Assembly: GCA_021820845.1 (NCBI GenBank) | Contig: JAKADC010000002.1 | Location: 248,001 to 312,000 of the forward strand | Length of the DNA: 64,000 nt | Direction of reading: 5' to 3' | Source: Pseudomonadota bacterium | GTDB taxonomy: Bacteria; Pseudomonadota; Gammaproteobacteria; Burkholderiales; Thiobacillaceae | Part shown: positions 1 through 64,000 of the stretch, piece after piece | How the letters are laid out: each line of letters starts with the position of its first letter | Numbering within the stretch: position 1 is the first letter of the stretch | Program-made: the position numbers and the translations under genes | The notes under the pieces: model-generated | Told to the model about the DNA's origin: nothing | Seen by the model: the letters and a program-made list of their open reading frames with translations, nothing else | Database searches by the model: none

Positions 1-993
1 ACTGCCACGGAATACTCGCCGGTGCGCCACATCGCGCAGGCCTCGACCACCGGCCACGGCACCAACATCATCGCCGGCCTCGGCGTGTCGATGAAGTCCA
101 CCGCGGCGCCGGTGCTGGCCGTGTGCCTCGCGATCTGGGGCGCGTATGCGCTGGCCGGCCTGTATGGCATCGCCATCGCCGCCACCGCCATGCTGTCGAT
201 GACCGGCATCATCGTCGCGCTCGACGCCTACGGCCCGGTTACCGACAACGCCGGCGGCATCGCCGAGATGGCCGAGCTGCCGAGCGCGATCCGCGACATC
301 ACCGACCCGCTCGACGCGGTGGGCAACACGACCAAGGCGGTCACCAAGGGTTACGCCATCGGCTCGGCCGGCCTCGCCGCGCTGGTGCTGTTCGCCGACT
401 ACACCCACGCGCTGCAGGCCAAGACCGGCGGCGTCACCGCCTTTGACCTGTCCGACCACATGGTCATCATCGGCCTCTTCATCGGCGGCATGGTGCCCTA
501 TCTGTTCGGCGCCATGGGCATGGAAGCGGTCGGCCGCGCGGCGGGTTCGGTGGTGGTTGAAGTCCGCCGCCAGTTCAAGGAGATTCCCGGCATCATGGCG
601 GGAACGGCCAAGCCCGATTATTCGCGCGCGGTCGACATGCTGACCAAGGCGGCAATCAAGGAAATGATCATCCCGTCGCTGCTGCCGGTGCTCGTCCCGG
701 TGCTGGTCGGCCTGATCCTCGGCCCCAAGGCGCTCGGCGGCGTGCTGCTCGGCACCATCGTCACCGGCATCTTCGTGGCGATCTCCATGACCACCGGCGG
801 TGGCGCGTGGGACAACGCCAAGAAGTACATCGAGGAAGGCAACCATGGCGGCAAGGGCTCGGAGGCGCACAAGGCCGCCGTCACCGGTGACACCGTGGGC
901 GATCCCTACAAGGACACGGCCGGTCCCGCGGTCAACCCGCTGATCAAGATCATCAACATCGTGGCACTGCTGATCGTGCCGCTGATCGGCTGA
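1..993 (+). CDS. hppA: Membrane-bound proton-pumping pyrophosphatase, C-terminal part (5' end outside window)
   Basis: This is the last 330 residues of a membrane-integral inorganic pyrophosphatase, which couples PPi hydrolysis to H+ export across the inner membrane. The reading frame is open from base 1, so the start lies upstream; family members are about 670-700 residues. Several hydrophobic segments alternate with family motifs, including the acidic [13 protein letters not shown] stretch (codons about 83-95) and GNTTKA (codons 108-113). Lys in GNTTKA, where K+-dependent enzymes have Ala, is the established marker of the K+-insensitive class. The C-terminal segment with [15 protein letters not shown] and [15 protein letters not shown] is typical. 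The next gene starts 114 bp downstream. Confidence 0.96.
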
Positions 994-1107
994 CGAGCGG
1001 TCGGTTGATCGGGACGTTTGACGCCGGCGCACGAAGGAAATGCGCTAAGCTCGCTCCGGGGCGAACCCCCGGAACGAAAAACGTCCAAACTGGAGAGGAT
1101 ACGAATA

Positions 1108-1314
1108 ATGGCAAAAAACGTTGGTGGGATTGATCGTGTCATCCGCGCAGTGGTCGGGATCGCCTTGATCGCTTATGCAGTGTCGAATCTGCCAGGGGCT
1201 GAAAACTGGATGGTACCGGCGGGCATCGTCGGTTTCATCCTGCTGCTGACGGCCATCTTCGGCTTCTGCCCGGCGTATCTGCCGTTTGGCATCAAAACCT
1301 GCAAGGTAAAATAA
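1108..1314 (+). CDS. DUF2892 (YgaP-like) small inner-membrane protein
   Basis: This 68-residue protein has two predicted membrane helices (about residues 11-27 and 34-52) and the DUF2892 signature: an N-terminal [14 protein letters not shown] motif and a C-terminal [15 protein letters not shown] motif with two conserved cysteines. The family is common in proteobacteria, sometimes fused to rhodanese domains (YgaP), but its role is not established. The ATG at 1108 is chosen over an upstream in-frame ATG at 1018 because a GGAGAGGA ribosome binding site lies just before it and the protein then has the family length. A strong intrinsic terminator follows at 1341-1370, so it is probably a short independent transcript. 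Confidence 0.88.
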
Positions 1315-1340
1315 ACTTTCGTTCACCTGCAGGGTCATGC

Positions 1341-1370
1341 AAAGTGCGCCTCTCGGGCGCACTTTTTTTT
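1341..1370 (+). terminator. Rho-independent terminator between DUF2892 gene and lolA
   Basis: A perfect 10-bp stem (AAAGTGCGCC at 1341-1350 with GGCGCACTTT at 1356-1365) encloses a 5-nt loop and runs into eight consecutive T (1363-1370). The hairpin ends immediately before the lolA ribosome binding site, so lolA must be transcribed by read-through or from a promoter within or near the terminator. Confidence 0.9.
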
Positions 1371-1379
1371 GGAGCCTTC

Positions 1380-1985
1380 ATGCGTTTATTGTTTCTGTTG
1401 TTCGCGCTGGTTGCCAGCGCAGCCCACGCCGGCGGCGTCGACCGCCTGAAGGCCTTTATCGCCGGCGCCAGAACCGCCGAAGCCGACTTCACCCAGACCG
1501 TGGCCGACAAGAGCGGCCGCGTCACGCAGCAGGCCAGCGGCAAAATGGCATTCGCGCGCCCCGGAAAATTCCGCTGGGATTACAGCAAGCCGTATGAACA
1601 GGTGATCGTCGGCGACGGCAGCAAGCTGTGGCTGTTCGACGCCGACCTCGATCAGGTCACCGTCAAACCGCTCGGTGACGTCATCGCCGGCACCCCCGCC
1701 GCGCTGCTCGCCGGCGATAATGCCATCGAGAAATACTTCAGCCTGAAAGACGCCGGCGAACGCGACGGCCTGGAATGGCTCGACGCCACGCCCAGGAACC
1801 GCGACACCACGTTCGAGCGCATTCGCATGGGGTTCAAGGGCGATATGCTGGTGCAGATGGAACTGCTCGACACCTTCGGCCAGCGAACCACGCTCAGGCT
1901 GACGCACCTCGTGCGCAACCCGTCGATCGCGCCGTCGCGTTTCCGGTTCAGCCCGCCGAAAGGGGCGGACATCATCGGCGAGTGA
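1380..1985 (+). CDS. lolA: Outer-membrane lipoprotein carrier protein LolA
   Basis: This is a periplasmic chaperone of 201 residues that receives lipoproteins from the LolCDE complex and hands them to LolB at the outer membrane. The ATG at 1380 is preferred: it follows GGAG and yields a clean signal peptide of about 17 residues ending SAAHA. The longer frame from a GTG at 1344 would begin inside the terminator hairpin. Family motifs visible are [13 protein letters not shown], the [16 protein letters not shown] block that forms the hydrophobic cavity wall, and [18 protein letters not shown]. It is followed after 106 bp by rarA, the order also seen in many gammaproteobacteria (lolA-rarA). Confidence 0.95.
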
Positions 1986-2091
1986 TCGGAAGCGGCGGTT
2001 TCGGGTAGAACCGTCGAACGATCGCGGCGCGCGGGGCATCGACAGGCGCGGCCGGAACGGTGGTAAGTTTGGGTTTCAGCCGGACCAGACC

Positions 2092-3429
2092 ATGTGCCCT
2101 CAAGACCTTTTCCAAACCGAATCCGGCGCCGGCGAGCCCGCGCGCGATGACCCCAACGCACCCTTGGCCGAGCGCCTGCGTCCGCGCACGCTGGCCGATG
2201 TCGTCGGCCAGGCCCACCTGCTCGGCCCGGGCAAACCACTGCGGCTCGCCTTCGACTCCGGCAAGCTGCATTCGATGATCCTGTGGGGGCCGCCCGGCGT
2301 CGGCAAGACCACGCTGGCGCGGCTCACCGCGCAGGCTTTCGGCGCCGACTTCATCGCCATTTCGGCCGTGCTGTCGGGCGTCAAGGACATCCGCGAAGCG
2401 GTCGAGCGCGCGCGCATGAACCAGACCCTCGGCCGCGCGACCATCCTGTTCGTCGACGAAGTCCATCGCTTCAACAAGGCGCAGCAGGACGCCTTCCTGC
2501 CGCACGTCGAATCCGGGCTTTTCACCTTCATCGGCGCGACCACCGAGAATCCCTCGTTCGAGGTCGTCGGTGCACTGCTGTCGCGCGCCCAGGTCTATGT
2601 GCTGAAATCGCTCACGCCCGAGGAACTGGGCCAGTTGATGCAGCGCGCCGTCAAGGAACTGCCCGATCTCAAGCTGGGTGACGGCGTCGACAAGCTGCTG
2701 GCCGCCTACGCCGACGGCGACGCCCGCAAGCTCCTCAACCTGCTGGAGCAGCTCGACACCGCGGCGCGCAGCGCGCAGGTGAAGGAAGTCGACGCGGCCT
2801 TCGTCGAAAACGCGCTCGCGCAGTCGCTGCGCCGCTTCGACAAGGGCGGCGAGAATTTCTACGACCAGATTTCCGCGCTGCACAAGAGCGTGCGCGGGAG
2901 CGATCCCGACGCCTCGCTCTACTGGCTCGTGCGCATGCTCGACGGCGGCACCGACCCGCGCTACCTCGGCCGCCGGCTCATCCGCATGGCGAGCGAGGAC
3001 ATCGGCCTGGCCGATCCGCGCGCGCTGCGCCTGGCCCTCGACGCCGTCGAAACCTACGAAAGGCTGGGCTCGCCCGAAGGCGAGCTTGCGCTTGCCGAAG
3101 CCTGCATCTACATGGCCTGCGCGCCCAAGAGCAACGCCGTCTATGTCGCCTACAACGCCGCGCGAGCCTTCGTGCAGTCCAACCCCTCCAACGACGTGCC
3201 CATCCATCTGCGCAACGCGCCGACCCGGCTGATGAAGGAACTCGGCTACGGCCGTGCCTACCGCTACGCGCACGACGAGCCCGAGGCCTACGCCGCCGGC
3301 GAGCGCTACTTCCCCGATGACGTCGAGGAACAGCACTGGTACCAGCCGACCCCGCGCGGCCTCGAAGGCAAGATCGCGGAGAAGCTGGCGCATTTGAGGG
3401 AACTGGATGAGAAGGCGGGGAAGGGGTAG
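2092..3429 (+). CDS. rarA: Replication-associated recombination protein A (MgsA/RarA AAA+ ATPase)
   Basis: This AAA+ ATPase of 445 residues acts at stalled replication forks and is related to clamp-loader and RuvB ATPases. [16 protein letters not shown] precedes the Walker A motif GPPGVGKTT (66-74); the Walker B/DExH-type motif is FVDEVHRF (about 120-127) and sensor 1 is [11 protein letters not shown]. The C-terminal half carries the tetramerisation domain with [18 protein letters not shown] and AEACIYMA, as in E. coli MgsA. Length matches the family. No clear Shine-Dalgarno precedes the ATG, but the preceding 106 bp hold no other plausible start. In many bacteria serS follows; here a defence island follows instead. 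Confidence 0.95.
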
Positions 3430-3480
3430 CACCGTCGCTTGCGGCACGCTGTTCAGCCGCTACCGCCCGGGATTGTAAAA

Positions 3481-3496
3481 AGTCCACAATTGGACT
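3481..3496. promoter_or_regulatory. Inverted repeat, possible operator of the RES/Xre toxin-antitoxin operon
   Basis: AGTCCA (3481-3486) and TGGACT (3491-3496) form a perfect inverted repeat with a 4-bp CAAT spacer, 42 bp before the antitoxin start. Further GACT/GGACT half-sites follow near 3514 and 3521-3525, inside the AT-richer pocket 3478-3520. Antitoxins of type II modules commonly bind such repeats to autoregulate; the assignment to this antitoxin is inference from position only. Confidence 0.4.
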
Positions 3497-3537
3497 AAAT
3501 TGAGACTGGGTACGTTATTCGGACTGGATGAACCAGG

Positions 3538-3954
3538 ATGCAACACGCCGCGCAAGCCGTCAGGCCCCAGGCCAAACCGAGCGGTCGCGAGATTTCCGCG
3601 GCCGGCCTGCGCGCGTTCTTCAACATCGCGCGCGACTGGGGGCTGAACACCGACGAGCAGATGATCCTGCTGGGCGCCCCTGGCCGCTCGACCTTTTTCA
3701 AGTGGAAATCCGCCCCCGAGTCCGCCGACCTCAAGCGCGACACGCTGGAACGTCTCTCGTATGTGCTCGGCATCTACAAGGCACTGCAAATCCTGCTGCC
3801 CGCGGCGGACGCGGCGGACGCCTGGGTGAAGAAGCCCAACAGCGCGCCGCTTTTCGGGGGCAAGAGCGCGCTTGACCGCATGCTTGGCGGCAACGTCGCC
3901 GACCTGGTCGCAGTGCGCCAGTATCTGGACGCCCGGCGCGGCGGCTGGGCTTGA
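3538..3954 (+). CDS. Xre/MbcA/ParS-type antitoxin (DUF2384), partner of RES toxin
   Basis: This antitoxin of 138 residues belongs to the Xre-MbcA-ParS family that neutralises RES-domain toxins. The N-terminal half is helical with a helix-turn-helix-like segment (LNTDEQMILLGAPGRSTFFKWK, described in pieces: WGLNTDEQ then GRSTFFKWK). The C-terminal half carries the toxin-binding DUF2384 region: LERLSYVLGIYKALQ, then NSAPLFGGKSALDRMLGG, close to the family pattern in which a W/NxxPLFGGxxPL segment plugs the toxin. The stop codon overlaps the toxin's TTG start by four bases (TTGA), a hallmark of translational coupling. The Shine-Dalgarno is weak. An inverted repeat 42 bp upstream may be its operator. 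Confidence 0.85.
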   Translation: MQHAAQAVRPQAKPSGREISAAGLRAFFNIARDWGLNTDEQMILLGAPGRSTFFKWKSAPESADLKRDTLERLSYVLGIYKALQILLPAADAADAWVKKPNSAPLFGGKSALDRMLGGNVADLVAVRQYLDARRGGWA

Positions 3955-4631
3955 ACTTTCCGACCACGCGGCTGAACTGGCGCCCGGCCTACCGCGTCAT
4001 TCCCAGCCGCTTTCCCGCCATCGGCCTGTTCGAGCGCGTCGCCAGTCCCGAAGACTTCGACGCCCTCTATGCACTGGAGGCCATGACCAACGATCGCCTG
4101 CGCGACGAAGTCGGCGACATCAGCCTGGTCCCCGCCGACGAACGCCTGTTCGGTCCCGGCAGCACCTGCATCATGGCGGCCTTCACCCACCCCAATCCGC
4201 AAGGGAGTCGCTTCAGCGACGGCCGCTACGGCGTGTTTTACTGCGCCCGCAAACGCGACACCGCCATCGCCGAGACGCGTCATCACGCGGCGCGCTTCAT
4301 GGAGGCCACCCGCGAGCCGCCGATGCGGCTGCAGATGCGCCTTTACGCCGTGCAGGCGCGCGGCGAAGCGGTGGACCTGCGCGAAGCCGCCCGCAGCGAC
4401 CCCCGCATCGTCGACCCCGACGGCTACGGCCACACCCAGGCCATCGGCCGCAGCCTGCGCGCCGCCGGCGCACACGGCATCGTCTACCCGTCGGTGCGCC
4501 ACCCCGGAGGCGAATGCCTGGCCGCGCTGCGCACCGGCATCGTGAAAAACTGCCTGCACGCCGCCTATCTGGAATACCAGTGGAACGGGGAGCGCATCGA
4601 GGCGGTGTTCGAGGTGAATCAGGTGCAGTGA
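3951..4631 (+). CDS. RES-domain toxin (NAD+-consuming), TA partner of the upstream antitoxin
   Basis: This 226-residue protein has the RES fold, a family whose characterised members degrade NAD+ (phosphorolysis or hydrolysis) and arrest growth. The characteristic elements are an Arg in YRVIPSRF near the N-terminus, GRYGVFYCARKRDTAIAET in the centre (Tyr plus Glu of the active site), and the late GIVYPSVRHPGGECLA block. The start is a TTG at 3951 overlapping the antitoxin stop, so synthesis is coupled and probably kept low. It forms the first pair of a small defence-type island between rarA and lexA. No sign of inactivation is seen. Confidence 0.88.
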   Translation: MNFPTTRLNWRPAYRVIPSRFPAIGLFERVASPEDFDALYALEAMTNDRLRDEVGDISLVPADERLFGPGSTCIMAAFTHPNPQGSRFSDGRYGVFYCARKRDTAIAETRHHAARFMEATREPPMRLQMRLYAVQARGEAVDLREAARSDPRIVDPDGYGHTQAIGRSLRAAGAHGIVYPSVRHPGGECLAALRTGIVKNCLHAAYLEYQWNGERIEAVFEVNQVQ

Positions 4632-4819
4632 GGCCCGCGCCTTTGGGAGAGATGGTTTTCCGGGGGGACGTGAACCGCCGGGCAACAAGTCCCGCTGGTG
4701 GGGCAGGCGGGGATCGACCCGAAGCTCTGCGCGCGTGTTGCGGTCGATAGGCGCGCCGGATATGCGAAGATTCGGCTGACAAGAAACAACCGAAAACGGG
4801 AATTCCCTGGGGAGGGGCG

Positions 4820-7800
4820 TTGAGCCAGCTATTGATCAACAAATATCTCGGCGAGCTTGCGACGCTCAAGCGAGTATCGGGCACGCATCGCGAATCCGTG
4901 GTGCGCGAGGCGTTCAAGGATTTGCTCAAGGCCTGGGGGCGCTCGCTCGATCTCACCTTCATCCCCGAGTACGAGCTCGAAACCAAAACGAAGGAACGCC
5001 GCTATGTGGACGGGGCGCTGCTCCACACCCTGCGCGTGCCGTTCGGCTACTGGGAGGCCAAGGACGAGAAGGATGACCTCGATGCCGAGATCGCCCACAA
5101 GTTCAGGCGCGGCTATCCCAAGACAAACATCCTTTTCGAGGACTCGACCCAGGTCGTTCTGATCCAGCACGGCGAAGAGGTCATGCGCTGCGCCGTCGAC
5201 GATGTGGTGCAGCTTGAAAAGCTGCTCAGGCTCTTCTTCGGCTACGAGCGGCCGGAGATCGAAGCCTTCCGCAAGGCTGTCGAGCAGTTCAAGCTGGACC
5301 TGCCGGCCGTGCTGGAGTCGCTGCGATCGATGATCGAGCGATCGCTGAAGACGCAGGCGGCCTTCCGCACGGCATCGGAAGATTTCCTGAAACACGCCCA
5401 GGAGGCGATCAACCCCAGCCTCACCGAAGCCGACGTGCGCGAAATGCTGATCCAGCACATCCTCACCGGCGAGGTGTTCCAGGCGGTGTTTCCCGGCACG
5501 AACTACCACGAAGACAACAACATCGCCTGCGCGCTGCACAAGCTCGAGGCCACCTTCTTCACCGGCAACACCAAGCATCAGACACTCAAGGGGTTGGCTG
5601 CCTACTACAGCGCCATCCGCAAAGCCGCGGCCGAGATCGACACGCACCATGAGAAGCAGGCCTTCCTCAAGGCCATCTACGAGAACTTCTACAAGGTCTA
5701 CAACCCCAAGGCCGCCGATCGCCTGGGTGTCGTGTACACGCCCAACGAAATCGTGCGCTTCATGATCGAGAGCGCCGACTGGCTGTGCGAGCACCATTTC
5801 AAGCGCACTCTCGTCGACAAGGACGTCCACATCCTCGACCCGGCCACCGGCACCGGCACCTTCGTCTGCGAGTTGATCGAGCATTTCCGCGGCCAGCCCG
5901 CCAAGCTCAGGCACAAATACCAGCAAGAGCTGCACGCCAACGAAGTCGCGATCCTGCCGTACTACGTCGCCAACCTGAACATCGAGGCGACCTACGCGCA
6001 GGTCATGGGCGAATACGAGGAATTCCCCGGCCTGTGCTTCGTCGACACGCTCGACAACACCTACGCGCTGCGCAAGCACGCCGGCCACATGGACGACCTG
6101 TTCGGCTCGGTGTCGGACGACAACGTCAGGCGCATCCGCGTGCAGAACAGCCGCCGCATCAGCGTCATCATCGGCAACCCGCCCTACAACGCCAACCAGC
6201 TCAACGAGAACGAGAACAACAAGAACCGCGAATACCCCGAGATCGACAAGCGCATCAAGGACACCTACATCGCCGCCAGCACCGCGCAGAAGACCAAGGT
6301 CTACGACATGTATTCGCGCTTCTTCCGCTGGGCGGCCGACCGGCTCGACGAGAACGGCGTGCTCGCCTTCATCACCAACCGCAGCTTCATCGACAGCCGC
6401 ACCTTCGACGGCTTTCGCGCCATTGCCGCGAAGGAGTTCAACGAAATCCGCGTTGTCGACCTCGGCGGCGACGTGCGCGCGAACCCGAAGCTATCCGGCA
6501 CCACCCACAACGTCTTCGGCATCCAGACCGGCGTCGCCATCAGCTTCATGGTCAAGCGCGCGAAGCAGACGGGCTGCCGCATCTTCTACGCGCGGCGGCC
6601 GGAGATGGAGACGGCGGAAGAGAAGCTGACCTTCCTGCACAACGCCCGGATCTGCGACATGGCGTTCGAGGAAGTGGTGCCGGATGCGAAGCACAACTGG
6701 ATCAATCTCACCAACAACGATTTTGAGTCGCTGATTCCGCTGGCGAGCAAAGAAACCAAGGCAGCCAAGACGGCGGCGAAGGAGCGGGCGATCTTCAAGG
6801 CCTTCTCGCTGGGCGTGGTCACCAATCGCGATGAGTGGGTATACGACGAACGGGACCCGCTACTGGCCGCGAAGGTGCGTTTCCTGATACATGAATACAA
6901 CGCCGACATCGATCGACTGGAAAAAGATGCCAGTAGCGCACCTGGCGAGGCAATCAAATGGACACGGGCTGTCAAGGCTGACCTGCAAAAGCGTGTTCGT
7001 TATGAATTCGACGAGACTGCTGTAATCACCGCGTGCTATCGCCCCTATGTGAAGCGCCGCCTGTATTTCCACCCCAAACTGAACGAAATGCAGTATCAGC
7101 TTCCGACCATCTTCGGGCGCGGCCACGACCGAAATCGCTGCATTGTCCTGACAGACGCAACAGCCCAGAAACCATGGATGACATGTGCCGTCGATCAGGT
7201 GCCCGACCTGCATTTCGTGGGAGCTGCGGCTGGAACAGTCTGCCTTCCCATTGAACGTTTGTCGTCTGAAGGCGGCTTACTCGACAACATCACCGACTGG
7301 GCGCTGAAGAAATTCACCGACCACTACAAACCCGAAACCGGTACCGGCAAAACCGCCCGCAAGATCACCAAGGAAGCCATCTTCCATTACTGTTACGCCG
7401 TGCTGCACGACCCCGTCTACCGCGAGAAATACGCCCAGAACCTGAAGCGCGAATTCCCCCGCATCCCGTTCTACGCCAACTTCTGGCAGTGGGCCGACTG
7501 GGGCCGGGCGCTGATGGACTGGCACATCGGCTACGAGTCGGTCGAACCCTGCGCGCTCACGCGCACCGACATTCCCGACGAGAAGGCCCGCGCCGCCGGC
7601 CAGTCGCCCAAGGCGATGCTGAAGGCCGACAGGGACGCCGGCCGCATCCAGCTCGACAGCGAGACCATGCTCTCCGGCATTCCGCCCGAGGCCTGGGACT
7701 ACAAGCTCGGCAACCGCTCGGCGCTGGAATGGATCCTCGACCAGTACAAGGAAAAGAAGCCCAAGGACCCGACCATCCGCGAGAAATTCGACACCTACCG

Positions 7801-7906
7801 CTTCGCCGATTACAAGGACAAGGCGATCGACCTGCTGATGCGGGTGGCGACGGTGAGCGTGCGCACGGTCGAGGTCACGCGGCAGATGCGGGCGGCATCG
7901 CGATAA
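4820..7906 (+). CDS. Type ISP-like single-chain restriction-modification enzyme lacking the helicase domain
   Basis: This 1028-residue protein combines nuclease, N6-adenine methyltransferase and target-recognition parts. Near the N-terminus D64 and the EAK triad at 79-81 (in GYWEAKD) form a PD-(D/E)XK-type site. The methyltransferase has motif I DPATGTGTF near residues 339-347 and motif IV NPPY near 453. Towards the C-terminus YRPYVKRRLYFHPKLNE and YQLPTIFG match the type ISP (LlaBIII-like) specificity domain. The large DEAD-type helicase between nuclease and methylase in classical type ISP enzymes (about 1500-1600 residues) is absent. The TTG start is supported by GGAGGGG directly upstream. 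The Mrr-like gene follows closely. DNA cleavage ability is inferred from motifs only. Confidence 0.85.
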   Translation: MSQLLINKYLGELATLKRVSGTHRESVVREAFKDLLKAWGRSLDLTFIPEYELETKTKERRYVDGALLHTLRVPFGYWEAKDEKDDLDAEIAHKFRRGYPKTNILFEDSTQVVLIQHGEEVMRCAVDDVVQLEKLLRLFFGYERPEIEAFRKAVEQFKLDLPAVLESLRSMIERSLKTQAAFRTASEDFLKHAQEAINPSLTEADVREMLIQHILTGEVFQAVFPGTNYHEDNNIACALHKLEATFFTGNTKHQTLKGLAAYYSAIRKAAAEIDTHHEKQAFLKAIYENFYKVYNPKAADRLGVVYTPNEIVRFMIESADWLCEHHFKRTLVDKDVHILDPATGTGTFVCELIEHFRGQPAKLRHKYQQELHANEVAILPYYVANLNIEATYAQVMGEYEEFPGLCFVDTLDNTYALRKHAGHMDDLFGSVSDDNVRRIRVQNSRRISVIIGNPPYNANQLNENENNKNREYPEIDKRIKDTYIAASTAQKTKVYDMYSRFFRWAADRLDENGVLAFITNRSFIDSRTFDGFRAIAAKEFNEIRVVDLGGDVRANPKLSGTTHNVFGIQTGVAISFMVKRAKQTGCRIFYARRPEMETAEEKLTFLHNARICDMAFEEVVPDAKHNWINLTNNDFESLIPLASKETKAAKTAAKERAIFKAFSLGVVTNRDEWVYDERDPLLAAKVRFLIHEYNADIDRLEKDASSAPGEAIKWTRAVKADLQKRVRYEFDETAVITACYRPYVKRRLYFHPKLNEMQYQLPTIFGRGHDRNRCIVLTDATAQKPWMTCAVDQVPDLHFVGAAAGTVCLPIERLSSEGGLLDNITDWALKKFTDHYKPETGTGKTARKITKEAIFHYCYAVLHDPVYREKYAQNLKREFPRIPFYANFWQWADWGRALMDWHIGYESVEPCALTRTDIPDEKARAAGQSPKAMLKADRDAGRIQLDSETMLSGIPPEAWDYKLGNRSALEWILDQYKEKKPKDPTIREKFDTYRFADYKDKAIDLLMRVATVSVRTVEVTRQMRAASR

Positions 7907-7934
7907 CCATTTTCGGCTCTTGAAAGGAAAACAC

Positions 7935-8771
7935 TTGGCACGCCGCAGACAAAACATTGTGGAAATCTTGGTCGAGGTCACCAGCAAATTTCCCTGGTGG
8001 GTCGGCGTGGCGCTCGCGATCGCCGCGTATGCCTGGCTACACAGCGTGGCCGGTACGGAGATCACGGTCGTTGCCCGGCCGGGGCAGATGGGGCAGTCGG
8101 CCATTCTTGCTGCCTTGAAGTCGCTTGCCGCGTTTGGCCAATACGTGTTGCCGTTCGCTTGCCTGGTTGGCGCGGGCTTGTCCGCCTATGGCCGTTACAA
8201 GCGTCGTGCCTTGCATGAACAGGTGGCGGCAAGCCCTGAACGTGGCGTGCTCGATGGCATGACCTGGCAGCAGTTCGAGGCGCTGGTGGGCGAAGCTTTC
8301 CGGCGCAAGGGTTACGCAGTGACGGAGACGGGGGGCGGGGGCGCCGACGGCGGCATCGATCTGATCCTGAAAAGGGACAGCGAGACATTTCTCGTGCAGT
8401 GCAAGCAATGGAAGGCTTACAAGGTGGGCGTGAACATCGTCCGGGAGCTGTACGGGGTGATGGCAGCCAAGGGCGCGGCAGGCGGCTTTGTGGTGACGTC
8501 AGGTGTGTTCACGGAAGAGGCGCGCGCGTTTGCCGTGGGACGCAACATCCATCTGATGGACGGCCGGGCGCTGCATGCGCTGATTCGCGGGGTGAGCGCG
8601 CCTGGCAAGGCTGCTGCGGTTGCCCCGGTTGGCGGGACCGCAAGCGCGCCGGCATGCCCGGTTTGCCAAAGCGCCATGGTGAAGCGCACGGCGAAGCGCG
8701 GCACGAATTCGGGCAATGCGTTCTGGGGATGTTCCCAATATCCTGCCTGCAAGGGCACACGGCCCGCCTGA
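7935..8771 (+). CDS. Membrane-anchored Mrr-type restriction endonuclease with C4 zinc finger
   Basis: This 278-residue protein starts at a TTG at 7935, preferred over the TTG at 7920 because AAAGGA sits at the right distance. Two hydrophobic segments (WWVGVALAIAAYAWLH and the LAAFGQYVLPFACLVGAGL region) anchor it in the membrane. A Mrr_cat domain follows: MTWQQFEALVGEAFRRKGY, GGGGADGGIDLILK and FLVQCKQWK give the D...QxK catalytic core. The C-terminus has a topoisomerase-type C4 zinc finger (CPVC ... GCSQYPAC). Mrr-family enzymes cleave modified or foreign DNA. It lies 28 bp after the type ISP enzyme and probably shares its transcript. Confidence 0.87.
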   Translation: MARRRQNIVEILVEVTSKFPWWVGVALAIAAYAWLHSVAGTEITVVARPGQMGQSAILAALKSLAAFGQYVLPFACLVGAGLSAYGRYKRRALHEQVAASPERGVLDGMTWQQFEALVGEAFRRKGYAVTETGGGGADGGIDLILKRDSETFLVQCKQWKAYKVGVNIVRELYGVMAAKGAAGGFVVTSGVFTEEARAFAVGRNIHLMDGRALHALIRGVSAPGKAAAVAPVGGTASAPACPVCQSAMVKRTAKRGTNSGNAFWGCSQYPACKGTRPA

Positions 8772-8798
8772 ATGCTGCAATAGGCCGACGAACGTCGC

Positions 8799-9050
8799 TC
8801 AGCCTCGTAGCCGCACCCGCTTCTCCACCGTCAGCACGTCGCCCGCCGCATCCAGCACCGCGTAAAGCCGCGGCGTCGGCCGGCCGTCCCGCTCGGGACC
8901 GGGCAGGGGTGCGTCGAGGTACACCACTCTTGCGCCGTCGAACTGGTTCTCGACCTCGCCGAGGGCGAGCAGATCGTTCAGCGCATCGATGGAAATCCCG
9001 CGCCGTTTCATGTGGCTGAAGGCGAGGGGGCTGATCTTTCCGAGTTTCAT
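8799..9050 (-). CDS. Small DUF4258-like protein, divergent from lexA
   Basis: This 83-residue soluble protein has FSHMKRRGISIDALNDLLALGEV near the N-terminus, resembling the H..R..eRgI pattern of DUF4258, followed by beta-strand-like segments (RVVYLDAP, PRLYAVLDAAGDVLTVEKRV). The ATG at 9050 follows AGGAG. DUF4258 proteins are small alpha/beta proteins related to RelE-like toxins in some cases, but function is not established here. The gene diverges from lexA and shares the 123-bp intergenic region containing two SOS boxes, so it may be LexA-regulated. The family match is by eye and moderate. Confidence 0.65.
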   Translation of the reverse strand: MKLGKISPLAFSHMKRRGISIDALNDLLALGEVENQFDGARVVYLDAPLPGPERDGRPTPRLYAVLDAAGDVLTVEKRVRLRG

Positions 9051-9122
9051 GCGAGGTTCTCCTGTGTGCGCCGGACGGGAAGCGGTTTTGCGCGGTAGCG
9101 CTTTCCGCATCCGATGTTTATA

Positions 9123-9138
9123 CTGTATGCACATACAA
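9123..9138 (+). promoter_or_regulatory. LexA-binding site (SOS box 1, imperfect)
   Basis: CTGT (9123-9126), eight bases, then ACAA (9135-9138): one mismatch from the CTGT-N8-ACAG consensus. It overlaps a TATACT sequence (9119-9124) that could be the -10 element of lexA, so LexA binding would block RNA polymerase. Confidence 0.7.
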
Positions 9139-9154
9139 CTGTACATGCATACAG
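9139..9154 (+). promoter_or_regulatory. LexA-binding site (SOS box 2, perfect)
   Basis: CTGT (9139-9142), ACATGCAT, ACAG (9151-9154): an exact CTGT-N8-ACAG SOS box, flanked by A/T as in the extended consensus. It directly abuts box 1 with no spacer and lies 19 bp before the lexA start, consistent with autorepression. Confidence 0.92.
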
Positions 9155-9173
9155 TATTAGGAGGAAGCCCCCC

Positions 9174-9776
9174 ATGAAGGATCTGACGCGCCGGCAGGAA
9201 GAAATCCTCGATCTCATCCGGGAATGGATCGACACCACGGGTCTGCCGCCGACGCGCGCCGAGATCGCGCAGCGCTTCGGTTTCAGTTCGCCGAACGCCG
9301 CCGAGCAGCACCTCAAGGTGCTGGCGAAGAAGGGGGTGGTGGACCTGGTGCCGGGCACGTCGCGCGGCATCCGGCTGAAGGGCAACGGAGGCCTGCCGCT
9401 GGTCGGCCATGTCGCGGCGGGCAGCCCGATCCTGGCGCAGGAGAATATCGAGCGGCATTACCAGGTCGACGCCGCGATGTTCTCGCCCCGAGCGGATTAC
9501 CTCTTGAAAGTGCGCGGCATGAGCATGAAGGATGCCGGCATCCTGGACGGCGACCTGCTGGCGGTGCACCGGAGCGCCGAGGCCCGTGGCGGGCAGGTGG
9601 TGGTCGCGCGCATCGGCGACGAGGTCACGGTCAAGCGTTTCAGGAAGCGCGGCCATGTCGTGCAGCTGCTTCCGGAAAACCCCGACTTCGCGCCGATTGT
9701 CGTCGATCTTGCCCGGCAGGAACTGGTCATCGAGGGCATCGCCGTCGGCGTGATCCGCAACGGAAAGGCCTTGTAG
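9174..9776 (+). CDS. lexA: LexA repressor (SOS regulator)
   Basis: This 200-residue LexA represses SOS genes and self-cleaves when RecA filaments form on single-stranded DNA. The N-terminal winged helix begins [15 protein letters not shown] and includes the recognition region [16 protein letters not shown]. The cleavage site is A82-G83 (HVAAGSP); the catalytic dyad is S117 (RGMSMKD) and K154 (DEVTVKRF). The ATG at 9174 follows AGGAGGA; an upstream in-frame start at 9114 would lie across the SOS boxes and is rejected. The two boxes just upstream indicate autoregulation. No recombination or mutasome genes follow it here; the next gene is on the opposite strand. Confidence 0.97.
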
Positions 9777-9821
9777 CGCAACGGGGAGCCGGTTTGCCGC
9801 GCCGCGCTGCGGGCGGAGGTT

Positions 9822-10094
9822 TCAGTGCCCCTCCTGTTCCCCCACCGGTTCGGCATCATGCATCTGCGGATGGGCGGTCCGCAGCCAGCCCGCCTCGCTG
9901 TCCCAGAACACCGGCTTTTCGGTTTGCAGCATGTGGAGCAGGTTGCGGTAGTCCTCGGAGCCCAGGTTCGTCAGGCGAAACAGTTCGGTGAGGCGCGTGG
10001 CGCTTCGCAGAATGATCCGGCCGCGGCCGGACTTGTCGGGCGAACCGGACGGCATCCATTCGGCGTAGTAGTGACCAATGTTCACAACGGCCAT
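9822..10094 (-). CDS. Hypothetical protein (90 aa)
   Basis: This 90-residue soluble protein begins at an ATG preceded by GAGGAGA. It has no signal peptide or membrane helix. A basic region (GRGRIILRSATRLTELFRL) is followed by acidic and aromatic residues (FWDSEAGWLRTAHP). I do not recognise the family. It converges with lexA (45 bp between stops) and stands alone; the coding support is the good ribosome binding site and codon composition like its neighbours. Confidence 0.6.
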   Translation of the reverse strand: MAVVNIGHYYAEWMPSGSPDKSGRGRIILRSATRLTELFRLTNLGSEDYRNLLHMLQTEKPVFWDSEAGWLRTAHPQMHDAEPVGEQEGH

Positions 10095-10289
10095 GTCTTT
10101 CTCCTCGTGTGCCAGTCTGCTTTAAACGTAGAAGATTTTTCACGGATTGAGTCTGCCCGTTCGGTAGCGTGCCGGGCCTCGAACAGGCTGTCCGGAGGAC
10201 GCGCGGCTCCGCTATCCTATAAAGAAGAAATTCGTGCGCGTTGCCGGACCGGCGGGAATCGGCGCGCCAAACCCTTCAAGGAGACAATC

Positions 10290-10643
10290 TTGAAAATCGA
10301 TGCTAGCGGGCGGCCCCAGCTCGAGGCGGTGAGGCTCACGTGGAGCGGCAAGGACACCTCCGCTTATGCGATCGAGGCCTTGCAGCGCCAGGCAAAGGTG
10401 GAAATCGCGCTGCCCGGGAGCATTCATCACGCATTGTTCAGCCGCCTGAATTCGCAAGCGGGCAACGCCGCGGTCGAAGCGGTGGACGCGTCCGGCGGCG
10501 CGGAGCTGATCGCAACGCTGGCTACGCTCGCCGGGATGGAGGCGATGGCCGAACTGGCGGAGCCGCTGACGCGCTGGGGCTACCGCGTGCACCTGATCAG
10601 TCCCGGCCCCGTCCTGTCGTTGATCCCGCCGCAAATGGCATAA
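10290..10643 (+). CDS. Hypothetical protein (117 aa)
   Basis: This 117-residue protein starts at TTG 10290, six bases after AAGGAGA, which decides the start against the longer upstream frame. It shows an N-terminal KIDASGRPQLEAVRLTW segment, a helical middle rich in Ala and Glu, and a final RVHLISPGPVLSLIPPQ stretch. No signal peptide, metal motif or catalytic pattern is visible and the family is not recognised. The gene sits alone between a minus-strand hypothetical gene and a small secreted protein. Confidence 0.55.
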   Translation: MKIDASGRPQLEAVRLTWSGKDTSAYAIEALQRQAKVEIALPGSIHHALFSRLNSQAGNAAVEAVDASGGAELIATLATLAGMEAMAELAEPLTRWGYRVHLISPGPVLSLIPPQMA

Positions 10644-10701
10644 TCCCTTCGCCAAAAACGGTCCCGTTCCGGGCTCGTGGCATATCGAGGGGATATATCG
10701 A

Positions 10702-10983
10702 ATGAAATTAAAAACCTTGCTGGTGATATTTCCGCTGCTCGGCGCGGCGGGCGTTGCAATGGCACAGTCCGAAGGGGTGGACAAGCAGGCCCCTGCCAGC
10801 CCGGCGCAGGCCGCCGCTCCGGCTCCCGGGCCGAGCCCGGTCCAGGCTCAGACCAAGGCCAAGGCTCGCCACAGCCGGCACAAGGCAGCACATCGGCAAG
10901 GACGCGACGTGCGCCGCTGCCTCGACGCCAAGACCAATGCAGCGGTCATCCGCTGCGCCGATCCCGGGCGCAAAAAGTCGTAA
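10702..10983 (+). CDS. Small secreted Ala/Pro-rich protein with a two-cysteine C-terminus
   Basis: This 93-residue preprotein has a typical signal peptide (MKLKTLLVIF, hydrophobic core, cleavage after AMA near residue 21). A low-complexity Ala/Pro/Gln linker (about 22-55) and a basic His/Lys/Arg-rich segment lead to a short conserved-looking tail, RRCLDAKTNAAVIRCAD, whose two cysteines could form a disulfide in the periplasm. The tail resembles small periplasmic proteins of betaproteobacteria of unknown role. A GAGGGGAT stretch upstream may be its ribosome binding site. Confidence 0.65.
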   Translation: MKLKTLLVIFPLLGAAGVAMAQSEGVDKQAPASPAQAAAPAPGPSPVQAQTKAKARHSRHKAAHRQGRDVRRCLDAKTNAAVIRCADPGRKKS

Positions 10984-11220
10984 CGCCAGACGGACGTAGC
11001 GCGGACGGGCAGGGCAGCACGCCGCTTCCCGTCCTGCGCTGCCCGTGCAGGGAGGCGCAGGTCGGAACGAGCGCTCTGCAAACCGCCGCGGTTTCTTCCT
11101 GGTCTCTGCGGCCGTCTGGTACGAACGTACGCAGCACCTTTCCGGTGGGGCGGGTCAACGCCTCGTGGCAGGTTCGATGCAAGCGACGTAATCCCATCCG
11201 ACCCGACGAAAGGAACGACG

Positions 11221-12222
11221 ATGCAGCAGAGCAGATCGCGGCAATGGCTTTTCGCAGGCATGCTGGCGTTCGGCGCGCCGCTGGCCCACGCGGCGCAGGC
11301 GGACGTGACGCCCGCTCAGGTGGTCACGGCGCTCGAGGGGACGTTCGGCGTCACACCGGGGGAACGCCGCAACCACACCAAGGGAACCTGCGCGCTCGGG
11401 GAGTTCGTCGGGACGCGTGAGGCCGCCGCCTATTCGCGGTCGGCGCTGTTCGCCGGAAAGCCCGTTCCGGTCGTGGCGCGCTTTTCCGTGGCCGGCGGCA
11501 ACCCCAAGGTTCCCGACACGGCCAAGAGCGGCCGCGGCATGGCCCTGGAGTTCAGGCTGCCTGACGGCAAGCTGCAGCACATGACGATGCTGAACACGCC
11601 GGTCTTCGGTGCCCGCGTGCCCCGCACGTTTTTCGACCAGATCGTCGCGATGAAGCCCGATCCCGCGACGGGCAAGCCCGATCCGGCGAAAATGAAGGCG
11701 TTCCTCGCAAGCCACCCCGACAGCCGCGCACAGGCCGGTTTCCTGGCGAAGAACAATCCGCCGGAAAGCTTCGCGACCAGCGAATATTTCGGAATCCACA
11801 CCTTCAAGTTCATCGACCGCCAGAACAAGACGACGCTGGTCCGCTGGCGCTTCGTGCCTCACGATGGCGAGAAGCGGCTGTCCGACGCCGAAATGAAAAC
11901 CGCGCCTGCAAATTTTCTCGAGCAGAGGCTGATCGATCGCACGCGCAAGGGCCCCGTGCGCTGGGACATGCTTGTTTCGATCGGCAAGCCGGGGGATTCC
12001 GTCGACGACCCGACGGTGGCGTGGCCCGAGAACCGGAAGCAATTCAAGGCGGGCACGCTGACCATTTCGTCGGCGATGCCGCAGAAAGGCGCCGAGTGCG
12101 AGAAAATCAATTTCGATCCGCTCGTGATGAGCGACGGCATCGCGCCGACCAACGATCCGATTCTGCTTTTCCGCTCCCCGGCGTACGCGGCCTCGTTCGC
12201 CAAGCGGCTCTCGGGGAAGTGA
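11221..12222 (+). CDS. Exported catalase-family heme peroxidase (SrpA-like)
   Basis: This 333-residue protein is a mini-catalase. A signal peptide of about 25 residues (cleaved after AHA) directs it to the periplasm. The distal heme histidine is H52 in RRNHTKG, the NPKVPDTAKSGRGMALEF region is the catalase core, and the proximal ligand is Y322 in the FRSPAY motif with R318 four residues before it. Members of this short catalase-related subfamily act as peroxidases rather than full catalases. The ATG follows GAAAGGA. It is not in an obvious operon; the next gene has its own promoter. Confidence 0.88.
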   Translation: MQQSRSRQWLFAGMLAFGAPLAHAAQADVTPAQVVTALEGTFGVTPGERRNHTKGTCALGEFVGTREAAAYSRSALFAGKPVPVVARFSVAGGNPKVPDTAKSGRGMALEFRLPDGKLQHMTMLNTPVFGARVPRTFFDQIVAMKPDPATGKPDPAKMKAFLASHPDSRAQAGFLAKNNPPESFATSEYFGIHTFKFIDRQNKTTLVRWRFVPHDGEKRLSDAEMKTAPANFLEQRLIDRTRKGPVRWDMLVSIGKPGDSVDDPTVAWPENRKQFKAGTLTISSAMPQKGAECEKINFDPLVMSDGIAPTNDPILLFRSPAYAASFAKRLSGK

Positions 12223-12274
12223 GCCTTGCTTCGAGCCGCGTTCCCTGAGCAGGTCCGCAGCGGATCGACACGAG

Positions 12275-12303
12275 TTGGCACATGCACCCCTCTTCACTAA
12301 GAT
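12275..12303 (+). promoter_or_regulatory. Sigma-70-type promoter of the CigR-like gene
   Basis: TTGGCA (12275-12280) and TAAGAT (12298-12303) are separated by exactly 17 bp, one and two mismatches from the consensus -35 and -10 hexamers. It lies about 90 bp before the ATG at 12393, with an unusually long leader. Confidence 0.6.
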
Positions 12304-12392
12304 AGGCGTGCGATGCGATGCCTCGTGCTCCGCGCGCCGGGTCCTGTCCGATACCCCGGGAACTGCCATCCCATACCAATAGGAGAAGCGAT

Positions 12393-12893
12393 ATGCGAGC
12401 CAACCTGCAAAGACAATTCGCCCTGGCCCTGGTCGCGGCCGGCCTTTTCGCAATCAACCCGGTATTTGCCGAGAAGCCGGACTGGGCGGGCCACGGCAAG
12501 CCCGACAAAGGCGCGCGGGACGGGCGCGACGGGGACGTGCGGGGCGATCGGCGAGGCGACCGCGGCGATGTCCGGCTGAACATGTATTTCGGCGATCGCC
12601 AGCGTGCCGTGGTGCGCGAGTACTACCAGGACAGTTTCCGGCGCGGGAACTGTCCGCCTGGGCTGGCCAAGAAGCACAATGGCTGCATGCCGCCGGGCCA
12701 GGCCCGCAAATGGCAGGTGGGGCGCCCGCTTCCGCGCGACGTGCCCTATTACGACCTGCCGCCCGAGATGGTGGTGAGAATCGGGCTGCCGCCGGCCGGC
12801 TACAAGTATGTTCGCGTCGCCGGGGATATCCTGATGATCGCCGCCGGCACCGGGATGGTGGTGGACGCCATCAACGATCTGGGCCGCAGGTAA
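12393..12893 (+). CDS. CigR/RcnB-like exported protein
   Basis: This 166-residue preprotein has a signal peptide (to about residue 26, VFA) and a charged Gly/Asp/Arg-rich linker (about 27-65). The conserved C-terminal domain contains FRRGNCPPGLAKKHNGCMPPGQ, YYDLPPEMVVRIGLPPAGYKYV and a hydrophobic ILMIAAGTGMVVDAI segment. This is the CigR/RcnB superfamily; CigR of Salmonella is an inner-membrane anti-virulence factor, but the role in environmental bacteria is unknown. The ATG at 12393 follows AGGAGAAG and is chosen over an upstream frame extension that lacks a signal peptide. An intrinsic terminator follows. Confidence 0.8.
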   Translation: MRANLQRQFALALVAAGLFAINPVFAEKPDWAGHGKPDKGARDGRDGDVRGDRRGDRGDVRLNMYFGDRQRAVVREYYQDSFRRGNCPPGLAKKHNGCMPPGQARKWQVGRPLPRDVPYYDLPPEMVVRIGLPPAGYKYVRVAGDILMIAAGTGMVVDAINDLGRR

Positions 12894-12917
12894 GCGCAGG
12901 CGCGGTGTAGTGAAACA

Positions 12918-12948
12918 GGGCTGGACGAGTCGTCCGGCCCTTTTGTTT
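12918..12948 (+). terminator. Rho-independent terminator after the CigR-like gene
   Basis: GGGCTGGACG (12918-12927), a 3-nt loop and CGTCCGGCCC (12931-12940) make a 10-bp stem with one G-U pair, followed by TTTTGTTT. It starts 25 bp after the CigR-like stop. Confidence 0.85.
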
Positions 12949-12980
12949 GGAGGGCCGTGATGCCGCAGGACTCGCCAGCG

Positions 12981-13595
12981 CTATTCGCCCGCCGCCAGAA
13001 ACTTTTCGAGGCCGGCGCGGGCGCCGCCGATCCAGGGCGCGCCGTGGGCCAACAGCAGATGATCGAATTCGCGTTCGCGCAGGTGCTTGAGAAAGGCTTT
13101 CCGCAGGCCCCGCTTGACCCTTTCCGGGTCGTCGCCCATGTAGGCATCGGGTACGAAGCCGAGCCTGCCGCGTACGCGGACGATGGCGTCGCCGACGCTC
13201 AAAACTCCGCCGTGCAACGGCAGGTAGAGCGCGGTTTCCTCCGGGCACAAGGCGGCGATCTTCAGCGCCACGACGCCCCCTGGCAGGACGCGCCCGTGGC
13301 TGAACCCCTCGACCTGTTCGCCGTGAGTGAATTCGTGCAGCCCCGCCTTGTGGCACCAGACCCGCGCCCCGTAATGCGCGGCGAAGCGCCCGCTGTGGCG
13401 GTAGTGGTGGCGGTTGGTAAGGTAGACGTGCTGCGGCGCGCCGTGCGCCGCGAACCAGCCGACTCCCTGCGGCGGCACGCGCGGATCGATCAGCAGGGGC
13501 GGGTCCGTGGCGTTGACGTAATAGGAATGGACGTAGGCCTGGATGCCTTCGTGAAAGGTTTTCCAGTGAAAAATGCCGGGCAGGAGTTCTTTCAT
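12981..13595 (-). CDS. MBL-fold protein with altered metal-binding motif
   Basis: This 204-residue protein has the metallo-beta-lactamase fold: LLIDPRVPP, YLTNRHHYRHSGRF, VLSVGDAIVRV and LLLAHGAPWIGG are at the expected places. The hallmark HxHxDH is changed to R62-H63-H64-Y65-R66-H67, so the first His and the Asp are both Arg, while later Asp and His ligand positions remain. Either metal binding is altered or the protein is a divergent, possibly non-hydrolytic member. The ATG at 13595 is preceded by AAAGGA; the longer frame to 13700 would overlap the divergent DUF72 promoter. Confidence 0.75.
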   Translation of the reverse strand: MKELLPGIFHWKTFHEGIQAYVHSYYVNATDPPLLIDPRVPPQGVGWFAAHGAPQHVYLTNRHHYRHSGRFAAHYGARVWCHKAGLHEFTHGEQVEGFSHGRVLPGGVVALKIAALCPEETALYLPLHGGVLSVGDAIVRVRGRLGFVPDAYMGDDPERVKRGLRKAFLKHLREREFDHLLLAHGAPWIGGARAGLEKFLAAGE

Positions 13596-13701
13596 GATGG
13601 TGTCCTTTGCTTCAGTAAAGACGAAGCCCGGCGGGAGGGAAGTCCGCGGTGAGACCCATTGAACGGTATTGCTCGATTGCGGCGGCGTCTGTGACCGCAC
13701 G

Positions 13702-14400
13702 ATGAATCTCTACGTCGGCACCAGCGGCTATGCCTACCGGGAATGGAAGGGCAGCTTCTATCCCGACACGCTGCCCGCGAAGCGGATGCTGCATTACTAC
13801 GGCGAGCATTTCCGCAGCGTCGAAATCAACAACACCTTCTATCGCATGCCGACTTCCGAGCGTCTGCGGGCGTGGGCCGACGAGGTGCCGGCCGATTTCA
13901 GGTTCGCGCTCAAGGCCCCGCAGCGCATCACGCATCAGCGCCGCCTGGTGGATGCGGACGAGGACGTGGGCCATCTGCTCGACGTCGCCGGCGTGCTGGG
14001 AACGCGACTGGGGGCGTTGCTGTTCCAGCTTCCGCCGACGCTGAAGAAGGACGTGGCGCGGCTGGACGCGTTTCTGGCCCTGCTGCCGGCGACGGTGCGC
14101 GTGGCGTTCGAATTCCGCCACCCGTCCTGGTTCGACAGCGAGGTGTTCGCCCTGCTGCAGGCGCACGGGGCGGCGCTTTGCATCGCCGAGGCCGAGGATG
14201 CTTCGGACACGCCCGTAGTGGCGACCGCGGACTGGGGTTATCTGCGTTTGCGGCGAGCCGACTATGGGGATGCGGAGCTGCAAGCATGGGCGGCGCGGGT
14301 GCGGCAGCAGGGCTGGCAGGACGCGTTCGTGTTCTTCAAGCACGAGGATGCGGGGAGAGGACCGCAGCTCGCGCGACGGTTTCTCGAGCTGGCGGTCTAG
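13702..14400 (+). CDS. DUF72 family protein
   Basis: This 232-residue TIM-barrel-like protein of the DUF72 (YecE) family has the features GTSGYAYREWKGSFYPDTLP, VEINNTFYRMPT, FALKAPQRITH, LLFQLPPTLKKD, AFEFRHPSWF and a final FVFFKHEDAGRGPQLA. The family is widespread and conserved but has no proven activity; structural resemblance to sugar isomerases and endonuclease IV has been noted. The ATG at 13702 starts the conserved MNLYVGTSGYAY; longer frames are not supported. Its stop overlaps the convergent TPR gene by four bases. Confidence 0.9.
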   Translation: MNLYVGTSGYAYREWKGSFYPDTLPAKRMLHYYGEHFRSVEINNTFYRMPTSERLRAWADEVPADFRFALKAPQRITHQRRLVDADEDVGHLLDVAGVLGTRLGALLFQLPPTLKKDVARLDAFLALLPATVRVAFEFRHPSWFDSEVFALLQAHGAALCIAEAEDASDTPVVATADWGYLRLRRADYGDAELQAWAARVRQQGWQDAFVFFKHEDAGRGPQLARRFLELAV

Positions 14401-14783
14401 GTTTCGCCGCCGCTCAATTGGCGGTAGCGCATGAGGTGGCGCAGCGCGTCCTTTTGGCGGCCTTGCGCCTCGCGCAGGCGCGCGAGGTTGTAGTGACAGT
14501 CGGCCAGGGTGGCGTCGTTTCGCAGCGCGCGCTCGTAGGCCTGCGCGGCTTCGTCGATGCGTCCCGCGTCTTCCAGCAACACGCCGAGGTTGTAGTGCAG
14601 CAGGGCGTCGCTGCCGCAGGCGATCAGTGCTTCGCGATAGACGCGTTCGGCTTCATCGGGCAAGCCGCCCTGATGAAGCAGGCGACCCAGGTTGGTCGCG
14701 GCACCGGCATGTGCGGGGTTTGCCGCGAGCGCCTGTTCGTAGGCATCCCGCGCCTGCTCGACATCCAGCGCTTCGGTGGACAA
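14397..14783 (-). CDS. Tetratricopeptide-repeat protein (short, N-terminus uncertain)
   Basis: This protein of about 128 residues consists of three TPR units: ARDAYEQALAANPAHAGAATNLG, AERVYREALIACGSDALLHYNLG and AAQAYERALRNDATLADCHYNLA, each with the 34-residue spacing and W/L-G-Y-A-F-A-P-type pattern. TPRs mediate protein contacts; no partner is evident. The only start in frame is a TTG at 14783 without a good ribosome binding site, and the frame stays open upstream, so the N-terminus may be longer with an unusual start, or degraded. It lies 88 bp after the Spy-like gene and may be cotranscribed. Confidence 0.65.
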   Translation of the reverse strand: MSTEALDVEQARDAYEQALAANPAHAGAATNLGRLLHQGGLPDEAERVYREALIACGSDALLHYNLGVLLEDAGRIDEAAQAYERALRNDATLADCHYNLARLREAQGRQKDALRHLMRYRQLSGGET

Positions 14784-14871
14784 TTTCGAGCCGCCGATGA
14801 GCGGGCGCTTTTTCCGCCACGACGGCGAGGAAATTCCCTGGTGATGCTGCGCGCTTCCGCGCGGCGCCGGC

Positions 14872-15480
14872 CTATTTGCCGTTGCCGGGCGCCCAGCCCT
14901 TGCGCCAGTAGCTGCGCAGCTTTTCCTGCTGTTCCTTGGTCAGGACCGCCTCCATGCGTTGGTGCGCCGCCACCGCGGATTCGTACATCTGCTGCTGGAG
15001 CTTGCCGAATTCCTTGTACGCCGCGTCGATCGCCGCGTTGTCGCGTTTTGGCGCAAGATTGAGGTCGCGCAGCCGCGCCTGCACGTTCATCATCTCGCCC
15101 ATCAGGGCCCAATGCGTTTTGCGGGTGTCATCCTGGATCTTGTTGATCCTGGCCTGCTGCTCGCGGCTCAGGTCGAGTCCGCCGGCCCAATACGGCCCCA
15201 TCATCATGCCGGGCCCCATGCCGTAGCCGCCCATCATGCCGGGCCCCATGCCGTAACCGCCCATCATGCCGGGGCCCATGCCGTAGCCACCCATCATGCC
15301 CGGTCCCATGCCATACCCACCCATCATGCCCGGTCCCATGCCGTAGCCACCGGGTGTGCCGGGGCCGCCCTGGCAGGGCGGCGGAACCGGGTCCGCCGCC
15401 CGCAGGTCTGGCGCAGCTCCGGTCAGGGCAAGCGCGAGCGCGCCGGCCGCAAATCGTATGACGTGGCGTGAATGTTTCAT
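14872..15480 (-). CDS. Periplasmic Spy/CpxP-like (LTxxQ) protein with decapeptide repeats
   Basis: This 202-residue exported protein has a signal peptide to about residue 29. Residues 44-93 are five perfect copies of GGYGMGPGMM, a methionine- and glycine-rich, possibly metal-binding array. The C-terminal helical domain has LSREQQARINKIQDDTRKTHWALMGEM and VLTKEQQEKLRSYWRKGW, the LTxxQ pattern of CpxP/Spy/heavy-metal-sensor chaperones. It follows a SHOCT membrane protein by 52 bp on the same strand, a pairing often seen in copper- or metal-stress settings. Metal binding is inferred from the Met-rich repeats. Confidence 0.78.
   Translation of the reverse strand: MKHSRHVIRFAAGALALALTGAAPDLRAADPVPPPCQGGPGTPGGYGMGPGMMGGYGMGPGMMGGYGMGPGMMGGYGMGPGMMGGYGMGPGMMMGPYWAGGLDLSREQQARINKIQDDTRKTHWALMGEMMNVQARLRDLNLAPKRDNAAIDAAYKEFGKLQQQMYESAVAAHQRMEAVLTKEQQEKLRSYWRKGWAPGNGK
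15202..15351 (-). repeat. Five tandem 30-bp repeats encoding GGYGMGPGMM
   Basis: Five consecutive 30-bp units within the Spy-like gene, encoding identical decapeptides. The units differ from each other by a few synonymous changes (for example at the Gly, Pro and Tyr codons), so the peptide is conserved beyond what recent duplication alone would give, although copy number may still vary by slippage. Confidence 0.92.
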
Positions 15481-15532
15481 GGCAGTTTCCTTCCACAGAA
15501 AAAGGTGTGAAACGCTCGAGCGCGCGGCGGCG

Positions 15533-15802
15533 CTATTTTTCCAGAATGTCGTCTCGTTTCTGCAGATACTCGTCGCGGCCGATTTCGCCGCGCGCGTACG
15601 CTTCCTTGAGAACGTCGAGCGCGGACTTCGCTTCAGTCCGCGCCTGGCGCTCGTCCATGTTCCGGGGCTTGGTCAAAAGGTATTTCAGCAGGGCGATGAT
15701 CAGGAGGAGGGGAATCCCCCACATGAGGATCATCCAGACGATGCCGAAGAGCATGCCGAAGCCGCCGTCGAACATCCATCCATGATTGTAGGGACCGTAC
15801 AT
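15533..15802 (-). CDS. SHOCT-domain small membrane protein
   Basis: This 89-residue protein has an aromatic Gly-rich N-terminus (MYGPYNHGWMFDGGFG), one long membrane helix (about residues 17-44) and a C-terminal SHOCT motif (ALDVLKEAYARGEIGRDEYLQKRDDIL). SHOCT domains are short oligomerisation modules, often at the C-terminus of small membrane proteins. It precedes the Spy-like gene on the same strand and is the likely first gene of that operon. A much longer upstream extension of this frame (to 16366) is antisense to the next gene and is rejected. Confidence 0.82.
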   Translation of the reverse strand: MYGPYNHGWMFDGGFGMLFGIVWMILMWGIPLLLIIALLKYLLTKPRNMDERQARTEAKSALDVLKEAYARGEIGRDEYLQKRDDILEK

Positions 15803-15933
15803 GGCATCGCTTCTTTCCGGGTTCGTGGGGAGACGCGCCGGACAGGGCCTTCCGGCGTGCTCGACGCGCAAACCAAATATAGCCACGCCGGCATCAAATA
15901 CAAATGGCGCGCCGGCCGCTCCAAAAGCGCCAT

Positions 15934-17121
15934 TCAGGCGAGCGGCGTGACGACGAGCGGCACCCGCATTTCGGCGTCGCTCAGGCCGCCGTGGATGCCG
16001 ACGTGGACGTGGCGTTCCTCGCCCTTGAGCCAGTCGCGCAGGATGGCGCTTCCACGTGGGATGAGGACGTAATCGCCCAGGCGGTCGAGCAGGGCCGGGT
16101 GCGGGTCGCCGGGGCCCAGCCAGCCCTGCCGCACGATATCCGTGCTTTTCAAAAGCCGCACGCGGTCGGACAGTCGCGTCCTGACGTAATCCTCCAACTG
16201 CGCCTCGCGGCCTGCACGAACGTACGCGTAGGCCATGCGCGACTCGCCGCAAAGGGGAAGCAGCAGGGCGTCGCGCAGGCCCGGGTGATCGTCGAGATCG
16301 ATGGCCTGGTCGGCCGGACTGTCGATGAGGCCGTGGTCGGCGGTGACGACGATGCGGCTGCCGCAAGCCTGCGCGACGCCCAGCAGCGCCTCGAATGCCG
16401 CGTCCAGCGCGTCGAGCGCCGCCGCGACGGGTGCGCTCCCGATGCCGTGCGCGTGCGCGAGACTGTCGATCTGCGGCCAGTAGGCGTAAATGTAGCTGGG
16501 CTCTTGGCTGTGCAGCAGCGCGGCGATCGCGTTGAAGAGATCGTCGAGGCTTTCATAGCCGTGCCGTTGCGCGCGGCCGGAGAGTGCGACGTTGAAGTCC
16601 GAATGAACGATGTTGCGCGGACTGACCACGTGACAGGGCAGAGGCAGCCGGTCGAACAGGGACGCGAGACCGAACAGCGCCGCCGGCGTGACGCCCGCTT
16701 CGCGCAGCGCGTGGCGGCCGGTGCGGACGCGAAAGGGAAGCGGGGCGATCACCGCGCCGATCTCGCGGAAATACATGTTCCACCCCGTGAGGCCGTGCTG
16801 CTGCGGCGCGAGGCCGGTGAGAAACGTGGGGATGGCGCTGGCGGTGGTGGAGGGAAATACCGACGTCAGCTCGCCGACCAGATGCCGGCGCAGTGCGCCG
16901 TCGCGTCCGGCCAGCGTGTTCATGCCAAGGCCATCGACGACCAGCAACACCAGGTGGCGTCCGCCTGCGAGCGCATCGGCGGGCAGTTTCGCCAGCGGCG
17001 GATACGGGCTTCCGCTGCCGAGCGTCGCGGCGATTGAGCTCATGAGATTGACCAGGCTGCCGCCGCGGTAGTCCGGCAGGGCGAGAGTGAGGTCTTTTTC
17101 CGCGTTCCCGGCCGCGTGCAT
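15934..17121 (-). CDS. Alkaline-phosphatase-superfamily phosphodiesterase/nucleotide pyrophosphatase-like protein
   Basis: This 395-residue protein has the core of the type I phosphodiesterase/nucleotide pyrophosphatase branch: LLVVDGLGMNTL (metal Asp), VFPSTTASAIPTFLTG (Thr nucleophile), YWPQIDSLAHAHG (Asp/His ligands), VTADHGLID and VGIHGGLSDAEMRVPLV (late metal ligands). All six expected metal-ligand positions appear present. There is no signal peptide, so it is probably cytoplasmic. The start at 17121 (MHAAGNAEKD) is chosen because upstream residues in the longer frame are antisense-like and overlap the preceding gene. The membrane protein gene ends 17 bp upstream, so the pair is likely one operon. 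Confidence 0.8.
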   Translation of the reverse strand: MHAAGNAEKDLTLALPDYRGGSLVNLMSSIAATLGSGSPYPPLAKLPADALAGGRHLVLLVVDGLGMNTLAGRDGALRRHLVGELTSVFPSTTASAIPTFLTGLAPQQHGLTGWNMYFREIGAVIAPLPFRVRTGRHALREAGVTPAALFGLASLFDRLPLPCHVVSPRNIVHSDFNVALSGRAQRHGYESLDDLFNAIAALLHSQEPSYIYAYWPQIDSLAHAHGIGSAPVAAALDALDAAFEALLGVAQACGSRIVVTADHGLIDSPADQAIDLDDHPGLRDALLLPLCGESRMAYAYVRAGREAQLEDYVRTRLSDRVRLLKSTDIVRQGWLGPGDPHPALLDRLGDYVLIPRGSAILRDWLKGEERHVHVGIHGGLSDAEMRVPLVVTPLA

Positions 17122-17138
17122 CGAGGCGTTTTTCCGGT

Positions 17139-17528
17139 TCAGTGAGGCGCCTGCGTCGCGCCGTCGTCCGGCTGATCGGCGCCTCTGCCCTGCCAGTATG
17201 CGATGGCGAGCACGATGACCGCTGACGCGGTCGGCACCCAATAGATCCGGTCGTCGGCGTAGCCGTTGTAATGAAGGAAACGTTCCCATGCGACGAACAG
17301 CAGGTTCGCGGCGAGCAGCACCAGGCCCGACCCCGGCAGCCACGGGCCGCGCAGGCTTTCGATGAACAGGCCGTAGAGCAGGAAGGGCATCAGCACGGCG
17401 AGCAGTATGCCGGGTTCGAGCAGATAGCCGACGTGATAGTAGGGGACAAGCGACGCGGCGGCCGCTTCTCCGAGTCCGAGCAGAACGATGAGATAGGCCG
17501 CCGGACGATAATCGTGCGCTTGGGTCAT
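17139..17528 (-). CDS. Small integral membrane protein, four helices
   Basis: This 129-residue protein has four predicted membrane segments (about 10-27, 34-54, 66-82 and 98-113), a conserved-looking YHVGYLLEPGILLAVLMPF segment between helices one and two, and a hydrophilic tail. The family is not recognised. It is the upstream partner of the phosphodiesterase-like gene (17-bp gap). The ATG follows AAGGAGAGTG. Confidence 0.7.
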   Translation of the reverse strand: MTQAHDYRPAAYLIVLLGLGEAAAASLVPYYHVGYLLEPGILLAVLMPFLLYGLFIESLRGPWLPGSGLVLLAANLLFVAWERFLHYNGYADDRIYWVPTASAVIVLAIAYWQGRGADQPDDGATQAPH

Positions 17529-17700
17529 GTCACTCTCCTTTTCGGATGCAGCGTGGGAAGCTTGGACCGACCGGCCGGGAGCCGGGTTTCATCCCGTTAT
17601 TGCGCTTATGGACTGGGGCGTCGCGGCTGCGGTTCGCGTGTCCGCGGGCGCGCGCCTGACGGGCCCGTCGACGCACAGGACATGCCTTGCCTCGCCGGCG

Positions 17701-18024
17701 CTATTCCTTGAAAGGCGCCTTTTTCGGGGACACGCTCTCGATCTGGGGAATGCCCTTCTGCGGATGCCGCCTGACGATCCGTTTCAGCTCGTCGTCCTTG
17801 CTGGCACCGTGGATGCTGCTTTGCTGCATTTCGGTATCGGACGGGAATTCGGTGAATTCCGATGCCGGCTGCTCCGAGGCGATGCGCTCGAGTTCGGCTT
17901 CGGCGGCGAGCCAGTCGTCGAGATCGTGGCCCGGGGCGTACCCGCGCTCTACGTAATGGAAATAGGCGGCCTCGCGAATCACCGCTTTTTGATCTTCGCG
18001 CGCCGTGTGCTGCTTCTTGGCCAT
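17701..18024 (-). CDS. DUF2934 family protein
   Basis: This 107-residue soluble protein has the DUF2934 motif at residues about 13-47: REAAYFHYVERGYAPGHDLDDWLAAEAEL. The family is common in betaproteobacteria and related groups and often lies next to stress-related genes, but its function is unknown. The C-terminal half is low-complexity and charged, with Ser/Pro/Lys-rich ends. The ATG is preceded by GGAGGTTG. It stands alone, with non-coding sequence on both sides. Confidence 0.82.
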   Translation of the reverse strand: MAKKQHTAREDQKAVIREAAYFHYVERGYAPGHDLDDWLAAEAELERIASEQPASEFTEFPSDTEMQQSSIHGASKDDELKRIVRRHPQKGIPQIESVSPKKAPFKE

Positions 18025-18329
18025 TGCTCAACCTCCATGTCGAAAATGAGGGGCGAGAACGTCCCTTGTGGCGTGGTGGGGAGAGGCGTGCAGCCGATGA
18101 ACAGGCGCTGCAACGGACTGACGCCGGTCGTGTCGACGTCACGGCGGAGACTGCGACGGGCCTCCGGCGTGCGGCAACCGACTCACTATAGGCAATGAAT
18201 CGATCGCGGCACATCGTCACCCACGGTGCGATGAGGCCGGCGCGAGGAAATGCGGGAGCGACGGGGCGGGGGCGCGAGGAAGGGCGAGAGGGAAGGGACG
18301 ACGCCTCCGGGAGGCAGGGTGCCGGAGGC
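18025..18329. other. 305-bp region without recognisable gene
   Basis: The region upstream of the DUF2934 gene and downstream of the DUF882 gene must contain the DUF2934 promoter, but no clear -35/-10 pair is seen. Open frames here are short shadows without ribosome binding sites. A 14-base similarity to the phage T7 promoter core (18179-18192) is judged a coincidence. Confidence 0.5.
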
Positions 18330-18872
18330 TCAGCCGCCCCAGGTCCGCACGCGTCCCACGTCGAGATGCACGAAATCCGAGGCGGGGTAGTATCCAACGC
18401 CGCCGCCGCGCAGCGCGAGCCCGGTCTTGCGCAGGTCGGCCAGTGCGATACCCGGAATGCGGATATCGATGGCTTTGCCTTCCATGTGCAAGCTATGCTT
18501 GGCGACCCCCGACGAACGTTCGGCGAGAAGGTGGTTGGTCGCGGGCGAACGATAGCCCGAGATGACCTGGAAGGGCTGCGAGGCCCCGAGCGCGACATCG
18601 ACGCGGTTGAGCAGATCCAGCAGGCCGGGCTCGATGACGGCTACCTCGTCGTTGCGGAAGTCGCGCAGGAGGTGGTTGATCTCCGCAAGCGACTCGGGGA
18701 CGTACGCGCCCTGAACCCAGTAGGCCAGGTCGAGATGCTCCCCCGTATGAAGGTTGTGGAAACGCAGACGGCGCTCGGGCGCGGACTGCCACGCCTTCGC
18801 CACCGCCGGAAGCGGCAACGCGGCCGCGAGCATCCCGAGCTTGAGGAAATTGCGGCGGCTGTTCTGCTTCAT
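18330..18872 (-). CDS. DUF882 (YcbK/MepK-like) murein endopeptidase, Tat-exported
   Basis: This 180-residue protein has a twin-arginine-type signal (SRRNFLKLGMLAAALPLPAVA) followed by the M15-related DUF882 fold: FQVISGYRSPATN, SLHMEGKAIDIR and DFVHLDVGRVRTWGG give the His/Asp/His zinc site. E. coli YcbK (MepK) cleaves peptidoglycan cross-links, including the 3-3 links made by L,D-transpeptidases. The start codon overlaps the stop of the L,D-transpeptidase gene (ATGA), which fits a coupled role: one enzyme forms and the other trims 3-3 cross-links. Confidence 0.9.
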   Translation of the reverse strand: MKQNSRRNFLKLGMLAAALPLPAVAKAWQSAPERRLRFHNLHTGEHLDLAYWVQGAYVPESLAEINHLLRDFRNDEVAVIEPGLLDLLNRVDVALGASQPFQVISGYRSPATNHLLAERSSGVAKHSLHMEGKAIDIRIPGIALADLRKTGLALRGGGVGYYPASDFVHLDVGRVRTWGG

Positions 18873-19786
18873 GGTTGTCCTTTCGATCGCGTGTCCGGCA
18901 GGCGGCCCACTTCCTCGGCCACACCATCAAGAGCGGCGATTGCCGCGTCCACTTTAGACCAATCGATGGCCTCGCTCAAACCGTTGGCCTCGGCGACGCC
19001 GCGTACGATGTTCATGGGGTCGATGCCCCGCTTGTAGATGTCGCGATGGACTTCGAGCAGGATGCGACCATCTTCCAGGGACGCCAGCAGGACCGGCAGG
19101 TAGATGAGGCGTCCGCTGATTCCGACCCGCACTTGATCAAAAAGTTCCGCAATATCATCGGGATGCAGCCGGATGCAGCCGTGGCTCTGAAAGTGGTACA
19201 CGCTCGCCGGTGCGACGGTGCCGTGGATGCCGTACCCCCACAGGCTCAACCCGAGCCAGTGCTTCCCGAGGGGATTGTCGGGGCCGGGCGGCACTTCTTC
19301 CTGCACGATCTTCCCTTCACGGCGCATTTCCTCCTGAATCGACGTAGGCACCTTCCAGGCCTTGTTGGCCTGCCGCGTGACGATCTTGAACGCGCCTTGC
19401 GGCGTCGGCCAACTCGGTTTGCCGAGGCCGACGGGATAGGCGGAGACGAGCCTGCCGTTGCTGAAATGGAACAGCATCGCCTGCGGGATGTTGATGAGAA
19501 TGCCGTCGTCGAACTGCGCCGGAACGATGTGGGGATTGTGGATGCGCAGCGGCTGGCCGGGATGGAGAATGGCCTTGCTGAAGCTGAGCCCGTTCTGTTG
19601 CGCCACAAGCTTGGGCAGCACGCCGAACCGCGCCCCGATGGCGGTCAGCGAATCGCCGGGTTTGACCGTGTACTCGATGTCGCCGCCAGCGACCTGATGG
19701 GAAAGCGGCGGCAGGTCCTGGGCCAGGACCGGAAGGCTGAGTCCCGCCAGCAGGCAGGTAAACAAGCGGCGTGCGAAAGCGGGCAT
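18869..19786 (-). CDS. LysM-containing L,D-transpeptidase (YkuD)
   Basis: This 305-residue periplasmic enzyme makes 3-3 peptidoglycan cross-links or attaches proteins to murein. The signal peptide is residues 1-23 (ending VLA-Q). A LysM domain spans about 38-83 (YTVKPGDSLTAIGARFG). The YkuD domain includes VGLGKPSWPTPQGAFKI, the HWLGLSLWGYGIHGT histidine and the catalytic Cys in FQSHGCIRLHPDDI. ErfK/YbiS-type enzymes have this layout and length. The start at 19786 gives the signal peptide; longer frames lose it. Its stop overlaps the DUF882 gene start by four bases, forming a murein-remodelling pair. Confidence 0.93.
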   Translation of the reverse strand: MPAFARRLFTCLLAGLSLPVLAQDLPPLSHQVAGGDIEYTVKPGDSLTAIGARFGVLPKLVAQQNGLSFSKAILHPGQPLRIHNPHIVPAQFDDGILINIPQAMLFHFSNGRLVSAYPVGLGKPSWPTPQGAFKIVTRQANKAWKVPTSIQEEMRREGKIVQEEVPPGPDNPLGKHWLGLSLWGYGIHGTVAPASVYHFQSHGCIRLHPDDIAELFDQVRVGISGRLIYLPVLLASLEDGRILLEVHRDIYKRGIDPMNIVRGVAEANGLSEAIDWSKVDAAIAALDGVAEEVGRLPDTRSKGQP

Positions 19787-19904
19787 CGGTGCTGTTTCAG
19801 GGCGTGGGCGTGGCGCGAGTCCCCTGTCGGGCATCGGGCCGCGGAACCACGGCATTATGTCATGCGGCCCGGCTTGCGCGCGCGCCCGGGATGCGGCTGC
19901 CGCG

Positions 19905-20171
19905 TCAGTTGTATCTTCTGGGCGCGGTCGGCCGCGGTGCCTGGACGTGCGCATCCTTGTGACGGAAATTGATGCGGCCCTTGGTGAGGTCGTAGGGCGA
20001 CATCTCGATTGTGACCTTGTCGCCAGCCAGGATGCGGATGCGGTGCTTGCGCATTTTGCCGGACGCGTAGGCGGTGATTTCGAAGCCGTTGTCCAGCGTG
20101 ACGCGGAAGCGGGTTTGCGGGAGGACTTCGTTGACGACGCCTTCCATTTCGATGAGTTCTTCTTTCGACAT
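19905..20171 (-). CDS. infA: Translation initiation factor IF-1
   Basis: This 88-residue IF-1 has an S1/OB fold and binds the ribosomal A site during initiation. [54 protein letters not shown] and the tail FRHKDA are diagnostic. The C-terminal extension (about 15 residues, Arg/Pro-rich) exceeds the 72-residue core; betaproteobacteria often carry a second, longer IF-1 gene of this kind outside the ribosomal protein operon, and this copy is not near ribosomal genes. The ATG follows TGAGGA. Confidence 0.95.
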
Positions 20172-20495
20172 GTGCGATTCCTCAGGTGAGCCAATGGGTG
20201 ACGCGGCCGTGCGCCGGGAAGGGATGCGAAGGATCGCAGTCGGGGGCTGCGGCGAACGCGCGGGACGCCAATGAGGAAAGCCGACAAGGTGCCCGAGAGG
20301 GGCAGAGGAGACTGACCAAAAGATCGATTCGTCGGGCCAGTATGGGAGGCAGGCGCCCTGTTGGCAAGGCAAACGGTGAGGGCCCGCGCGGGGACTGGGC
20401 CGCAGTGGAGTCCGCGGTACCCAGCCGGAAAAATCCCCGATAAAAAGTCTCTGATTTTTCGCCGGCCGGCCCGGCGCCGGCCCTCGGGAGTCGCG
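20172..20495. other. 324-bp intergenic region between infA and the MscS gene
   Basis: The region holds the infA leader and the 3' region of the channel gene, both on the minus strand. Near 20460-20490 a GC-rich imperfect repeat (GCCGGCCGG / CCGGCGCCGG) could fold as a hairpin, but no T-run follows on the minus strand. No small gene or clear promoter is seen. Confidence 0.4.
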
Positions 20496-21593
20496 CTAGC
20501 CCGCGGGCGCGGCCTCGTCGCCGGGGGCCTCGATGTGCACGGTCCGGGTCGGGAAGGCGATCTCCGCGCCATGGTCCCGGATGATGCCGGCGATCTTCAG
20601 CAGCACGTCCTGCTTGACCTCGTGGTAGTGCATCCAGTCGACGGTCCGGGTGAAGGTGTAGACGAAGATGTCGAGCGACGACGCGGCGAACCGGTTGAAA
20701 TTGACAATCAGGGTCGTGTCGCGGTCGATCTCGGGATGGGTCCGCAGCATGGTTTTCACATCGGCGACGATGGCGGCCAGCTTGTCGAGGTCGGCATAGC
20801 GGATGCCGATGGTTTCCTTGATGCGCCGATGGGTCATGCGGGTGGGGTTTTCCACCACGACGGTCGTGAAGAGGGCGTTGGGGACGTAGATCGGATTCTT
20901 GTTGAAGGCGCGCACACGGGTGTGGCGCCAGCCGATGTATTCCACCGTGCCTTCGATCGCCTTGTCGGGCGAGCGGATCCACTCGCCCACCTTGAACGGG
21001 CGGTCCAGATAGATGGTGAGGCCGCCGAAGAAATTGGCCAGCATGTCTTTCGCCGCGAAGCCCACGGCGATGCCGCCGATGCCGCCGAAAGCCAGCACCC
21101 CGGAGACGCTGAAGCCGAGGTTTTGCAGGATGACCAGAGCGGCCACGACGATGACCGTGAAGCGGCCCAGCTTGGAGAGCGCGTCGACGGTGGTATGGTC
21201 CATCCCGCTGCCCGAGGCGGCGCTGCGGGCGAGAACGTTGTGGGAAGCCTGCCGGATCAGGCGGAGCAGAAACCAGGCGAGCGCAGCGATGATGAGCGTG
21301 TCGCGAGTAGAAAAAACAAACGCGCGGACGGGCGTGCCGAGGTGCTTGTGAATGATTTCGATGGCATAGCTTATGCCTGATACCCACAGGACGAGCGTGA
21401 GGGGTTTGCGAGTGGCCTTGATCAGGGCGTCGTCCCAGACCGTCGCCGTGTGTTCGGCAAGTTTTTCGATGCGGCGCAGCAGGTAATGGACGCCGATATT
21501 GAGAAAAATAACGGCGACGATGACTGTCAGGACCTGGGGAAGCCAGGAGGCCGACAGGAAGGACGCGACGAATTGTTGTGCCAGATCTTTCAT
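20496..21593 (-). CDS. MscS-family mechanosensitive channel
   Basis: This 365-residue protein has three to four N-terminal membrane helices followed by the MscS pore and cytoplasmic domain: the pore helix GVLAFGGIGGIAVGFAAKDMLANFFGG (glycine/alanine rich), then the beta domain with IYLDRPFKVGEWIRSP, VEYIGWRHTRVRAFNKNPIYVPNALFTT and the C-terminal alpha/beta domain. Such channels release solutes upon hypo-osmotic shock. The ATG at 21593 lacks a good Shine-Dalgarno, but no better start is visible. A 1414-residue extension of the same frame is antisense to the diguanylate cyclase gene and is rejected. Confidence 0.9.
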   Translation of the reverse strand: MKDLAQQFVASFLSASWLPQVLTVIVAVIFLNIGVHYLLRRIEKLAEHTATVWDDALIKATRKPLTLVLWVSGISYAIEIIHKHLGTPVRAFVFSTRDTLIIAALAWFLLRLIRQASHNVLARSAASGSGMDHTTVDALSKLGRFTVIVVAALVILQNLGFSVSGVLAFGGIGGIAVGFAAKDMLANFFGGLTIYLDRPFKVGEWIRSPDKAIEGTVEYIGWRHTRVRAFNKNPIYVPNALFTTVVVENPTRMTHRRIKETIGIRYADLDKLAAIVADVKTMLRTHPEIDRDTTLIVNFNRFAASSLDIFVYTFTRTVDWMHYHEVKQDVLLKIAGIIRDHGAEIAFPTRTVHIEAPGDEAAPAG

Positions 21594-21722
21594 GGAGGGG
21601 ATGCGGGTAGTGAGCGGCGAAGCGCGAACGCCGAAGAATTTTAAGGGGAAACGGCGAATCGTCCGCGCCGCTGGAGGAGGCGGGTTCTCTCGCTGCCATT
21701 TGTACCAGCTGATGCATATATT

Positions 21723-21744
21723 GTGACGGTATACGTGACGGCAT
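21723..21744 (+). promoter_or_regulatory. Tandem GTGACGGYAT repeats upstream of the DUF4102-GGDEF-EAL gene
   Basis: GTGACGGTAT (21723-21732) and GTGACGGCAT (21735-21744) are direct repeats with a 12-bp period, about one helical turn, 45 bp before the ATG. Arm-type DNA-binding domains of integrases recognise short direct repeats, so these could be sites for the N-terminal domain of the protein encoded just downstream. That link is inference. Confidence 0.4.
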
Positions 21745-21754
21745 CTGCCGAATA

Positions 21755-21778
21755 GGATGGGGTATCCCCCAGCCATCC
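21755..21778 (+). promoter_or_regulatory. Inverted repeat in the leader of the DUF4102-GGDEF-EAL gene
   Basis: GGATGG (21755-21760) and CCATCC (21773-21778) pair around a GGTATCCCCC-containing loop that can itself form a GGGG/CCCC stem. It ends 10 bp before the ATG, where a Shine-Dalgarno is missing, so it may influence translation. Confidence 0.35.
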
Positions 21779-21788
21779 CAATGCCGTC

Positions 21789-24700
21789 ATGGCGCGCGTT
21801 ACCCTTCCCCTCACCGATAGCCGCATTCAGCAGGCAAGGGCAGCCGACCGGCCGCTCAAGCTCGCCGACGGCGGTGGCATGTACCTGCTGCTGAATCCGG
21901 AGGGTTCGCGTTACTGGCGGCTCGATTACCGATTCGAGGGCAAACGCAAGACGCTCGCGCTCGGGGTCTACCCCGCGGTCACGCTGGCCGAGGCAAGAAC
22001 GCGTCGCGCCGCCGCCAAGGCGATGCTCGCGGAGGGACGCGACCCGGCGGTGGCGAAAAAGACGGGCAAGGTCGGCAAGCGGCACCCGGCCGGAAGCGAG
22101 CAGTTGTTCGCCCTGGCCATGCTCGGCGAGGGCGTGTGGGACTGGGACCTGCGCAGTGGACGCGTCCGCCACAATGCGCAGTGGGCGCGCCTCATGGGAT
22201 TGGACGAGCGGCAGCTCGAACATGGCTGGCAGGACGCCGTCGCGTGTCTGGAGGAACAGGACCGGGACGCGGTGATGGCCGCGATCCGTGCGTGCCTGGA
22301 CGGCCGCGCGAGCTTGGATCAGGAGCATCGCGTCCGGCGCCCGGACGGCACCCCCATCTGGCTCCTGAATCGCGGCGAGGTGGTGGAGCGCGATGCCAAC
22401 GGCAACGCGACGCGCATGGTCGGCAGCCTGCGCGAGGTGACGCAGGCGCGCCGCGAGGCGGCCGCGATGCAGCGGCGCAATCTGCTGCTGCAGACGATCG
22501 CCGCCGTGAACGAGATGCAGATGGCGGGGGTGCCCGAACGCGAGCTGATGACGCGCATCTGCCGGGATCTGGTCAAGGGCGATCTCTTCCGCATGGCGTG
22601 GATCGGGCTGGTGAACGAGGACGGCGTCACGGTGGATTCGGTGGCCGAATCGGGCCCCGAGCCCAGTGACCAGCAGAGGGCGGAAATCCGCTGCGACGAT
22701 TCGCCGGCAGGGCAGGGGCCCGTTGGCACCGCCATTCGCCTCGGCATTACGGCGACCAACGACGACATCGAGACCAATCCGCAGTTCGCACCGTGGCGGG
22801 AGCGCGCGCTTGCCCTGGGATATCGGTCCCTGGCTGCGGCACCCCTGCGCATGCACGGAAAAACGATCGGCGCGCTCGCGGTGTACAGCGGCGAGGTCCA
22901 TGCATTCGACCAGGAAAAAGTGGTGCTGCTGGAAAAGCTTGCCGCGGACCTCGGGGCCGCGATCGGCCATCGGGTTGCGCTCGGCGCGCTGCGCGAGAGC
23001 GAAGCGCGGTTCCGTCTGCTGCTCGACGCTTCGCCCGAGGCGATCTTCGGCGTCGACGCGCAGGGCATCTGCACGTTCGTGAATCCCGCGTGTCTCGCCA
23101 TGCTGGGCTACACGCAGGAAGAAATGCTCGGAAAGAGCGTGCATGCCCTGATCCACCATACGCATCCGGACGGGCGCCCTTACCCGAAGAGCGACTGCCA
23201 CATTCGCAGGTCGACGCTGGACGGCGAGCCGACTCACGTGGACAACGAGGTGCACTGGCGCAAGGACGGCAGCAGCTTCCCCGTCGAGTACTGGTCCCAT
23301 CCGATGTATCGCGACGGCGAGCTGGTGGGCGCCGTGGTGAATTTCATCGATATCAGCGAGCGCAAGCGGATGGAGCAGGCGCTGCGCCAGAGCGAGGAGC
23401 GCTACCGCCTGATTTCCAGTGTCTCGACCGATCTGCTGTATTCCTGCATGCAGGCGGAGGACGGGTCCGTTGCCATCGACTGGGCGACCGCTTCGGTGGA
23501 TCGCGTGTTCGGCTATACGCCGGACGAAATCCTGCAGCAGGGATGGTGGCGCGGCTATGTCCACCCCGAAGACCTGCCCGAGTTCGACCGCAATATCGCC
23601 CATCTCGCGACCGGGGAGCGCAGCGAATGCGAATTGCGCATCGTCGCCAGTGACGGCGCCGTCCACCACGTCCGTGCCTACACGCTCGCCGTGGAGCCGC
23701 AGGATGGGCAGACCGGACGCCGCCTTTACGGCGCGCTCCAGGACATTACCGAGCGCAAGCTGGCGGAGGCGCGCATCGAGTTTCTCGCCCATCACGACGT
23801 CCTGACCGGCCTGCCCAATCGCGTGCTGCTGCGCGACCGTTTCGAGCAGGCGCTCGCCCGGGCGCACCGGTCGGGGACGCATGCGGCGATGCTCTATCTC
23901 GATCTCGACAACTTCAAGATCGTGAACGACACGCTGGGCCATGCTGCCGGCGACAAGCTGCTGCTGGAGGCTGTGCGGCGTCTGGTCCGCTGCACGCGCG
24001 ACAGCGACACGCTCAGTCGCCAGGGCGGCGACGAGTTCATCCTGCTGCTCAACGAGGTTCCCGAGATGGAAGTCGTGGAGCGCATCGCGACCAATATCCT
24101 CAGGCAGCTCGCCGGACCGGTGGAGATCGGCGGCCACGCGATCAACGCGTCCTGCAGCATCGGCATCGCTGTCTATCCGCAGGATGGGAGCGATTTCGAC
24201 AGCCTCCTGCAGAAGGCCGACACGGCGATGTACAACGCCAAGGACACAGGCCGCAACACCTATCGCTTTTTCGATGACAGGATGAATCGGCAGGCCCACG
24301 AGCATCTGGCGCTGCGGAACCGCTTGCACCAGGCACTCGACCGGGCCGAACTGCAGTTGCACTACCAGCCGCGGATGGACGTCGAGGGGCACCGGGTGAC
24401 GGGCGTGGAGGCGCTGCTGCGCTGGCACAACGCGGAACTGGGCCACGTGTCGCCAGCGCGCTTCATCCCGGTGGCCGAAGACTGCGGCCTGATCGTGCCG
24501 ATTGGCGCCTGGGTGATCGAGCAGGCCTGCCGTCAGGCACAGGCGTGGCGGCAGTCTGGACTGCCCGATTTGACCATGTCGGTCAACCTGTCGGCGCTGC
24601 AATTCCGTCGCGCGGGGCTGATCGAGACGGTCGCCGGCGCACTGGCGCGCAGCGGCCTGCCGCCGCACTTGCTGGAGCTGGAACTGACCGAGACGATCCT

Positions 24701-25067
24701 GCTGCAGGACGTGGAAAACACTCTGGAGACGGTGCGGCAACTCAAGGCGCTAGGCGTGCGGCTTTCGATCGACGATTTCGGCACCGGCTATTCCTCGCTC
24801 AGCTACCTCAAGCGCTTCGCCGTCGACCGGCTCAAGATCGACCAGTCCTTCGTGCGCGACATCGGCAGCGATCCGGACGACGCGGCGATCGTCACGGCCA
24901 TTATCCAGCTCGCGCGCAGCCTGCGGCTCGGCATCACCGCCGAAGGCGTCGAGACGCCGCAGCAACTGGCCTTCCTGCGCGAGGCAGGCTGCGGCGAGGT
25001 GCAGGGCTACCTCTTCAGCATCCCGTTGCCGCCGGCTGAACTGGAAGCGTTTCTGCGCAAGCGCTGA
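21789..25067 (+). CDS. GGDEF-EAL c-di-GMP enzyme with N-terminal integrase arm-type DNA-binding domain (DUF4102) and PAS/GAF sensors
   Basis: This 1092-residue protein begins with about 90 residues that match the arm-type DNA-binding domain of tyrosine integrases: LTDSRIQQARAADRP, KLADGGGMYLLLNPEGSRYW, KRKTLALGVYPAVTLAEAR and MLAEGRDPA. No integrase catalytic domain follows. Instead come PAS (about 105-225), GAF (235-400), two more PAS (405-525, 530-650), GGDEF (motif RQGGDEF, 746-750, with an RDSD inhibitory site five residues before it) and EAL (874-876; ELTE, DDFGTGYSSL, KIDQSF and AEGVET all present). Both catalytic halves look intact, so it may make and degrade c-di-GMP in response to redox, light or small ligands. 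DNA binding by the first domain is inferred. Start ATG lacks a clear Shine-Dalgarno. Confidence 0.92.
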   Translation: MARVTLPLTDSRIQQARAADRPLKLADGGGMYLLLNPEGSRYWRLDYRFEGKRKTLALGVYPAVTLAEARTRRAAAKAMLAEGRDPAVAKKTGKVGKRHPAGSEQLFALAMLGEGVWDWDLRSGRVRHNAQWARLMGLDERQLEHGWQDAVACLEEQDRDAVMAAIRACLDGRASLDQEHRVRRPDGTPIWLLNRGEVVERDANGNATRMVGSLREVTQARREAAAMQRRNLLLQTIAAVNEMQMAGVPERELMTRICRDLVKGDLFRMAWIGLVNEDGVTVDSVAESGPEPSDQQRAEIRCDDSPAGQGPVGTAIRLGITATNDDIETNPQFAPWRERALALGYRSLAAAPLRMHGKTIGALAVYSGEVHAFDQEKVVLLEKLAADLGAAIGHRVALGALRESEARFRLLLDASPEAIFGVDAQGICTFVNPACLAMLGYTQEEMLGKSVHALIHHTHPDGRPYPKSDCHIRRSTLDGEPTHVDNEVHWRKDGSSFPVEYWSHPMYRDGELVGAVVNFIDISERKRMEQALRQSEERYRLISSVSTDLLYSCMQAEDGSVAIDWATASVDRVFGYTPDEILQQGWWRGYVHPEDLPEFDRNIAHLATGERSECELRIVASDGAVHHVRAYTLAVEPQDGQTGRRLYGALQDITERKLAEARIEFLAHHDVLTGLPNRVLLRDRFEQALARAHRSGTHAAMLYLDLDNFKIVNDTLGHAAGDKLLLEAVRRLVRCTRDSDTLSRQGGDEFILLLNEVPEMEVVERIATNILRQLAGPVEIGGHAINASCSIGIAVYPQDGSDFDSLLQKADTAMYNAKDTGRNTYRFFDDRMNRQAHEHLALRNRLHQALDRAELQLHYQPRMDVEGHRVTGVEALLRWHNAELGHVSPARFIPVAEDCGLIVPIGAWVIEQACRQAQAWRQSGLPDLTMSVNLSALQFRRAGLIETVAGALARSGLPPHLLELELTETILLQDVENTLETVRQLKALGVRLSIDDFGTGYSSLSYLKRFAVDRLKIDQSFVRDIGSDPDDAAIVTAIIQLARSLRLGITAEGVETPQQLAFLREAGCGEVQGYLFSIPLPPAELEAFLRKR

Positions 25068-25141
25068 CGTTCCAGTGGAGCGTTCGCGTTATGTCCGGGC
25101 GGTTCTATGCTTGGGAGATATCGGATGCGGGCGCCCTTGCC

Positions 25142-25411
25142 ATGAGCCACAAGCACGAGAACCTCCTGAGGTCGATTTTCCACGGTCCGCTCGGCAGCAA
25201 CATCCACTGGCGCGAGGTGGAGGCGATGCTGACGCATTTGGGCGCCCGGGTCGAACCGCACCACGGCGCGAGCTTCCGCGTGGTGCTGAACGGCGTGGAA
25301 GGCTTCCTGCATCGGCCGCACAACAGCACGACCTGCACCCGGCAGGAATTGCGTCATGTGCGCGACTTTCTGGTTTCGGCATGCGTGACGCCGCCGGGGG
25401 AGCCGACGTGA
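25142..25411 (+). CDS. HicA-like small protein (orphan)
   Basis: This 89-residue protein has the pattern of HicA-type dsRBD-like toxins found as solos in proteobacteria: NLLRSIFHGP, NIHWREVEAMLTHLGARVEPHHGASFRVVLNG and EGFLHRPH. The His in the PHHGASF turn occupies the catalytic position of HicA ribonucleases. No HicB-like antitoxin lies next to it, so toxicity is doubtful. The ATG at 25142 starts the conserved part; an in-frame ATG at 25091 with a GGAG ten bases upstream is an alternative adding 17 residues. Its stop overlaps the GTG start of the next gene. Confidence 0.65.
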   Translation: MSHKHENLLRSIFHGPLGSNIHWREVEAMLTHLGARVEPHHGASFRVVLNGVEGFLHRPHNSTTCTRQELRHVRDFLVSACVTPPGEPT

Positions 25412-25734
25412 GCGTGCACAGGCGCCTGGCATTTGCGCTGCTGGCCGTCGTGCTCGCCGTCTCGCCGCTCTCTGCGGGTGCCCAGCAGGAAGACTCGGTC
25501 ACTGGCGACAAGGCCACCGACATGGTGGTGGACGCCGTCGTGCTGCGGCCGCTGGGACTCGTCGCCACCGTCACGGGAGCCGTCCTGACCGTCGTGGCGC
25601 TGCCCTTCACCATTCCCAGCGGCAGCGTAAAAGCCTCGGCACGAACGCTGATCCTGAAGCCCGCGGACTATACGTTCAGGCGACCGCTGGGCGATTTCAG
25701 CGAAAGCGGCGAGGAGGGCGACGAACGCCGCTAG
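25408..25734 (+). CDS. Small exported/membrane protein of unknown function
   Basis: This 108-residue protein starts at GTG 25408 (GGGGGAG six bases upstream; GTGA overlap with the HicA-like stop). A signal peptide ends near AGA, and a hydrophobic stretch (RPLGLVATVTGAVLTVVALPFTIPSG) with a DMVVDAVVLRPLG lead-in is typical of a small betaproteobacterial family of unknown role, usually one membrane helix anchored from the periplasm. The C-terminus is charged. An ATG at 25381, nine codons upstream, is possible. Confidence 0.65.
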   Translation: MSVHRRLAFALLAVVLAVSPLSAGAQQEDSVTGDKATDMVVDAVVLRPLGLVATVTGAVLTVVALPFTIPSGSVKASARTLILKPADYTFRRPLGDFSESGEEGDERR

Positions 25735-25859
25735 CCATCGCACAGGTGTCGCGCCGAAACAATCGTCGCCCAACGACGGCATCCCAACCCGCAGGCAGGA
25801 TAAAACCCGGCGACCGTCGTGGATTTCAGCGGCATGCGCGCTTCTGACCCGACAAAATA

Positions 25860-25888
25860 TTTATATGGGAAGTTTTTGTTACTATAGT
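25860..25888 (+). promoter_or_regulatory. Putative promoter of the formate dehydrogenase/selenocysteine operon
   Basis: An AT-rich pocket (25850-25897) in otherwise GC-rich DNA contains TATAGT (25883-25888) with TTTATA 17 bp upstream (25860-25865). A TGTGAT half-site resembling an FNR/CRP element lies just downstream (25894-25899) without a matching second half. It precedes the fdnG start by about 40 bp. Confidence 0.4.
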
Positions 25889-25929
25889 TTTTTATGTGAT
25901 CCCGATTGGCGAAAACGGAGGAGGAAGAC

Positions 25930-28900
25930 ATGCAAGTCACCCGGCGACAGTTCTTCAAGATATGCGCGGCGGGGGTCGGCAGTTCGAGCCTCGTCGCGCT
26001 GGGGTTCGCCCCCGGCGAGGCGCTCGCAGAGGTGCGCGAATTCAAGCTCGCACGCACCACCGAAACCCGCAACACCTGTCCCTATTGCTCGGTCGGCTGC
26101 GGCATCCTGATCTACAGCCTGGGCGACCAGGCGAAAAATGCCCATGCGGAAGTCATGCATATCGAAGGCGACCCGGACCACCCGGTGAACCGCGGCACGC
26201 TCTGCCCGAAAGGCGCCGGCCTGCTCGATTTCGTGCACAGCCCGAACCGGCTCAAGCGGCCCGAATATCGCGCGCCGGGCAGCAAGGAGTGGCAGCCCAT
26301 TTCCTGGGACGAAGCCTATACCCGCATCGCCAAGCTGATGAAGGAAGACCGCGACAAGAACTTCATCGCGAAGAACGACAAGGGCGAAACGGTGAACCGC
26401 TGGGTTTCCACCGGCATGCTTGCCGCTTCCGCCTCCAGCAACGAAACCGGCTACCTGACGCAGAAGATCGCGCGCAGCCTGGGGATGCTTGCATTCGACA
26501 ATCAGGCGCGTGTTTGACACGGTCCGACGGTGGCAAGTCTTGCCCCGACGTTTGGCCGCGGCGCGATGACCAACCATTGGGTTGACATCAAGAACACGGA
26601 CCTGGTTTTGATCATGGGCGGCAATGCCGCCGAAGCCCACCCCTGCGGGTTCAAGTGGGTGACCGAAGCGAAGGCGCATCGCAAGGCAAGGTTGATCGTG
26701 GTCGATCCGCGCTTCACGCGCTCGGCCGCGGTGTCGGACTACTATGCGCCGATCCGCGCGGGTTCCGACATCGCCTTCCTGGGCGGCGTGATCAACTACC
26801 TGCTCAGCCACGACAGGATTCACCATGAATACGTGAAGAACTACACGGACTTCAGTTTCCTGGTGAAGGACGAGTTCGCGTTCAACGACGGCATCTACTC
26901 CGGCTACAACCCGGAGAAGCGCAGCTACGACAAATCCACCTGGGGCTATCAGATCGGCAAGGACGGCTACGTCGTCACCGACCCGACGCTGCAAAACCCG
27001 CGCTGCGTGTACCAATTGATGAAGGCGCACTACTCGCGCTACACGCCGGACATGGTGTCGTCCATCTGCGGCACGCCCAAGGACGCCTTCCTCAAGGTGT
27101 GCGAGTTGATCGCCGAAACCTCGGCGGCGAACAAGACCATGACCATCCTGTACGCCCTGGGCTGGACCCAGCACTCGCAGGGCTCGCAGATGATCCGCAC
27201 CGGCGCCATGGTGCAGTTGCTGCTGGGCAACATCGGCGTGGCGGGCGGCGGCATGAATGCGCTGCGCGGCCACTCCAACATCCAGGGCCTTACGGATTTA
27301 GGTCTCCTGTCCAACCTGCTGCCCGGCTACATGACCCTGCCGGGCGACGCGGAGCAGGACTACAAGACCTACGTCGAGAAGCGCGCCTCCAAGCCGCTGC
27401 GGCCGGGTCAGATGAGTTACTGGCAGAACTACAACAAGTTCTTCGTCAGCAACATGAAGGCCTGGTGGGGCGATGCCGCCACCGCGCAGAACAACTGGTG
27501 CTACGACTGGCTGCCCAAGCTCGACAAGGGCTACGACCTGCTGCAGGTGTTCGAGAACATGAACCAGGGCAAGGTCAACGGCTACATCTGCCAGGGCTTC
27601 AACCCGCTCGCCTCGGCGCCGTGCAAGGTGAAGGTGTCGGGCTCGCTGGCCAAGCTGAAATTCCTGGTGATCGTCGACCCGCTGGCCACGGAGACCTCGG
27701 AATTCTGGCAGAACCACGGCGAGTACAACGACGTGGACCCGGCCAAGATCCAGACCGAGGTGTTCCGCCTGCCCTCCACCTGCTTCGCCGAGGAGGACGG
27801 CTCGCTGGTCAACTCCGGACGCTGGCTGCAATGGCACTGGAAGGCGGCTGAGCCGCCGGGCGACGCCAAGGGCGACCAGGAAATCATGGCCGGCATCTTC
27901 CTCAAGATTCGCGACCTGTACAAGAAAGACGGCGGCGCCTTCCCCGACCCCATCCTCAACCTGACCTGGAAGCACAAGCAGCCCGATGCGCCCTCGCCGG
28001 AAGAACTGGCGAAGGAATTCTCCGGCAAGGCGCTGGGCGATGTCACCGACCCCAAGGACAAGACCCAGGTGCTGGTGAAGGCCGGCGATCAGCTGAACGG
28101 CTTCCCCGAGCTGCGCGACGACGGTTCCACTTCCTGCGGCTGCTGGATTTTCGCCGGCAGCTGGAGCGAAAAAGGCAACCTGATGGCGCGGCGCGACAAC
28201 TCGGACCCCTTCGGTATCGGGCAGACGCTCAACTGGGCTTACGCCTGGCCGGCCAATCGGCGCGTGCTGTACAACCGCGCGTCGTGCGACCCCGCGGGCA
28301 AGCCTTACGACCCGTCGCGCATGCTGATCGCCTGGAACGCGGAGGCCGGCAAGTGGGGCGGTTCCGACATTCCGGACTTCAAGCCGGACTCCCCGCCGGA
28401 AGACGGCATGAACCCCTTCATCATGAACCCGGAGGGCGTGGCGCGCTTCTTCGCCATCGACAAGATGGCGGAAGGACCCTTCCCCGAGCACTACGAACCG
28501 ATGGAATCGCCGCTGGCGGTGAATCCGATGCACCCGAAGAACGACAAGGCGAAGTCCAACCCGGCCGCACGGGTGTTCAAGGACGACTGGAGCAGCTTCG
28601 GCACGCCGGACCGGTTCCCCTATGTGGGCACCACCTACCGCCTCACCGAGCACTTCCACTACTGGACCAAGCATGTGCGGATCAATGCCATCCTGCAGCC
28701 GGAGCAGTTCGTGGAAATCGGCGAAGAGCTGGCGAAGGAGAAGGGCATCAAGGCCGGCGACCACGTGCGGGTGAAATCCAAGCGCGGCTTCATCGTCGCG
28801 GTGGCGGTCGTCACCAAGCGCGTGCGCACGCTCGATGTGGCCGGCAAGAAGGTGCACACGGTGGGCGTGCCGATCCACTGGGGGTTCATGGGGGTGGCCA

Positions 28901-29001
28901 AGAACGGCTACATCACCAATACCCTGACGCCTTTCGTCGGTGACGCGAATACCCAGACGCCGGAATTCAAGGCGTTCCTCGTGAACATCGAGAAGGTTTA
29001 G
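25930..29001 (+). CDS. fdnG: Formate dehydrogenase-N major subunit, selenoprotein (UGA at 26515-26517 = Sec196)
   Basis: This 1023-residue molybdopterin selenoenzyme oxidises formate on the periplasmic side and passes electrons to FdnH/FdnI. The Tat signal is RRQFFK (5-10). The [4Fe-4S] ligands are C50, C53, C57 (TCPYCSVGC) and the Cys in GTLCPKG. The frame meets UGA at codon 196 inside [14 protein letters not shown], exactly where E. coli FdnG has Sec196, and resumes in the same frame with the normal FdnG sequence ([26 protein letters not shown]). SelA, SelB and tRNA-Sec genes lie downstream. The ATG at 25930 follows GGAGGAGGAAG. A naive annotation would split it at 26517. Confidence 0.97.
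26515..26553 (+). promoter_or_regulatory. Bacterial SECIS element for selenocysteine insertion
   Basis: The UGA is followed eleven bases later by a hairpin: GG-U-GGCAA (26529-26536), loop GUC, UUGCC-CC (26540-26546), with a bulged U in the stem. Sequence and spacing closely resemble the E. coli fdnG SECIS (AAGUCU apex), which binds SelB. Confidence 0.88.
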
Positions 29002-29011
29002 GGAGGCGACC

Positions 29012-29878
29012 ATGGCACTGCAATCGCTCGACATCAAGGCACGTTCCGCCACCACCACTCAGCCCCCCAGCGCGCGCAACCCCGTTCACGTCGCCAAGCT
29101 GATCGACATCTCCAAGTGCATCGGCTGCAAGGCCTGCCAGGCGGCGTGCATGGAGTGGAACGACCTGCGCGACGAGGTGGGCACGAACGTCGGCATCTAT
29201 GACAACCCGCGCGACCTCTCCGACCAGTCCTGGACCGTGATGCGCTTTTCCGAAGTGGAGGTGGAGCAGGGGCGGCTGGAATGGCTGATCCGCAAGGATG
29301 GCTGCATGCACTGCGAAGACCCCGGCTGCCTGAAGGCCTGCCCGTCGCCGGGGGCGATCGTCCAGTACGCGAACGGCATCGTGGATTTCCACGAGGAGCA
29401 CTGCATCGGCTGCGGCTACTGCCTGACGGGTTGCCCCTTCAACATCCCGCGCATCTCGAAGAAGGACAGCAAGGCCTACAAGTGCACGCTGTGCTCGGAC
29501 CGGGTGGCGGTGGGCCTGGAGCCAGCCTGCATCAAGACCTGTCCCACCGGCGCACTGGTCTTCGGCTCCAAGGAGGACATGATCCACCACGCCGAGGGGC
29601 GCATCGCCGACCTCAAGGAACGCGGCTACGCCAAAGCGGCGCTGTACAACCCGCAGGGCGTCGGCGGTACGCACGTGATGTACGTACTGCAGCACGGCGA
29701 CCAGCCCGAGCTGTATGCGAATCTTCCCAAGGATCCGAGCATCAGCCCGCTGGTCAGCCTGTGGAAGGGGGTGACCAAACCCCTCATGAGTCTTGGCATC
29801 GGCCTGGCCGTCTTTGCCGGCTTGTTCCATTACGTCACGGCCGGCCCCAAGGAGGTGGAAGAGGAAGAAACGGATTGA
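29012..29878 (+). CDS. fdnH: Formate dehydrogenase-N iron-sulfur subunit
   Basis: This 288-residue subunit carries four [4Fe-4S] clusters that conduct electrons from FdnG to the heme subunit. The four ferredoxin-type Cys groups are visible: [35 protein letters not shown] and CTLCSDRV...CIKTC. A single membrane helix near the C-terminus ([17 protein letters not shown]) anchors it. The start lies 10 bp after the fdnG stop with GGAGG in between, indicating coupled expression. Length agrees with FdnH/FdoH (about 290-300). Confidence 0.96.
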
Positions 29879-29920
29879 CCCGGTCCGTTCTTTTTCTTCT
29901 CATGACATCAAGGAGCGATC

Positions 29921-30538
29921 ATGCGCACGATGATTCAACGCTACACCGCCCGGGAACGCAGCAACCACTGGGTGGTGGCCATTGCCTTCATCCTCGCCGG
30001 CCTGTCGGGGCTGGCGCTGTTCCACCCGGCCTTTTTCTTTCTCACCAGCCTGTTCGGTGGCGGTCCCTGGGACCGCATCCTGCACCCCTTCATCGGCGTG
30101 GTGATGTTCCTGTCTTTCATCGCCATGGCGGCGCGGTTCTGGCGGTTCAACCGCTTCACGCCCGCCGACCGCCAATGGATGAAGCGCATCGGGGATGTGA
30201 TCTGCAACCGCGATCAGGGTCTGCCCGAGCTCGGCAAGTACAACGCCGGGCAGAAATATCTGTTCTGGACCATGGTGATGAGCATTCCCGCGCTGCTGCT
30301 TTCCGGCATCGTGATCTGGCAACCGTGGTTTGCCCATTACTTTCCCATCTGGCTGCTGCGCGTGGCGGTGATCATCCATGCGCTGGCCGCGTGGATCATG
30401 ATCCTCGGCATCATCGTGCATGTCTACGCCGCGATCTGGGTCAAGGGTACGGTGCGGGCGATGACGCGCGGCACGGTTTCCGAAGCCTGGGCCAAGCACC
30501 ATCACCGCGCCTGGTATCGCGAGATGACCGGCAAGTGA
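29921..30538 (+). CDS. fdnI: Formate dehydrogenase-N cytochrome b556 subunit
   Basis: This 205-residue integral subunit has four membrane helices and binds two b-type hemes, transferring electrons to quinone. Histidine candidates are in ERSNHWVVA (first helix), ILHPFIGVV (second) and IIHALAAW/IVHVYAAIW (fourth). Length and spacing agree with FdnI/FdoI. The ATG follows AAGGAGCGATC, 42 bp after fdnH. It completes a three-subunit enzyme whose active site faces the periplasm. Confidence 0.94.
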   Translation: MRTMIQRYTARERSNHWVVAIAFILAGLSGLALFHPAFFFLTSLFGGGPWDRILHPFIGVVMFLSFIAMAARFWRFNRFTPADRQWMKRIGDVICNRDQGLPELGKYNAGQKYLFWTMVMSIPALLLSGIVIWQPWFAHYFPIWLLRVAVIIHALAAWIMILGIIVHVYAAIWVKGTVRAMTRGTVSEAWAKHHHRAWYREMTGK

Positions 30539-30574
30539 TTCCCGACAATTCATGACAAGAGGATTCGTTAGCGC

Positions 30575-31489
30575 ATGACGACCACGCTCCTGCAGCCCGG
30601 CGAAATCGAAGCGGCAGCCGGCAGCATTCCCGAATTGTTGTTGCCGCCTGCCGACCTGTTTTTGTCACGCGCCCGGCGGCTGGAGCAACTCGCAGAAGGG
30701 CATTCCCTTGGCGATTATCTGCGCTTTGTCGGCCGGCTGGCGCGGGCGCAGCAGGAAAGCCTGGATGCAGGTCCGGCGGCGGAACTGCCCGTCCCCGAAC
30801 GGCTGGTGCAATGCCGTGAGCACCAGATGCCGCCGCTGTCCCCTGCCGGCCTCGGCTTGCCGGATGGCTGGCGCGACACGGCGCAGCAACTGGCACGGAC
30901 GATGCTGTCCAGCCTGCCTGCAGCAGGCCAGGCAGCACTGAAATCGGTTCTGGAAAAACAGGATGCCTGGCTGGATGAGCAGGCTATGCAACTGCTTGGT
31001 GGGAACATCCAGGGGCTCGATGCCGCCGCGGCGCCGATTATCGGCGCCGCGCTGCAGGTGCACTGGGCCCGGCTTGTGCGCCAGCTTGATCCGGCCCAGG
31101 TGGCGCGGCCCGAACATCCGAATTTGTGTCCGGTGTGCGGCGCGCACCCGGTCAGCTCGGTGGTGCGCGTCGGCGGCGCCCAGAACGGACTCCGCTACCT
31201 GCATTGCGCGCTGTGCAACGCGGAATGGCACGTGGTGCGTGCGAAATGCAGCAATTGCGACAACACGCGCGGCATCGCCCAGGATCGTCTGGAAGGGAGC
31301 GACGGCGTCGTGCAGGCCGAGAGCTGCCCGGAATGCAACACCTATCTCAAGATCATCCAGCAGGAGAAGGATCCGCTCGCCGACCCGGTGGCCGACGACC
31401 TCGCCAGCCTGGCGCTGGACTGGCTCATGGACGAATCCGGCGTCGCCCGGAGCGGAATCAACTGGTATCTGATCCAGGGCCAACTATAA
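30575..31489 (+). CDS. fdhE: Formate dehydrogenase accessory protein FdhE
   Basis: This 304-residue cytoplasmic rubredoxin-like protein is required for maturation of Tat-exported respiratory formate dehydrogenases. Four CxxC motifs are visible in the C-terminal half: LCPVCGAHP, LHCALCNAEW, AKCSNCDNTRG and ESCPECNTYL, which bind iron. The N-terminal half is helical. It follows the structural genes by 36 bp and has AGAGGA upstream. Its partner FdhD (sulfurtransferase) is not in the window. Confidence 0.93.
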   Translation: MTTTLLQPGEIEAAAGSIPELLLPPADLFLSRARRLEQLAEGHSLGDYLRFVGRLARAQQESLDAGPAAELPVPERLVQCREHQMPPLSPAGLGLPDGWRDTAQQLARTMLSSLPAAGQAALKSVLEKQDAWLDEQAMQLLGGNIQGLDAAAAPIIGAALQVHWARLVRQLDPAQVARPEHPNLCPVCGAHPVSSVVRVGGAQNGLRYLHCALCNAEWHVVRAKCSNCDNTRGIAQDRLEGSDGVVQAESCPECNTYLKIIQQEKDPLADPVADDLASLALDWLMDESGVARSGINWYLIQGQL

Positions 31490-31534
31490 AAAGACCAGCT
31501 TCCGACTCAATAACCGCAGAAGGGATTGTCTATC

Positions 31535-32932
31535 GTGCATAGCGCCCCGCCACGCCCTCCCTCGATCGATCGTGTCCTCAACTGGACGGCCGTCGCTCCG
31601 CTCATCGCCGAGTATGGCCGCGAGCCGGTGCTCGCCGGCGCGCGGAACGTGCTCGATCATGCCCGCACGGCTGCGCGCAGCGGCGAGCTGGTGAACTACA
31701 CCGAGCCCGCCCTGACGGCGCGGCTTGCGGCGCACCTCGCGCTGCACCATGCGCCGCGGTTGAAACGCGTGTTCAACCTCACGGGCACCGTGCTTCACAC
31801 CAACCTGGGCCGCGCGCCGCTGCCCGAGGCGGCGGTCGATGCGCTCGTCATGGCCGCACGTCACCCCTGCGCGCTCGAATACGACCTCGAAACGGGCGGG
31901 CGCGGCGACCGCGACGACGTGGTGGAGGAGGTGCTGTGCGAGCTCACGGGCGCGGAAGCGGCCACGGTGGTGAACAACAACGCTGCGGCGGTCTTCCTGC
32001 TGCTGAACACGCTGGCGACGAAGAAACAGGTGATCGTCTCGCGTGGCGAACTGGTCGAGATCGGCGGCGCCTTCCGCGTCCCCGACATCATGAGCCGGGC
32101 GGGCGCGAGGCTGGTCGAGGTCGGCACCACCAACCGCACCCATCCGCACGATTTTGCCGAAGCCATCGGGCCGCGCACCGCGATGCTGATGAAGGTCCAC
32201 ACCAGCAATTACGCCATCCAGGGATTTGCCGCCAGCGTGTCGGAGGCGGACCTGGCGGCGCTTGCCCACGCGCATGACCTGCCATTCGTGGTCGATCTCG
32301 GCAGCGGCACGCTCACCGATCTCGCGCGCTTCGGCCTGCCGCACGAACCGACGCCCTGGGAGTCGATCGCCGCCGGCGCCGATCTCGTCACCTTCAGCGG
32401 CGACAAGCTGCTCGGCGGCCCGCAGGCCGGCATCCTGGTGGGACGCCGCGCGCTGATCCAGCGCATACGGAAGAATCCGCTCAAGCGCGCGCTGCGCGTC
32501 GGCAAGCTCACGCTGGCGGCGCTGGAGGCCGTGCTGAACCTGTATCGCGATCCCGACCGGCTGGGCGATCGGCTCGCCGCCTTGCACCTTCTCACCCGTC
32601 CCGCGGATGAAATACGGGCGCAGGCCGAACGCCTGTTGCCGCCGGCGCGGCAGGCGCTCGCCGGCTGGCCGGTGAACGTGGCCGTCGAGCCCACCCTGTC
32701 GCAGATCGGCAGCGGCTCGCTGCCGGTCGACCGCCTTGAAAGCCACGCGCTGGTGGTGCGGCCCGGTTCGAGAAAAAGCGGCGTGCTGCACGACATCGAG
32801 CGCGCGCTGCGCGGTCTGCCGCTGCCGGTGATCGGCCGCATCGCGGACGGCGCATTGCGGCTCGATCTGCGCTGCCTGTCCGCTGCGGATGAAGCCGATT
32901 TCGCAGCCCAACTCGCTCTGCTAAAACCGTGA
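31535..32932 (+). CDS. selA: L-seryl-tRNA(Sec) selenium transferase SelA
   Basis: This PLP enzyme of 465 residues converts Ser-tRNA(Sec) into Sec-tRNA(Sec) using selenophosphate. Family features are [43 protein letters not shown], the segment [10 protein letters not shown] and the PLP lysine in [13 protein letters not shown]. The GTG at 31535 is favoured because AGAAGGG lies about ten bases upstream; TTG 31526 would sit directly on that element. It is the fifth gene of the formate dehydrogenase operon. Confidence 0.95.
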
Positions 32933-32947
32933 TCGAAGGAGTTCCGC

Positions 32948-34042
32948 ATGCAACGACGTGAATTCTTGTGGACGTCGGTGACCCTCGCAGCCGGGGTGAT
33001 GTGGCCTGCCGGCCGGAGCATAGCGGCGTTCGACCCGTCGCCGGACGATGGCTGGCGGGTATTCGACGTCACGACGCGGGTGGAGGTTCTGCAGCCGGAC
33101 GGCGCGACGCGCGCCTGGCTGCCGCTGCCTTCGATGGAGGAGGCGAGCTGGATCCGCAACATGGGCAACCTGTGGCAGGGCAGTGCCTCGACCGTGCGGT
33201 TGCTGCGCAACCCGGAATACGGCGCGGAAATGCTTTACGCGGAATGGGCGCCGGGCGAGAAACCGGTCGTCGAGATCACCAGCCGCGTCGCCACGCGCGA
33301 CCGCGCCGTCGACTTGAAGCGTGTCGGCCAGCCCGCGCCGCTATCGCGCGCCGAGCGGCATCTCAATACCCGGGCCACCAGGCTGTTGCCCACCGACGGC
33401 ATCGTCAGAAAGACCGCGCTCGACATCACCCGCGGCGCCCGGACCGACCAGGCCAAGGCGCGGGCCATTTATGAGTGGGTGGTCGACAACACCTTCCGCA
33501 ATCCGAAGACGCGCGGCTGCGGCCGCGGCGACATTCGCTTCATGCTGGAGTCGGGTGACCTCTCCGGCAAGTGCGCCGACCTCAATGCGCTGTATGTCGG
33601 TCTGGCGCGCGCGGCCGGCCTGCCGGCGCGCGATGTCTATGGCATCCGCATCGCCGATTCGCGCTTCGGCTACAAAAGCCTGGGCAAGAGCGGCGACGTC
33701 AGCAAGGCGCAGCACTGCCGCGCCGAGGTGTGGCTGGCCGAACATGGCTGGGTGCCGGTGGATCCGGCCGACGTGCGCAAGGTCGTGCTGGAGGAACCGC
33801 CCGGTGGCCTCAGCCTCGCGGATGACAGGGTGAACGACGTCCGGAAGCGCCTGTTCGGCTCCTGGGAAATGAACTGGCTCGCCTACAACACCGCGCACGA
33901 CCTGCCGCTCCCGGGGTCGCGCGGGGTCACCGTGCCTTTCCTCATGTACCCTCAGGCCGAGACTGCGGCCGGCATGCTCGATAGCCTGGACCCTGCCACT
34001 TTCAGCTATCGCATTACCTCGAAGGAAATCACCGCCTCATGA
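32948..34042 (+). CDS. Tat-exported transglutaminase-like protein inside the sel operon
   Basis: This 364-residue protein begins with a twin-arginine-like signal ([17 protein letters not shown]). The transglutaminase/cysteine-protease core follows: the catalytic Cys is in [29 protein letters not shown], the His in [22 protein letters not shown] and the Asp in that last motif. Such domains hydrolyse or cross-link peptides. It lies 15 bp after selA and overlaps selB by four bases (ATGA), so it is an integral operon member. No link between a periplasmic transglutaminase-like protein and selenocysteine synthesis is established; the role is unknown. Confidence 0.87.
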
Positions 34043-35943
34043 TCGTCGGCACCGCAGGGCACATCGACCACGGCAAGACCGCGCTCGTTCGTGCGCTGAC
34101 CGGCGTCGACACCGATCGCCTCAAGGAGGAGAAGACGCGCGGCATCTCCATCGAGCTCGGATACGCCTATCAGCGGCTGAATGACGGCGGCATGCTGGGC
34201 TTCGTCGACGTACCCGGTCACGAACGCTTCATCCACACCATGCTCGCCGGCGCCGCGGGGATCGATTTCGCGCTGCTTGTCGTGGCGGCGGACGACGGCG
34301 TCATGCCTCAGACCCGCGAGCATCTCGCCATTCTGGATCTGCTCGGCATCGAGCGCGGCGCCGTCGCGCTCAGCAAGATCGACCGCGTCGACGCGGCACG
34401 CCTCGCCGAAGTCGAAAGTGAGTTGAGCAGGCTGCTGGACGACACGGCGCTCGCCGGCATGCCGCTGTTTCCGGTGTCGGCCGTGAGCGGGCAGGGCATC
34501 GACGCGCTGCGCGTGCATCTGCAGGAAGCCGCGCTGGCGATGCCGCAGGCTCGGGGCGAGGGCGGTTTCCGGCTTGCGGTCGATCGCAGCTTCACGCTGA
34601 AGGGCGCGGGCACCGTCGTCACGGGCACCGTCTTCTCCGGCCGCGTCGAGGTCGGCGATGAACTGATGGTGACACCGTGCGGCAAGCCGGTGCGCGTGCG
34701 CAGCCTGCACGTCATGAACCGCCCCGCGCAGGCCGGCGGGGCCGGGCAACGCTGCGCGCTCAATCTGCACGGCGCGGGCAAGGACGAGATTGCGCGGGGC
34801 GACTGGATCGTCGCGCCGGCGCTCCACGCGCCGACCGCGCGCCTGGACGTCCGGCTGACCCTGTCGCCGCGGGCGCCGTCGGCCCTCGAGCACTGGACAC
34901 CGGTCCACCTGCATCTGGGCGCGGCGCGCGTGATGGCGCGCGTGGCGCTGCTGGAAGGCGGTCGCCTCGCGCCTGGCGAGAGCGCACTCGCGCAGCTGGT
35001 TGCGGACCGCCCTCTCGGCGCCCTCCACGGCGACCGCTTCATCGTGCGCGACAGCGCGGCGCGCCACACGCTCGGCGGCGGCACGGTGCTCGACCCGGAC
35101 GCACCGTCGCGCCGGCGCAAGACGGCGGCGCGACTGGCGGAGCTCGCCGCGCTCGATGTTCCCGAGACCGCGCGGCGCCTGTGCGGCCTCCTGGACTTGG
35201 GCGGCATCGATCTCGATCGGTTGGCCGTGCACTGGAACTGCGGCGACCTGGCCCGACATCTGCCGGCCAATGGCGTCCGGGTGCGCGCGTCCCATGGAAG
35301 CTTGGCTTTTTCCGCTGCGCACTGGATGCGTTTGCAGGACACGTTGCGCGACGGGCTCGCCGCGTTTCATGAGCGCTTTCCGGACGAGGCGGGCGTCGAC
35401 GCCGCGCGGGCCCGGCGCATGTTCCTGCCCGCGCTGCCGGCTGACGCGTTCGCTGCCTTGGCCGACAGCCTGATCGCGGCAGGCGCGCTGCAGCGCAGCG
35501 GCCCCTGGCTGCATCTCGCAGTGCACAGCGTCGCGCTCACCCGCGAGGAAGAAGCGCTTCATCAGCGCATCCGGCCCTGGCTCGCCGAATCGCCTTTCGA
35601 CCCGCCGTGGGTGCGCGACCTCGCGCGCATGAGCGGAAAGGACGAGGCTTCGATGCGGCGCCTGCTGCAGAAACTGGCGCGTCATGGCAAGCTGTACCAG
35701 GTCGTGCGCGACCTGTTCTATCTGCCCGAAAGCGTGGCGGGCCTGGCCGACCTGGTGCGGGAACTGGAGGCGCACACCGGCGAGACGCGCGCCGCCGAAT
35801 TCCGCGACCGCAGCGGGCTCAGCCGCAAGCGCGCGGTGCAGGTGCTGGAGTTCTTCGACCGGGTGGGCTACACGCGCCGCGTGCGAGAGGGCCACCGGCT
35901 GCGCAGCGCGGACATGTTCGGCCAGACGGAACATGCCGCATGA
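34039..35943 (+). CDS. selB: Selenocysteine-specific elongation factor SelB
   Basis: This 634-residue GTPase delivers Sec-tRNA(Sec) to ribosomes at UGA codons marked by a SECIS. G1 is [11 protein letters not shown] at the N-terminus, G3 is DVPGHERF, G4-like SKIDRVD and further EF-Tu-like domains follow. The C-terminal third contains winged-helix repeats (for example [34 protein letters not shown] and [23 protein letters not shown]) that bind the SECIS hairpin. Its start overlaps the upstream transglutaminase-like gene; its stop lies three bases before tRNA-Sec. Confidence 0.96.
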
Positions 35944-35946
35944 ACT

Positions 35947-36042
35947 GGAAGGGAATCGCACCCGGTGGTGCGGCCGGACTTCAAATCCGGTTGGGGGCGT
36001 CAGCCGCTCCCGGGTGGGTTCGACTCCCGCTCCTTTCCGCCA
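35947..36042 (+). tRNA. selC: Selenocysteine tRNA (anticodon TCA)
   Basis: This 96-nt tRNA includes a 3' CCA encoded at 36040-36042. It has the 8-bp acceptor stem GGAAGGGA with TCCTTTCC (one G-U pair), anticodon TCA at 35981-35983 in the loop CTTCAAA, a long variable arm (TTGGGGGCGTCAGCCGCTCC-type) and a T-arm GGGTTCGACTCCC. Length and layout match E. coli selC (95 nt). It decodes the UGA in fdnG and lies three bases after the selB stop, so it is likely processed from the operon transcript. Confidence 0.97.
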
Positions 36043-36074
36043 ATTTTCCCTCCGGCCGCGGCCCTGCGGCGCGC

Positions 36075-36548
36075 TCAACGCGCGATCGTATTGACGCGAT
36101 GGATCTTCTTCTGCAACTGGACGATGCCGAACAGCAGGGCTTCGGCGGTCGGCGGGCAGCCGGGCACGTAGACGTCCACCGGGACGATCCGGTCGCAGCC
36201 GCGGACGACCGAATACGAATAATGGTAAGGGCCGCCCCCGTTGGCGCACGACCCCATGGAAACGACCCATCGGGGCTCGGCCATCTGGTCGTAGACCTTG
36301 CGCAGGGCGGGCGCCATCTTGTTGCACAGCGTGCCGGCGACGATCATGAGATCGGACTGGCGCGGGCTCGCGCGGAACACCATGCCGAAGCGGTCCATGT
36401 CGTAGCGCGAGGTCGCGGCCTGCATCATCTCCACGGCACAGCAAGCGAGGCCGAATGACATCGGCCACAGCGAGCCGGTCCGGGCAGAGTTCACGAGGCT
36501 GCCCACCTTCGTGGTGACGAAGCCTTTTTCAAGAAGAGCGGTATCCAT
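36075..36548 (-). CDS. nuoB: NADH:quinone oxidoreductase subunit B, solitary copy
   Basis: This 157-residue protein has all ligands of the N2 [4Fe-4S] cluster: the CC pair in [11 protein letters not shown], the Cys in [13 protein letters not shown] and in [21 protein letters not shown]. Other NuoB motifs are [19 protein letters not shown] and [21 protein letters not shown]. Length matches betaproteobacterial NuoB (about 158). It is not in a nuo operon: it converges on selC (32 bp away), and an MFS transporter diverges from it. The ATG at 36548 follows GAGGAG. It may be a second NuoB or part of a different complex. Confidence 0.9.
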
Positions 36549-36731
36549 GGGCCCATCTCCTCGCGCGGCCGGCGCTCCACGTCTGCCTGGCGCGCCTTCG
36601 AGCCGCAAGAAAAATCCTCCGTTCTGCGTTGAGGGCGGGAATCGCGTTTTGTTCCAGGCCTGCCGGCCTCTTTCCATGATTCCGCGCGCGGCGCAAATCG
36701 GATTGCCGGCGGCAAAACGGAGGAACGCGCG

Positions 36732-37919
36732 GTGCTGAAATCCGTCGCGTCGCTTCCCGCCACCATCTGGCTGCTCGGACTGGTGAGCTTCTTCAACGAT
36801 TCCGTCAGCGAGCTCGTCTACCCGCTGGTGCCGCTTTATCTGGCCTCGGTTCTGATGGCAGGCCCCAAGGCGCTCGGCCTCATCGAGGGCATCGCCGAGG
36901 CGACCGGAAGCCTGCTCAAGCTCTTCACCGGCGTGATGGCGGACCGGCTGCGCGCGACCAAGTACTGGGTCGTGGGCGGCTACGCGCTCGCCGCACTGGG
37001 CCGGCCGCTGCTCGCACTCGCCGCGTCCTGGCCGGTCGTGCTCGTTCTGCGATTCGCCGATCGTGTCGGCAAGGGCCTGCGCACCTCGCCGCGCGACGCG
37101 CTGCTGGCGTCGTCGATCGAGCCGGCACGGCGCGGGCTGGCGTTCGGCGTGCACCGTGCCATGGACAATGCGGGCGCGGTCGCCGGGCCGCTCCTGGCCG
37201 CGTGGCTGCTCGCGCGCGGCATGCCGATCCGCGACATCCTGGCGTGGACGCTGATCCCGGGCCTGGTCACGGTGGGCCTGGCATTGGGCCTGCGCGAACC
37301 GGCGCGACCGCCGGCGCCGGACAAGCCGGCTTTCCGCTGGACGCTGCGGGGCTTTCCGCCGGCATTCAAGCGCTATCTGCTCGTGCTGGCGCTCTTCACG
37401 CTCGGCAATTCCTCCAACATGTTCCTGCTGCTGCGCGCGCGCGACATGGGCCTGCCGGAAGATCAGGTGCCGCTCTTGTGGGCGCTGGTGTCGGCCGTCG
37501 CGGCACTGCTCTCGACGCCGCTGTCGGCACTGTCCGACCGGGTCGGGCGAACCCGGCTCATCGTCGCGGGCTGGGGCGTGTACGGCGCGTTCTATCTGCT
37601 GCTCGGTTTCAACGGCCATGCGCTGTGGCTGCTATGGCCGCTGTTCGCCTTCTACGGCCTGTTCCTGGCAGCGACCGAAGGGGCGGAAAAGGCGCTGGTG
37701 GCCGATCTCGCGCCGGGAGATCGCATCGGCGCGGCGTACGGCTGGTTCAATCTGACCGCGGGCGTGATGCTGTTGCCGGCCTCGCTGCTGTTCGGCTGGC
37801 TGTGGCAGGCCTTTCGTCCGGAGGCGGCGTTCGGGTTCGGCGCCGGCTGCGCGCTCGTGGCGGCCGCGCTGCTGCGGTTCTGGGTGCCGGCCGCGTCCCG
37901 GCGGCAGGGCTCGCGCTGA
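36732..37919 (+). CDS. Major facilitator superfamily transporter
   Basis: This 395-residue protein has twelve hydrophobic segments. MFS signatures are [14 protein letters not shown] between helices 2 and 3, and [17 protein letters not shown] plus [13 protein letters not shown] around helices 4-5 and 8-9. The N-terminal [18 protein letters not shown] segment and [12 protein letters not shown] loop are typical of a subgroup often found beside respiratory genes, with unknown substrate. The GTG at 36732 follows CGGAGGAAC. It is divergent from nuoB and followed by a minus-strand gene. Confidence 0.85.
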
Positions 37920-37927
37920 GTGCGGGC

Positions 37928-39460
37928 TCAGGCCTCGATGGTGACGCGGTCGGCCTGTTCGTCGTCGCCGAGCCTGTCCTCGCTGTCGATCTGATGCTGG
38001 AGCACGGACAGGTCCGCTTCCGAGGCATCGCCGCCCGCGCGGGCGCGCTCGACGATGCGCTCGCGCAAGACGTCCACAGGCACGTCGAAATCGAGGATAT
38101 GGAAGGGCACTTCGCGCGTCCGGGCGATCTCGCGCAACAGGTCGCGCTGCCAGCGCGCGATGAAGGTCGCGTCGACGATGACGGGCCAGCCGGCACCGAG
38201 CAGCGCGTCCGCGAGGGCGGCGAGATGATCGTAGGTTTGCCGCGTGGCATCGGCGGCGTACAGGTGTTCGCCGACGCCCGAGCCGCTGCGCGCGAGCGCG
38301 TCGAGTCCGGCAAGGCGCTTGCGCTCGATGTTGGAGCGCAGACGGATCGCGCCGGGAACCTGCATGCGTTGCCGGGTGACGGTCGTCTTGCCCGAGCCCG
38401 ACAGGCCGTGGGTGATGTCGAGCCGGAGCGGCAGCGGCTGCGTCAGCGTCGTCGCAAGCCGGAGCAGTGAGCGGACGTCGGCGAGGGCAGCGTCGCGGTC
38501 CGCGCCGCCGGTCTGGCCGATGCGGATCGCGTTCACCTTGGCGCGCACCAGGGCGCGGTACACCGCGTAATAGCGCAGCAACGCGACGCCGGCGTAGTCG
38601 CCGGTGCGCTCGAGCCAGACGTTGAGGAAAAGCCAGGCCCAGTCTGCATGGCCGCGCTGAAGCAGGTCCATGTAGCAGAACGCGGTCTCGGACTGGATGT
38701 CGATCCAGCGCAGCTCCGGATTGAATTCGATGCAATCGAATATCAGCGGCCGGTCGTCGACCCACGCGATGTTGCCGAGGTGGAGGTCGCCGTGGCATTC
38801 GCGCACGAAGCCGTCGCGCTTGCGCGCAGCCATCAACGGGGCGAGGCGGGCGTGCGCGGTTTCGCTCCAGCGTTGCAGGGCGTCGAGCTGCGCGCGGTCG
38901 ACCGGATCGTCGAGGCGCGGCGCGATCTGGGCGAAATTCTGCGCCACCGGGCGCCAGATCGCCTCGGGGCTGCCCCACGCGCTGTCCGGCGCGGCGCGGG
39001 CGCAGCGTTCGAGGTGGAAGCGGGCAAGGGCGGTCGCGACGGCTTCGACGTGCCGGGGGCGCAGCGCGCCCGCGGCGTCGAGGCGGTCGAGCGTGGCGTC
39101 GGGCGGAAACTCGCGCATCTTGACCGCGTACTCGAACGTCTCGCCCGTGCCGTTCACGTGTGGAGCGGCGGGGGTGCCGGCGATCGGAACGACGTCGAGA
39201 TAGATGTCCGGCGCCAGCCGCCGGTTGAGCTGGACTTCGTCGCAGCAGGCATGCAGGCGCTTGCCGAGGCTGCTGAAGTCGAGAAAGCCGAGGTCGAGAG
39301 GTTTCTTGATCTTGTAGGCGAATTCGCCGGTGAGCAGGATCCACGAGATATGCGTCTCGATGACGCGCACGGGCCCGGCCGGATGGTCGTAGCAGGCAGG
39401 GTCGCGCAGGCTCCGGATCAACGCGGACGTCTCGCCTGTCGCTTCCGGAATGGCGTCCAT
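37928..39460 (-). CDS. APH-like kinase fused to a P-loop (gluconate-kinase-like) kinase
   Basis: This 510-residue protein has two halves. The N-terminal half (about 1-330) is aminoglycoside-phosphotransferase-like: ETHISWILLTGEFAYKIKKPLDLGFLDF contains the ATP-binding Lys, and RECHGDLHLGNIAWVDDRPLIFDCIEF is the HGD...D catalytic/magnesium motif. The C-terminal half (about 345-510) has Walker A GLSGSGKTTV and DATF, like P-loop kinases. The family (COG0645/COG2187 type) is widespread but the substrate is unknown. A paralogue of the first half alone lies at 46962-48017. The gene ends 8 bp from the convergent MFS gene. Confidence 0.86.
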   Translation of the reverse strand: MDAIPEATGETSALIRSLRDPACYDHPAGPVRVIETHISWILLTGEFAYKIKKPLDLGFLDFSSLGKRLHACCDEVQLNRRLAPDIYLDVVPIAGTPAAPHVNGTGETFEYAVKMREFPPDATLDRLDAAGALRPRHVEAVATALARFHLERCARAAPDSAWGSPEAIWRPVAQNFAQIAPRLDDPVDRAQLDALQRWSETAHARLAPLMAARKRDGFVRECHGDLHLGNIAWVDDRPLIFDCIEFNPELRWIDIQSETAFCYMDLLQRGHADWAWLFLNVWLERTGDYAGVALLRYYAVYRALVRAKVNAIRIGQTGGADRDAALADVRSLLRLATTLTQPLPLRLDITHGLSGSGKTTVTRQRMQVPGAIRLRSNIERKRLAGLDALARSGSGVGEHLYAADATRQTYDHLAALADALLGAGWPVIVDATFIARWQRDLLREIARTREVPFHILDFDVPVDVLRERIVERARAGGDASEADLSVLQHQIDSEDRLGDDEQADRVTIEA

Positions 39461-39481
39461 GCCTGCCCGCGGCGCAGCGCG

Positions 39482-39787
39482 TTAAAGCTGCCGCGCGTAA
39501 TCTTCCAACTGGCGCTTGGCCGCGTCGAACGCGTCGCGCAATGCGACGTAGACATCCTCGTTGGCCTGCTTGTCGACCACGATTTCAGAGCCGGGCACGC
39601 CGAGGTCGATGCGAACGTTGAAGAGCTTGCCCTGCTGGTGATGCTTGGCGGGCTGATCGACCACGACGCGGCAGCTGACGATGTCGGCGAAGACCTGTTC
39701 GAGTTTCTGCGCCTTCTCGCGGATGTGGGTGTCGAGAGCGTCGGACGAAGGGATGTCGCGGAAGGTGATTTGCAGCGGGGTTTTCAT
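39482..39787 (-). CDS. Ribosome hibernation promoting factor (HPF/RaiA family)
   Basis: This 101-residue HPF-like protein promotes ribosome dimerisation or inactivation in stationary phase. The fold is recognisable by MKTPLQITFRDIPSSDALDTHIREKAQKLEQVF, the VVVDQPAKHHQQGKLFNVRIDLGVPGSEIVV segment and DVYVALRDAFDAAKRQLEDY. It is a short form of the family without the C-terminal dimerisation tail. It is adjacent to a DksA/TraR-like gene, with a strong hairpin in between, and probably belongs to the same stress-response unit. Confidence 0.92.
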   Translation of the reverse strand: MKTPLQITFRDIPSSDALDTHIREKAQKLEQVFADIVSCRVVVDQPAKHHQQGKLFNVRIDLGVPGSEIVVDKQANEDVYVALRDAFDAAKRQLEDYARQL

Positions 39788-39807
39788 GATGACTCCGTCG
39801 GTTGGGG

Positions 39808-39830
39808 GGAGGCAGAACGCGTCTGCCTCC
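39808..39830 (-). promoter_or_regulatory. Perfect hairpin between the DksA/TraR-like gene and HPF
   Basis: On the minus strand GGAGGCAGA (39830-39822), loop CGCGT, TCTGCCTCC (39816-39808) form a 9-bp perfect stem directly after the DksA/TraR-like stop and 21 bp before the HPF start. No T-run follows, so it is unlikely to be an ordinary terminator; a processing, attenuating or mRNA-stabilising structure is possible. Confidence 0.5.
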
Positions 39831-39832
39831 GG

Positions 39833-40231
39833 TTACATTTTCGGGTGGCCTTCCTGGGCGTAGTGCTTTTCGCGCTGCTCCTGGCAGACGATGCAGCGTT
39901 TTGCGGTCGGGTACGCCCGCAGGCGCGTGAAGCCGATCTCGTTCCCGCAGTCGATGCAAGTGCCGTATTCGCCGTTCCTGACGCGCTGCAGCGCAGCCTC
40001 GACGTCCCGCATGGCATCGATGTGGCGGTCGAGAATCGTCAGGTTGAAATCCGCGAGCGCCGTCGCCATCGACTCGTCGCCGGTGTCGCCCGGCTCGGCG
40101 TTGAGCAGGTCGATGCGGCGTTGGTCGCCGGTGTTTTCCAGCTCGTCCCTGACCTCGTTGAGGAGCGCCTGGTAATCCGCTTTCAGTTGCCGGGTGAGCT
40201 GTTCGAGCTGGGTGTGGGTCAGTGCCGCCAT
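39833..40231 (-). CDS. DksA/TraR-family transcription factor
   Basis: This 132-residue protein has a coiled-coil N-terminal half and a C4 zinc finger near the C-terminus (CIDCGNEIGFTRLRAYPTAKRCIVCQ), the DksA/TraR pattern. It binds the RNA polymerase secondary channel and modulates transcription. It is short for DksA (151 in E. coli) and longer than TraR; the coiled-coil tip has ALADFNLTILDRHIDAM instead of the DxxDxA signature of true DksA, so effects may differ. The ATG at 40231 follows AGGAGG; TTG 40234 would be too close. Confidence 0.9.
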   Translation of the reverse strand: MAALTHTQLEQLTRQLKADYQALLNEVRDELENTGDQRRIDLLNAEPGDTGDESMATALADFNLTILDRHIDAMRDVEAALQRVRNGEYGTCIDCGNEIGFTRLRAYPTAKRCIVCQEQREKHYAQEGHPKM

Positions 40232-40289
40232 CAAACCTCCTGCGCGTGTCGTGATCGGATGCCTGCTACAAGGTTAGCAATATCCCGTT

Positions 40290-41042
40290 TCAAAGGCGAC
40301 CGGAATCAGTGGAACGCCCGCGTGCCGCGTCCCGGCACGCGCTCAGCGAAGCGCGAAACGTCTCGGTCACGAGATCCTGAATCGCACGCCACTGCCGGCT
40401 GCCGGCGACGACGTGCTTCTGATTGATTTCCAGTTCGATGCCGGCGTAGGCGACGTCGGGAAAGCGGCGGCGCAAGAACGCCGTGAGGCCGTCCGACCTG
40501 CCGGCATAGGGGTAATTACGGCGGACCCTCAGGTCGGGCGCCGCGACCTTCAACCGGGCTTGCCAGCAGTGGCAGAGATCGGCTTCGCCGGTGCGGGCGG
40601 GATCGTAGAGCAGGCCGATGTCGGCGTTGCGGACGGCGCCGTCGAGAACCGGCGTGAAGCTATGGGAGGCGAGATGGATCACCCGGTCGCCGCGCGCGAC
40701 GGCCGTGGCGACCTGTGCCTCGACGGCGGACCGGTACGGCAGGTAGAACCGCTCCAGGATTTCGCGGCGCGTTGCCGGCGCCGCGTCGCGGGTGGCCTCG
40801 GAATACAGCTTCGGATGGCCGAGCGATCGGTTGAGGTCGATGAGCAGGCGGCTGATGGTGGAAGCGAACAGCGGCGCATCCAGCGTCCCGCTGAGCCTTC
40901 GGGCCACGGCCAGCGCGCCGGGATCATGCCCGCGGTGCGTATTCAGCACGGATTCCATGCCTGAAAAGAGCGCGCGATAACGCGGCGGGATCCGATTGCC
41001 GCCGTGCTCGCAGGTGATCAGAACCGAATCGGTCCGGCGCAT
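40290..41042 (-). CDS. N-formylglutamate amidohydrolase-family protein
   Basis: This 250-residue zinc-dependent amidohydrolase (FGase family) has the visible motifs LITCEHGGNRIP, HRGHDPGALAVARRLS, the DLNRSLGHP loop, HLASHSFTPVLDG and a C-terminal AGIELEINQKHV that contains a Glu ligand. FGases hydrolyse N-formyl-L-glutamate or related amide bonds. In this place it is the fourth gene of an operon with ATP-grasp, GCS2 and C39 peptidase genes (4 bp after the GCS2 stop), so it may remove or trim a Glu-containing product rather than take part in histidine degradation. Confidence 0.85.
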   Translation of the reverse strand: MRRTDSVLITCEHGGNRIPPRYRALFSGMESVLNTHRGHDPGALAVARRLSGTLDAPLFASTISRLLIDLNRSLGHPKLYSEATRDAAPATRREILERFYLPYRSAVEAQVATAVARGDRVIHLASHSFTPVLDGAVRNADIGLLYDPARTGEADLCHCWQARLKVAAPDLRVRRNYPYAGRSDGLTAFLRRRFPDVAYAGIELEINQKHVVAGSRQWRAIQDLVTETFRASLSACRDAARGRSTDSGRL

Positions 41043-41046
41043 GGCG

Positions 41047-42282
41047 TCAGCCCACGAACATCCGCCCCACCTCCAGGCAATCGCAGAGCGCGCGGTAGAT
41101 CGTATGCAAATGCGCTTTCGAGGCGTCCGTCCCGATCTCCCGCAAGATGCGTCGGGCCAGCGGCCCCTGTTCCAGGATCACGTTCAGGGGCGTGCGCCAG
41201 GGCTCGTCGCAGTCTGGCAGCGCTGCGTCGACAAGATGCTGCCACAACTCGCCGGCCTGGCACGATGCGCCGGGAAAGCCCAGCAGCCGCAGATAGGCGC
41301 CGTCGTCGATCACCGCTTCGTCGGCGTCCCGGATGCAGGCACCGAGCAGCGTTGCCAGGACGTCGGTGCCGATCGCCTGCTGCATCGGGCGCGTCGACCA
41401 GGCGCCGTCGTAAAGCGCGCGGATGACGGCCGTGACGGCGGCGGCGATCGCGAGGTCGGCCTGCGGGCATTCCTGCACGTCGAGCACGCGGATCTCGAGC
41501 GCGCTGCGGTCGAAACGTGGAATCGCGGCGCGGGCGTCGAGCCATTCGTGGCGCAGCACGCCGTCGGGGTCGAGCGGTGCGATGTCGCGGTACATCGGCG
41601 CCAGGACCTGCCTCTCGTAGCCGGCGCGGTCATGGACGGGGTCGGGGATCACGCGACCGATCACCGACGGGACGCGCTCGACGGCGGCGCCGTAAGCCGC
41701 CATGCGGGTGTCCAGAGCACCGCTCGCCTTGCCGTCGGCGATGGGCGAGCTTGCCGCGAGCGCCGGCAGAATGGGGAGCAGCAGCCGGGTCGCGGCGTGC
41801 AGGCGGGAAAATTCGTCGTCGCCGCAGAAGGGCAGGTTGAGGTGCATGCTTTGCAGGTTGGCCTGGCCGTGTTGGCGGCATCCGAAGACGCGGTCGTAGG
41901 CCTCGTAGATCGGCGCATGAGCGTGAGGCCAGAGGCGCGTGTCGCTGGCGGGGTTCATCCAGGGGTGCATGCCGCCGGGCATGAGGCGCGCGTCGTGCGC
42001 GGCCAGCAGCCCGCCGATGACGCCGATCTCGCCCTGGAAGCCGGCAGCGAGCGGTTCGAGCGCCGGCTCGGGACGGACGTTCTTCAGTTCGACCAGGTGA
42101 AGCACGAACTCGTTGGACCAGCCGAAGCGTCCGCGGTCGACGTCGGTGCCGTCGCTTCCGGAGCCCGCGCGCAGCAGGGCATCGGCGATCGGCAGGACCG
42201 ACAGCGTGCGGCGGTCCACGATCATGTATTCGAGTTCGATGCCGTAGCCCTCGAAGGCATGCAGCGAAGGCGATGCACCCAT
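41047..42282 (-). CDS. GCS2-type glutamate-cysteine ligase-like amidoligase (YbdK-like)
   Basis: This 411-residue protein has the glutamine-synthetase-like fold of the GCS2 family (COG2170): GYGIELEYMIVD at the N-terminus, EFVLHLVELKNVRP, GGMHPWMNP, QSMHLNLPFCGDDEF, and CxxR-like C-terminal helices. YbdK-type enzymes ligate glutamate to an amine such as cysteine, but members of ATP-grasp operons may use other acceptors. Its start ATG shares one base with the stop of the RimK-like gene (TGATG), which shows tight coupling. It is followed by the FGase-like gene. Confidence 0.86.
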   Translation of the reverse strand: MGASPSLHAFEGYGIELEYMIVDRRTLSVLPIADALLRAGSGSDGTDVDRGRFGWSNEFVLHLVELKNVRPEPALEPLAAGFQGEIGVIGGLLAAHDARLMPGGMHPWMNPASDTRLWPHAHAPIYEAYDRVFGCRQHGQANLQSMHLNLPFCGDDEFSRLHAATRLLLPILPALAASSPIADGKASGALDTRMAAYGAAVERVPSVIGRVIPDPVHDRAGYERQVLAPMYRDIAPLDPDGVLRHEWLDARAAIPRFDRSALEIRVLDVQECPQADLAIAAAVTAVIRALYDGAWSTRPMQQAIGTDVLATLLGACIRDADEAVIDDGAYLRLLGFPGASCQAGELWQHLVDAALPDCDEPWRTPLNVILEQGPLARRILREIGTDASKAHLHTIYRALCDCLEVGRMFVG

Positions 42283-43751
42283 CACGCCGCCACCCGTTTG
42301 CGCGCCTCGACGCGGCGCGCGAACGAACCCATGATTTCGCGGTAGAGCGCGTCCTTCAGCACGCCGTCTTCGTTGCCGGCATCGATGTTGGGATTGTCGT
42401 TGACCTCGATGATGCAGCAGCGGTTGCCGACCTGCTTGATGTCGACGCCGTAAAGGCCGTCTCCGATGAGGTTGGTCGCGCGCAGCGCGGTTTTCACCAC
42501 GTCCCCGGGCGCTTCGGCCACCGGCATCGCGCGCACCGCGCCCTCCGCGTACCCCGCCTGCGTGCCGTCGTGCCGAACGATCTGCCAGTGCCCGGCGGCC
42601 ATGAAATACTTGCATACGAACAGCGGCTTGCGGTCGAGAATGCCGACGCGCCAGTCGAACTCGGTGGGAATGAATTCCTGGGCGACGATGAGATCGGACT
42701 TCTTCAGCAGCGCGGCGACCTTCTCGAACAACTCCTGCTCCGATTCCGCCTTGGTCACGCCGATCGAGAACGAGCTGTCAGGCTGCTTGAGCACGCAGGG
42801 AAGCCCCAGCGCCGGGATGATCTGCTCGACGTTGTCGCGGTGGACCATCAGCGTGCGCGGCGCCGGAAGACGGTGCCGGGCGAGCAATTCGGCAAGATAG
42901 ACCTTGTTGTTGCACTTGAGGATCGAGTCGGGATCGTCGATCACGACCAGACCCGCTGCCGCCGCCTGCCGCGAGAACCGGTAGGTGTAGTGATTGGCGA
43001 ACGTCGTGTCGCGGATGAAGAGAGCGTCGAACTCCGGCAGGCGCGCGAGGTCGGCGCGGGTGATGAAGGCAGGCTCGAGTCCTGCGCCCCGCGCGGCTTT
43101 CTCGAACTTCCGCATCGCGCTCGGGTTGGAGGGTGGCTCGGGATTGTCCGGGTCATGGAGGATTGCCAGATCGAAGCGGGGCGGAGCGCGCCTGGGCGCC
43201 GGCCGCACGTGTCCGGTGAAATACGCTCTCGCGGCTTCGAGCAGCGAGGCATGATGGTGCGGCGGGACGTCGCGAGGCGCGATCGGGCGCACGCTGCGCA
43301 GCGTCCAGCGCTCGTCGCAGCGTTCGAAGCGCGCGCGCAGCAGGGGGGCCTGCAGCAGGCTGAAGAGGCGGTGGCTCAGAGCATCGTAGCGGGTTGCCAC
43401 GTTGCGGCCGAAGTAGATGCTCAGGTCGAACGCATCCGACTTGATCGGCGCAAGCGATTTCTGCACCAGGCCGTCGAGACTTCCGGTGATCAGCCGCACC
43501 AGTTTCTGCGATTGCAGGTCCTCCATCGTGCTGACCAGGGGCAGCGGCTTGTGGCCGCGCGCTTCGGCCAGCAGCGAGACGTAATAGCCCAGGCTCTGGT
43601 AGCGGAACGAGCTGCACAGATTGAAAGCCTTGATCGAACGCCATTCGCCGTAGGCGGGATCCGTCAGGTAGGTGCGCGCCGAGACGACGCTTGCGCCGGG
43701 AATCGCGAGCCGCCAGTCGTCCGGATCGTCCAGGATCAGGAGATTGCTCAC
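42282..43751 (-). CDS. RimK-like ATP-grasp ligase with an additional N-terminal domain
   Basis: This 489-residue protein has an N-terminal domain of about 170 residues (SNLLILDDPDDWRL, KAFNLCSSFRYQSLGYYVSLLAEARGH) found in RimK-like proteins. The C-terminal ATP-grasp (about 190-480) has FIRDTTFANHYTY, DDPDSILKCNNKVYLAELL, PCVLKQPDSSFSIGVTKA, VAQEFIPTEFDWRVGIL and the metal-binding YGVDIKQ...IIEVNDNPNID. RimK members add glutamates to a peptide or small acceptor at the expense of ATP. It overlaps the C39-like gene upstream by four bases and the GCS2 gene downstream by one, forming a tight operon. Confidence 0.88.
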   Translation of the reverse strand: MSNLLILDDPDDWRLAIPGASVVSARTYLTDPAYGEWRSIKAFNLCSSFRYQSLGYYVSLLAEARGHKPLPLVSTMEDLQSQKLVRLITGSLDGLVQKSLAPIKSDAFDLSIYFGRNVATRYDALSHRLFSLLQAPLLRARFERCDERWTLRSVRPIAPRDVPPHHHASLLEAARAYFTGHVRPAPRRAPPRFDLAILHDPDNPEPPSNPSAMRKFEKAARGAGLEPAFITRADLARLPEFDALFIRDTTFANHYTYRFSRQAAAAGLVVIDDPDSILKCNNKVYLAELLARHRLPAPRTLMVHRDNVEQIIPALGLPCVLKQPDSSFSIGVTKAESEQELFEKVAALLKKSDLIVAQEFIPTEFDWRVGILDRKPLFVCKYFMAAGHWQIVRHDGTQAGYAEGAVRAMPVAEAPGDVVKTALRATNLIGDGLYGVDIKQVGNRCCIIEVNDNPNIDAGNEDGVLKDALYREIMGSFARRVEARKRVAA

Positions 43752-44482
43752 GGCGCGTCCTCATGCGCGGCGGACGGCGGATAGACCAGCAGCAGGTTGG
43801 CGTCGTGGGTCACGATGCCGAGCAGCACCGCGCCGATGAGGCGATCGATGTTGACCCAGTATTCGTGCGACGGGCTGTACGGGTGGCGCCAGTAGGGGTC
43901 GGCCACCAGCACCTTGCCTTTCTCGCGATCGTAGCCCGCCAGCACGACGAAATGGCCCGCCGGCAGGCCGCGAATGTCGTCCGGCACGTCGTCGGGCCCG
44001 AATTCGCGCGCCGCCCGATACAGGTAGGTGGAACTGAGTCCCGTGACGATGGGCACGTTGCGGCGCAGCAGGCCGCGGATGAGGCGGCGCGAGAGGTCCG
44101 TCAGGCGAAGGCGGCCGCCGAGGCGCAGGAATTCCAGATAGCCCTCGGTGACGCGCTGCAGTCTCGCGTCGTGCGTCTTTTCGGCGCGCTGCCGCTCGAG
44201 GCGCTCCGCAATGTCCACGCCCGGCAAGAACCACGTCGGATCGAACACCGTCAGGTTGTACGTGTAGAGCGTGGCCTGGTAGCCCTGGCGCAGGGCGTCG
44301 CAGGCCAGAAAGATGGCGAAGGTGCCGCCGTGCTCGAGCTTGCTGGTGCGCGCGATCACGTCCGCGAGCGGAACGTCGGTTCCCCAGTACGCGTAGACGG
44401 CGTGCATGCAGGTGGGGCCGCACGTCGTCTCGTCCGGCTGCGGCAGCATCGTGAGCGGCAGTCGCAGCGTGATGGGATGCAT
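43748..44482 (-). CDS. C39-like cysteine peptidase (bacteriocin-processing-like)
   Basis: This 244-residue papain-fold protein begins PLTMLPQPDETTCGPTCMHAVYAYWG; the Cys in TTCGPTC is the expected nucleophile, with the His in PAGHFVVLAGYD and Asp in VADPYWRHP. It has no membrane transporter domains, unlike full C39 ABC transporters, and no signal peptide. As the first gene of the operon with RimK-like and GCS2 ligases, it may cleave a leader or the ligated product. The ATG at 44482 follows GAGGACTCCTTC; the length is that expected for a stand-alone peptidase. Confidence 0.82.
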   Translation of the reverse strand: MHPITLRLPLTMLPQPDETTCGPTCMHAVYAYWGTDVPLADVIARTSKLEHGGTFAIFLACDALRQGYQATLYTYNLTVFDPTWFLPGVDIAERLERQRAEKTHDARLQRVTEGYLEFLRLGGRLRLTDLSRRLIRGLLRRNVPIVTGLSSTYLYRAAREFGPDDVPDDIRGLPAGHFVVLAGYDREKGKVLVADPYWRHPYSPSHEYWVNIDRLIGAVLLGIVTHDANLLLVYPPSAAHEDAP

Positions 44483-44540
44483 GAAGGAGTCCTCTCGTGG
44501 AAGCGTCGTGCGCCTGTTCGGCAAGGGAGATCGGTTCCGG

Positions 44541-45035
44541 CTAGCGCACCCACACGACGCGCAACAGGTTCTCCCGCTCGTTGTAGTGGTATTCCAGGTC
44601 GCCCTGGTAGGCGTGATGCAGGGCCTCGCCGATGCCGCGGGCGAGGTGGATATCGGTCGTGGTGACCAGCAGGCCGTCATCCGCGTCCTCGATCTTCATG
44701 ATCCGCTTCAGCGGATGCTCGGCCTTGGCGTGGGCCTCCTCGTTTCTGGCCAGGTTCAGCAGCTCCTCGCGGTGGTCCTTCTGGAAAGCGCCGCTCACGC
44801 TCAGGTATCCCGCCGGATAGTCGTCGTGAATGCGATGGCACGCCGGGCACATCTCCGCGTGGGCCCCGGCCGGCTTCGCCAGCCATTGCCAGCGGCCCTC
44901 ATGGAAGACGGCGCCGCACTGCGGACAGACCGTCGGCTCGGGCAGTTTGTGCGTGGCCTTGTAGGCATCGTGCCGGGTCTCCTGGACCAGGCGATCGCGC
45001 CGGACGGGATGAAAGTCGGTGAATCGGGATTTCAT
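44541..45035 (-). CDS. BCAM0308-family zinc-binding protein
   Basis: This 164-residue protein has two zinc-finger-like CxxC pairs (TVCPQCGAVFHEG and AEMCPACHRIHDDYPAGYL) in the N-terminal half, followed by an alpha/beta domain (ADDGLLVTTTDIHLARGIGEALHHAYQGDLEYHYNE). The combination matches the BCAM0308 family, named from a Burkholderia cenocepacia gene within its low-oxygen-activated locus; function is unknown, perhaps nucleic-acid or ribosome related. The ATG at 45035 follows AAGGAGG and gives the best start. It lies 34 bp after the dehydrogenase gene on the same strand. Confidence 0.8.
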   Translation of the reverse strand: MKSRFTDFHPVRRDRLVQETRHDAYKATHKLPEPTVCPQCGAVFHEGRWQWLAKPAGAHAEMCPACHRIHDDYPAGYLSVSGAFQKDHREELLNLARNEEAHAKAEHPLKRIMKIEDADDGLLVTTTDIHLARGIGEALHHAYQGDLEYHYNERENLLRVVWVR

Positions 45036-45069
45036 GTTGCCCTCCTTCAGTGATGACAAACAAATCTGT

Positions 45070-45966
45070 TTACATCCACTCTTTTTCCGCGGCTGGGCGC
45101 TGTTCGCCCCACAGTGCGCCTGGTGGCACGTCGAGCAGTGAATAGGCGCCTGGACGCAGAGAAGGCAATGCGCGCACCGCAGCCAGCATCATCCGCGCAG
45201 CGACCCCCGCCTCGTCGTAGCGGGCTTCCAGCAGGAAGGACGCATGGCTGCCCTCGCCGGCCGCAGCGCGGCGTTCCAGCACCACGCCGTGGTTGGTTTC
45301 TTCCAGCGCGGCAATGCTGGGTACCGTAAACACCAGCGTCTGCTCATCGCGGAAGAGGGGGTCATTGACGATCGCCTTCTCGACTTCGGCCGCATCGGCC
45401 GATGGCTCCAGTTCGACATAGACATAGCGCTGGAGCGTGTCTTCACGGGAGCGGCGTTCGGTCGCCAGCGCCTGTTTCACCCCCCCGATGCCTGCCGCGG
45501 CAAGCGTGTGGTGCAGGCTGGCCCCGGCGTGCAGGCTGATGTCGGTATGTCCGTGCGGCACCAGCAGCGCGAACTGGCCGCGGAAGAGGGAAAGAACCCC
45601 CGGATCGCAGCCCGCGCCGACAACGGCGGGCATCTTGTGGCGCAGGGCATCGCGGTGGATGTCCGCCTTGTGGGCAAGGAAGGATTCTCCGTGAAGGCGG
45701 GCGCATTCGACCACCGGGACATGGCCTTGCAGCAAGTCCTGCGCGACGTCCGTGACCGCATCGACCGGAACGCAGACGAGCGCGGCATCCACTCTGCCGA
45801 GTTCGCTGACATGGGTCACGACAGGCGCTTTCAGCCAGGGTTCGGTCGCGCTTTCCGGTCGCCGCACCACGCCGGCCAGTTCCGACGTCCGGTCGGCGGC
45901 GATCGCCTCGGCGCATTTGCGTCCCAAGCGTCCCAATCCGATGATGGCAAGCCGGGTTTTTCTCAT
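45070..45966 (-). CDS. Diaminopimelate dehydrogenase-like NADP-dependent oxidoreductase
   Basis: This 298-residue protein has a Rossmann motif (LAIIGLGRLGRKCAEAI) and a C-terminal catalytic part resembling meso-diaminopimelate D-dehydrogenase: VVGAGCDPGVLSLFRGQFA, HGHTDISLHAGASLHHTLAAAGIGGVKQAL. That enzyme forms or oxidises diaminopimelate at the D-centre in an NADPH-dependent reaction. Length is slightly short (about 320 usual). It is transcribed with the BCAM0308-like gene; the substrate is inferred from similarity and may differ. Confidence 0.75.
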   Translation of the reverse strand: MRKTRLAIIGLGRLGRKCAEAIAADRTSELAGVVRRPESATEPWLKAPVVTHVSELGRVDAALVCVPVDAVTDVAQDLLQGHVPVVECARLHGESFLAHKADIHRDALRHKMPAVVGAGCDPGVLSLFRGQFALLVPHGHTDISLHAGASLHHTLAAAGIGGVKQALATERRSREDTLQRYVYVELEPSADAAEVEKAIVNDPLFRDEQTLVFTVPSIAALEETNHGVVLERRAAAGEGSHASFLLEARYDEAGVAARMMLAAVRALPSLRPGAYSLLDVPPGALWGEQRPAAEKEWM

Positions 45967-46122
45967 GTCGTCAGGCCGGCCCGGTCGGCGCGGTCCGCAT
46001 AGGGAAAATGCTTTTTGCTGCTCATATACGCATGGTAGGACGCATGAATCGATGCGCGGATCAGCGGCCGGGTTCCGGCAACGGGCCGATGCCTCAGGCG
46101 GGCGCCAGCCGTCGCGGGCTGC

Positions 46123-46284
46123 CTAGGCTTTGCGTTCCAGCGCAATCCCGGCCAGCTCGACGGCGACGCCCAGCGCAAGTATCGCCAGCCCGGCCCATAT
46201 TTCTGGCGCCAGGAACATCAGCACGCCCCCCAGCACCACCAGGCCTATCGCCAGTCCCCGTCTTGTCCGCCTTTTTCTCAGCAT
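46123..46284 (-). CDS. Small two-helix membrane protein (53 aa)
   Basis: This 53-residue protein starts MLRKRRTRRGLAIGLVV and ends ELAGIALERKA. A strongly positive N-terminus is followed by two short hydrophobic segments (about 11-26 and 30-47) with a PEIWAG turn. The ATG at 46284 is preceded by GGGGAG. Positive-inside charge fits a helical hairpin with both ends in the cytoplasm. The family is not identified; small proteins of this kind are common next to stress genes. Confidence 0.65.
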   Translation of the reverse strand: MLRKRRTRRGLAIGLVVLGGVLMFLAPEIWAGLAILALGVAVELAGIALERKA

Positions 46285-46308
46285 GCTGCTCCCCGGTCGT
46301 GAGGCGGG

Positions 46309-46811
46309 CTATTCGTAGCGCAGAAATTCCTCGGCGAGCGTGTCGCCGCCAAACCGTTCGATCAGCGCCTCGACCTCCGGCAGCAGCGTATCGTCCTCGT
46401 CGTCTTCCAGCGCACCGTCGCCCACCAGGCGGGCGCCAAGGCCGGCCAGGAGGGCCTCCCGCACCACCGCAAGCGTCGGCGGATTTTCGCGGTTCTCGTC
46501 GCCGGCCACCGCCTCGATGGCGCGTGAAAGCGGTTCGCTGGCATTGACCTCCGCGAAATCGACGGCGAGCGCGGTGGCGCCGAACTCCTCGATCAGGGCG
46601 TCCAGTTCGTCGAGGAGCGATTCGCTGACATCGAAGTGATGCATCCGCTCGGCTTCGTTGAAATCGGAGGGCAAAAGGTCGCCCAGAAAGCGGCGCACCG
46701 CCATGAGCGTGACGGGCTGTTCGGATTCCGGATTGTTGATGCGGCTGTTGAGCAGGGCCGACAGTTGAGGACTGACGCGGCTCTGGCGACATCGATGGAA
46801 TTACGGGCCAT
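46309..46811 (-). pseudogene. Acidic protein gene with an apparent single-base frameshift near the 5' end
   Basis: The ATG at 46811 follows GAGGAAAAG and begins MARNSIDVA. Within about ten codons (near 46780-46770) the reading frame changes: the original frame becomes unlikely Ser/Cys/Pro-rich sequence and stops at 46593, while the -1 frame continues as a natural protein, SPQLSALLNSRINNP, then PVTLMAVRRFLGDLLPSDFNEAERMHHF and an acidic, helical remainder ending at 46309. The two pieces together give about 165 residues. A missing base, sequencing error or true mutation is the simplest reading; no slippery heptamer is seen. The domain itself is unknown. Confidence 0.65.
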
Positions 46812-46869
46812 GGCTTTTCCTCTTCGTGCGGGAGCAAGGGCCGGATCGTGAAACTCCCGATTCCACTAC

Positions 46870-46885
46870 CTATATCAAGGTATAG
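46870..46885. promoter_or_regulatory. Short palindrome in a divergent intergenic region
   Basis: CTATA (46870-46874) and TATAG (46881-46885) flank TCAAGG, within an AT-richer part of the 150-bp region between the divergent frameshifted gene and the APH-like kinase. It could be an operator or an overlapping -10 pair serving both directions. Confidence 0.3.
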
Positions 46886-46961
46886 CAGATGGTTTTTCGA
46901 ACTCACACCGTCCATCGGGCAGCGTGCACGATTGAAATCGACAGACATCGACGTGAAGCCA

Positions 46962-48017
46962 ATGAGCACCAGCGATCCTCCTCCCTGCACGCCAATCCCG
47001 CCGGCACGCGCTGCTTCCATCGAGGCCAAGGTCGAGTTCCTCGCGCGGCCGGACGCGTATCCGGAGGCGACCGTGCAGGTGGAGCCGGTGGAGACCCACA
47101 TGTCCTGGGTTTTCCTCACCGACACCCATGCCTACAAGCTGAAGAAGCCTGTGCGCTATGCCTATCTCGACTACAGCACGGTCGAGGCGCGGCGCCTGGA
47201 TTGCGAGCAGGAGGTGCGGCTCAATCGCCGCCTGGCGCCCGACGTCTATCTCGGGGTGGTTCCGCTGGTGCGCGATGCGGCGGGATGCCTGCGTCTCGGC
47301 GGGGAAGGGGAGACGCTGGACTGGCTGGTCCGGATGGTGCGGCTGCCGGCGGATCGCATGCTCGATCATCTGCTGCGCAGCGCGACGGTCACGCAGGCGG
47401 AAATCACCCGGCTGGCCAGGCGGCTGGCCTGTTTCTACGCCACGGCCTGTGCCGAGGCGATCACCCCCGAAGCCTATCGGCGGAGCCTCGCCGGGCAGGT
47501 CCGAGACAACCTGCGCGAGCTGTCCAGCCCCGAATTCGGTTTTGAGGCGAACACGCTGGAGACGATTGCCGGCGCGCAACTGCGCTTTCTGCGAGACCAT
47601 GCGGAACTGTTCGATGCCCGAGTGCGGCAGGGCCGCATCGTCGAGGGCCATGGCGACCTGCGGCCGGAGCACGTATGCCTGCTGCCGGATCCGGTCGTGA
47701 TCGACTGCCTGGAATTCAACCGCGCGTACCGCATTCTCGACCCGGCCGACGAACTGGGCTATCTGGCGCTCGAATGCGAACGGCTGCAGGCTCCGCACGT
47801 CGGATGCTGGCTGCTGGACGCCTATCGCGAGGCGAGCGGCGACGCCCCCCCCGACGCCCTGATCCGCTTCCATCAGGGCTGCCGGGCGACCCTGCGCGCC
47901 AAGCTTGCGTTGTGGCACCTGCGGGACGACGGGCGGCATCCGCCCGGGAAATGGATCGCGACGGCCGGAAACTATCTCGACATGGCGCAACGGCATGCCG
48001 CGCTGGCCGGAAGCTGA
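46962..48017 (+). CDS. APH-like kinase, paralogue of the N-terminal half of the 37928-39460 protein
   Basis: This 351-residue protein has VETHMSWVFLTDTHAYKLKKPVRYAYLDY (ATP-binding Lys) and LNRRLAPDVYLGVVPL, close in sequence to the first half of the fused kinase 9 kb upstream, and VEGHGDLRPEHVCLLPDPVVIDCLEF with the HGD...D motif. The P-loop kinase domain is missing, so it is a stand-alone form. The start at 46962 is chosen since the preceding residues of the longer frame look non-coding; a Shine-Dalgarno is weak. The substrate is unknown. Confidence 0.8.
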   Translation: MSTSDPPPCTPIPPARAASIEAKVEFLARPDAYPEATVQVEPVETHMSWVFLTDTHAYKLKKPVRYAYLDYSTVEARRLDCEQEVRLNRRLAPDVYLGVVPLVRDAAGCLRLGGEGETLDWLVRMVRLPADRMLDHLLRSATVTQAEITRLARRLACFYATACAEAITPEAYRRSLAGQVRDNLRELSSPEFGFEANTLETIAGAQLRFLRDHAELFDARVRQGRIVEGHGDLRPEHVCLLPDPVVIDCLEFNRAYRILDPADELGYLALECERLQAPHVGCWLLDAYREASGDAPPDALIRFHQGCRATLRAKLALWHLRDDGRHPPGKWIATAGNYLDMAQRHAALAGS

Positions 48018-48056
48018 GGTGTTCCGCTTCCCTTGCGCGTCCGCCCCGGCGCGCCG

Positions 48057-48560
48057 CTAGCCCCGGCGCGCGGCTTGTGCCTTCTTGATGTTTTCGCTGC
48101 GAGCGCGTTTTTGGGCAGGCGTCGGCTTGTCGCGCTCCGGGACGTTGGACCGCGGCTTGGCCTCGAATATGTCGCCCTTGAGATGGACTGGCGGGGAGCC
48201 GAGCTTGGACAGTACCTCTTTCGCCTCACGGCTGTCCGGAACGAGATGCTTGTGTTCCATGTGCGCATCGTCCTTGCTGATCAGCCATTTCACGGTATCC
48301 CACGAACCGCTGCCGCGCTTGCCGGCGACACGCTGGATGTGCCCGGGATCGCCCACGTCCTGGGTTCTGAACGTCGCGAAGTCTTTGCTGCGCCGCACTT
48401 CGACGTGGTAATAATTTCCCTCGCCGCCGGTGCCGGGCCTCTTGCGCGCCCGCCCTTCGGGTTGCGCCATCGCATGTTGCCGTGAGGACATGGATGCCCA
48501 GGCAGCCTGGGCTTTGCGGATGTTGGTTCGGGCTGCTGTGCGCTGTTTCTCGGTGGTCAT
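48057..48560 (-). CDS. Basic hypothetical protein with repeated terminal NIxKAQAA motif
   Basis: This 167-residue protein is basic and has the same short motif near each end: ARTNIRKAQAAW (about 10-21) and SENIKKAQAARRG at the C-terminus. The central part (about 46-135) appears folded (GNYYHVEVRRSKDFATFRTQDVG, GSWDTVKWLISKDDAHMEHKHLVPDS). Similar proteins in proteobacteria are annotated as hypothetical or plasmid-stabilisation-like. The ATG follows AGGAGA. It stands alone between two oppositely placed genes. Confidence 0.7.
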   Translation of the reverse strand: MTTEKQRTAARTNIRKAQAAWASMSSRQHAMAQPEGRARKRPGTGGEGNYYHVEVRRSKDFATFRTQDVGDPGHIQRVAGKRGSGSWDTVKWLISKDDAHMEHKHLVPDSREAKEVLSKLGSPPVHLKGDIFEAKPRSNVPERDKPTPAQKRARSENIKKAQAARRG

Positions 48561-48684
48561 GATCGGATATCTCCTGTGATCGCGTGACGCTCCCTGTTCC
48601 GGTTCAGGCCGTTTCGGACGTCGACGTTTTATCGTCCTTCAGCTAACGACAGCCGCCCCGGCGCCGAGTTCGCCCCGGATGGGG

Positions 48685-50097
48685 CTATGCCGGCTCGACG
48701 GCAGCGAAGAGCGTGTTCAGGGACTCGGCCAGCGTGGGATGCGCGAAGATGGCATCCCGCAGGCGCGTGTAAGGAATTCCGCCCATCATGGCCAGCTGCA
48801 GCATGGCCATCAGCTCGCCACCTTCCGGGCCGAGGATGGCGCATCCCAGAATGAGTCCGCTATCGGCATCGACGACGGCCTTCATGAAACCGCGTGTTTC
48901 GCTCATCTCGACGGCCCGCGCCACCTGGCTCATGGGAAGCCGCGCGACGATGATCCGGCGCCCGCCCTGTCTTGCCTGCTCTTCGGTCAGCCCGATGCGT
49001 CCGAGCTGCGGATCGATGAATACCGCGTAGGGGACGGGCCGCCCGCTTACCGTCGCATGGCCGTTCTCCAGCAGGTTGGACTTGAGCACGCGATAGTCGT
49101 CGTAGGAAATGTGCGTGAACGCCGGGCCGCCCTTCACGTCTCCCAGGGCATAGATGCCCGGCACGCCCGTCTCCAGCCGTTCGTTCACCTTGATGTAACC
49201 CGCATCGTCGGTTTCCACGCCCGCCACGGCGAGACCGAGATCGTCGCTGTTGGGAGTCCTGCCCGTGGCGACCAGGACATGGGAGCCCGCCAGCCGCGTG
49301 GGGCCGATCGGCAGCCGAAGGCTCAGCACGACCGCGTCGTCGCCCTGTCCCGGGCCGGCATCCAGCACGTCGGCTCCCAGGTAGATCCGGAGCCCGTCTT
49401 CCGCCAGCATTTTGGATACCGCCTCCGCCACGTCCGGGTCTTCACGGGGCAGCAGTCGCGGCCCTCTCTGGATGATGCTGACCTCGCTGCCGAACCGGCG
49501 GAACATCTGGCCGAATTCCAGCCCGATGTAGCTTCCGCCGATGATGAGCAAATGGCGGGGCAGGGTGTCGAGCTCCAGAATGGACGAGGCGTCCAGCATC
49601 GGTAGCCGGTCGAGGCCGGGAACGGGCGGAATCGCCGTCCGCGTTCCGGTGTTGATGAAGACATGCCTGGCGGCAAGTTTCCGGCTTCCACCTGCATTGA
49701 GCTGCACGGTGATCGTGCGCGGGCCGTCAAAGGCCGCCTGGCCGAAGATGAGTTCCACGTTGTTGGCGTCTTCGAGGGACTTCCACACGCCGTCGCGGAA
49801 ACGTCTCACGATCTCGTTCTTGCGCCGAAGGACGCTTGCCAGATCGACTTCAACCGCTCCCGTGCGCACGCCGTAATCGTCGCCGCGATGCGCAAGATAT
49901 GCCACCCGTGCGCTGGCGGCCATGGCCTTCGTGGGCGTGCAGCCGAAATTGATGCAGGAGCCGCCCACCTCCTTCCGCTCGATCACCGCGGTCTTCCATC
50001 CCGCCTTGCCGAGGGCGATGGCCAGCGGTTTGGCGGCTTGGCCGGCACCGATGATGATGGCGTCGAATTTTTCGTACTCGGACGCTTTCGTTTTCAT
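48685..50097 (-). CDS. FAD-dependent pyridine nucleotide-disulfide oxidoreductase (mercuric reductase-like)
   Basis: This 470-residue class I flavoprotein disulfide reductase has an FAD-binding [10 protein letters not shown], the redox pair CINFGC in [17 protein letters not shown](P)H-binding [10 protein letters not shown] and a C-terminal dimer interface AHPTLAES with the His-x4-Glu base. The overall pattern resembles mercuric reductase and related reductases, but it lacks the N-terminal HMA domain and C-terminal vicinal Cys pair of MerA, so mercury reduction is unlikely; a thiol or quinone substrate is more probable. The gene has no obvious operon partner. Confidence 0.88.
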
Positions 50098-50263
50098 GGA
50101 GCCTCCTGTTCGAGCCCGTTCATCGCTTGCGGCCGTGCACGCGATTCGGAGCGCGGGGAAATACGGGCTAAACGAACACGAACACGATGCCGAATGCGGT
50201 GTTGCGGGCGACGCATAGCCGATTCCGCGGCTGGGCGCGACTCGTCGTGGCAGGCACCGCGGT

Positions 50264-51298
50264 TCAGGGTGGGATCGATTCCATCATAGTCACGATGGGG
50301 CTGGCGGGCACGGGCCAGGTCGACAGCTCCACCAGCGAGCCGCCGCCGTGCAGACGCCGGATGGCCTCGGCGACGAGCGGCGTCGTGTCCAGCACCTCGA
50401 CCCGGCTCCCCAGCAAGGCGGGCGGCAGCCGGAAGGGCGGAATGGTATCGGTGACGAGCACCTTCTCCAGGGCCGCGTCGGCCAGCACCGCGCCGGCATC
50501 GCCGGCGAATACGCCGTGGGTGGCTGCGGCAAACACCCGTTTCGCGCCCAGCGCCCTGCAGGCCGCGGCGGCCCGGACCAGGGTCGTGCCGCTGCCGATC
50601 AGGTCGTCGACGATGACGGCGGTCTTGCCGGCGACGTCGCCCACCACCGCTTCGCCCGAGACTACGCCTTCGCTGCGGCGCTTTTCCATGAAGGCGAAAC
50701 CGGCACTCCGGCCGAGCGCCCGCGCGAGGGAATCGCGCAAGGCATCCGCCCGCTTGACCCCGCCGGCATCCGGCGACACGACCGCGACCGGTTCGTCCCC
50801 CAGCCGGGCTGCGAGCCAGGCGACGAACAGGCTGCGGGCCTCGAGATGCTCGGCCGGGATGCGGAAGGCGTTCTGGTAGGCAGCGAGGTTGTGCACGTCC
50901 AGCGTCAGCACCCGGTTCGTGCCGACCGCTTCGAACAGCTGGGCGACGTAGCGGGTGCCGACGGGGTCGCGTGGCTTGGTGCGGCGGTCCTTGCGGGAGT
51001 AGGCGAGATAGGGGCAGATGGCGGTGACCCGGGCGGCCGAGGCGTCCTTCAGGGCGCCGATGAAGAACAGCAGGCGCACCAGTTTGTCGTTGGCGCTCAT
51101 GCCCGGTTCGCCATGCAGCGAATGAATCACGTACACGTCGCGGCCACGCACGCTTTCCAGCGGCCGCGCCTTGTGCTCGCCATCTTCGAATTCGCGTTCC
51201 TCGTGGCGGGCGAGCGTCAATCCCAGCGCCGCGGCCACCCGCTCGCCGTAGGGACGGGTGGCATCAAGTGCGAACAGGCAAAGCGCGTCTCCGGTCAT
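50264..51298 (-). CDS. Divergent ribose-phosphate pyrophosphokinase (PRPP synthase)
   Basis: This 344-residue protein has the two-domain PRPP synthase fold: [50 protein letters not shown] and [14 protein letters not shown] correspond to the ATP- and metal-binding regions, and the PRPP loop reads [13 protein letters not shown] instead of the usual VDDMIDTAGTL. It is probably a specialised paralogue of the housekeeping enzyme. It diverges from a cluster with nicotinamidase and nicotinate phosphoribosyltransferase, which uses PRPP, so it may supply PRPP for NAD salvage under stress. Confidence 0.86.
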
Positions 51299-51382
51299 CG
51301 AGGGGTGTCCTCAGTGCGCTGGCGTCAATTCAATAATATGCCAGACTGGAATAACCACGCTTGGAGAAAGGCGGGACAAACC

Positions 51383-51553
51383 ATGGAACCGAGGGAGTGT
51401 CTTTACAAGGACCAGTTTGGCTATTGCTGGCTGTCGGACGGACGATGGATGTTCCAGGCGGTCGACACCCAGGAAAAGCCGGTGGGTGAGCCGATCGGGG
51501 TCGAACTGGGGGAAATCGTGTTCCATCACGACCAGGACGAGGAGCTTCACTGA
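51383..51553 (+). CDS. Small acidic protein (56 aa) preceding the nicotinamidase gene
   Basis: This 56-residue protein (MEPRECLYKDQFGYCWLSDG to DQDEELH) starts at an ATG after AAAGGCGGGA. It is rich in aromatic and acidic residues and has two Cys; no family is recognised. It opens the plus-strand cluster with pncA-, pncB- and lon-like genes and could be a leader or regulatory small protein. It is short but in good codon context. Confidence 0.5.
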   Translation: MEPRECLYKDQFGYCWLSDGRWMFQAVDTQEKPVGEPIGVELGEIVFHHDQDEELH

Positions 51554-51607
51554 CGCGGACCAGGTTCGGCCCGCGCGCGCCTGCATCGAGCCTGAGAGGA
51601 GGCTGAC

Positions 51608-52222
51608 ATGGGTCCAGCCACGGAACCGCGCGACCTGGAACGCTGGCAAGCCGGGCCGGGCGACGTGTTGCTGGTGACGGACATCCAGAACGATTTCCTC
51701 TCCGGAGGCCGCCTGGCCGTGACGGGCGGAGACGAGGTGATTCCCGTACTCAATCGCTATATCAACGCGTTCGTGGCGCGCGGCCTGTCGGTCTATGCGA
51801 CGCGCGACTGGCATCCCCAAGGCCATTGCTCGTTTCACGCGCAGGGCGGGCCGTGGCCGGAGCACTGCGTGGCAGGCACGCGCGGCGCGGCGTTTTCGAC
51901 GGCGCTCGCGCTGCCGCCCGGCACCACGGTGATCTCCAAGGCGACGCGGCCGGATCGGGAGGCCTATTCCAGCTTCGAGGGAACCGACCTGGACGAGGAC
52001 CTGCGCGCTGCCGCGATACGCCGCATCTTCATCGGTGGTCTGGCGACGGACTACTGCGTGCTCAATACGGTGCGGGACGCGCGCAGGCTCGGCTACGAAG
52101 TGTTCGTGCTGGCGGACGCGATCCGTGCGGTGGAGGTCCGGGCCGGCGACGGGCAACGCGCCGAGCAAGAAATGGCGGATCTCGGCGCGCGGCGCATCGT
52201 GCTGGACGGTATGGCCGAATGA
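51608..52222 (+). CDS. pncA: Nicotinamidase (isochorismatase family)
   Basis: This 204-residue enzyme hydrolyses nicotinamide to nicotinate in NAD salvage. The catalytic triad is Asp in VTDIQNDFLSGG, Lys in VISKATRPD and Cys in LATDYCVLNTVRDA; metal ligands are in TRDWHPQGHCSF (D, H, H). Length matches the PncA family. The ATG follows GAGAGGAGGC. Its stop overlaps the pncB start (ATGA), so both NAD-salvage enzymes are translationally coupled. Confidence 0.93.
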   Translation: MGPATEPRDLERWQAGPGDVLLVTDIQNDFLSGGRLAVTGGDEVIPVLNRYINAFVARGLSVYATRDWHPQGHCSFHAQGGPWPEHCVAGTRGAAFSTALALPPGTTVISKATRPDREAYSSFEGTDLDEDLRAAAIRRIFIGGLATDYCVLNTVRDARRLGYEVFVLADAIRAVEVRAGDGQRAEQEMADLGARRIVLDGMAE

Positions 52223-53568
52223 CCCCTGCGGCGAGCGTCCTGCTTACCGACCTTTATCAGCTCACCATGCTGCAGGCCTATCACGACGCCGGCATGGCGG
52301 AGACCGCCGTGTTCGAGTTCTTTGTGCGCAGGCTGCGGCCCGGGCGCGGTTTCCTCCTGGCGGCGGGGCTGGAACAGGCGCTGGAGTCTCTTGAACAGCT
52401 GCGCTTCACGGCCCGGGAACTGGAGTGGCTCGCCTCGACCCGACGCTTCAGCGCGGATTTCCTCGCCTCGCTGGAGACGTTGCGCTTTACCGGCGACGTG
52501 CATGCCATGCCGGAAGGCACGGTGTTTTTTCCCAACGAACCGATCCTTCGCGTGACCGCGCCGATCGCGCAGGCGCAACTTGCGGAGACGCGGCTGATCA
52601 ACCTGCTGCACTTCGAAACCCTGATCGCCTCGAAGGCCGCGCGTTCGGTGCTGATGGCGCCGGACCGGCTGCTGGTGGATTTCGGCCTGCGCCGCGCCCA
52701 CGGAGCGGAGGCGGGGCTCCTGGCGGCCCGCGCGAGCTTCCTCGCCGGCTTTTCCGGCACCTCGACGGTGCTGGCCGGCGAGCGGTTCGGCATTCCGCTG
52801 TTCGGCACCATGGCGCATTCGTTCATTCAGGCGCACGACGACGAGGCGCTGGCCTTCGAGCATTTCGCCCATGCGCAACCCGACAACGTGGTGCTGCTGA
52901 TCGATACCTGGGATACCGAGGCGGCGGCGCACAAGGTGGTGGCGCTGGCGCCCCGCTTGAAGCGCGCAGGGATCCGCATCAAGGGCGTGCGCATCGATTC
53001 CGGCGATCTCGCCGAGCACGCCCGCAAGGTCCGCCGCATCCTCGATGCCGGCGGGCTCGGCCAGGTCATCATCTTCGCCAGTGGCGATCTCGACGAGTTC
53101 GCGCTGCGCGACATGCTGGCCGCCGGCGCGCCGGTGGACGGATTCGGCGTCGGCACCCACATGGACACGTCGAGCGACCTGCCTTACCTCGATTGCGCCT
53201 ACAAACTGCAGGAATATGCCGGACGCGCGCGCCGCAAGCGCTCCGAGGGCAAGGCGACCTGGCCGGGACGCAAGCAGGTGTACCGCCACAATGATGCGGG
53301 CGGCCGCATGGTCGGCGATATCGTCACCCTGGAAGGCGATGCGCAGGCGGGCGAGCCGCTGCTGATTCCGGTGATGCGCGGCGGACGCCGCCTGGCGCAG
53401 CGGCCAGCGCTGACGGACATCCGCAGCCATGCCGCGGCCAGCCTCGCCGGGCTGCCGGAACCCTTGCGCCGTCTTGAAGCTTTCGACTATCCGGTTCAGC
53501 TCGCCCCCGCTCTGCATGAACTCGCCGCAGAAGTCGACCGCCGCACATTCTCTTTCCAGAGTAACTAA
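52219..53568 (+). CDS. pncB: Nicotinate phosphoribosyltransferase
   Basis: This 449-residue enzyme condenses nicotinate with PRPP to nicotinate mononucleotide. Family features are LLTDLYQLTMLQAY at the N-terminus, EFFVRRLRPGRGFLLAAGLEQAL, LLHFETLIASKAAR, FGLRRAHGAEAG, FGTMAHSFIQAH and KGVRIDSGDLAEHARKVRRILDAGG, with GVGTHMDTSSD near the C-terminus. Length is in the range of the clade (about 440-470). The start overlaps pncA by four bases. It uses PRPP, produced by the synthase encoded divergently 0.9 kb away. Confidence 0.94.
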   Translation: MTPAASVLLTDLYQLTMLQAYHDAGMAETAVFEFFVRRLRPGRGFLLAAGLEQALESLEQLRFTARELEWLASTRRFSADFLASLETLRFTGDVHAMPEGTVFFPNEPILRVTAPIAQAQLAETRLINLLHFETLIASKAARSVLMAPDRLLVDFGLRRAHGAEAGLLAARASFLAGFSGTSTVLAGERFGIPLFGTMAHSFIQAHDDEALAFEHFAHAQPDNVVLLIDTWDTEAAAHKVVALAPRLKRAGIRIKGVRIDSGDLAEHARKVRRILDAGGLGQVIIFASGDLDEFALRDMLAAGAPVDGFGVGTHMDTSSDLPYLDCAYKLQEYAGRARRKRSEGKATWPGRKQVYRHNDAGGRMVGDIVTLEGDAQAGEPLLIPVMRGGRRLAQRPALTDIRSHAAASLAGLPEPLRRLEAFDYPVQLAPALHELAAEVDRRTFSFQSN

Positions 53569-53577
53569 ATTGAAACC

Positions 53578-55992
53578 ATGACGACTCCCCAGCCACTTTC
53601 CGTCGACCGTCTTTATCGCCCCTGCGATGCCGACCGCTTCACGTTCACGACCACCGCCGAGCTCGACGACCTCACCGAGAGCATCGGCCAGATGCGGGCG
53701 ATCGACGCGGCGCAATTCGGCATCGGCATGCGCCACCCTGGCTACAACCTCTATGTCATGGGGCAGCCCGGCAGCGGCAAGCGCACGCTGATCCGGCAGC
53801 TGCTGGACCGGCGCACGGGAAAAGAAGCGAAGCCGGCCGACTGGTGCTACGTCCACAATTTCGCCCAGCCGCACAAGCCCCGCGTCATCCAGCTTCCGTC
53901 GGGAACGGGGACGCGCCTGCACGCCGACATGCAGCAACTGCTGACCGAGCTTCAGACCGCGATTCCGGCCGTGTTCGAGGGCGAGGAATACCGCCGGCGC
54001 CTCGGCCAGATCGACGAGGAATACGGCGAGCGCCAGACCCATGCTTTCGGCGAAGTGGGCGACGAAGCCAACAAGCAGGGCATCGTCCTGCTGCGCACCC
54101 CGAACGGTTTCTCGTTCGCGCCGGCCAAGGACAACGAGGTGATGCATCCGGAGGAGTTCGAGAAGCTGCCGGCCGACGAGAAGACGCGCATCGAACAGGC
54201 GATCGCTGCCTTGCAGGAGCGGCTGGAGAAAGTCATCCGCGAGGTCCAGCAGTGGCGGCGCGAACGGATCGAGCGCGTGCGCAAGCTCAACGAAGAGGTG
54301 GTGCTGTTCGCCGTCGGCCACCTGATCGACGACCTGCGCCGCGACTATGCGGAGTTTCCGGCAGTGTGCGGCTACCTGAACCAGGTGCAGCAGAATGTCA
54401 TCGAGAACATCGACGAATTCCGCCAGCCCAAGGAAGCGCCGGCCGGCCTCGCTGCCCTCGCGCCCGAGGCATCCGACCTCAATCGCTTTCGCGTCAATCT
54501 TCTGGTGGGGCGCGACGGGTCCGAAGGCGCGCCGGTGGTCTACGAAGAGCATCCCACGTACCAGAACCTGATGGGCCGGGTCGAGCACATCGCCCAATTC
54601 GGCGCGCTGGTCACCAACTTCATGCAGATCAAGCCGGGCGCGCTGCATCTGGCCAACGGCGGCTACCTGCTGCTCGACGCGCTCAAGCTGCTGGCGCAGC
54701 CGTTTTCCTGGGAGGGCCTGAAACGCGCGCTGTCCACGCACGAGATACGCATCGAATCGCTCGGCCAGATGTACAGCCTGGTCAGCACCGTGTCGCTGGA
54801 GCCGGAGCCGATCCCGCTCGACGCCAAGGTGATCCTGATCGGAAACCGCATGTTGTACTACCTGCTCACCCAGCACGATCCCGAGTTCGGCGAACTGTTC
54901 AAGGTCGTCGCGGATTTCGAGGACGAAGTCGAGCGCAGCGCTGACAACGACCTGCTCTACGCGCGCCTCGTCGGCACGCTGGTGCGCCGGGACAAGCTGC
55001 GGCCGTTCGACCGCGGCGCCGTCGCGCGGGTGATCGAGCACAGCGCACGGCGCGCGGAGGACGCGGAGCGGGTTTCCACGCACATGGAGAGCCTGGCCGA
55101 CCTGGTGCGCGAGGCGGATTACTGGGCGTCGGAGGCGGGGCGCGAGACGGTGGGGCGCGGCGACGTCGAGCGCGCGATCGCGGCGCAGATCCGCCGCTCC
55201 GACCGCCTGCGCGAGCGCTCGCACGAGGCCATCCTGCGCGGCATCCTGCATATCGACACCGAGGGCGAGCGGGTGGGACAGGTCAACGGCCTGTCGGTGT
55301 TCCAGCTCGGCGACTTCAGCTTTGCCCAGCCTTCGCGCATCACCGCGAACACCCGGCTCGGCGAGGGCGAGCTGATCGACATCCAGCGCGAGGTCAAGCT
55401 GGGCGGTTCCATCCACTCCAAGGGCGTGCTGATCCTGTCCTCGTTCCTGGCGTCGCGTTACGCCGCCGAACAGCCGCTTTCGCTGGCGGCGAGCCTCACG
55501 TTCGAGCAGACCTACGGCCAGGTCGAAGGAGACAGCGCGTCGCTGGCCGAGCTGTGCGCGCTGTTGTCCTCGCTGGCGGACGCGCCGATCCGGCAGTCGC
55601 TGGCGGTGACGGGCTCGGTGGACCAGTTCGGCCGCGTGCAGGCGATCGGCGCGGTGAACGAAAAGATCGAAGGCTATTTCGATGTCTGCAGCCAGCGCGG
55701 CCTCACAGGGGAGCAGGGCGTGCTGATTCCCGCCGCCAATGTCGCCCATCTGATGCTGCATCATGAGGTGGTGGAGGCGGCGGCGGCAGGACGCTTCCAT
55801 GTCTATGCCGTGGAGACGGTGGACGAGGCCCTCGAACTGCTGACCGGCGTCCCGGCTGGCACGCCTGACGTCGAAGGCAGCCTCGCGCAGCGCATCGCCC
55901 GGCGGCTCGCGCATCTGGCCGAATTGCGCCGCAGCTTTGCCAGGAAGGCCGATTCCGCGAGCGGAGGGCAGCATGAGCCAGACCGTGCATGA
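53578..55992 (+). CDS. LonB-like AAA+ protease with a long helical insertion
   Basis: This 804-residue protein has an N-terminal AAA+ domain split by an inserted coiled-coil (about 190-250, EKTRIEQAIAALQERLEKVIREVQQWRRERIERV); Walker A is MGQPGSGKRTLI. The C-terminal Lon protease domain has the Ser-Lys dyad: GDSASLAELCALLSSL and AVNEKIEGYFDVC. Such proteins (AAA_32/Lon-type, YcbZ-like) are cytoplasmic proteases different from housekeeping Lon. The start lies 9 bp after pncB, and the gene overlaps the next by 20 bp, so it belongs to the same operon. Confidence 0.9.
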   Translation: MTTPQPLSVDRLYRPCDADRFTFTTTAELDDLTESIGQMRAIDAAQFGIGMRHPGYNLYVMGQPGSGKRTLIRQLLDRRTGKEAKPADWCYVHNFAQPHKPRVIQLPSGTGTRLHADMQQLLTELQTAIPAVFEGEEYRRRLGQIDEEYGERQTHAFGEVGDEANKQGIVLLRTPNGFSFAPAKDNEVMHPEEFEKLPADEKTRIEQAIAALQERLEKVIREVQQWRRERIERVRKLNEEVVLFAVGHLIDDLRRDYAEFPAVCGYLNQVQQNVIENIDEFRQPKEAPAGLAALAPEASDLNRFRVNLLVGRDGSEGAPVVYEEHPTYQNLMGRVEHIAQFGALVTNFMQIKPGALHLANGGYLLLDALKLLAQPFSWEGLKRALSTHEIRIESLGQMYSLVSTVSLEPEPIPLDAKVILIGNRMLYYLLTQHDPEFGELFKVVADFEDEVERSADNDLLYARLVGTLVRRDKLRPFDRGAVARVIEHSARRAEDAERVSTHMESLADLVREADYWASEAGRETVGRGDVERAIAAQIRRSDRLRERSHEAILRGILHIDTEGERVGQVNGLSVFQLGDFSFAQPSRITANTRLGEGELIDIQREVKLGGSIHSKGVLILSSFLASRYAAEQPLSLAASLTFEQTYGQVEGDSASLAELCALLSSLADAPIRQSLAVTGSVDQFGRVQAIGAVNEKIEGYFDVCSQRGLTGEQGVLIPAANVAHLMLHHEVVEAAAAGRFHVYAVETVDEALELLTGVPAGTPDVEGSLAQRIARRLAHLAELRRSFARKADSASGGQHEPDRA

Positions 55993-56779
55993 AGCTCCCG
56001 CGGCGCTCCGGATCTGGGTCGCCCTGGACGAATCGCCGCGCAGCGCCGCTGCCCTGGCCGCGGCCGCGATCCTGGCCGAGGAACTCGATGCGGAACTCGC
56101 CGGGCTGTTCGTCGAGGACATCGACGTGCAGCGCCTGTCCGGCTTGCCGTTCGCACGCGAGTTCAGCCTGCTGACCGGCGCCGGACGCCCCCTGTCGGAG
56201 CGCGACGTCGAGCGGACCTGGCGCCAGCAGGCGACGGCGCTGCAGCGCCAGCTTGTCGCAGCGGCAGCGCACCAGCGGCTGCGCTGGTCGTTCACCGTCG
56301 CGCGCGGCCGCATGCCGGCCGAGATGCGCAGCCTGGTGCAGGCGCTCGATCTGATCGTGCTCGGCAAGCAGAGGGCGAGCCGTGCCGCGACATTCAGCCG
56401 GGCCACCATCCGCCTCCCGAGCCCGGCACCTGGGCCCGTGCTGGTGCCGTTCGAGGCCCTGCCGGCGTCCGCGAGCAGCCTCGCCATGGGCGTCACGCTC
56501 GCACGGCGCAATGGTGCGGGTCTGGTCGTGCTGGTAGACGGAAAGAACGAGGAGGCGTCGCGGGCGGCGTGCGCAATCGCACGCGCCGCGCTCAGCGAAC
56601 GCGGGGCTGAGGCCCGGTGCGTGTGGCTGCGAGATCTCGGCGCGGACAGCCTCGCGCAGGCGGTACGGCGCGAACAGGCGAGCTGCCTGGTGCTGGGCGA
56701 ACGGGAACGCCTGCTTCAGGAGGCCAGCTTCGAGCAGATGGTCGACGCGTTCGATTGCCCGATCGTGCTGACGCGTTGA
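55973..56779 (+). CDS. Usp-like stress protein
   Basis: This 268-residue protein resembles a tandem or fused universal stress protein. The N-terminal part (IWVALDESPRSAAALAAAAILAEELDAELAGLFVED) is the Usp beta-alpha-beta start, and the second half repeats a weaker version (SLAMGVTLARRNGAGLVVLVDGK ... SCLVLGERERLL). The ATP-binding G-2x-G-9x-G pattern is not clear, so nucleotide binding is uncertain. The ATG at 55973 follows GGAGGGC within the end of the protease gene (20-bp overlap). It is the last gene of the plus-strand cluster. Confidence 0.75.
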   Translation: MSQTVHEAPAALRIWVALDESPRSAAALAAAAILAEELDAELAGLFVEDIDVQRLSGLPFAREFSLLTGAGRPLSERDVERTWRQQATALQRQLVAAAAHQRLRWSFTVARGRMPAEMRSLVQALDLIVLGKQRASRAATFSRATIRLPSPAPGPVLVPFEALPASASSLAMGVTLARRNGAGLVVLVDGKNEEASRAACAIARAALSERGAEARCVWLRDLGADSLAQAVRREQASCLVLGERERLLQEASFEQMVDAFDCPIVLTR

Positions 56780-56888
56780 GCCGCCGGTTCCGGGGCCACC
56801 GCAGTCGCGACCCCCTCGATGTTTTCAGCTCGGAACCGGGAAGGCGCAGGCGGGCGAGGCGATGCCCGCGCCGTCCCGCGCGGCGACA

Positions 56889-57122
56889 TTACTGGGTCGG
56901 GGCCGTACCGCTGGTGCCGGAGTCCTGCGACGGGGCGCTTCCGGATGGCGCGCTGGGCGGCGGCGCAGGCGCCGGAGCGGGTTCAGCAGGCGCGGCAGCC
57001 GGAGGCGGCGTTTCCGCAGCCGGCGCTTCGGCATTCGGCGCGTTCTCTTTCTTCTGGCAGCCCACCAGCGCCAAAGCTCCAAACGCCGCGATGAGTATCG
57101 AATGTCGCAATTCCAGTTTCAT
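56889..57122 (-). CDS. Small Ala/Pro-rich lipoprotein
   Basis: This 77-residue precursor has a lipobox (LALVGC, Cys near residue 22) after a short hydrophobic signal, so it is predicted to be lipid-anchored in the outer or inner membrane. The mature part is almost entirely Ala/Pro/Glu/Ser (for example EAPAAETPPPAAAPAEPAPAPAP), without a folded domain. It starts at an ATG with AAGGAGAAG. The role is unknown. It is the third gene on the minus strand after the EF-hand and BON genes. Confidence 0.75.
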   Translation of the reverse strand: MKLELRHSILIAAFGALALVGCQKKENAPNAEAPAAETPPPAAAPAEPAPAPAPPPSAPSGSAPSQDSGTSGTAPTQ

Positions 57123-57221
57123 GTCGCTTCTCCTTTCGAAATGAACGGCGTTCAAAGGGCGCCGTCCCAGCCCGGGTACTTCGGTGACTCGTGCCGCCGG
57201 GGCGAGTTCGGCACGCGGCAC

Positions 57222-57581
57222 TCACTTGGTGAGCAACAGGTCGACCTGCACGCTTTTCACGCCGCTGACCCTGCTGGCGATTTCCACGGCTCGCGCGACC
57301 TGCTCGGATTTCCGGACCTCGCCCGACAGACGCACCTTTCCGTCCTTGGTGTCGACGTCTATCTTCAGCGCGCTCAGTGCATCCTCTTTCAGCAGCAAGG
57401 CTTTGATCTTGGTGGTGATCCAGGCATCGTCGACGAATTCGCCGACGCGCGAGCGCTGTTCGTTCGCCGTTTGCGGAGCCGCGTCCGGCGTATCCGCTGC
57501 CTGCGCCGACAGGCTCGACAGGAGCGCCGCTGTCAGCGGAACGGCGACGACGCCTCGTACTCTGCTTGCAAAAGGCTGCAT
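57222..57581 (-). CDS. BON-domain periplasmic protein
   Basis: This 119-residue protein has a signal peptide (ending SAQA, about residue 28) and one BON domain: VGEFVDDAWITTKIKALLLKEDALSALKIDVDTKDGKVRLSGEVRKSEQVARAVEIASRVSGVKSVQVDLLL. BON domains bind phospholipids or membranes and often occur in OsmY-like stress proteins. The ATG at 57581 follows GGAGAAAG. It lies between the EF-hand gene and the lipoprotein gene on the same strand and may belong to a stress-induced envelope unit. Confidence 0.87.
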   Translation of the reverse strand: MQPFASRVRGVVAVPLTAALLSSLSAQAADTPDAAPQTANEQRSRVGEFVDDAWITTKIKALLLKEDALSALKIDVDTKDGKVRLSGEVRKSEQVARAVEIASRVSGVKSVQVDLLLTK

Positions 57582-57658
57582 CGTTCTTTCTCCTCGCTTC
57601 GACAATCGGAACCCGGAACCCCGCGCGGCGGGCGGGCTGGCAGCGCGCGCACGGGCGG

Positions 57659-57970
57659 CTACCGTCCGTCCTGCGGCGTCCTGTCGGGTTCGGCGCCGTG
57701 CTGGTCGCGTGCCTTGCGGGCGAGATACCGGTCGAACTCGCCCCGGTCCACCCGGCCATCCCCGTTGCTGTCGGCTGCATTGAAAGCCAGGCTGTCCTTG
57801 CCCTTGGCCTTGAACTCGTCAAGGGAAAGAAAGCCGTCGTGGTTGGCGTCGTAGTCCCTGAAGGACATCCCCGCGGCGGGGGCGTCGCCGTCGGCCGCGT
57901 GGACGGGCAGCGTCGCGGCGCCCAGCAGCAAGGCGACAAGCATTCGGGTGTTTCGCTTTCCTGGCTCCAT
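57659..57970 (-). CDS. Periplasmic EF-hand calcium-binding protein
   Basis: This protein of about 103 residues has a signal peptide (hydrophobic MLVALLLGAATLPVHA) and two EF-hand loops: DANHDGFLSLDE and DSNGDGRVDRGE, each with the DxDxDG pattern and a final Glu. It probably binds Ca2+ in the periplasm. The ATG at 57970 includes a positively charged stretch before the hydrophobic core; an in-frame ATG at 57943 is an alternative with a shorter signal. It lies 77 bp upstream of the BON gene. Confidence 0.8.
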   Translation of the reverse strand: MEPGKRNTRMLVALLLGAATLPVHAADGDAPAAGMSFRDYDANHDGFLSLDEFKAKGKDSLAFNAADSNGDGRVDRGEFDRYLARKARDQHGAEPDRTPQDGR

Positions 57971-58115
57971 GGGAACGCTCGCAATAGCAACAGTGATCGA
58001 GGTGCGCGGTGAGCGTCGATTCGGTCCCGCCAATCCGCAACCCTCCTCACTGTAGGTGAGTTTTCAGGCAGGACAAGTCTCGCGGACGCACGCGGGCGCC
58101 GCGATACGGCGTTCT

Positions 58116-59840
58116 TCACATCGTGCGTCGGAGCAGCCGTCGCAGCGCTGTCAGCGGACGGGTGTTGAGGACGTCGTCCTTTTCCAGCCAGCCGCGTCGG
58201 GCCTGGCCTACACCGTACCTCAGGTTGGAAAATTCGAAGCGGCTGTGGGCGTCGGAATTGACGCTTACCTGCACCCCTTCCTCCTTCGCCATCTGGCAGT
58301 GGACATCCAGGAGATCCAGGCGATCCGGATGCGCGTTGAGTTCGAGGAAGCAGCCGCGGGCCTTGGCATGCCGGATGATGCGCAGCATGTCGACGTCGTA
58401 CGGGTCGCGCTGCTCGATCAGGCGCCCGCCGGGATGCGCCAGCAGCGTGAAGTGGGGACGGTCCATCGCGCGCAGGATGCGTTCGGTCTGCTTGGCGCGC
58501 GAGAGGTGGAAGCGGCTGTGGATCGCGCCCACCACCAGGTCGAGCCGGCCGAGGACATCGTCCGGCAGATCGAGGCTGCCGTCCTCAAGGATGTCGACCT
58601 CGATGCCCTTCAACAGCGTGATGCCGTCGAGTTCGGCGTTGAGGCGGTCGATCTCGTCGCACTGGCGCGCCAGGCGAAGCGGATCGAGACCGTGCGCCAT
58701 GGCGAGCCGCCGCGAGTGCTCGGTGATGGCGAGATAGCGCAGCCCCGCGGCCTTTGCGGCGAGGGCCATCTCGCGCAGCGTGTCGTGCCCGTCCGTGGCC
58801 TTGGTGTGGGCGTGCAGGTCGCCGCGCAGGTCTGAAAGCTCGACCAGCCGGGGCAGGCGTCCGTCACGCGCCGCCTCGATCTCGCCACGGTCCTCGCGCA
58901 GTTCGGGCGGGATGCAGGGCAGATCGACGCTTGCATAGACCGAGGCCTCGTCTTCGCCGGCGACGCGCGCGGTTCCGCGGAACACGCCGTATTCGTTGAC
59001 CTTGAGCCCGCGCTTCTGCGCGATGCGGCGGATCGCGATGTTGTGCGCCTTGGAGCCGGTGAAATAGACCAGCGCGGCGCCGTAGGCCTGGTGCGCCACC
59101 ACGCGCAGATCGACCTGCAGACCGCTTTTGAGGACGACGCTGGCGCGTGTGCTGCCCGCCGACAGAATGCCGGCCACTTCGTCATACGCGGTGAAATGCT
59201 GCATCACGGGACTGTCTGGCGCCGCCGTGACGAGAATGTCGAGATCGCCGACGGTCTCGCGCATGCGGCGGAAGCTGCCGGCTACCGTCACCTGATCGAC
59301 GCCGGGCACACCCTTCAGGAACGCGACGAGCGATTCGGCGTACCGTGCGGCGACGGCAAGCTTGAAACGATGCGCGTGGCCGACGTGGGCCTCGACCGCC
59401 TGCAGGATGTTGCGTTCGGTCTTTTCGCCGAAGCCGGGCAAGGCACGGATGCGGCCGTCGCGCGCCGCGCGGTACAACTGCTCGACCGTCTGCACCTCCA
59501 GGTCGTGGTAAAGCGCCTTGACGCGCTTCGGCCCGAGGCCGGGAATTTGCAGGAGTTCGGTGACCGCGGGCGGCAATTCGCGCCGCAGGCGGTCGAGCAG
59601 GCTGCTGTGGCCGGTCTCGACGATTTCGCGGACCTTGGCGGCGAGGTCCTCGCCGATGCCGGGAAGCCGCGTCAGATCGTCGCCTTTCGCGAGCAGCGCA
59701 CCGGCGTCCTGCGGCAGTTCGCCCAGCGTGCGCGCGGCGTTGCGATAGGCGCGGATGCGGAAAGGGTTGGCACCCTGGATTTCGAGGCGATCGGCGATCT
59801 CGTCGAAGCGGGCGGCGATGTCGGCATTGTGGACGGGCAT
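58116..59840 (-). CDS. polX: DNA polymerase X family protein with PHP domain
   Basis: This 574-residue PolX has N-terminal helix-hairpin-helix modules (IQGANPFRIRAYRNAARTL, LPGIGEDLAAKVREIVETG, PGLGPKRVKALYHDL), a nucleotidyltransferase core with GSFRRMRETVGDLDILV (the two metal Asp) and a C-terminal PHP domain beginning GDLHAHTKATDGHDTLREMA with further metal ligands (AITEHSR, DILEDGSLDLP, HPGG, LELNAHPDRLDL, NSDAHSRFEF). PolX enzymes have gap-filling polymerase and 3'-5' exonuclease or AP-endonuclease activity in repair. The length is that of bacterial PolX. The start ATG is at 59840. Confidence 0.95.
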   Translation of the reverse strand: MPVHNADIAARFDEIADRLEIQGANPFRIRAYRNAARTLGELPQDAGALLAKGDDLTRLPGIGEDLAAKVREIVETGHSSLLDRLRRELPPAVTELLQIPGLGPKRVKALYHDLEVQTVEQLYRAARDGRIRALPGFGEKTERNILQAVEAHVGHAHRFKLAVAARYAESLVAFLKGVPGVDQVTVAGSFRRMRETVGDLDILVTAAPDSPVMQHFTAYDEVAGILSAGSTRASVVLKSGLQVDLRVVAHQAYGAALVYFTGSKAHNIAIRRIAQKRGLKVNEYGVFRGTARVAGEDEASVYASVDLPCIPPELREDRGEIEAARDGRLPRLVELSDLRGDLHAHTKATDGHDTLREMALAAKAAGLRYLAITEHSRRLAMAHGLDPLRLARQCDEIDRLNAELDGITLLKGIEVDILEDGSLDLPDDVLGRLDLVVGAIHSRFHLSRAKQTERILRAMDRPHFTLLAHPGGRLIEQRDPYDVDMLRIIRHAKARGCFLELNAHPDRLDLLDVHCQMAKEEGVQVSVNSDAHSRFEFSNLRYGVGQARRGWLEKDDVLNTRPLTALRRLLRRTM

Positions 59841-59918
59841 GCGGCTGTTGCTCCACGTGGGTCGAGGGCCGGGAAACCGGGCTGCCTGTGAATGATAGAA
59901 GCCGCGCCGGCGGTCCGC

Positions 59919-62900
59919 TCACGCGGCCCGCCGTCCCCGGATGAAGGCCAGGGCCGCCGCCGCCGGCAAGGGCTTGCTGAACAGATAACCCTGCATGAAG
60001 TCGCAGCGGTGCGAGGCAAGCAGATCGCGCTGCGCATCCGTCTCCACGCCCTCGGCGATCACGACCAGGCCGAGATTGTGCGCCAGCGCGATGGTGGCGG
60101 TGCAGATGGCGACGTCGTTGTTGTCGGTCTCGATGTCGCGTACGAAGGAGCGGTCGAGCTTCAGCGTGTGGATCGGCAGCAGCTTGAGATAGCTCAGTGA
60201 CGAGTAGCCCGTGCCGAAATCGTCGATCGACAGCCGCACGCCCAGATCGCGCAGCGCCTTGAGCCGGCTGATGCTCGAGTCCGGATCGTGCATCGCCACC
60301 GATTCGGTGATCTCGAGCTCCAGGTCGCTGCCTTCGAGGCCGTGCCGTTTGAGAGCCCGGGTGACGTGGCCGAGCAGCAGCGGGGAGTGCAGTTGATGCG
60401 CCGACAGGTTCACGCCGATCGTGAAACCCGAGAGGCCCGCGTCCCGCCACGCCCGGAGCTGACGGCAGGCCTCGTCCAGAACCCATTCGCCCAGCCGCAG
60501 GATCAGTCCGGTTTCTTCGGCGATGGGAATGAATTCGGCAGGCGGGACGAGGCCCAGCCGCGGATGATGCCAGCGCGCCAGCGCCTCGAATCCCACGATG
60601 CGTCCGGTCGCGCTGTCGAACTGCGGCTGGTAGTGCAAAACGAACTGCCGGGTTTCCACGGCCACCCGCAGGTCGTGATCCATCGTCAGCCGCTTCATCG
60701 CGGTCCGGTTCATCTCGGCGGTGAAGAACTGGACGTTGTTGCGGCCCAGCGATTTCGCGTGGTACATCGCGGCGTCGGCGTTTTTCATCAGCGTTTCGCC
60801 ATTCCCGCCGTCGTTCGGATAGAAGGCGACGCCGATGCTCGCGCTGGAATGCAGTTCCTCCTCGCCGATCACGTAGGGCAGCGCGAGGGTGTGCAGCAGG
60901 TTGTCGGCGATGCGCGCGGCCGTGGCGGCGTCTTCCACCTCGGTGAGGGCGACCACGAACTCGTCGCCGCCGAGGCGGGCGACGATGTCGCTTTCGCGCA
61001 CGCTGTCGCGCAGCCGAAGCGCCACCTCCTTCAGCAGCGCGTCGCCCACCGTGTGGCCGAGGGTGTCGTTGATGGTCTTGAAGCGATCCAGGTCCAGAAA
61101 GATCACGGCCAGCGCGCGCTTCTCGCGGTGCACCATCGAAAGCGCCTGATCGAGCTGGCTTTGCAGGCTGAAGCGGTTGTTGAGGCCGGTGAGCGCGTCG
61201 TGATAGGCGAGCTGGCTGATCTGCGCCTCGGCCTGCTTGCGTTCCGTGATGTCCTGTACGGTGCCGGTCGATCGGATCGCATTGCCCGCTTCGTCGAAAT
61301 GCATTTCGCAACGCTCGTTGACCCACTTGATGCGGCCGTCCGGCGTGCAGATCCGGTGGCTGAACTCGTAAGGCTCGTGGTTCGTCAGCGAGTCGGCGTA
61401 CGCCCGGGCGACGCGCTCGCGGTCTTCGGGGTGGATCCGGTCCATGAACGCTTCATAGGATGTGCCGAAGTCGGCCCTGTCGACTTCGAACAGCCGGTAG
61501 GTTTCGTCCGACCAGGTGAGCCGGCCGCTCGCGACGTCGAAATCCCAGCTTCCGATCTGCGCGATGCGCTGCGCTTCGTTGAGCCGCTGCGCGCTTTCCC
61601 TGAGCGCCGCCTCGGCGAGCTTTTGTTCCGTGATGTCGGTGCCGATGCAGACCATGAACTCGGTCTCGCCGCGCTCGTCTGGAAGCAGCGTGTTCGACCA
61701 CTCGATGAGTCGTCGCGTCCCGTCGCGCGCGACCCAGTGGTTCGTGTAGGTGCCGCGCAGGGATCGCCGCGTGCGGGCGAGGGTGTCGAACGCTTCCTCG
61801 CGCACCGCGTCGCGCTCTTCCGGCGGCAGCAGGAAGTCCCAGACGAAGCGGCCCTCGACGTCGGCGAACGAATAACCCGTCAATTCCTCGCAGGCCCGGT
61901 TGAACTGGCGGATGCGCCCTTCGCGGTCGAGGACCACGATCAGCGCGCCGGCATGCTCGAGAATCGCACCCTGCAGCGTCGAGATCTTGCGCAGCTCCTG
62001 CGAGCGCATTTCGACCTGCGCTTCCAGCGTGCCACGGGCGTCGGCCAGCGCGTCGGTCATGTGATTGAAGGCGTGGGCCAGGCGGCCCAGCTCCGCGATG
62101 CTTTCCGGCGGCACGCGCTGCGACAGGTCGCCGGCGGCGATGCGGTCGGCCACGCGCGTGATGTTCCGGATGGGGCGGGACAGGCTGCGGCCCATCAGAT
62201 ACGCGACGAGACCGGAGAGCACCAGGAACAGCAGCAGCGCGAGATAGGTGAAATGACGCAGGCGCGCGACCGGCGCGAGCGCTTCCGCGCTGTCGATCTT
62301 CACGACCATGCCCCACCTCAGAGAAGGCAGGTAGCGCCATGCGGCCACGCATTCGATTCCGGTGTAGTCGCGCACCATGCCGTCTCCGCGCTCGCCGGCG
62401 AGCGCCGCCTGCATCGGATGGGCGGCCTCGGCAAGCGGCAACTGGTAGCGGTAGGCCGCGTCCCCGATGTGCCGCAGCGGGCCCGTATAGAACGCGGTGT
62501 CGCCGTCTCGTTGCGCGAGCACCGTCTCGCCCGTGCGACCCAGGCCGGTGCGATCGGCCGTGACCGACTCGAGCTTGCGCACGTCGAGTTCGAGCGCCAG
62601 CACGCCGATCGGTACGCCGTGATCCAGAACGGGGGTCGTGAGAAACGCGGTGGGCCGCTTCGACGGCGCGAATTGCGCGAATCCCGAGAGGCGCGTCTGC
62701 AGGCTTTGCAGCGTCAGGCCGAAGCCCTGCGCCAGTTCGGTGTTGCGATGGGGCCCGGATCGAAGGTTGCTGCCGAGCACCGGTTCGTCGCGCAACGAGA
62801 AAATCACGTCGCCGGCCGTGTCCATCAGCAGGAAGTTGTAGAAGTTTCCCGCCTCGTACGAAATGTTCAGGTCGTTGCGCAGCGGGAGCGCGCTGAGCGC

Positions 62901-63191
62901 GTAGGCAGGAGAACGCAATCCGGTCGTGCGATACGCGCGCTCGAGCGATGCGAGCTGGTCGCGGATAAGGTTGCGCTGGCCGAGCATGCGGGCGTCGGCC
63001 GTCCTTTCCGCCATGTAGCGTTCGATCTGATCGGCCTTCTTGTCCGCGATCGCGTTCACGTTCGACAGCACGGTGTCGTGCAGCGATGCGTCGAAGGCAG
63101 CGAGATAAAAGGCGGCCAGTCCCGTCAGCGGCAGCACGGCCACCATCAGGTAGCCAAGCAGCAGGCGCCGGGGGATGGAAATCGGCTTCAT
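59919..63191 (-). CDS. Membrane-bound GGDEF-EAL protein with Cache, HAMP and PAS domains
   Basis: This 1090-residue protein has an N-terminal membrane helix (about 10-32), a double-Cache-like periplasmic sensor domain (about 33-305), a second helix (FTYLALLLFLVLSGLVAYLMG), a HAMP domain (LSRPIRNITRVADRIAAGDLSQRV), two PAS domains, GGDEF (ARLGGDEF, with an RESD inhibitory site five residues before it) and EAL (GFEALARW, ITESVAM, DDFGTGYSSL, KLDRSFVRD, AEGVET). Both catalytic sites look intact. It senses an extracellular ligand and adjusts c-di-GMP. It lies 77 bp after PolX on the same strand and 135 bp from ackA. Confidence 0.94.
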   Translation of the reverse strand: MKPISIPRRLLLGYLMVAVLPLTGLAAFYLAAFDASLHDTVLSNVNAIADKKADQIERYMAERTADARMLGQRNLIRDQLASLERAYRTTGLRSPAYALSALPLRNDLNISYEAGNFYNFLLMDTAGDVIFSLRDEPVLGSNLRSGPHRNTELAQGFGLTLQSLQTRLSGFAQFAPSKRPTAFLTTPVLDHGVPIGVLALELDVRKLESVTADRTGLGRTGETVLAQRDGDTAFYTGPLRHIGDAAYRYQLPLAEAAHPMQAALAGERGDGMVRDYTGIECVAAWRYLPSLRWGMVVKIDSAEALAPVARLRHFTYLALLLFLVLSGLVAYLMGRSLSRPIRNITRVADRIAAGDLSQRVPPESIAELGRLAHAFNHMTDALADARGTLEAQVEMRSQELRKISTLQGAILEHAGALIVVLDREGRIRQFNRACEELTGYSFADVEGRFVWDFLLPPEERDAVREEAFDTLARTRRSLRGTYTNHWVARDGTRRLIEWSNTLLPDERGETEFMVCIGTDITEQKLAEAALRESAQRLNEAQRIAQIGSWDFDVASGRLTWSDETYRLFEVDRADFGTSYEAFMDRIHPEDRERVARAYADSLTNHEPYEFSHRICTPDGRIKWVNERCEMHFDEAGNAIRSTGTVQDITERKQAEAQISQLAYHDALTGLNNRFSLQSQLDQALSMVHREKRALAVIFLDLDRFKTINDTLGHTVGDALLKEVALRLRDSVRESDIVARLGGDEFVVALTEVEDAATAARIADNLLHTLALPYVIGEEELHSSASIGVAFYPNDGGNGETLMKNADAAMYHAKSLGRNNVQFFTAEMNRTAMKRLTMDHDLRVAVETRQFVLHYQPQFDSATGRIVGFEALARWHHPRLGLVPPAEFIPIAEETGLILRLGEWVLDEACRQLRAWRDAGLSGFTIGVNLSAHQLHSPLLLGHVTRALKRHGLEGSDLELEITESVAMHDPDSSISRLKALRDLGVRLSIDDFGTGYSSLSYLKLLPIHTLKLDRSFVRDIETDNNDVAICTATIALAHNLGLVVIAEGVETDAQRDLLASHRCDFMQGYLFSKPLPAAAALAFIRGRRAA

Positions 63192-63326
63192 GGGCCGGCA
63201 GGAATCCGGTGCGCCGGCGCTGCGTGCGCAGGCGGACGTTCCGGCGCACGCTTCAGCGGGAACGCGAAGAGGATGCGGATGCCGTGTCGGGGATCCATGC
63301 GCGGATTGTAAACGCGGATTGCGGCG

Positions 63327-64000
63327 TTATTGACCGTGGCCGGCCGCCTGCGGCGCGCGGCCGGTGACGGCGCCGACCAGGTCGCGGATGACCGCCTCCT
63401 CGTCGGCGGCGATGCGCAACACGGGCTTGGCGCCGGACGCGTGCAGGCGGGTCTGCCCGGCCAGATTGGCCGCGGCATCGAGGCGGAAGCCCAGGAAGCC
63501 GAGCGGCTCGCACACGGCGCTGAGCACCTGCGGCGCATGCTCGCCGATGCCGCCGCTGAACACCAGTGCATCGATGCCGCCGGCCTTTGCCGCGAACGCG
63601 CCGATGGCGGCGCGCACGCCCGCGCAGAAATAGTCGACGGCAAATCGCGCGGCGGGGGTGGGGCTTTCGAGCAGCGCGCGCATTTCGCTGCTTTCTCCGC
63701 CTGAAAGCGCCAGCAGCCCCATGCGGTGATAGACCAGGTCGCGCAAGGCCTCCCCGTCGTAGCGCCCGGCCAGTTCCAGCATCGCGCCGGGATCGAGATC
63801 GCCGCTGCGCGTGCCCATCGGAATCCCGCCTGCGGGCGAATAGCCCATCGTGGTGTCCACGGATTGCAGGCCCTCCAGCAGGCACAGGCTCGCGCCCGAG
63901 CCGAGGTGCGCGACGACGACGCGGCCCTGCGCCGCGTCCTCGCCGAGCCACGACGGCAATTGCGAAGCGACGTGGGCGTAATTGAGTCCGTGGAAGCCGT
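63327..64000 (-). CDS. ackA: Acetate kinase, C-terminal part (5' end outside window)
   Basis: This is the last 224 residues of acetate kinase, which transfers phosphate between acetyl phosphate and ADP. The frame continues to the window edge with FHGLNYAHVA, followed by VVVAHLGSGASLCLLEG (HLG-G-S active-site loop), SVDTTMGYSPAGGIPMGTRSGDLDPGAM, FSGGIGEHAPQVLSAVCEPLGFLG and the tail. HLGSGAS and TMGYSPAGG are diagnostic for the ASKHA-type acetate/propionate kinases. The start codon is upstream of the window. The gene is followed by a membrane-bound diguanylate cyclase on the same strand. Confidence 0.96.
   Translation of the reverse strand, partial: GFHGLNYAHVASQLPSWLGEDAAQGRVVVAHLGSGASLCLLEGLQSVDTTMGYSPAGGIPMGTRSGDLDPGAMLELAGRYDGEALRDLVYHRMGLLALSGGESSEMRALLESPTPAARFAVDYFCAGVRAAIGAFAAKAGGIDALVFSGGIGEHAPQVLSAVCEPLGFLGFRLDAAANLAGQTRLHASGAKPVLRIAADEEAVIRDLVGAVTGRAPQAAGHGQ

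Follow-up and report, generated by a model that had tools for sequence, protein, structure and literature searches.

To our knowledge, c-di-GMP enzymes that bind DNA are few. A 2016 perspective names, in the sections available, two trigger phosphodiesterases, both from Escherichia coli, of which PdeL (YahA) is the DNA-binding one (PMC5052742). According to the same sections, PdeL is autoregulated: it binds the promoter region of its own gene, which it activates at low c-di-GMP. A second system of relevance is the integrase IntS of prophage KplE1, for which the accessible part of the published study describes arm-type sites that overlap its own promoter and a negative autoregulation; single arm-site mutations left repression intact, with the exception of the one over the -10, for which no verdict was possible (PMC2951348).

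The gene analysed here lies in a 64,000-nucleotide stretch of Thiobacillus DNA, hereafter the window, and can be compared with both systems. Like PdeL, its product joins a DNA-binding domain to EAL. In PdeL this domain is a LuxR-type helix-turn-helix; the fusion carries the arm domain of an integrase, acquired, it seems, along with its sites, and has PAS, GAF and GGDEF domains between the DNA-binding part and EAL. As with IntS, candidate arm-type sites may overlap the promoter, in this case a predicted one, of an arm-domain gene; unlike IntS, the fusion lacks a recombinase domain and any known core site, and its output would be signalling or transcription rather than recombination.

Architecture and distribution of the fusion

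The fusion is encoded by a single uninterrupted frame of 1092 codons (21789-25067, + strand, as for all domains below) with the order arm domain, PAS, GAF, PAS, PAS, GGDEF and EAL. Residues 8-91 (21810-22061) scored 86.7 bits for Arm-DNA-bind_3/DUF4102 (PF13356), whose gathering cut-off is 27 (E 1.2e-24), so the assignment of the first 90 or so residues to this family in the preliminary description, for which a Pfam search had been proposed as the check, was upheld by a strong hit. A variable, probably flexible linker follows (residues 93-108, 22065-22112), with pLDDT below 50 at residues 93-104 and 106-108 of the AlphaFold model. The remaining domains were also as first described: PAS domain 1 (residues 127-213, 22167-22427), a GAF domain of the GAF_2 family (residues 250-392, 22536-22964), PAS domain 2 (about residues 407-524, 23007-23360), PAS domain 3 (set as residues 531-660 for the calculations, 23379-23768), GGDEF (residues 667-823, 23787-24257) and EAL (residues 844-1078, 24318-25022), with Pfam PAS_3 matches in three stretches. 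Neither a recombinase domain, whose absence had been pointed out before, nor a helix-turn-helix family was present among the 13 Pfam families reported over the whole protein.

Among 25 aligned proteins, G746, G747, D748, E749 and F750 together with R737 and D740 were invariant in the GGDEF domain, as were E874, N933, E965, D995, D996, K1016, E1052 and Q1072 in the EAL domain; we take these to be the conserved catalytic motifs (GGDEF, RxxD and EAL) of c-di-GMP enzymes. By its domains and conserved motifs, the protein is a GGDEF-EAL c-di-GMP enzyme of predicted activity. The closest solved relatives of residues 661-1092 were 4rnh (Motility regulator, E 3e-125) and 5m3c (Diguanylate cyclase, E 2.3e-124), presumably MorA and MucR, whose PDB chains, unlike the fusion, lack an arm domain over the matched region; the solved homologues also included PdeL (7pk5, E 9.4e-34).

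The arm domain itself was closest to those of the HAI7 and HPI (P4-like) integrases (3ju0, 3jtz and 3rmp; 47-58% identity). In phmmer searches it matched 3ju0 with E 3.2e-28 and 3jtz with E 6.2e-20, and its AlphaFold model superposed at 0.7 A on 3ju0 (Foldseek E 2.6e-9), 0.9 A on 3jtz and 0.7 A on chain C of 3rmp. The likeness is one of fold and sequence, as those arm domains, unlike that of the fusion, belong to integrases. The fusion protein had 39.5% identity to records annotated intS. In terms of dN/dS, purifying selection on the arm domain (0.22) is close to that on GGDEF (0.20) and EAL (0.18), with 0.59 for the linker.

The fusion was encoded by 34 of 56 Thiobacillus genomes, that of the window and 33 relatives, one of the relatives being the isolate T. 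thioparus DSM 505. In one relative (G020) it was split over two frames, the arm part being a 127-aa frame directly before the rest. The upstream border of the orthologous locus is a divergent gene for an MscS-type channel (20496-21593, - strand), and its downstream border is a small HicA-like gene (25142-25411, + strand; Pfam E 1.2e-4, under the curated cut-off). One or both of these genes were found near the fusion in 25 of the 33 relatives, for which reason mobility of the fusion gene was rejected as a general property; in the other eight the fusion was elsewhere or on stretches with neither border gene.

That a truncated integrase gene had been joined to an unrelated gene by assembly or annotation has a negligible probability. 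The split frame of G020 is what sequencing error or decay would give, but 33 intact frames, that of the window included, came from separate assemblies, one of them an isolate genome, and the 25 relatives that could be aligned across the whole junction shared this region at 61-77% identity to the window. The view of the preliminary description that the junction is no artefact is therefore borne out by 33 other Thiobacillus genomes, and a separate 5' integrase gene was found in none of them, G020 having only the short frame mentioned above. Among the arm-containing frames listed for 369 genomes of the class, only that of the window exceeded 502 aa. The longest listed for 61 other genomes of the family had 684 aa (G093); this frame and three Thiobacillus frames of 624-677 aa were integrases, each with a Phage_integrase domain. 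In the open-access literature, no architecture of arm domain and c-di-GMP enzyme was found among the matches listed.

Direct repeats upstream of the gene and the residue that tracks them

Upstream of the fusion lies a direct repeat, TGACGGTA-N4-TGACGGCA, with the consensus TGACGGYA-N4-TGACGGYA. Its halves are candidate arm-type sites: site 1, TGACGGTA (21724-21731, + strand), and site 2, TGACGGCA (21736-21743, + strand), 12 bp apart and 65 and 53 bp upstream of the start codon. A conserved, predicted -10-like hexamer, TAGGAT (21753-21758, + strand; relative positions 29-34 of the column information), begins 9 bp past site 2. The same measure revealed a conserved TTTGTACCA element (TTYGTACCA; 21699-21707, + strand) upstream of site 1. 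Since this element sits in the same conserved block as the hexamer, the block is probably a promoter. The information per column was 1.48 bits in site 2, 0.68 in the spacer and 0.18 upstream.

The pair was present with at most one mismatch per half in 27 of the 34 fusion loci (exact in 19), and at least one half in 33. Where it was absent (7/34), six loci had one half only and one had none; the second half was lost in G020, G025 and G032, whose arm residues look intact, and the first was damaged in G030. Compared with IntS, the repeats end 9 bp short of the conserved -10-like hexamer of a promoter that is itself predicted. By eye, the repeats were rejected as an ordinary -35 box, because TTGACG lies about 24 bp from the hexamer rather than at a spacing of 16-18 bp, so that no good -35 box was apparent. 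The inverted third site of many integrases was also rejected, because it is poorly conserved around the start codon of the fusion (mean of 4 mismatches in 8). We propose the direct repeats, recognised here for the first time, as a candidate operator.

The same repeats precede ordinary DUF4102 integrases of many genera. Exact pairs were found in 24 of the 56 genomes of the genus, with 34 matches, 19 of them at fusions, against none for a reversed-pattern control. Across 80 loci (812,104 bp), fusions accounted for 15 exact pairs and integrase loci for 17; for the total of 32, the chance expectation under equal base frequencies is about 0.0015. Of 13 loci that have a pair but no arm gene nearby, nine had nearly the same string in common at exactly 55 bp beyond the pair. 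This would be expected of element ends, so these places are apparent element ends. The genome of the window has an integrase with the same sites (L005) but held the exact pair only twice, the second time at an apparent element end (C24:31362), for which reason a wide regulon was rejected; allowing up to two mismatches, there were 15 places versus four for the control, C24:31362 being the one inspected.

The presence of these sites at integrases appears to correlate with the residue at one position of the arm domain. Among 94 integrase-type arm genes, 55 of 64 with Asp at the position of Asp46 had the exact site, whereas none of 30 with other residues did, and in a second set of 40 arm genes the figures were 4 of 8 and 0 of 32; these counts are uncorrected for relatedness, and the loci were found partly by similarity to the query. 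Integrases with Asp there thus mostly have the sites, and those with other residues have none. In the tree, the fusion arms formed one clade (98/83) within the Asp-type integrases, and Asp46 was invariant in 33 of 33 aligned fusions, supporting it as a residue that tracks site specificity and has been kept.

Orthologues without the arm domain were found in G114 and in G111, from another genus of the family. Their promoters are related to that of the fusion and still alignable, but with the repeats damaged; the G111 orthologue, however, is broken into two frames, and the state of its promoter may reflect no more than general decay. In five of nine genomes examined for PF13356 proteins, the fusion was the sole one found; two of these five are only 84-87% complete, and three of the five keep the exact pair. 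A mutual exclusion between the fusion and Asp-type integrases, hinted at by the first loci, was refuted by G017, G018 and G020, which hold both. Of the two earlier suggestions, a c-di-GMP enzyme placed on DNA or a captured domain serving another purpose, the first is supported by these sequence comparisons, because the donor-integrase sites are kept before the gene, Asp46 is kept, and the sites have decayed where the arm domain is missing.

A putative autoregulatory role and its alternatives

In sulfur bacteria of the genus Thiobacillus, a signalling enzyme appears to have acquired the arm domain of a mobile-element integrase, along with its DNA sites, and probably uses it to control expression of its own gene. 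In this view, a chromosomal PAS-GAF-GGDEF-EAL gene received the first 95 or so codons of a DUF4102 tyrosine integrase gene, with its promoter region and arm-type sites, and the resulting fusion has been kept in Thiobacillus. The arm domain would read TGACGGYA-N4-TGACGGYA in the region where a -35 is presumed, a short way upstream of the -10-like hexamer. GGDEF and EAL proteins are commonly dimers; a dimeric fusion would hold two arm domains on flexible linkers and would suit a direct repeat whose halves are separated by about one turn of the helix. The occupancy of the sites would change with ligands of the sensor modules or with c-di-GMP itself, making the protein a DNA-bound trigger enzyme that links c-di-GMP or sensor state to transcription. 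We consider it fairly probable that the fusion reads the sites at its own promoter in this manner, most likely with negative autoregulation, inherited from the integrase, as the output.

The sign could be the reverse, because PdeL, which combines a LuxR-type domain with EAL, switches on its own expression when c-di-GMP is low, according to the account available (PMC5052742). The repeats would then be bound by an activator of the fusion's own promoter, with c-di-GMP gating the resulting positive feedback, and where no good -35 box is seen a bound protein could recruit the polymerase. This is possible though unlikely, as the presumed -35 position lies amid the repeats and IntS, with arm sites overlapping its promoter, represses itself in the sections consulted (PMC2951348). 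Very unlikely, in turn, is an arm domain that is a mere passenger, the repeats being kept as a promoter element for another host factor: the conserved hexamer and TTYGTACCA share their block, and seven of 34 loci have one half or none, but the same repeats precede integrases of many genera, the arm domain has a dN/dS of 0.22, the sites are damaged where it is missing while the rest of the promoter remains alignable, and they are retained in genomes where the fusion was the sole PF13356 protein found.

The fusion might instead act mainly in trans, occupying arm-type sites at the ends of resident elements and coupling c-di-GMP or sensor state to excision. The second exact pair at C24:31362, integrase L005 and the sharing of sites between fusion and integrases point this way; we nevertheless give it little credence, because in five of nine genomes no such integrase seems to remain, the conserved feature is the pair at the fusion's own promoter, and fusion and Asp-type integrases do not exclude each other. 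Rather unlikely as a whole, too, is a broader form of the autoregulation model, with domain and operator captured together from a mobile element and a c-di-GMP-gated, autoregulated switch that also occupies arm sites at element ends, so that the second messenger reaches excision.

The autoregulation model can be tested through the predicted operator and the Asp46-site rule, and the rule also predicts the arm sites of uncharacterised DUF4102 integrases. If the model is true, Thiobacillus would hold a second solution for a DNA-binding c-di-GMP enzyme, with a DNA-binding domain unrelated to that of PdeL and an origin that is still visible, in a recombination module that became a regulator and brought its sites along.

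The fusion protein and its distribution

The gene at 21789-25067 (+ strand) is one uninterrupted frame of 1092 codons (1092 residues) with intact GGDEF and EAL motifs, as stated in the preliminary description; we take the motif positions to have their usual catalytic meaning. The N-terminal arm-type DNA-binding domain (DUF4102) that had been recognized by eye was recovered by Pfam as Arm-DNA-bind_3 at residues 8-91 (E 1.2e-24), together with GAF_2 (250-392), GGDEF (667-823), EAL (844-1078) and PAS in three stretches. No recombinase domain was among the 13 Pfam families listed for the whole protein, in agreement with the earlier claim that PAS, GAF, GGDEF and EAL domains take its place. The arm part matched the PDB sequences 3ju0 and 3jtz, and residues 1-105 as modelled by AlphaFold (mean pLDDT 81.8) lay within 0.7-0.9 Å of 3ju0, 3jtz and 3rmp_C. 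The full-length model (pLDDT 76, pTM 0.34) showed a low-confidence linker after the arm domain and fixed no domain arrangement. The 5' part of the gene (window 21789-22130) was also matched over residues 1-94 by PHROG 3423 (157 positions, annotated as of unknown function; E 3.3e-33) better than by the listed integrase PHROG, and arm-domain proteins that are short and lack the recombinase part may form a phage family of their own.

A taxonomic survey of the architecture, described before as unusual, detected the same fusion of the arm domain to GGDEF-EAL in 34 of 56 Thiobacillus genomes, T. thioparus DSM 505 included. Outside this genus (61 of the 117 genomes of the family), the longest arm-part frame among the matches listed was one of 684 aa (genome G093), which Pfam identified as an integrase, as it did three frames of 624-677 aa within Thiobacillus. 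In 369 genomes of the class, no arm frame longer than 502 aa was among the matches listed, except the window's own, and no phage or plasmid record was annotated as a c-di-GMP protein among the best 25 of 125 and the best 25 of 93. From the named genomes 80 of the 135 loci found were kept; 24 hold an intact fusion and one (L093) a split fusion, the arm matches in the others being in integrase-length or shorter frames, with six loci matching the PAS part only.

When 33 fusion proteins were aligned, with exclusion of G020 (frame split into 127 and 917 aa), all carried the arm domain, with a mean pairwise identity of 0.75. The sensor modules were variable, PAS 1 being present in 25, GAF in 28 and PAS 2 in 29 of the 32 compared with the window protein. 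Pooled dN/dS over 458 pairs was 0.22 for the arm domain, 0.20 for GGDEF, 0.18 for EAL, 0.33 for PAS 1 and 0.59 for the linker, values to be taken as relative, as synonymous divergence is large for many pairs. A variable sensor between constant DNA-binding and enzymatic ends would be expected if both ends matter.

Repeats upstream of the fusion and of integrases

Alignment of the upstream regions of 25 of the 34 fusion loci revealed a conserved block with the direct repeats TGACGGTA and TGACGGYA, with a period of 12 bp, located in the window at 21724-21731 and 21736-21743 (both +). The exact pair was present in 19 of the 34 loci, and a pair with no more than one mismatch in either half in 27; at least one half was found within 200 bp upstream in 33, G048 alone having none within this distance. 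The site distances are overlong in G017, G018, G028 and G043, where the start codon was set downstream of a likelier ATG. Information per column, from 25 non-redundant loci of the 32 anchorable on the first half, was 1.48 bits in the second half, 0.68 in the spacer and 0.18 farther upstream. A predicted -10-like TAGGAT (21753-21758, +) follows the second half at a nearly fixed distance, and a TTYGTACCA element (21699-21707, +) is kept around 17-25 bp before the first repeat in the fusions; its counterpart in the arm-less orthologues of G111 and G114 is TTTCATACCAG.

Ordinary integrases are preceded by the same repeat. The 80 loci, 812,104 bp in total, contained 32 exact pairs, of which 15 belong to fusions and 17 to integrase loci, and every pair lies on the same strand as the arm gene. 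In 31 cases the pair is upstream of the arm match at a distance of about 140 bp or less; the sole exception is the L137 pair, found beyond the other end of the integrase. Across Thiobacillus, 34 exact pairs were detected in 24 of the 56 genomes, and none of a reversed control pattern. By coordinates, 19 of them belong to fusions; of the other 15, the 14 examined (13 loci) all had no arm gene within the stretch, up to 1.5 kb per side. A nearly identical string was found exactly 55 bp after the pair in 9 of these 13 loci, and a 12-bp string was common to arm-gene-less pairs and the integrase-proximal region in two of five comparisons. The arm-gene-less pairs resemble distal ends of integrative elements. 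As the repeats precede integrases and sit at apparent element ends, we infer that they are arm-type sites and name them so. The only other exact pair of the window's own genome (G000:C24:31362, L164) lies at an apparent element end beside a gene pair that is presumably of the AbiE-like family, with no arm gene in the stretch examined.

The presence of the site was compared with residue 46 of the arm domain (motif WRxDYR). For 94 arm genes of the integrase type, the 300 bp upstream were scored for an exact TGACGGTA on either strand, which was found in 55 of 64 with Asp and in 0 of 30 with other residues (Lys, Arg, Asn); the Fisher value of 9e-18 ignores kinship and refers to 55/63 versus 0/31, before L127 (Asp, no site) and L224 (Arg) were reassigned. 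In 40 further integrase regions, not used before, the site was detected in 4 of 8 Asp carriers and 0 of 32 others, and three of the four site-less Asp carriers have DYT, not DYR, a post hoc refinement. When 300-base stretches from 82 loci, one per locus, were shuffled, the site occurred in 0.7 loci on average. Distant Thiobacillus integrases of the FRYDYR type (L005, L247-L251), which are 39-40% identical to the fusion consensus, form a group with three or four exact copies of TGACGGTA upstream; therefore, the rule tracks the Asp residue, not overall similarity. Asp46 was present in all 33 aligned fusions. Among the seven pair-less fusion loci, the sisters G028 and G043 have Arg48 replaced and are also changed at 42 and 52, G048 is changed at 42 and 52 only, and the other four appear unchanged at these residues. 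In a tree of 93 columns, with weak deeper forks and a bootstrap not quite settled, the arm domains of all 34 fusions group as one clade (ultrafast bootstrap 98, SH-aLRT 83) among Asp-type integrases, which are themselves not one clade.

History of the fusion locus

In 25 of the 33 relatives, at least one of two neighbours, an mscS gene and the hicA-like gene, is close to the fusion. Fourteen regions around the hicA-like gene were taken from genomes that lack the fusion or have it on a different contig, mscS being outside the stretch in six. In five (G013, G021, G023, G026, G044) both neighbours adjoin, 135-212 bp apart, with no site at one mismatch or fewer; in G038 nothing but decayed fragments of GAF and PAS is left, and in G003 and G016 the neighbours stand 1.1-1.5 kb apart, with isolated one-mismatch sites and no pair seen. 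As the neighbours are shared in relatives and some loci are emptied or decayed, the fusion gene is an old chromosomal resident, occasionally lost.

The hicA-like gene itself (25142-25411), below the Pfam HicA cut-off, is present in 39 of the 56 Thiobacillus genomes. The gene at 25924-29001, which we take to encode a formate dehydrogenase, has an in-frame TGA (26515-26517) that seems to be read as selenocysteine, given SECIS_3 at that codon (26512-26570) and a tRNA-Sec gene in the window (35947-36038), both from Rfam.

Four arm-less relatives were fetched. That of G008 (Thiobacillus) has a different N-terminus and runs off its contig, and that of G061 (a third genus), with PAS 1 near the N-terminus, no arm domain and a related promoter in 0 of 34 comparisons, may show the pre-fusion state. 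G111 and G114 belong to one other genus of the family (65-67% identity). In G114 the hicA-like gene still adjoins, the promoter outscored every one of 100 shuffles when compared with fusion promoters (21 of 34 comparisons), and the pair reads TGCCGGTA-N4-GGGCGGCA. The G111 promoter, alignable to that of G114, scored above shuffles in 10 of 34 and has no recognisable pair; the gene there is broken into two frames and may be a dying copy. Since damaged sites stand in an otherwise shared promoter, we read both as probable losses of the arm domain. The reverse order, with the state of G111 and G114 preceding the fusion, could also hold, but the sites would then have to have arisen in situ. The fusion was the only PF13356 protein found in five (G024, G032, G034, G037, G040) of nine genomes chosen for few arm hits, G032 and G037 being 87 and 84% complete. 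The exact pair is kept in G024, G034 and G040, G037 has a pair with one further mismatch and G032 one half, and no other PF13356 protein was found in these five to keep the sites under selection.

A putative self-addressed enzyme

As described in the IntS study (PMC2951348), arm sites overlap the promoter of IntS, which represses itself; the repression is assigned there to sites near -35 and -10, although mutating arm sites one at a time either left it unchanged or gave results that could not be judged. PdeL, according to PMC5052742, is an EAL enzyme that carries a DNA-binding domain and regulates its own gene positively under c-di-GMP control. The fusion likewise joins a DNA-binding domain to an EAL enzyme. 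A fusion of an integrase arm domain to a c-di-GMP enzyme was not found among the papers listed in searches of open-access full text. DNA-binding c-di-GMP enzymes are a known kind, and this DNA-binding domain with its captured sites is new as far as we could see.

Based on the IntS and PdeL precedents and the intact GGDEF and EAL motifs, the fusion would be a self-addressed, DNA-bound GGDEF-EAL enzyme acting at its own gene. Binding of the arm domain to these repeats is very likely, and regulation of its own promoter is probable. Repression is more likely than activation, by a slight preference, and a dependence of repeat occupancy on c-di-GMP or on the state of the sensor is suggested only tentatively.
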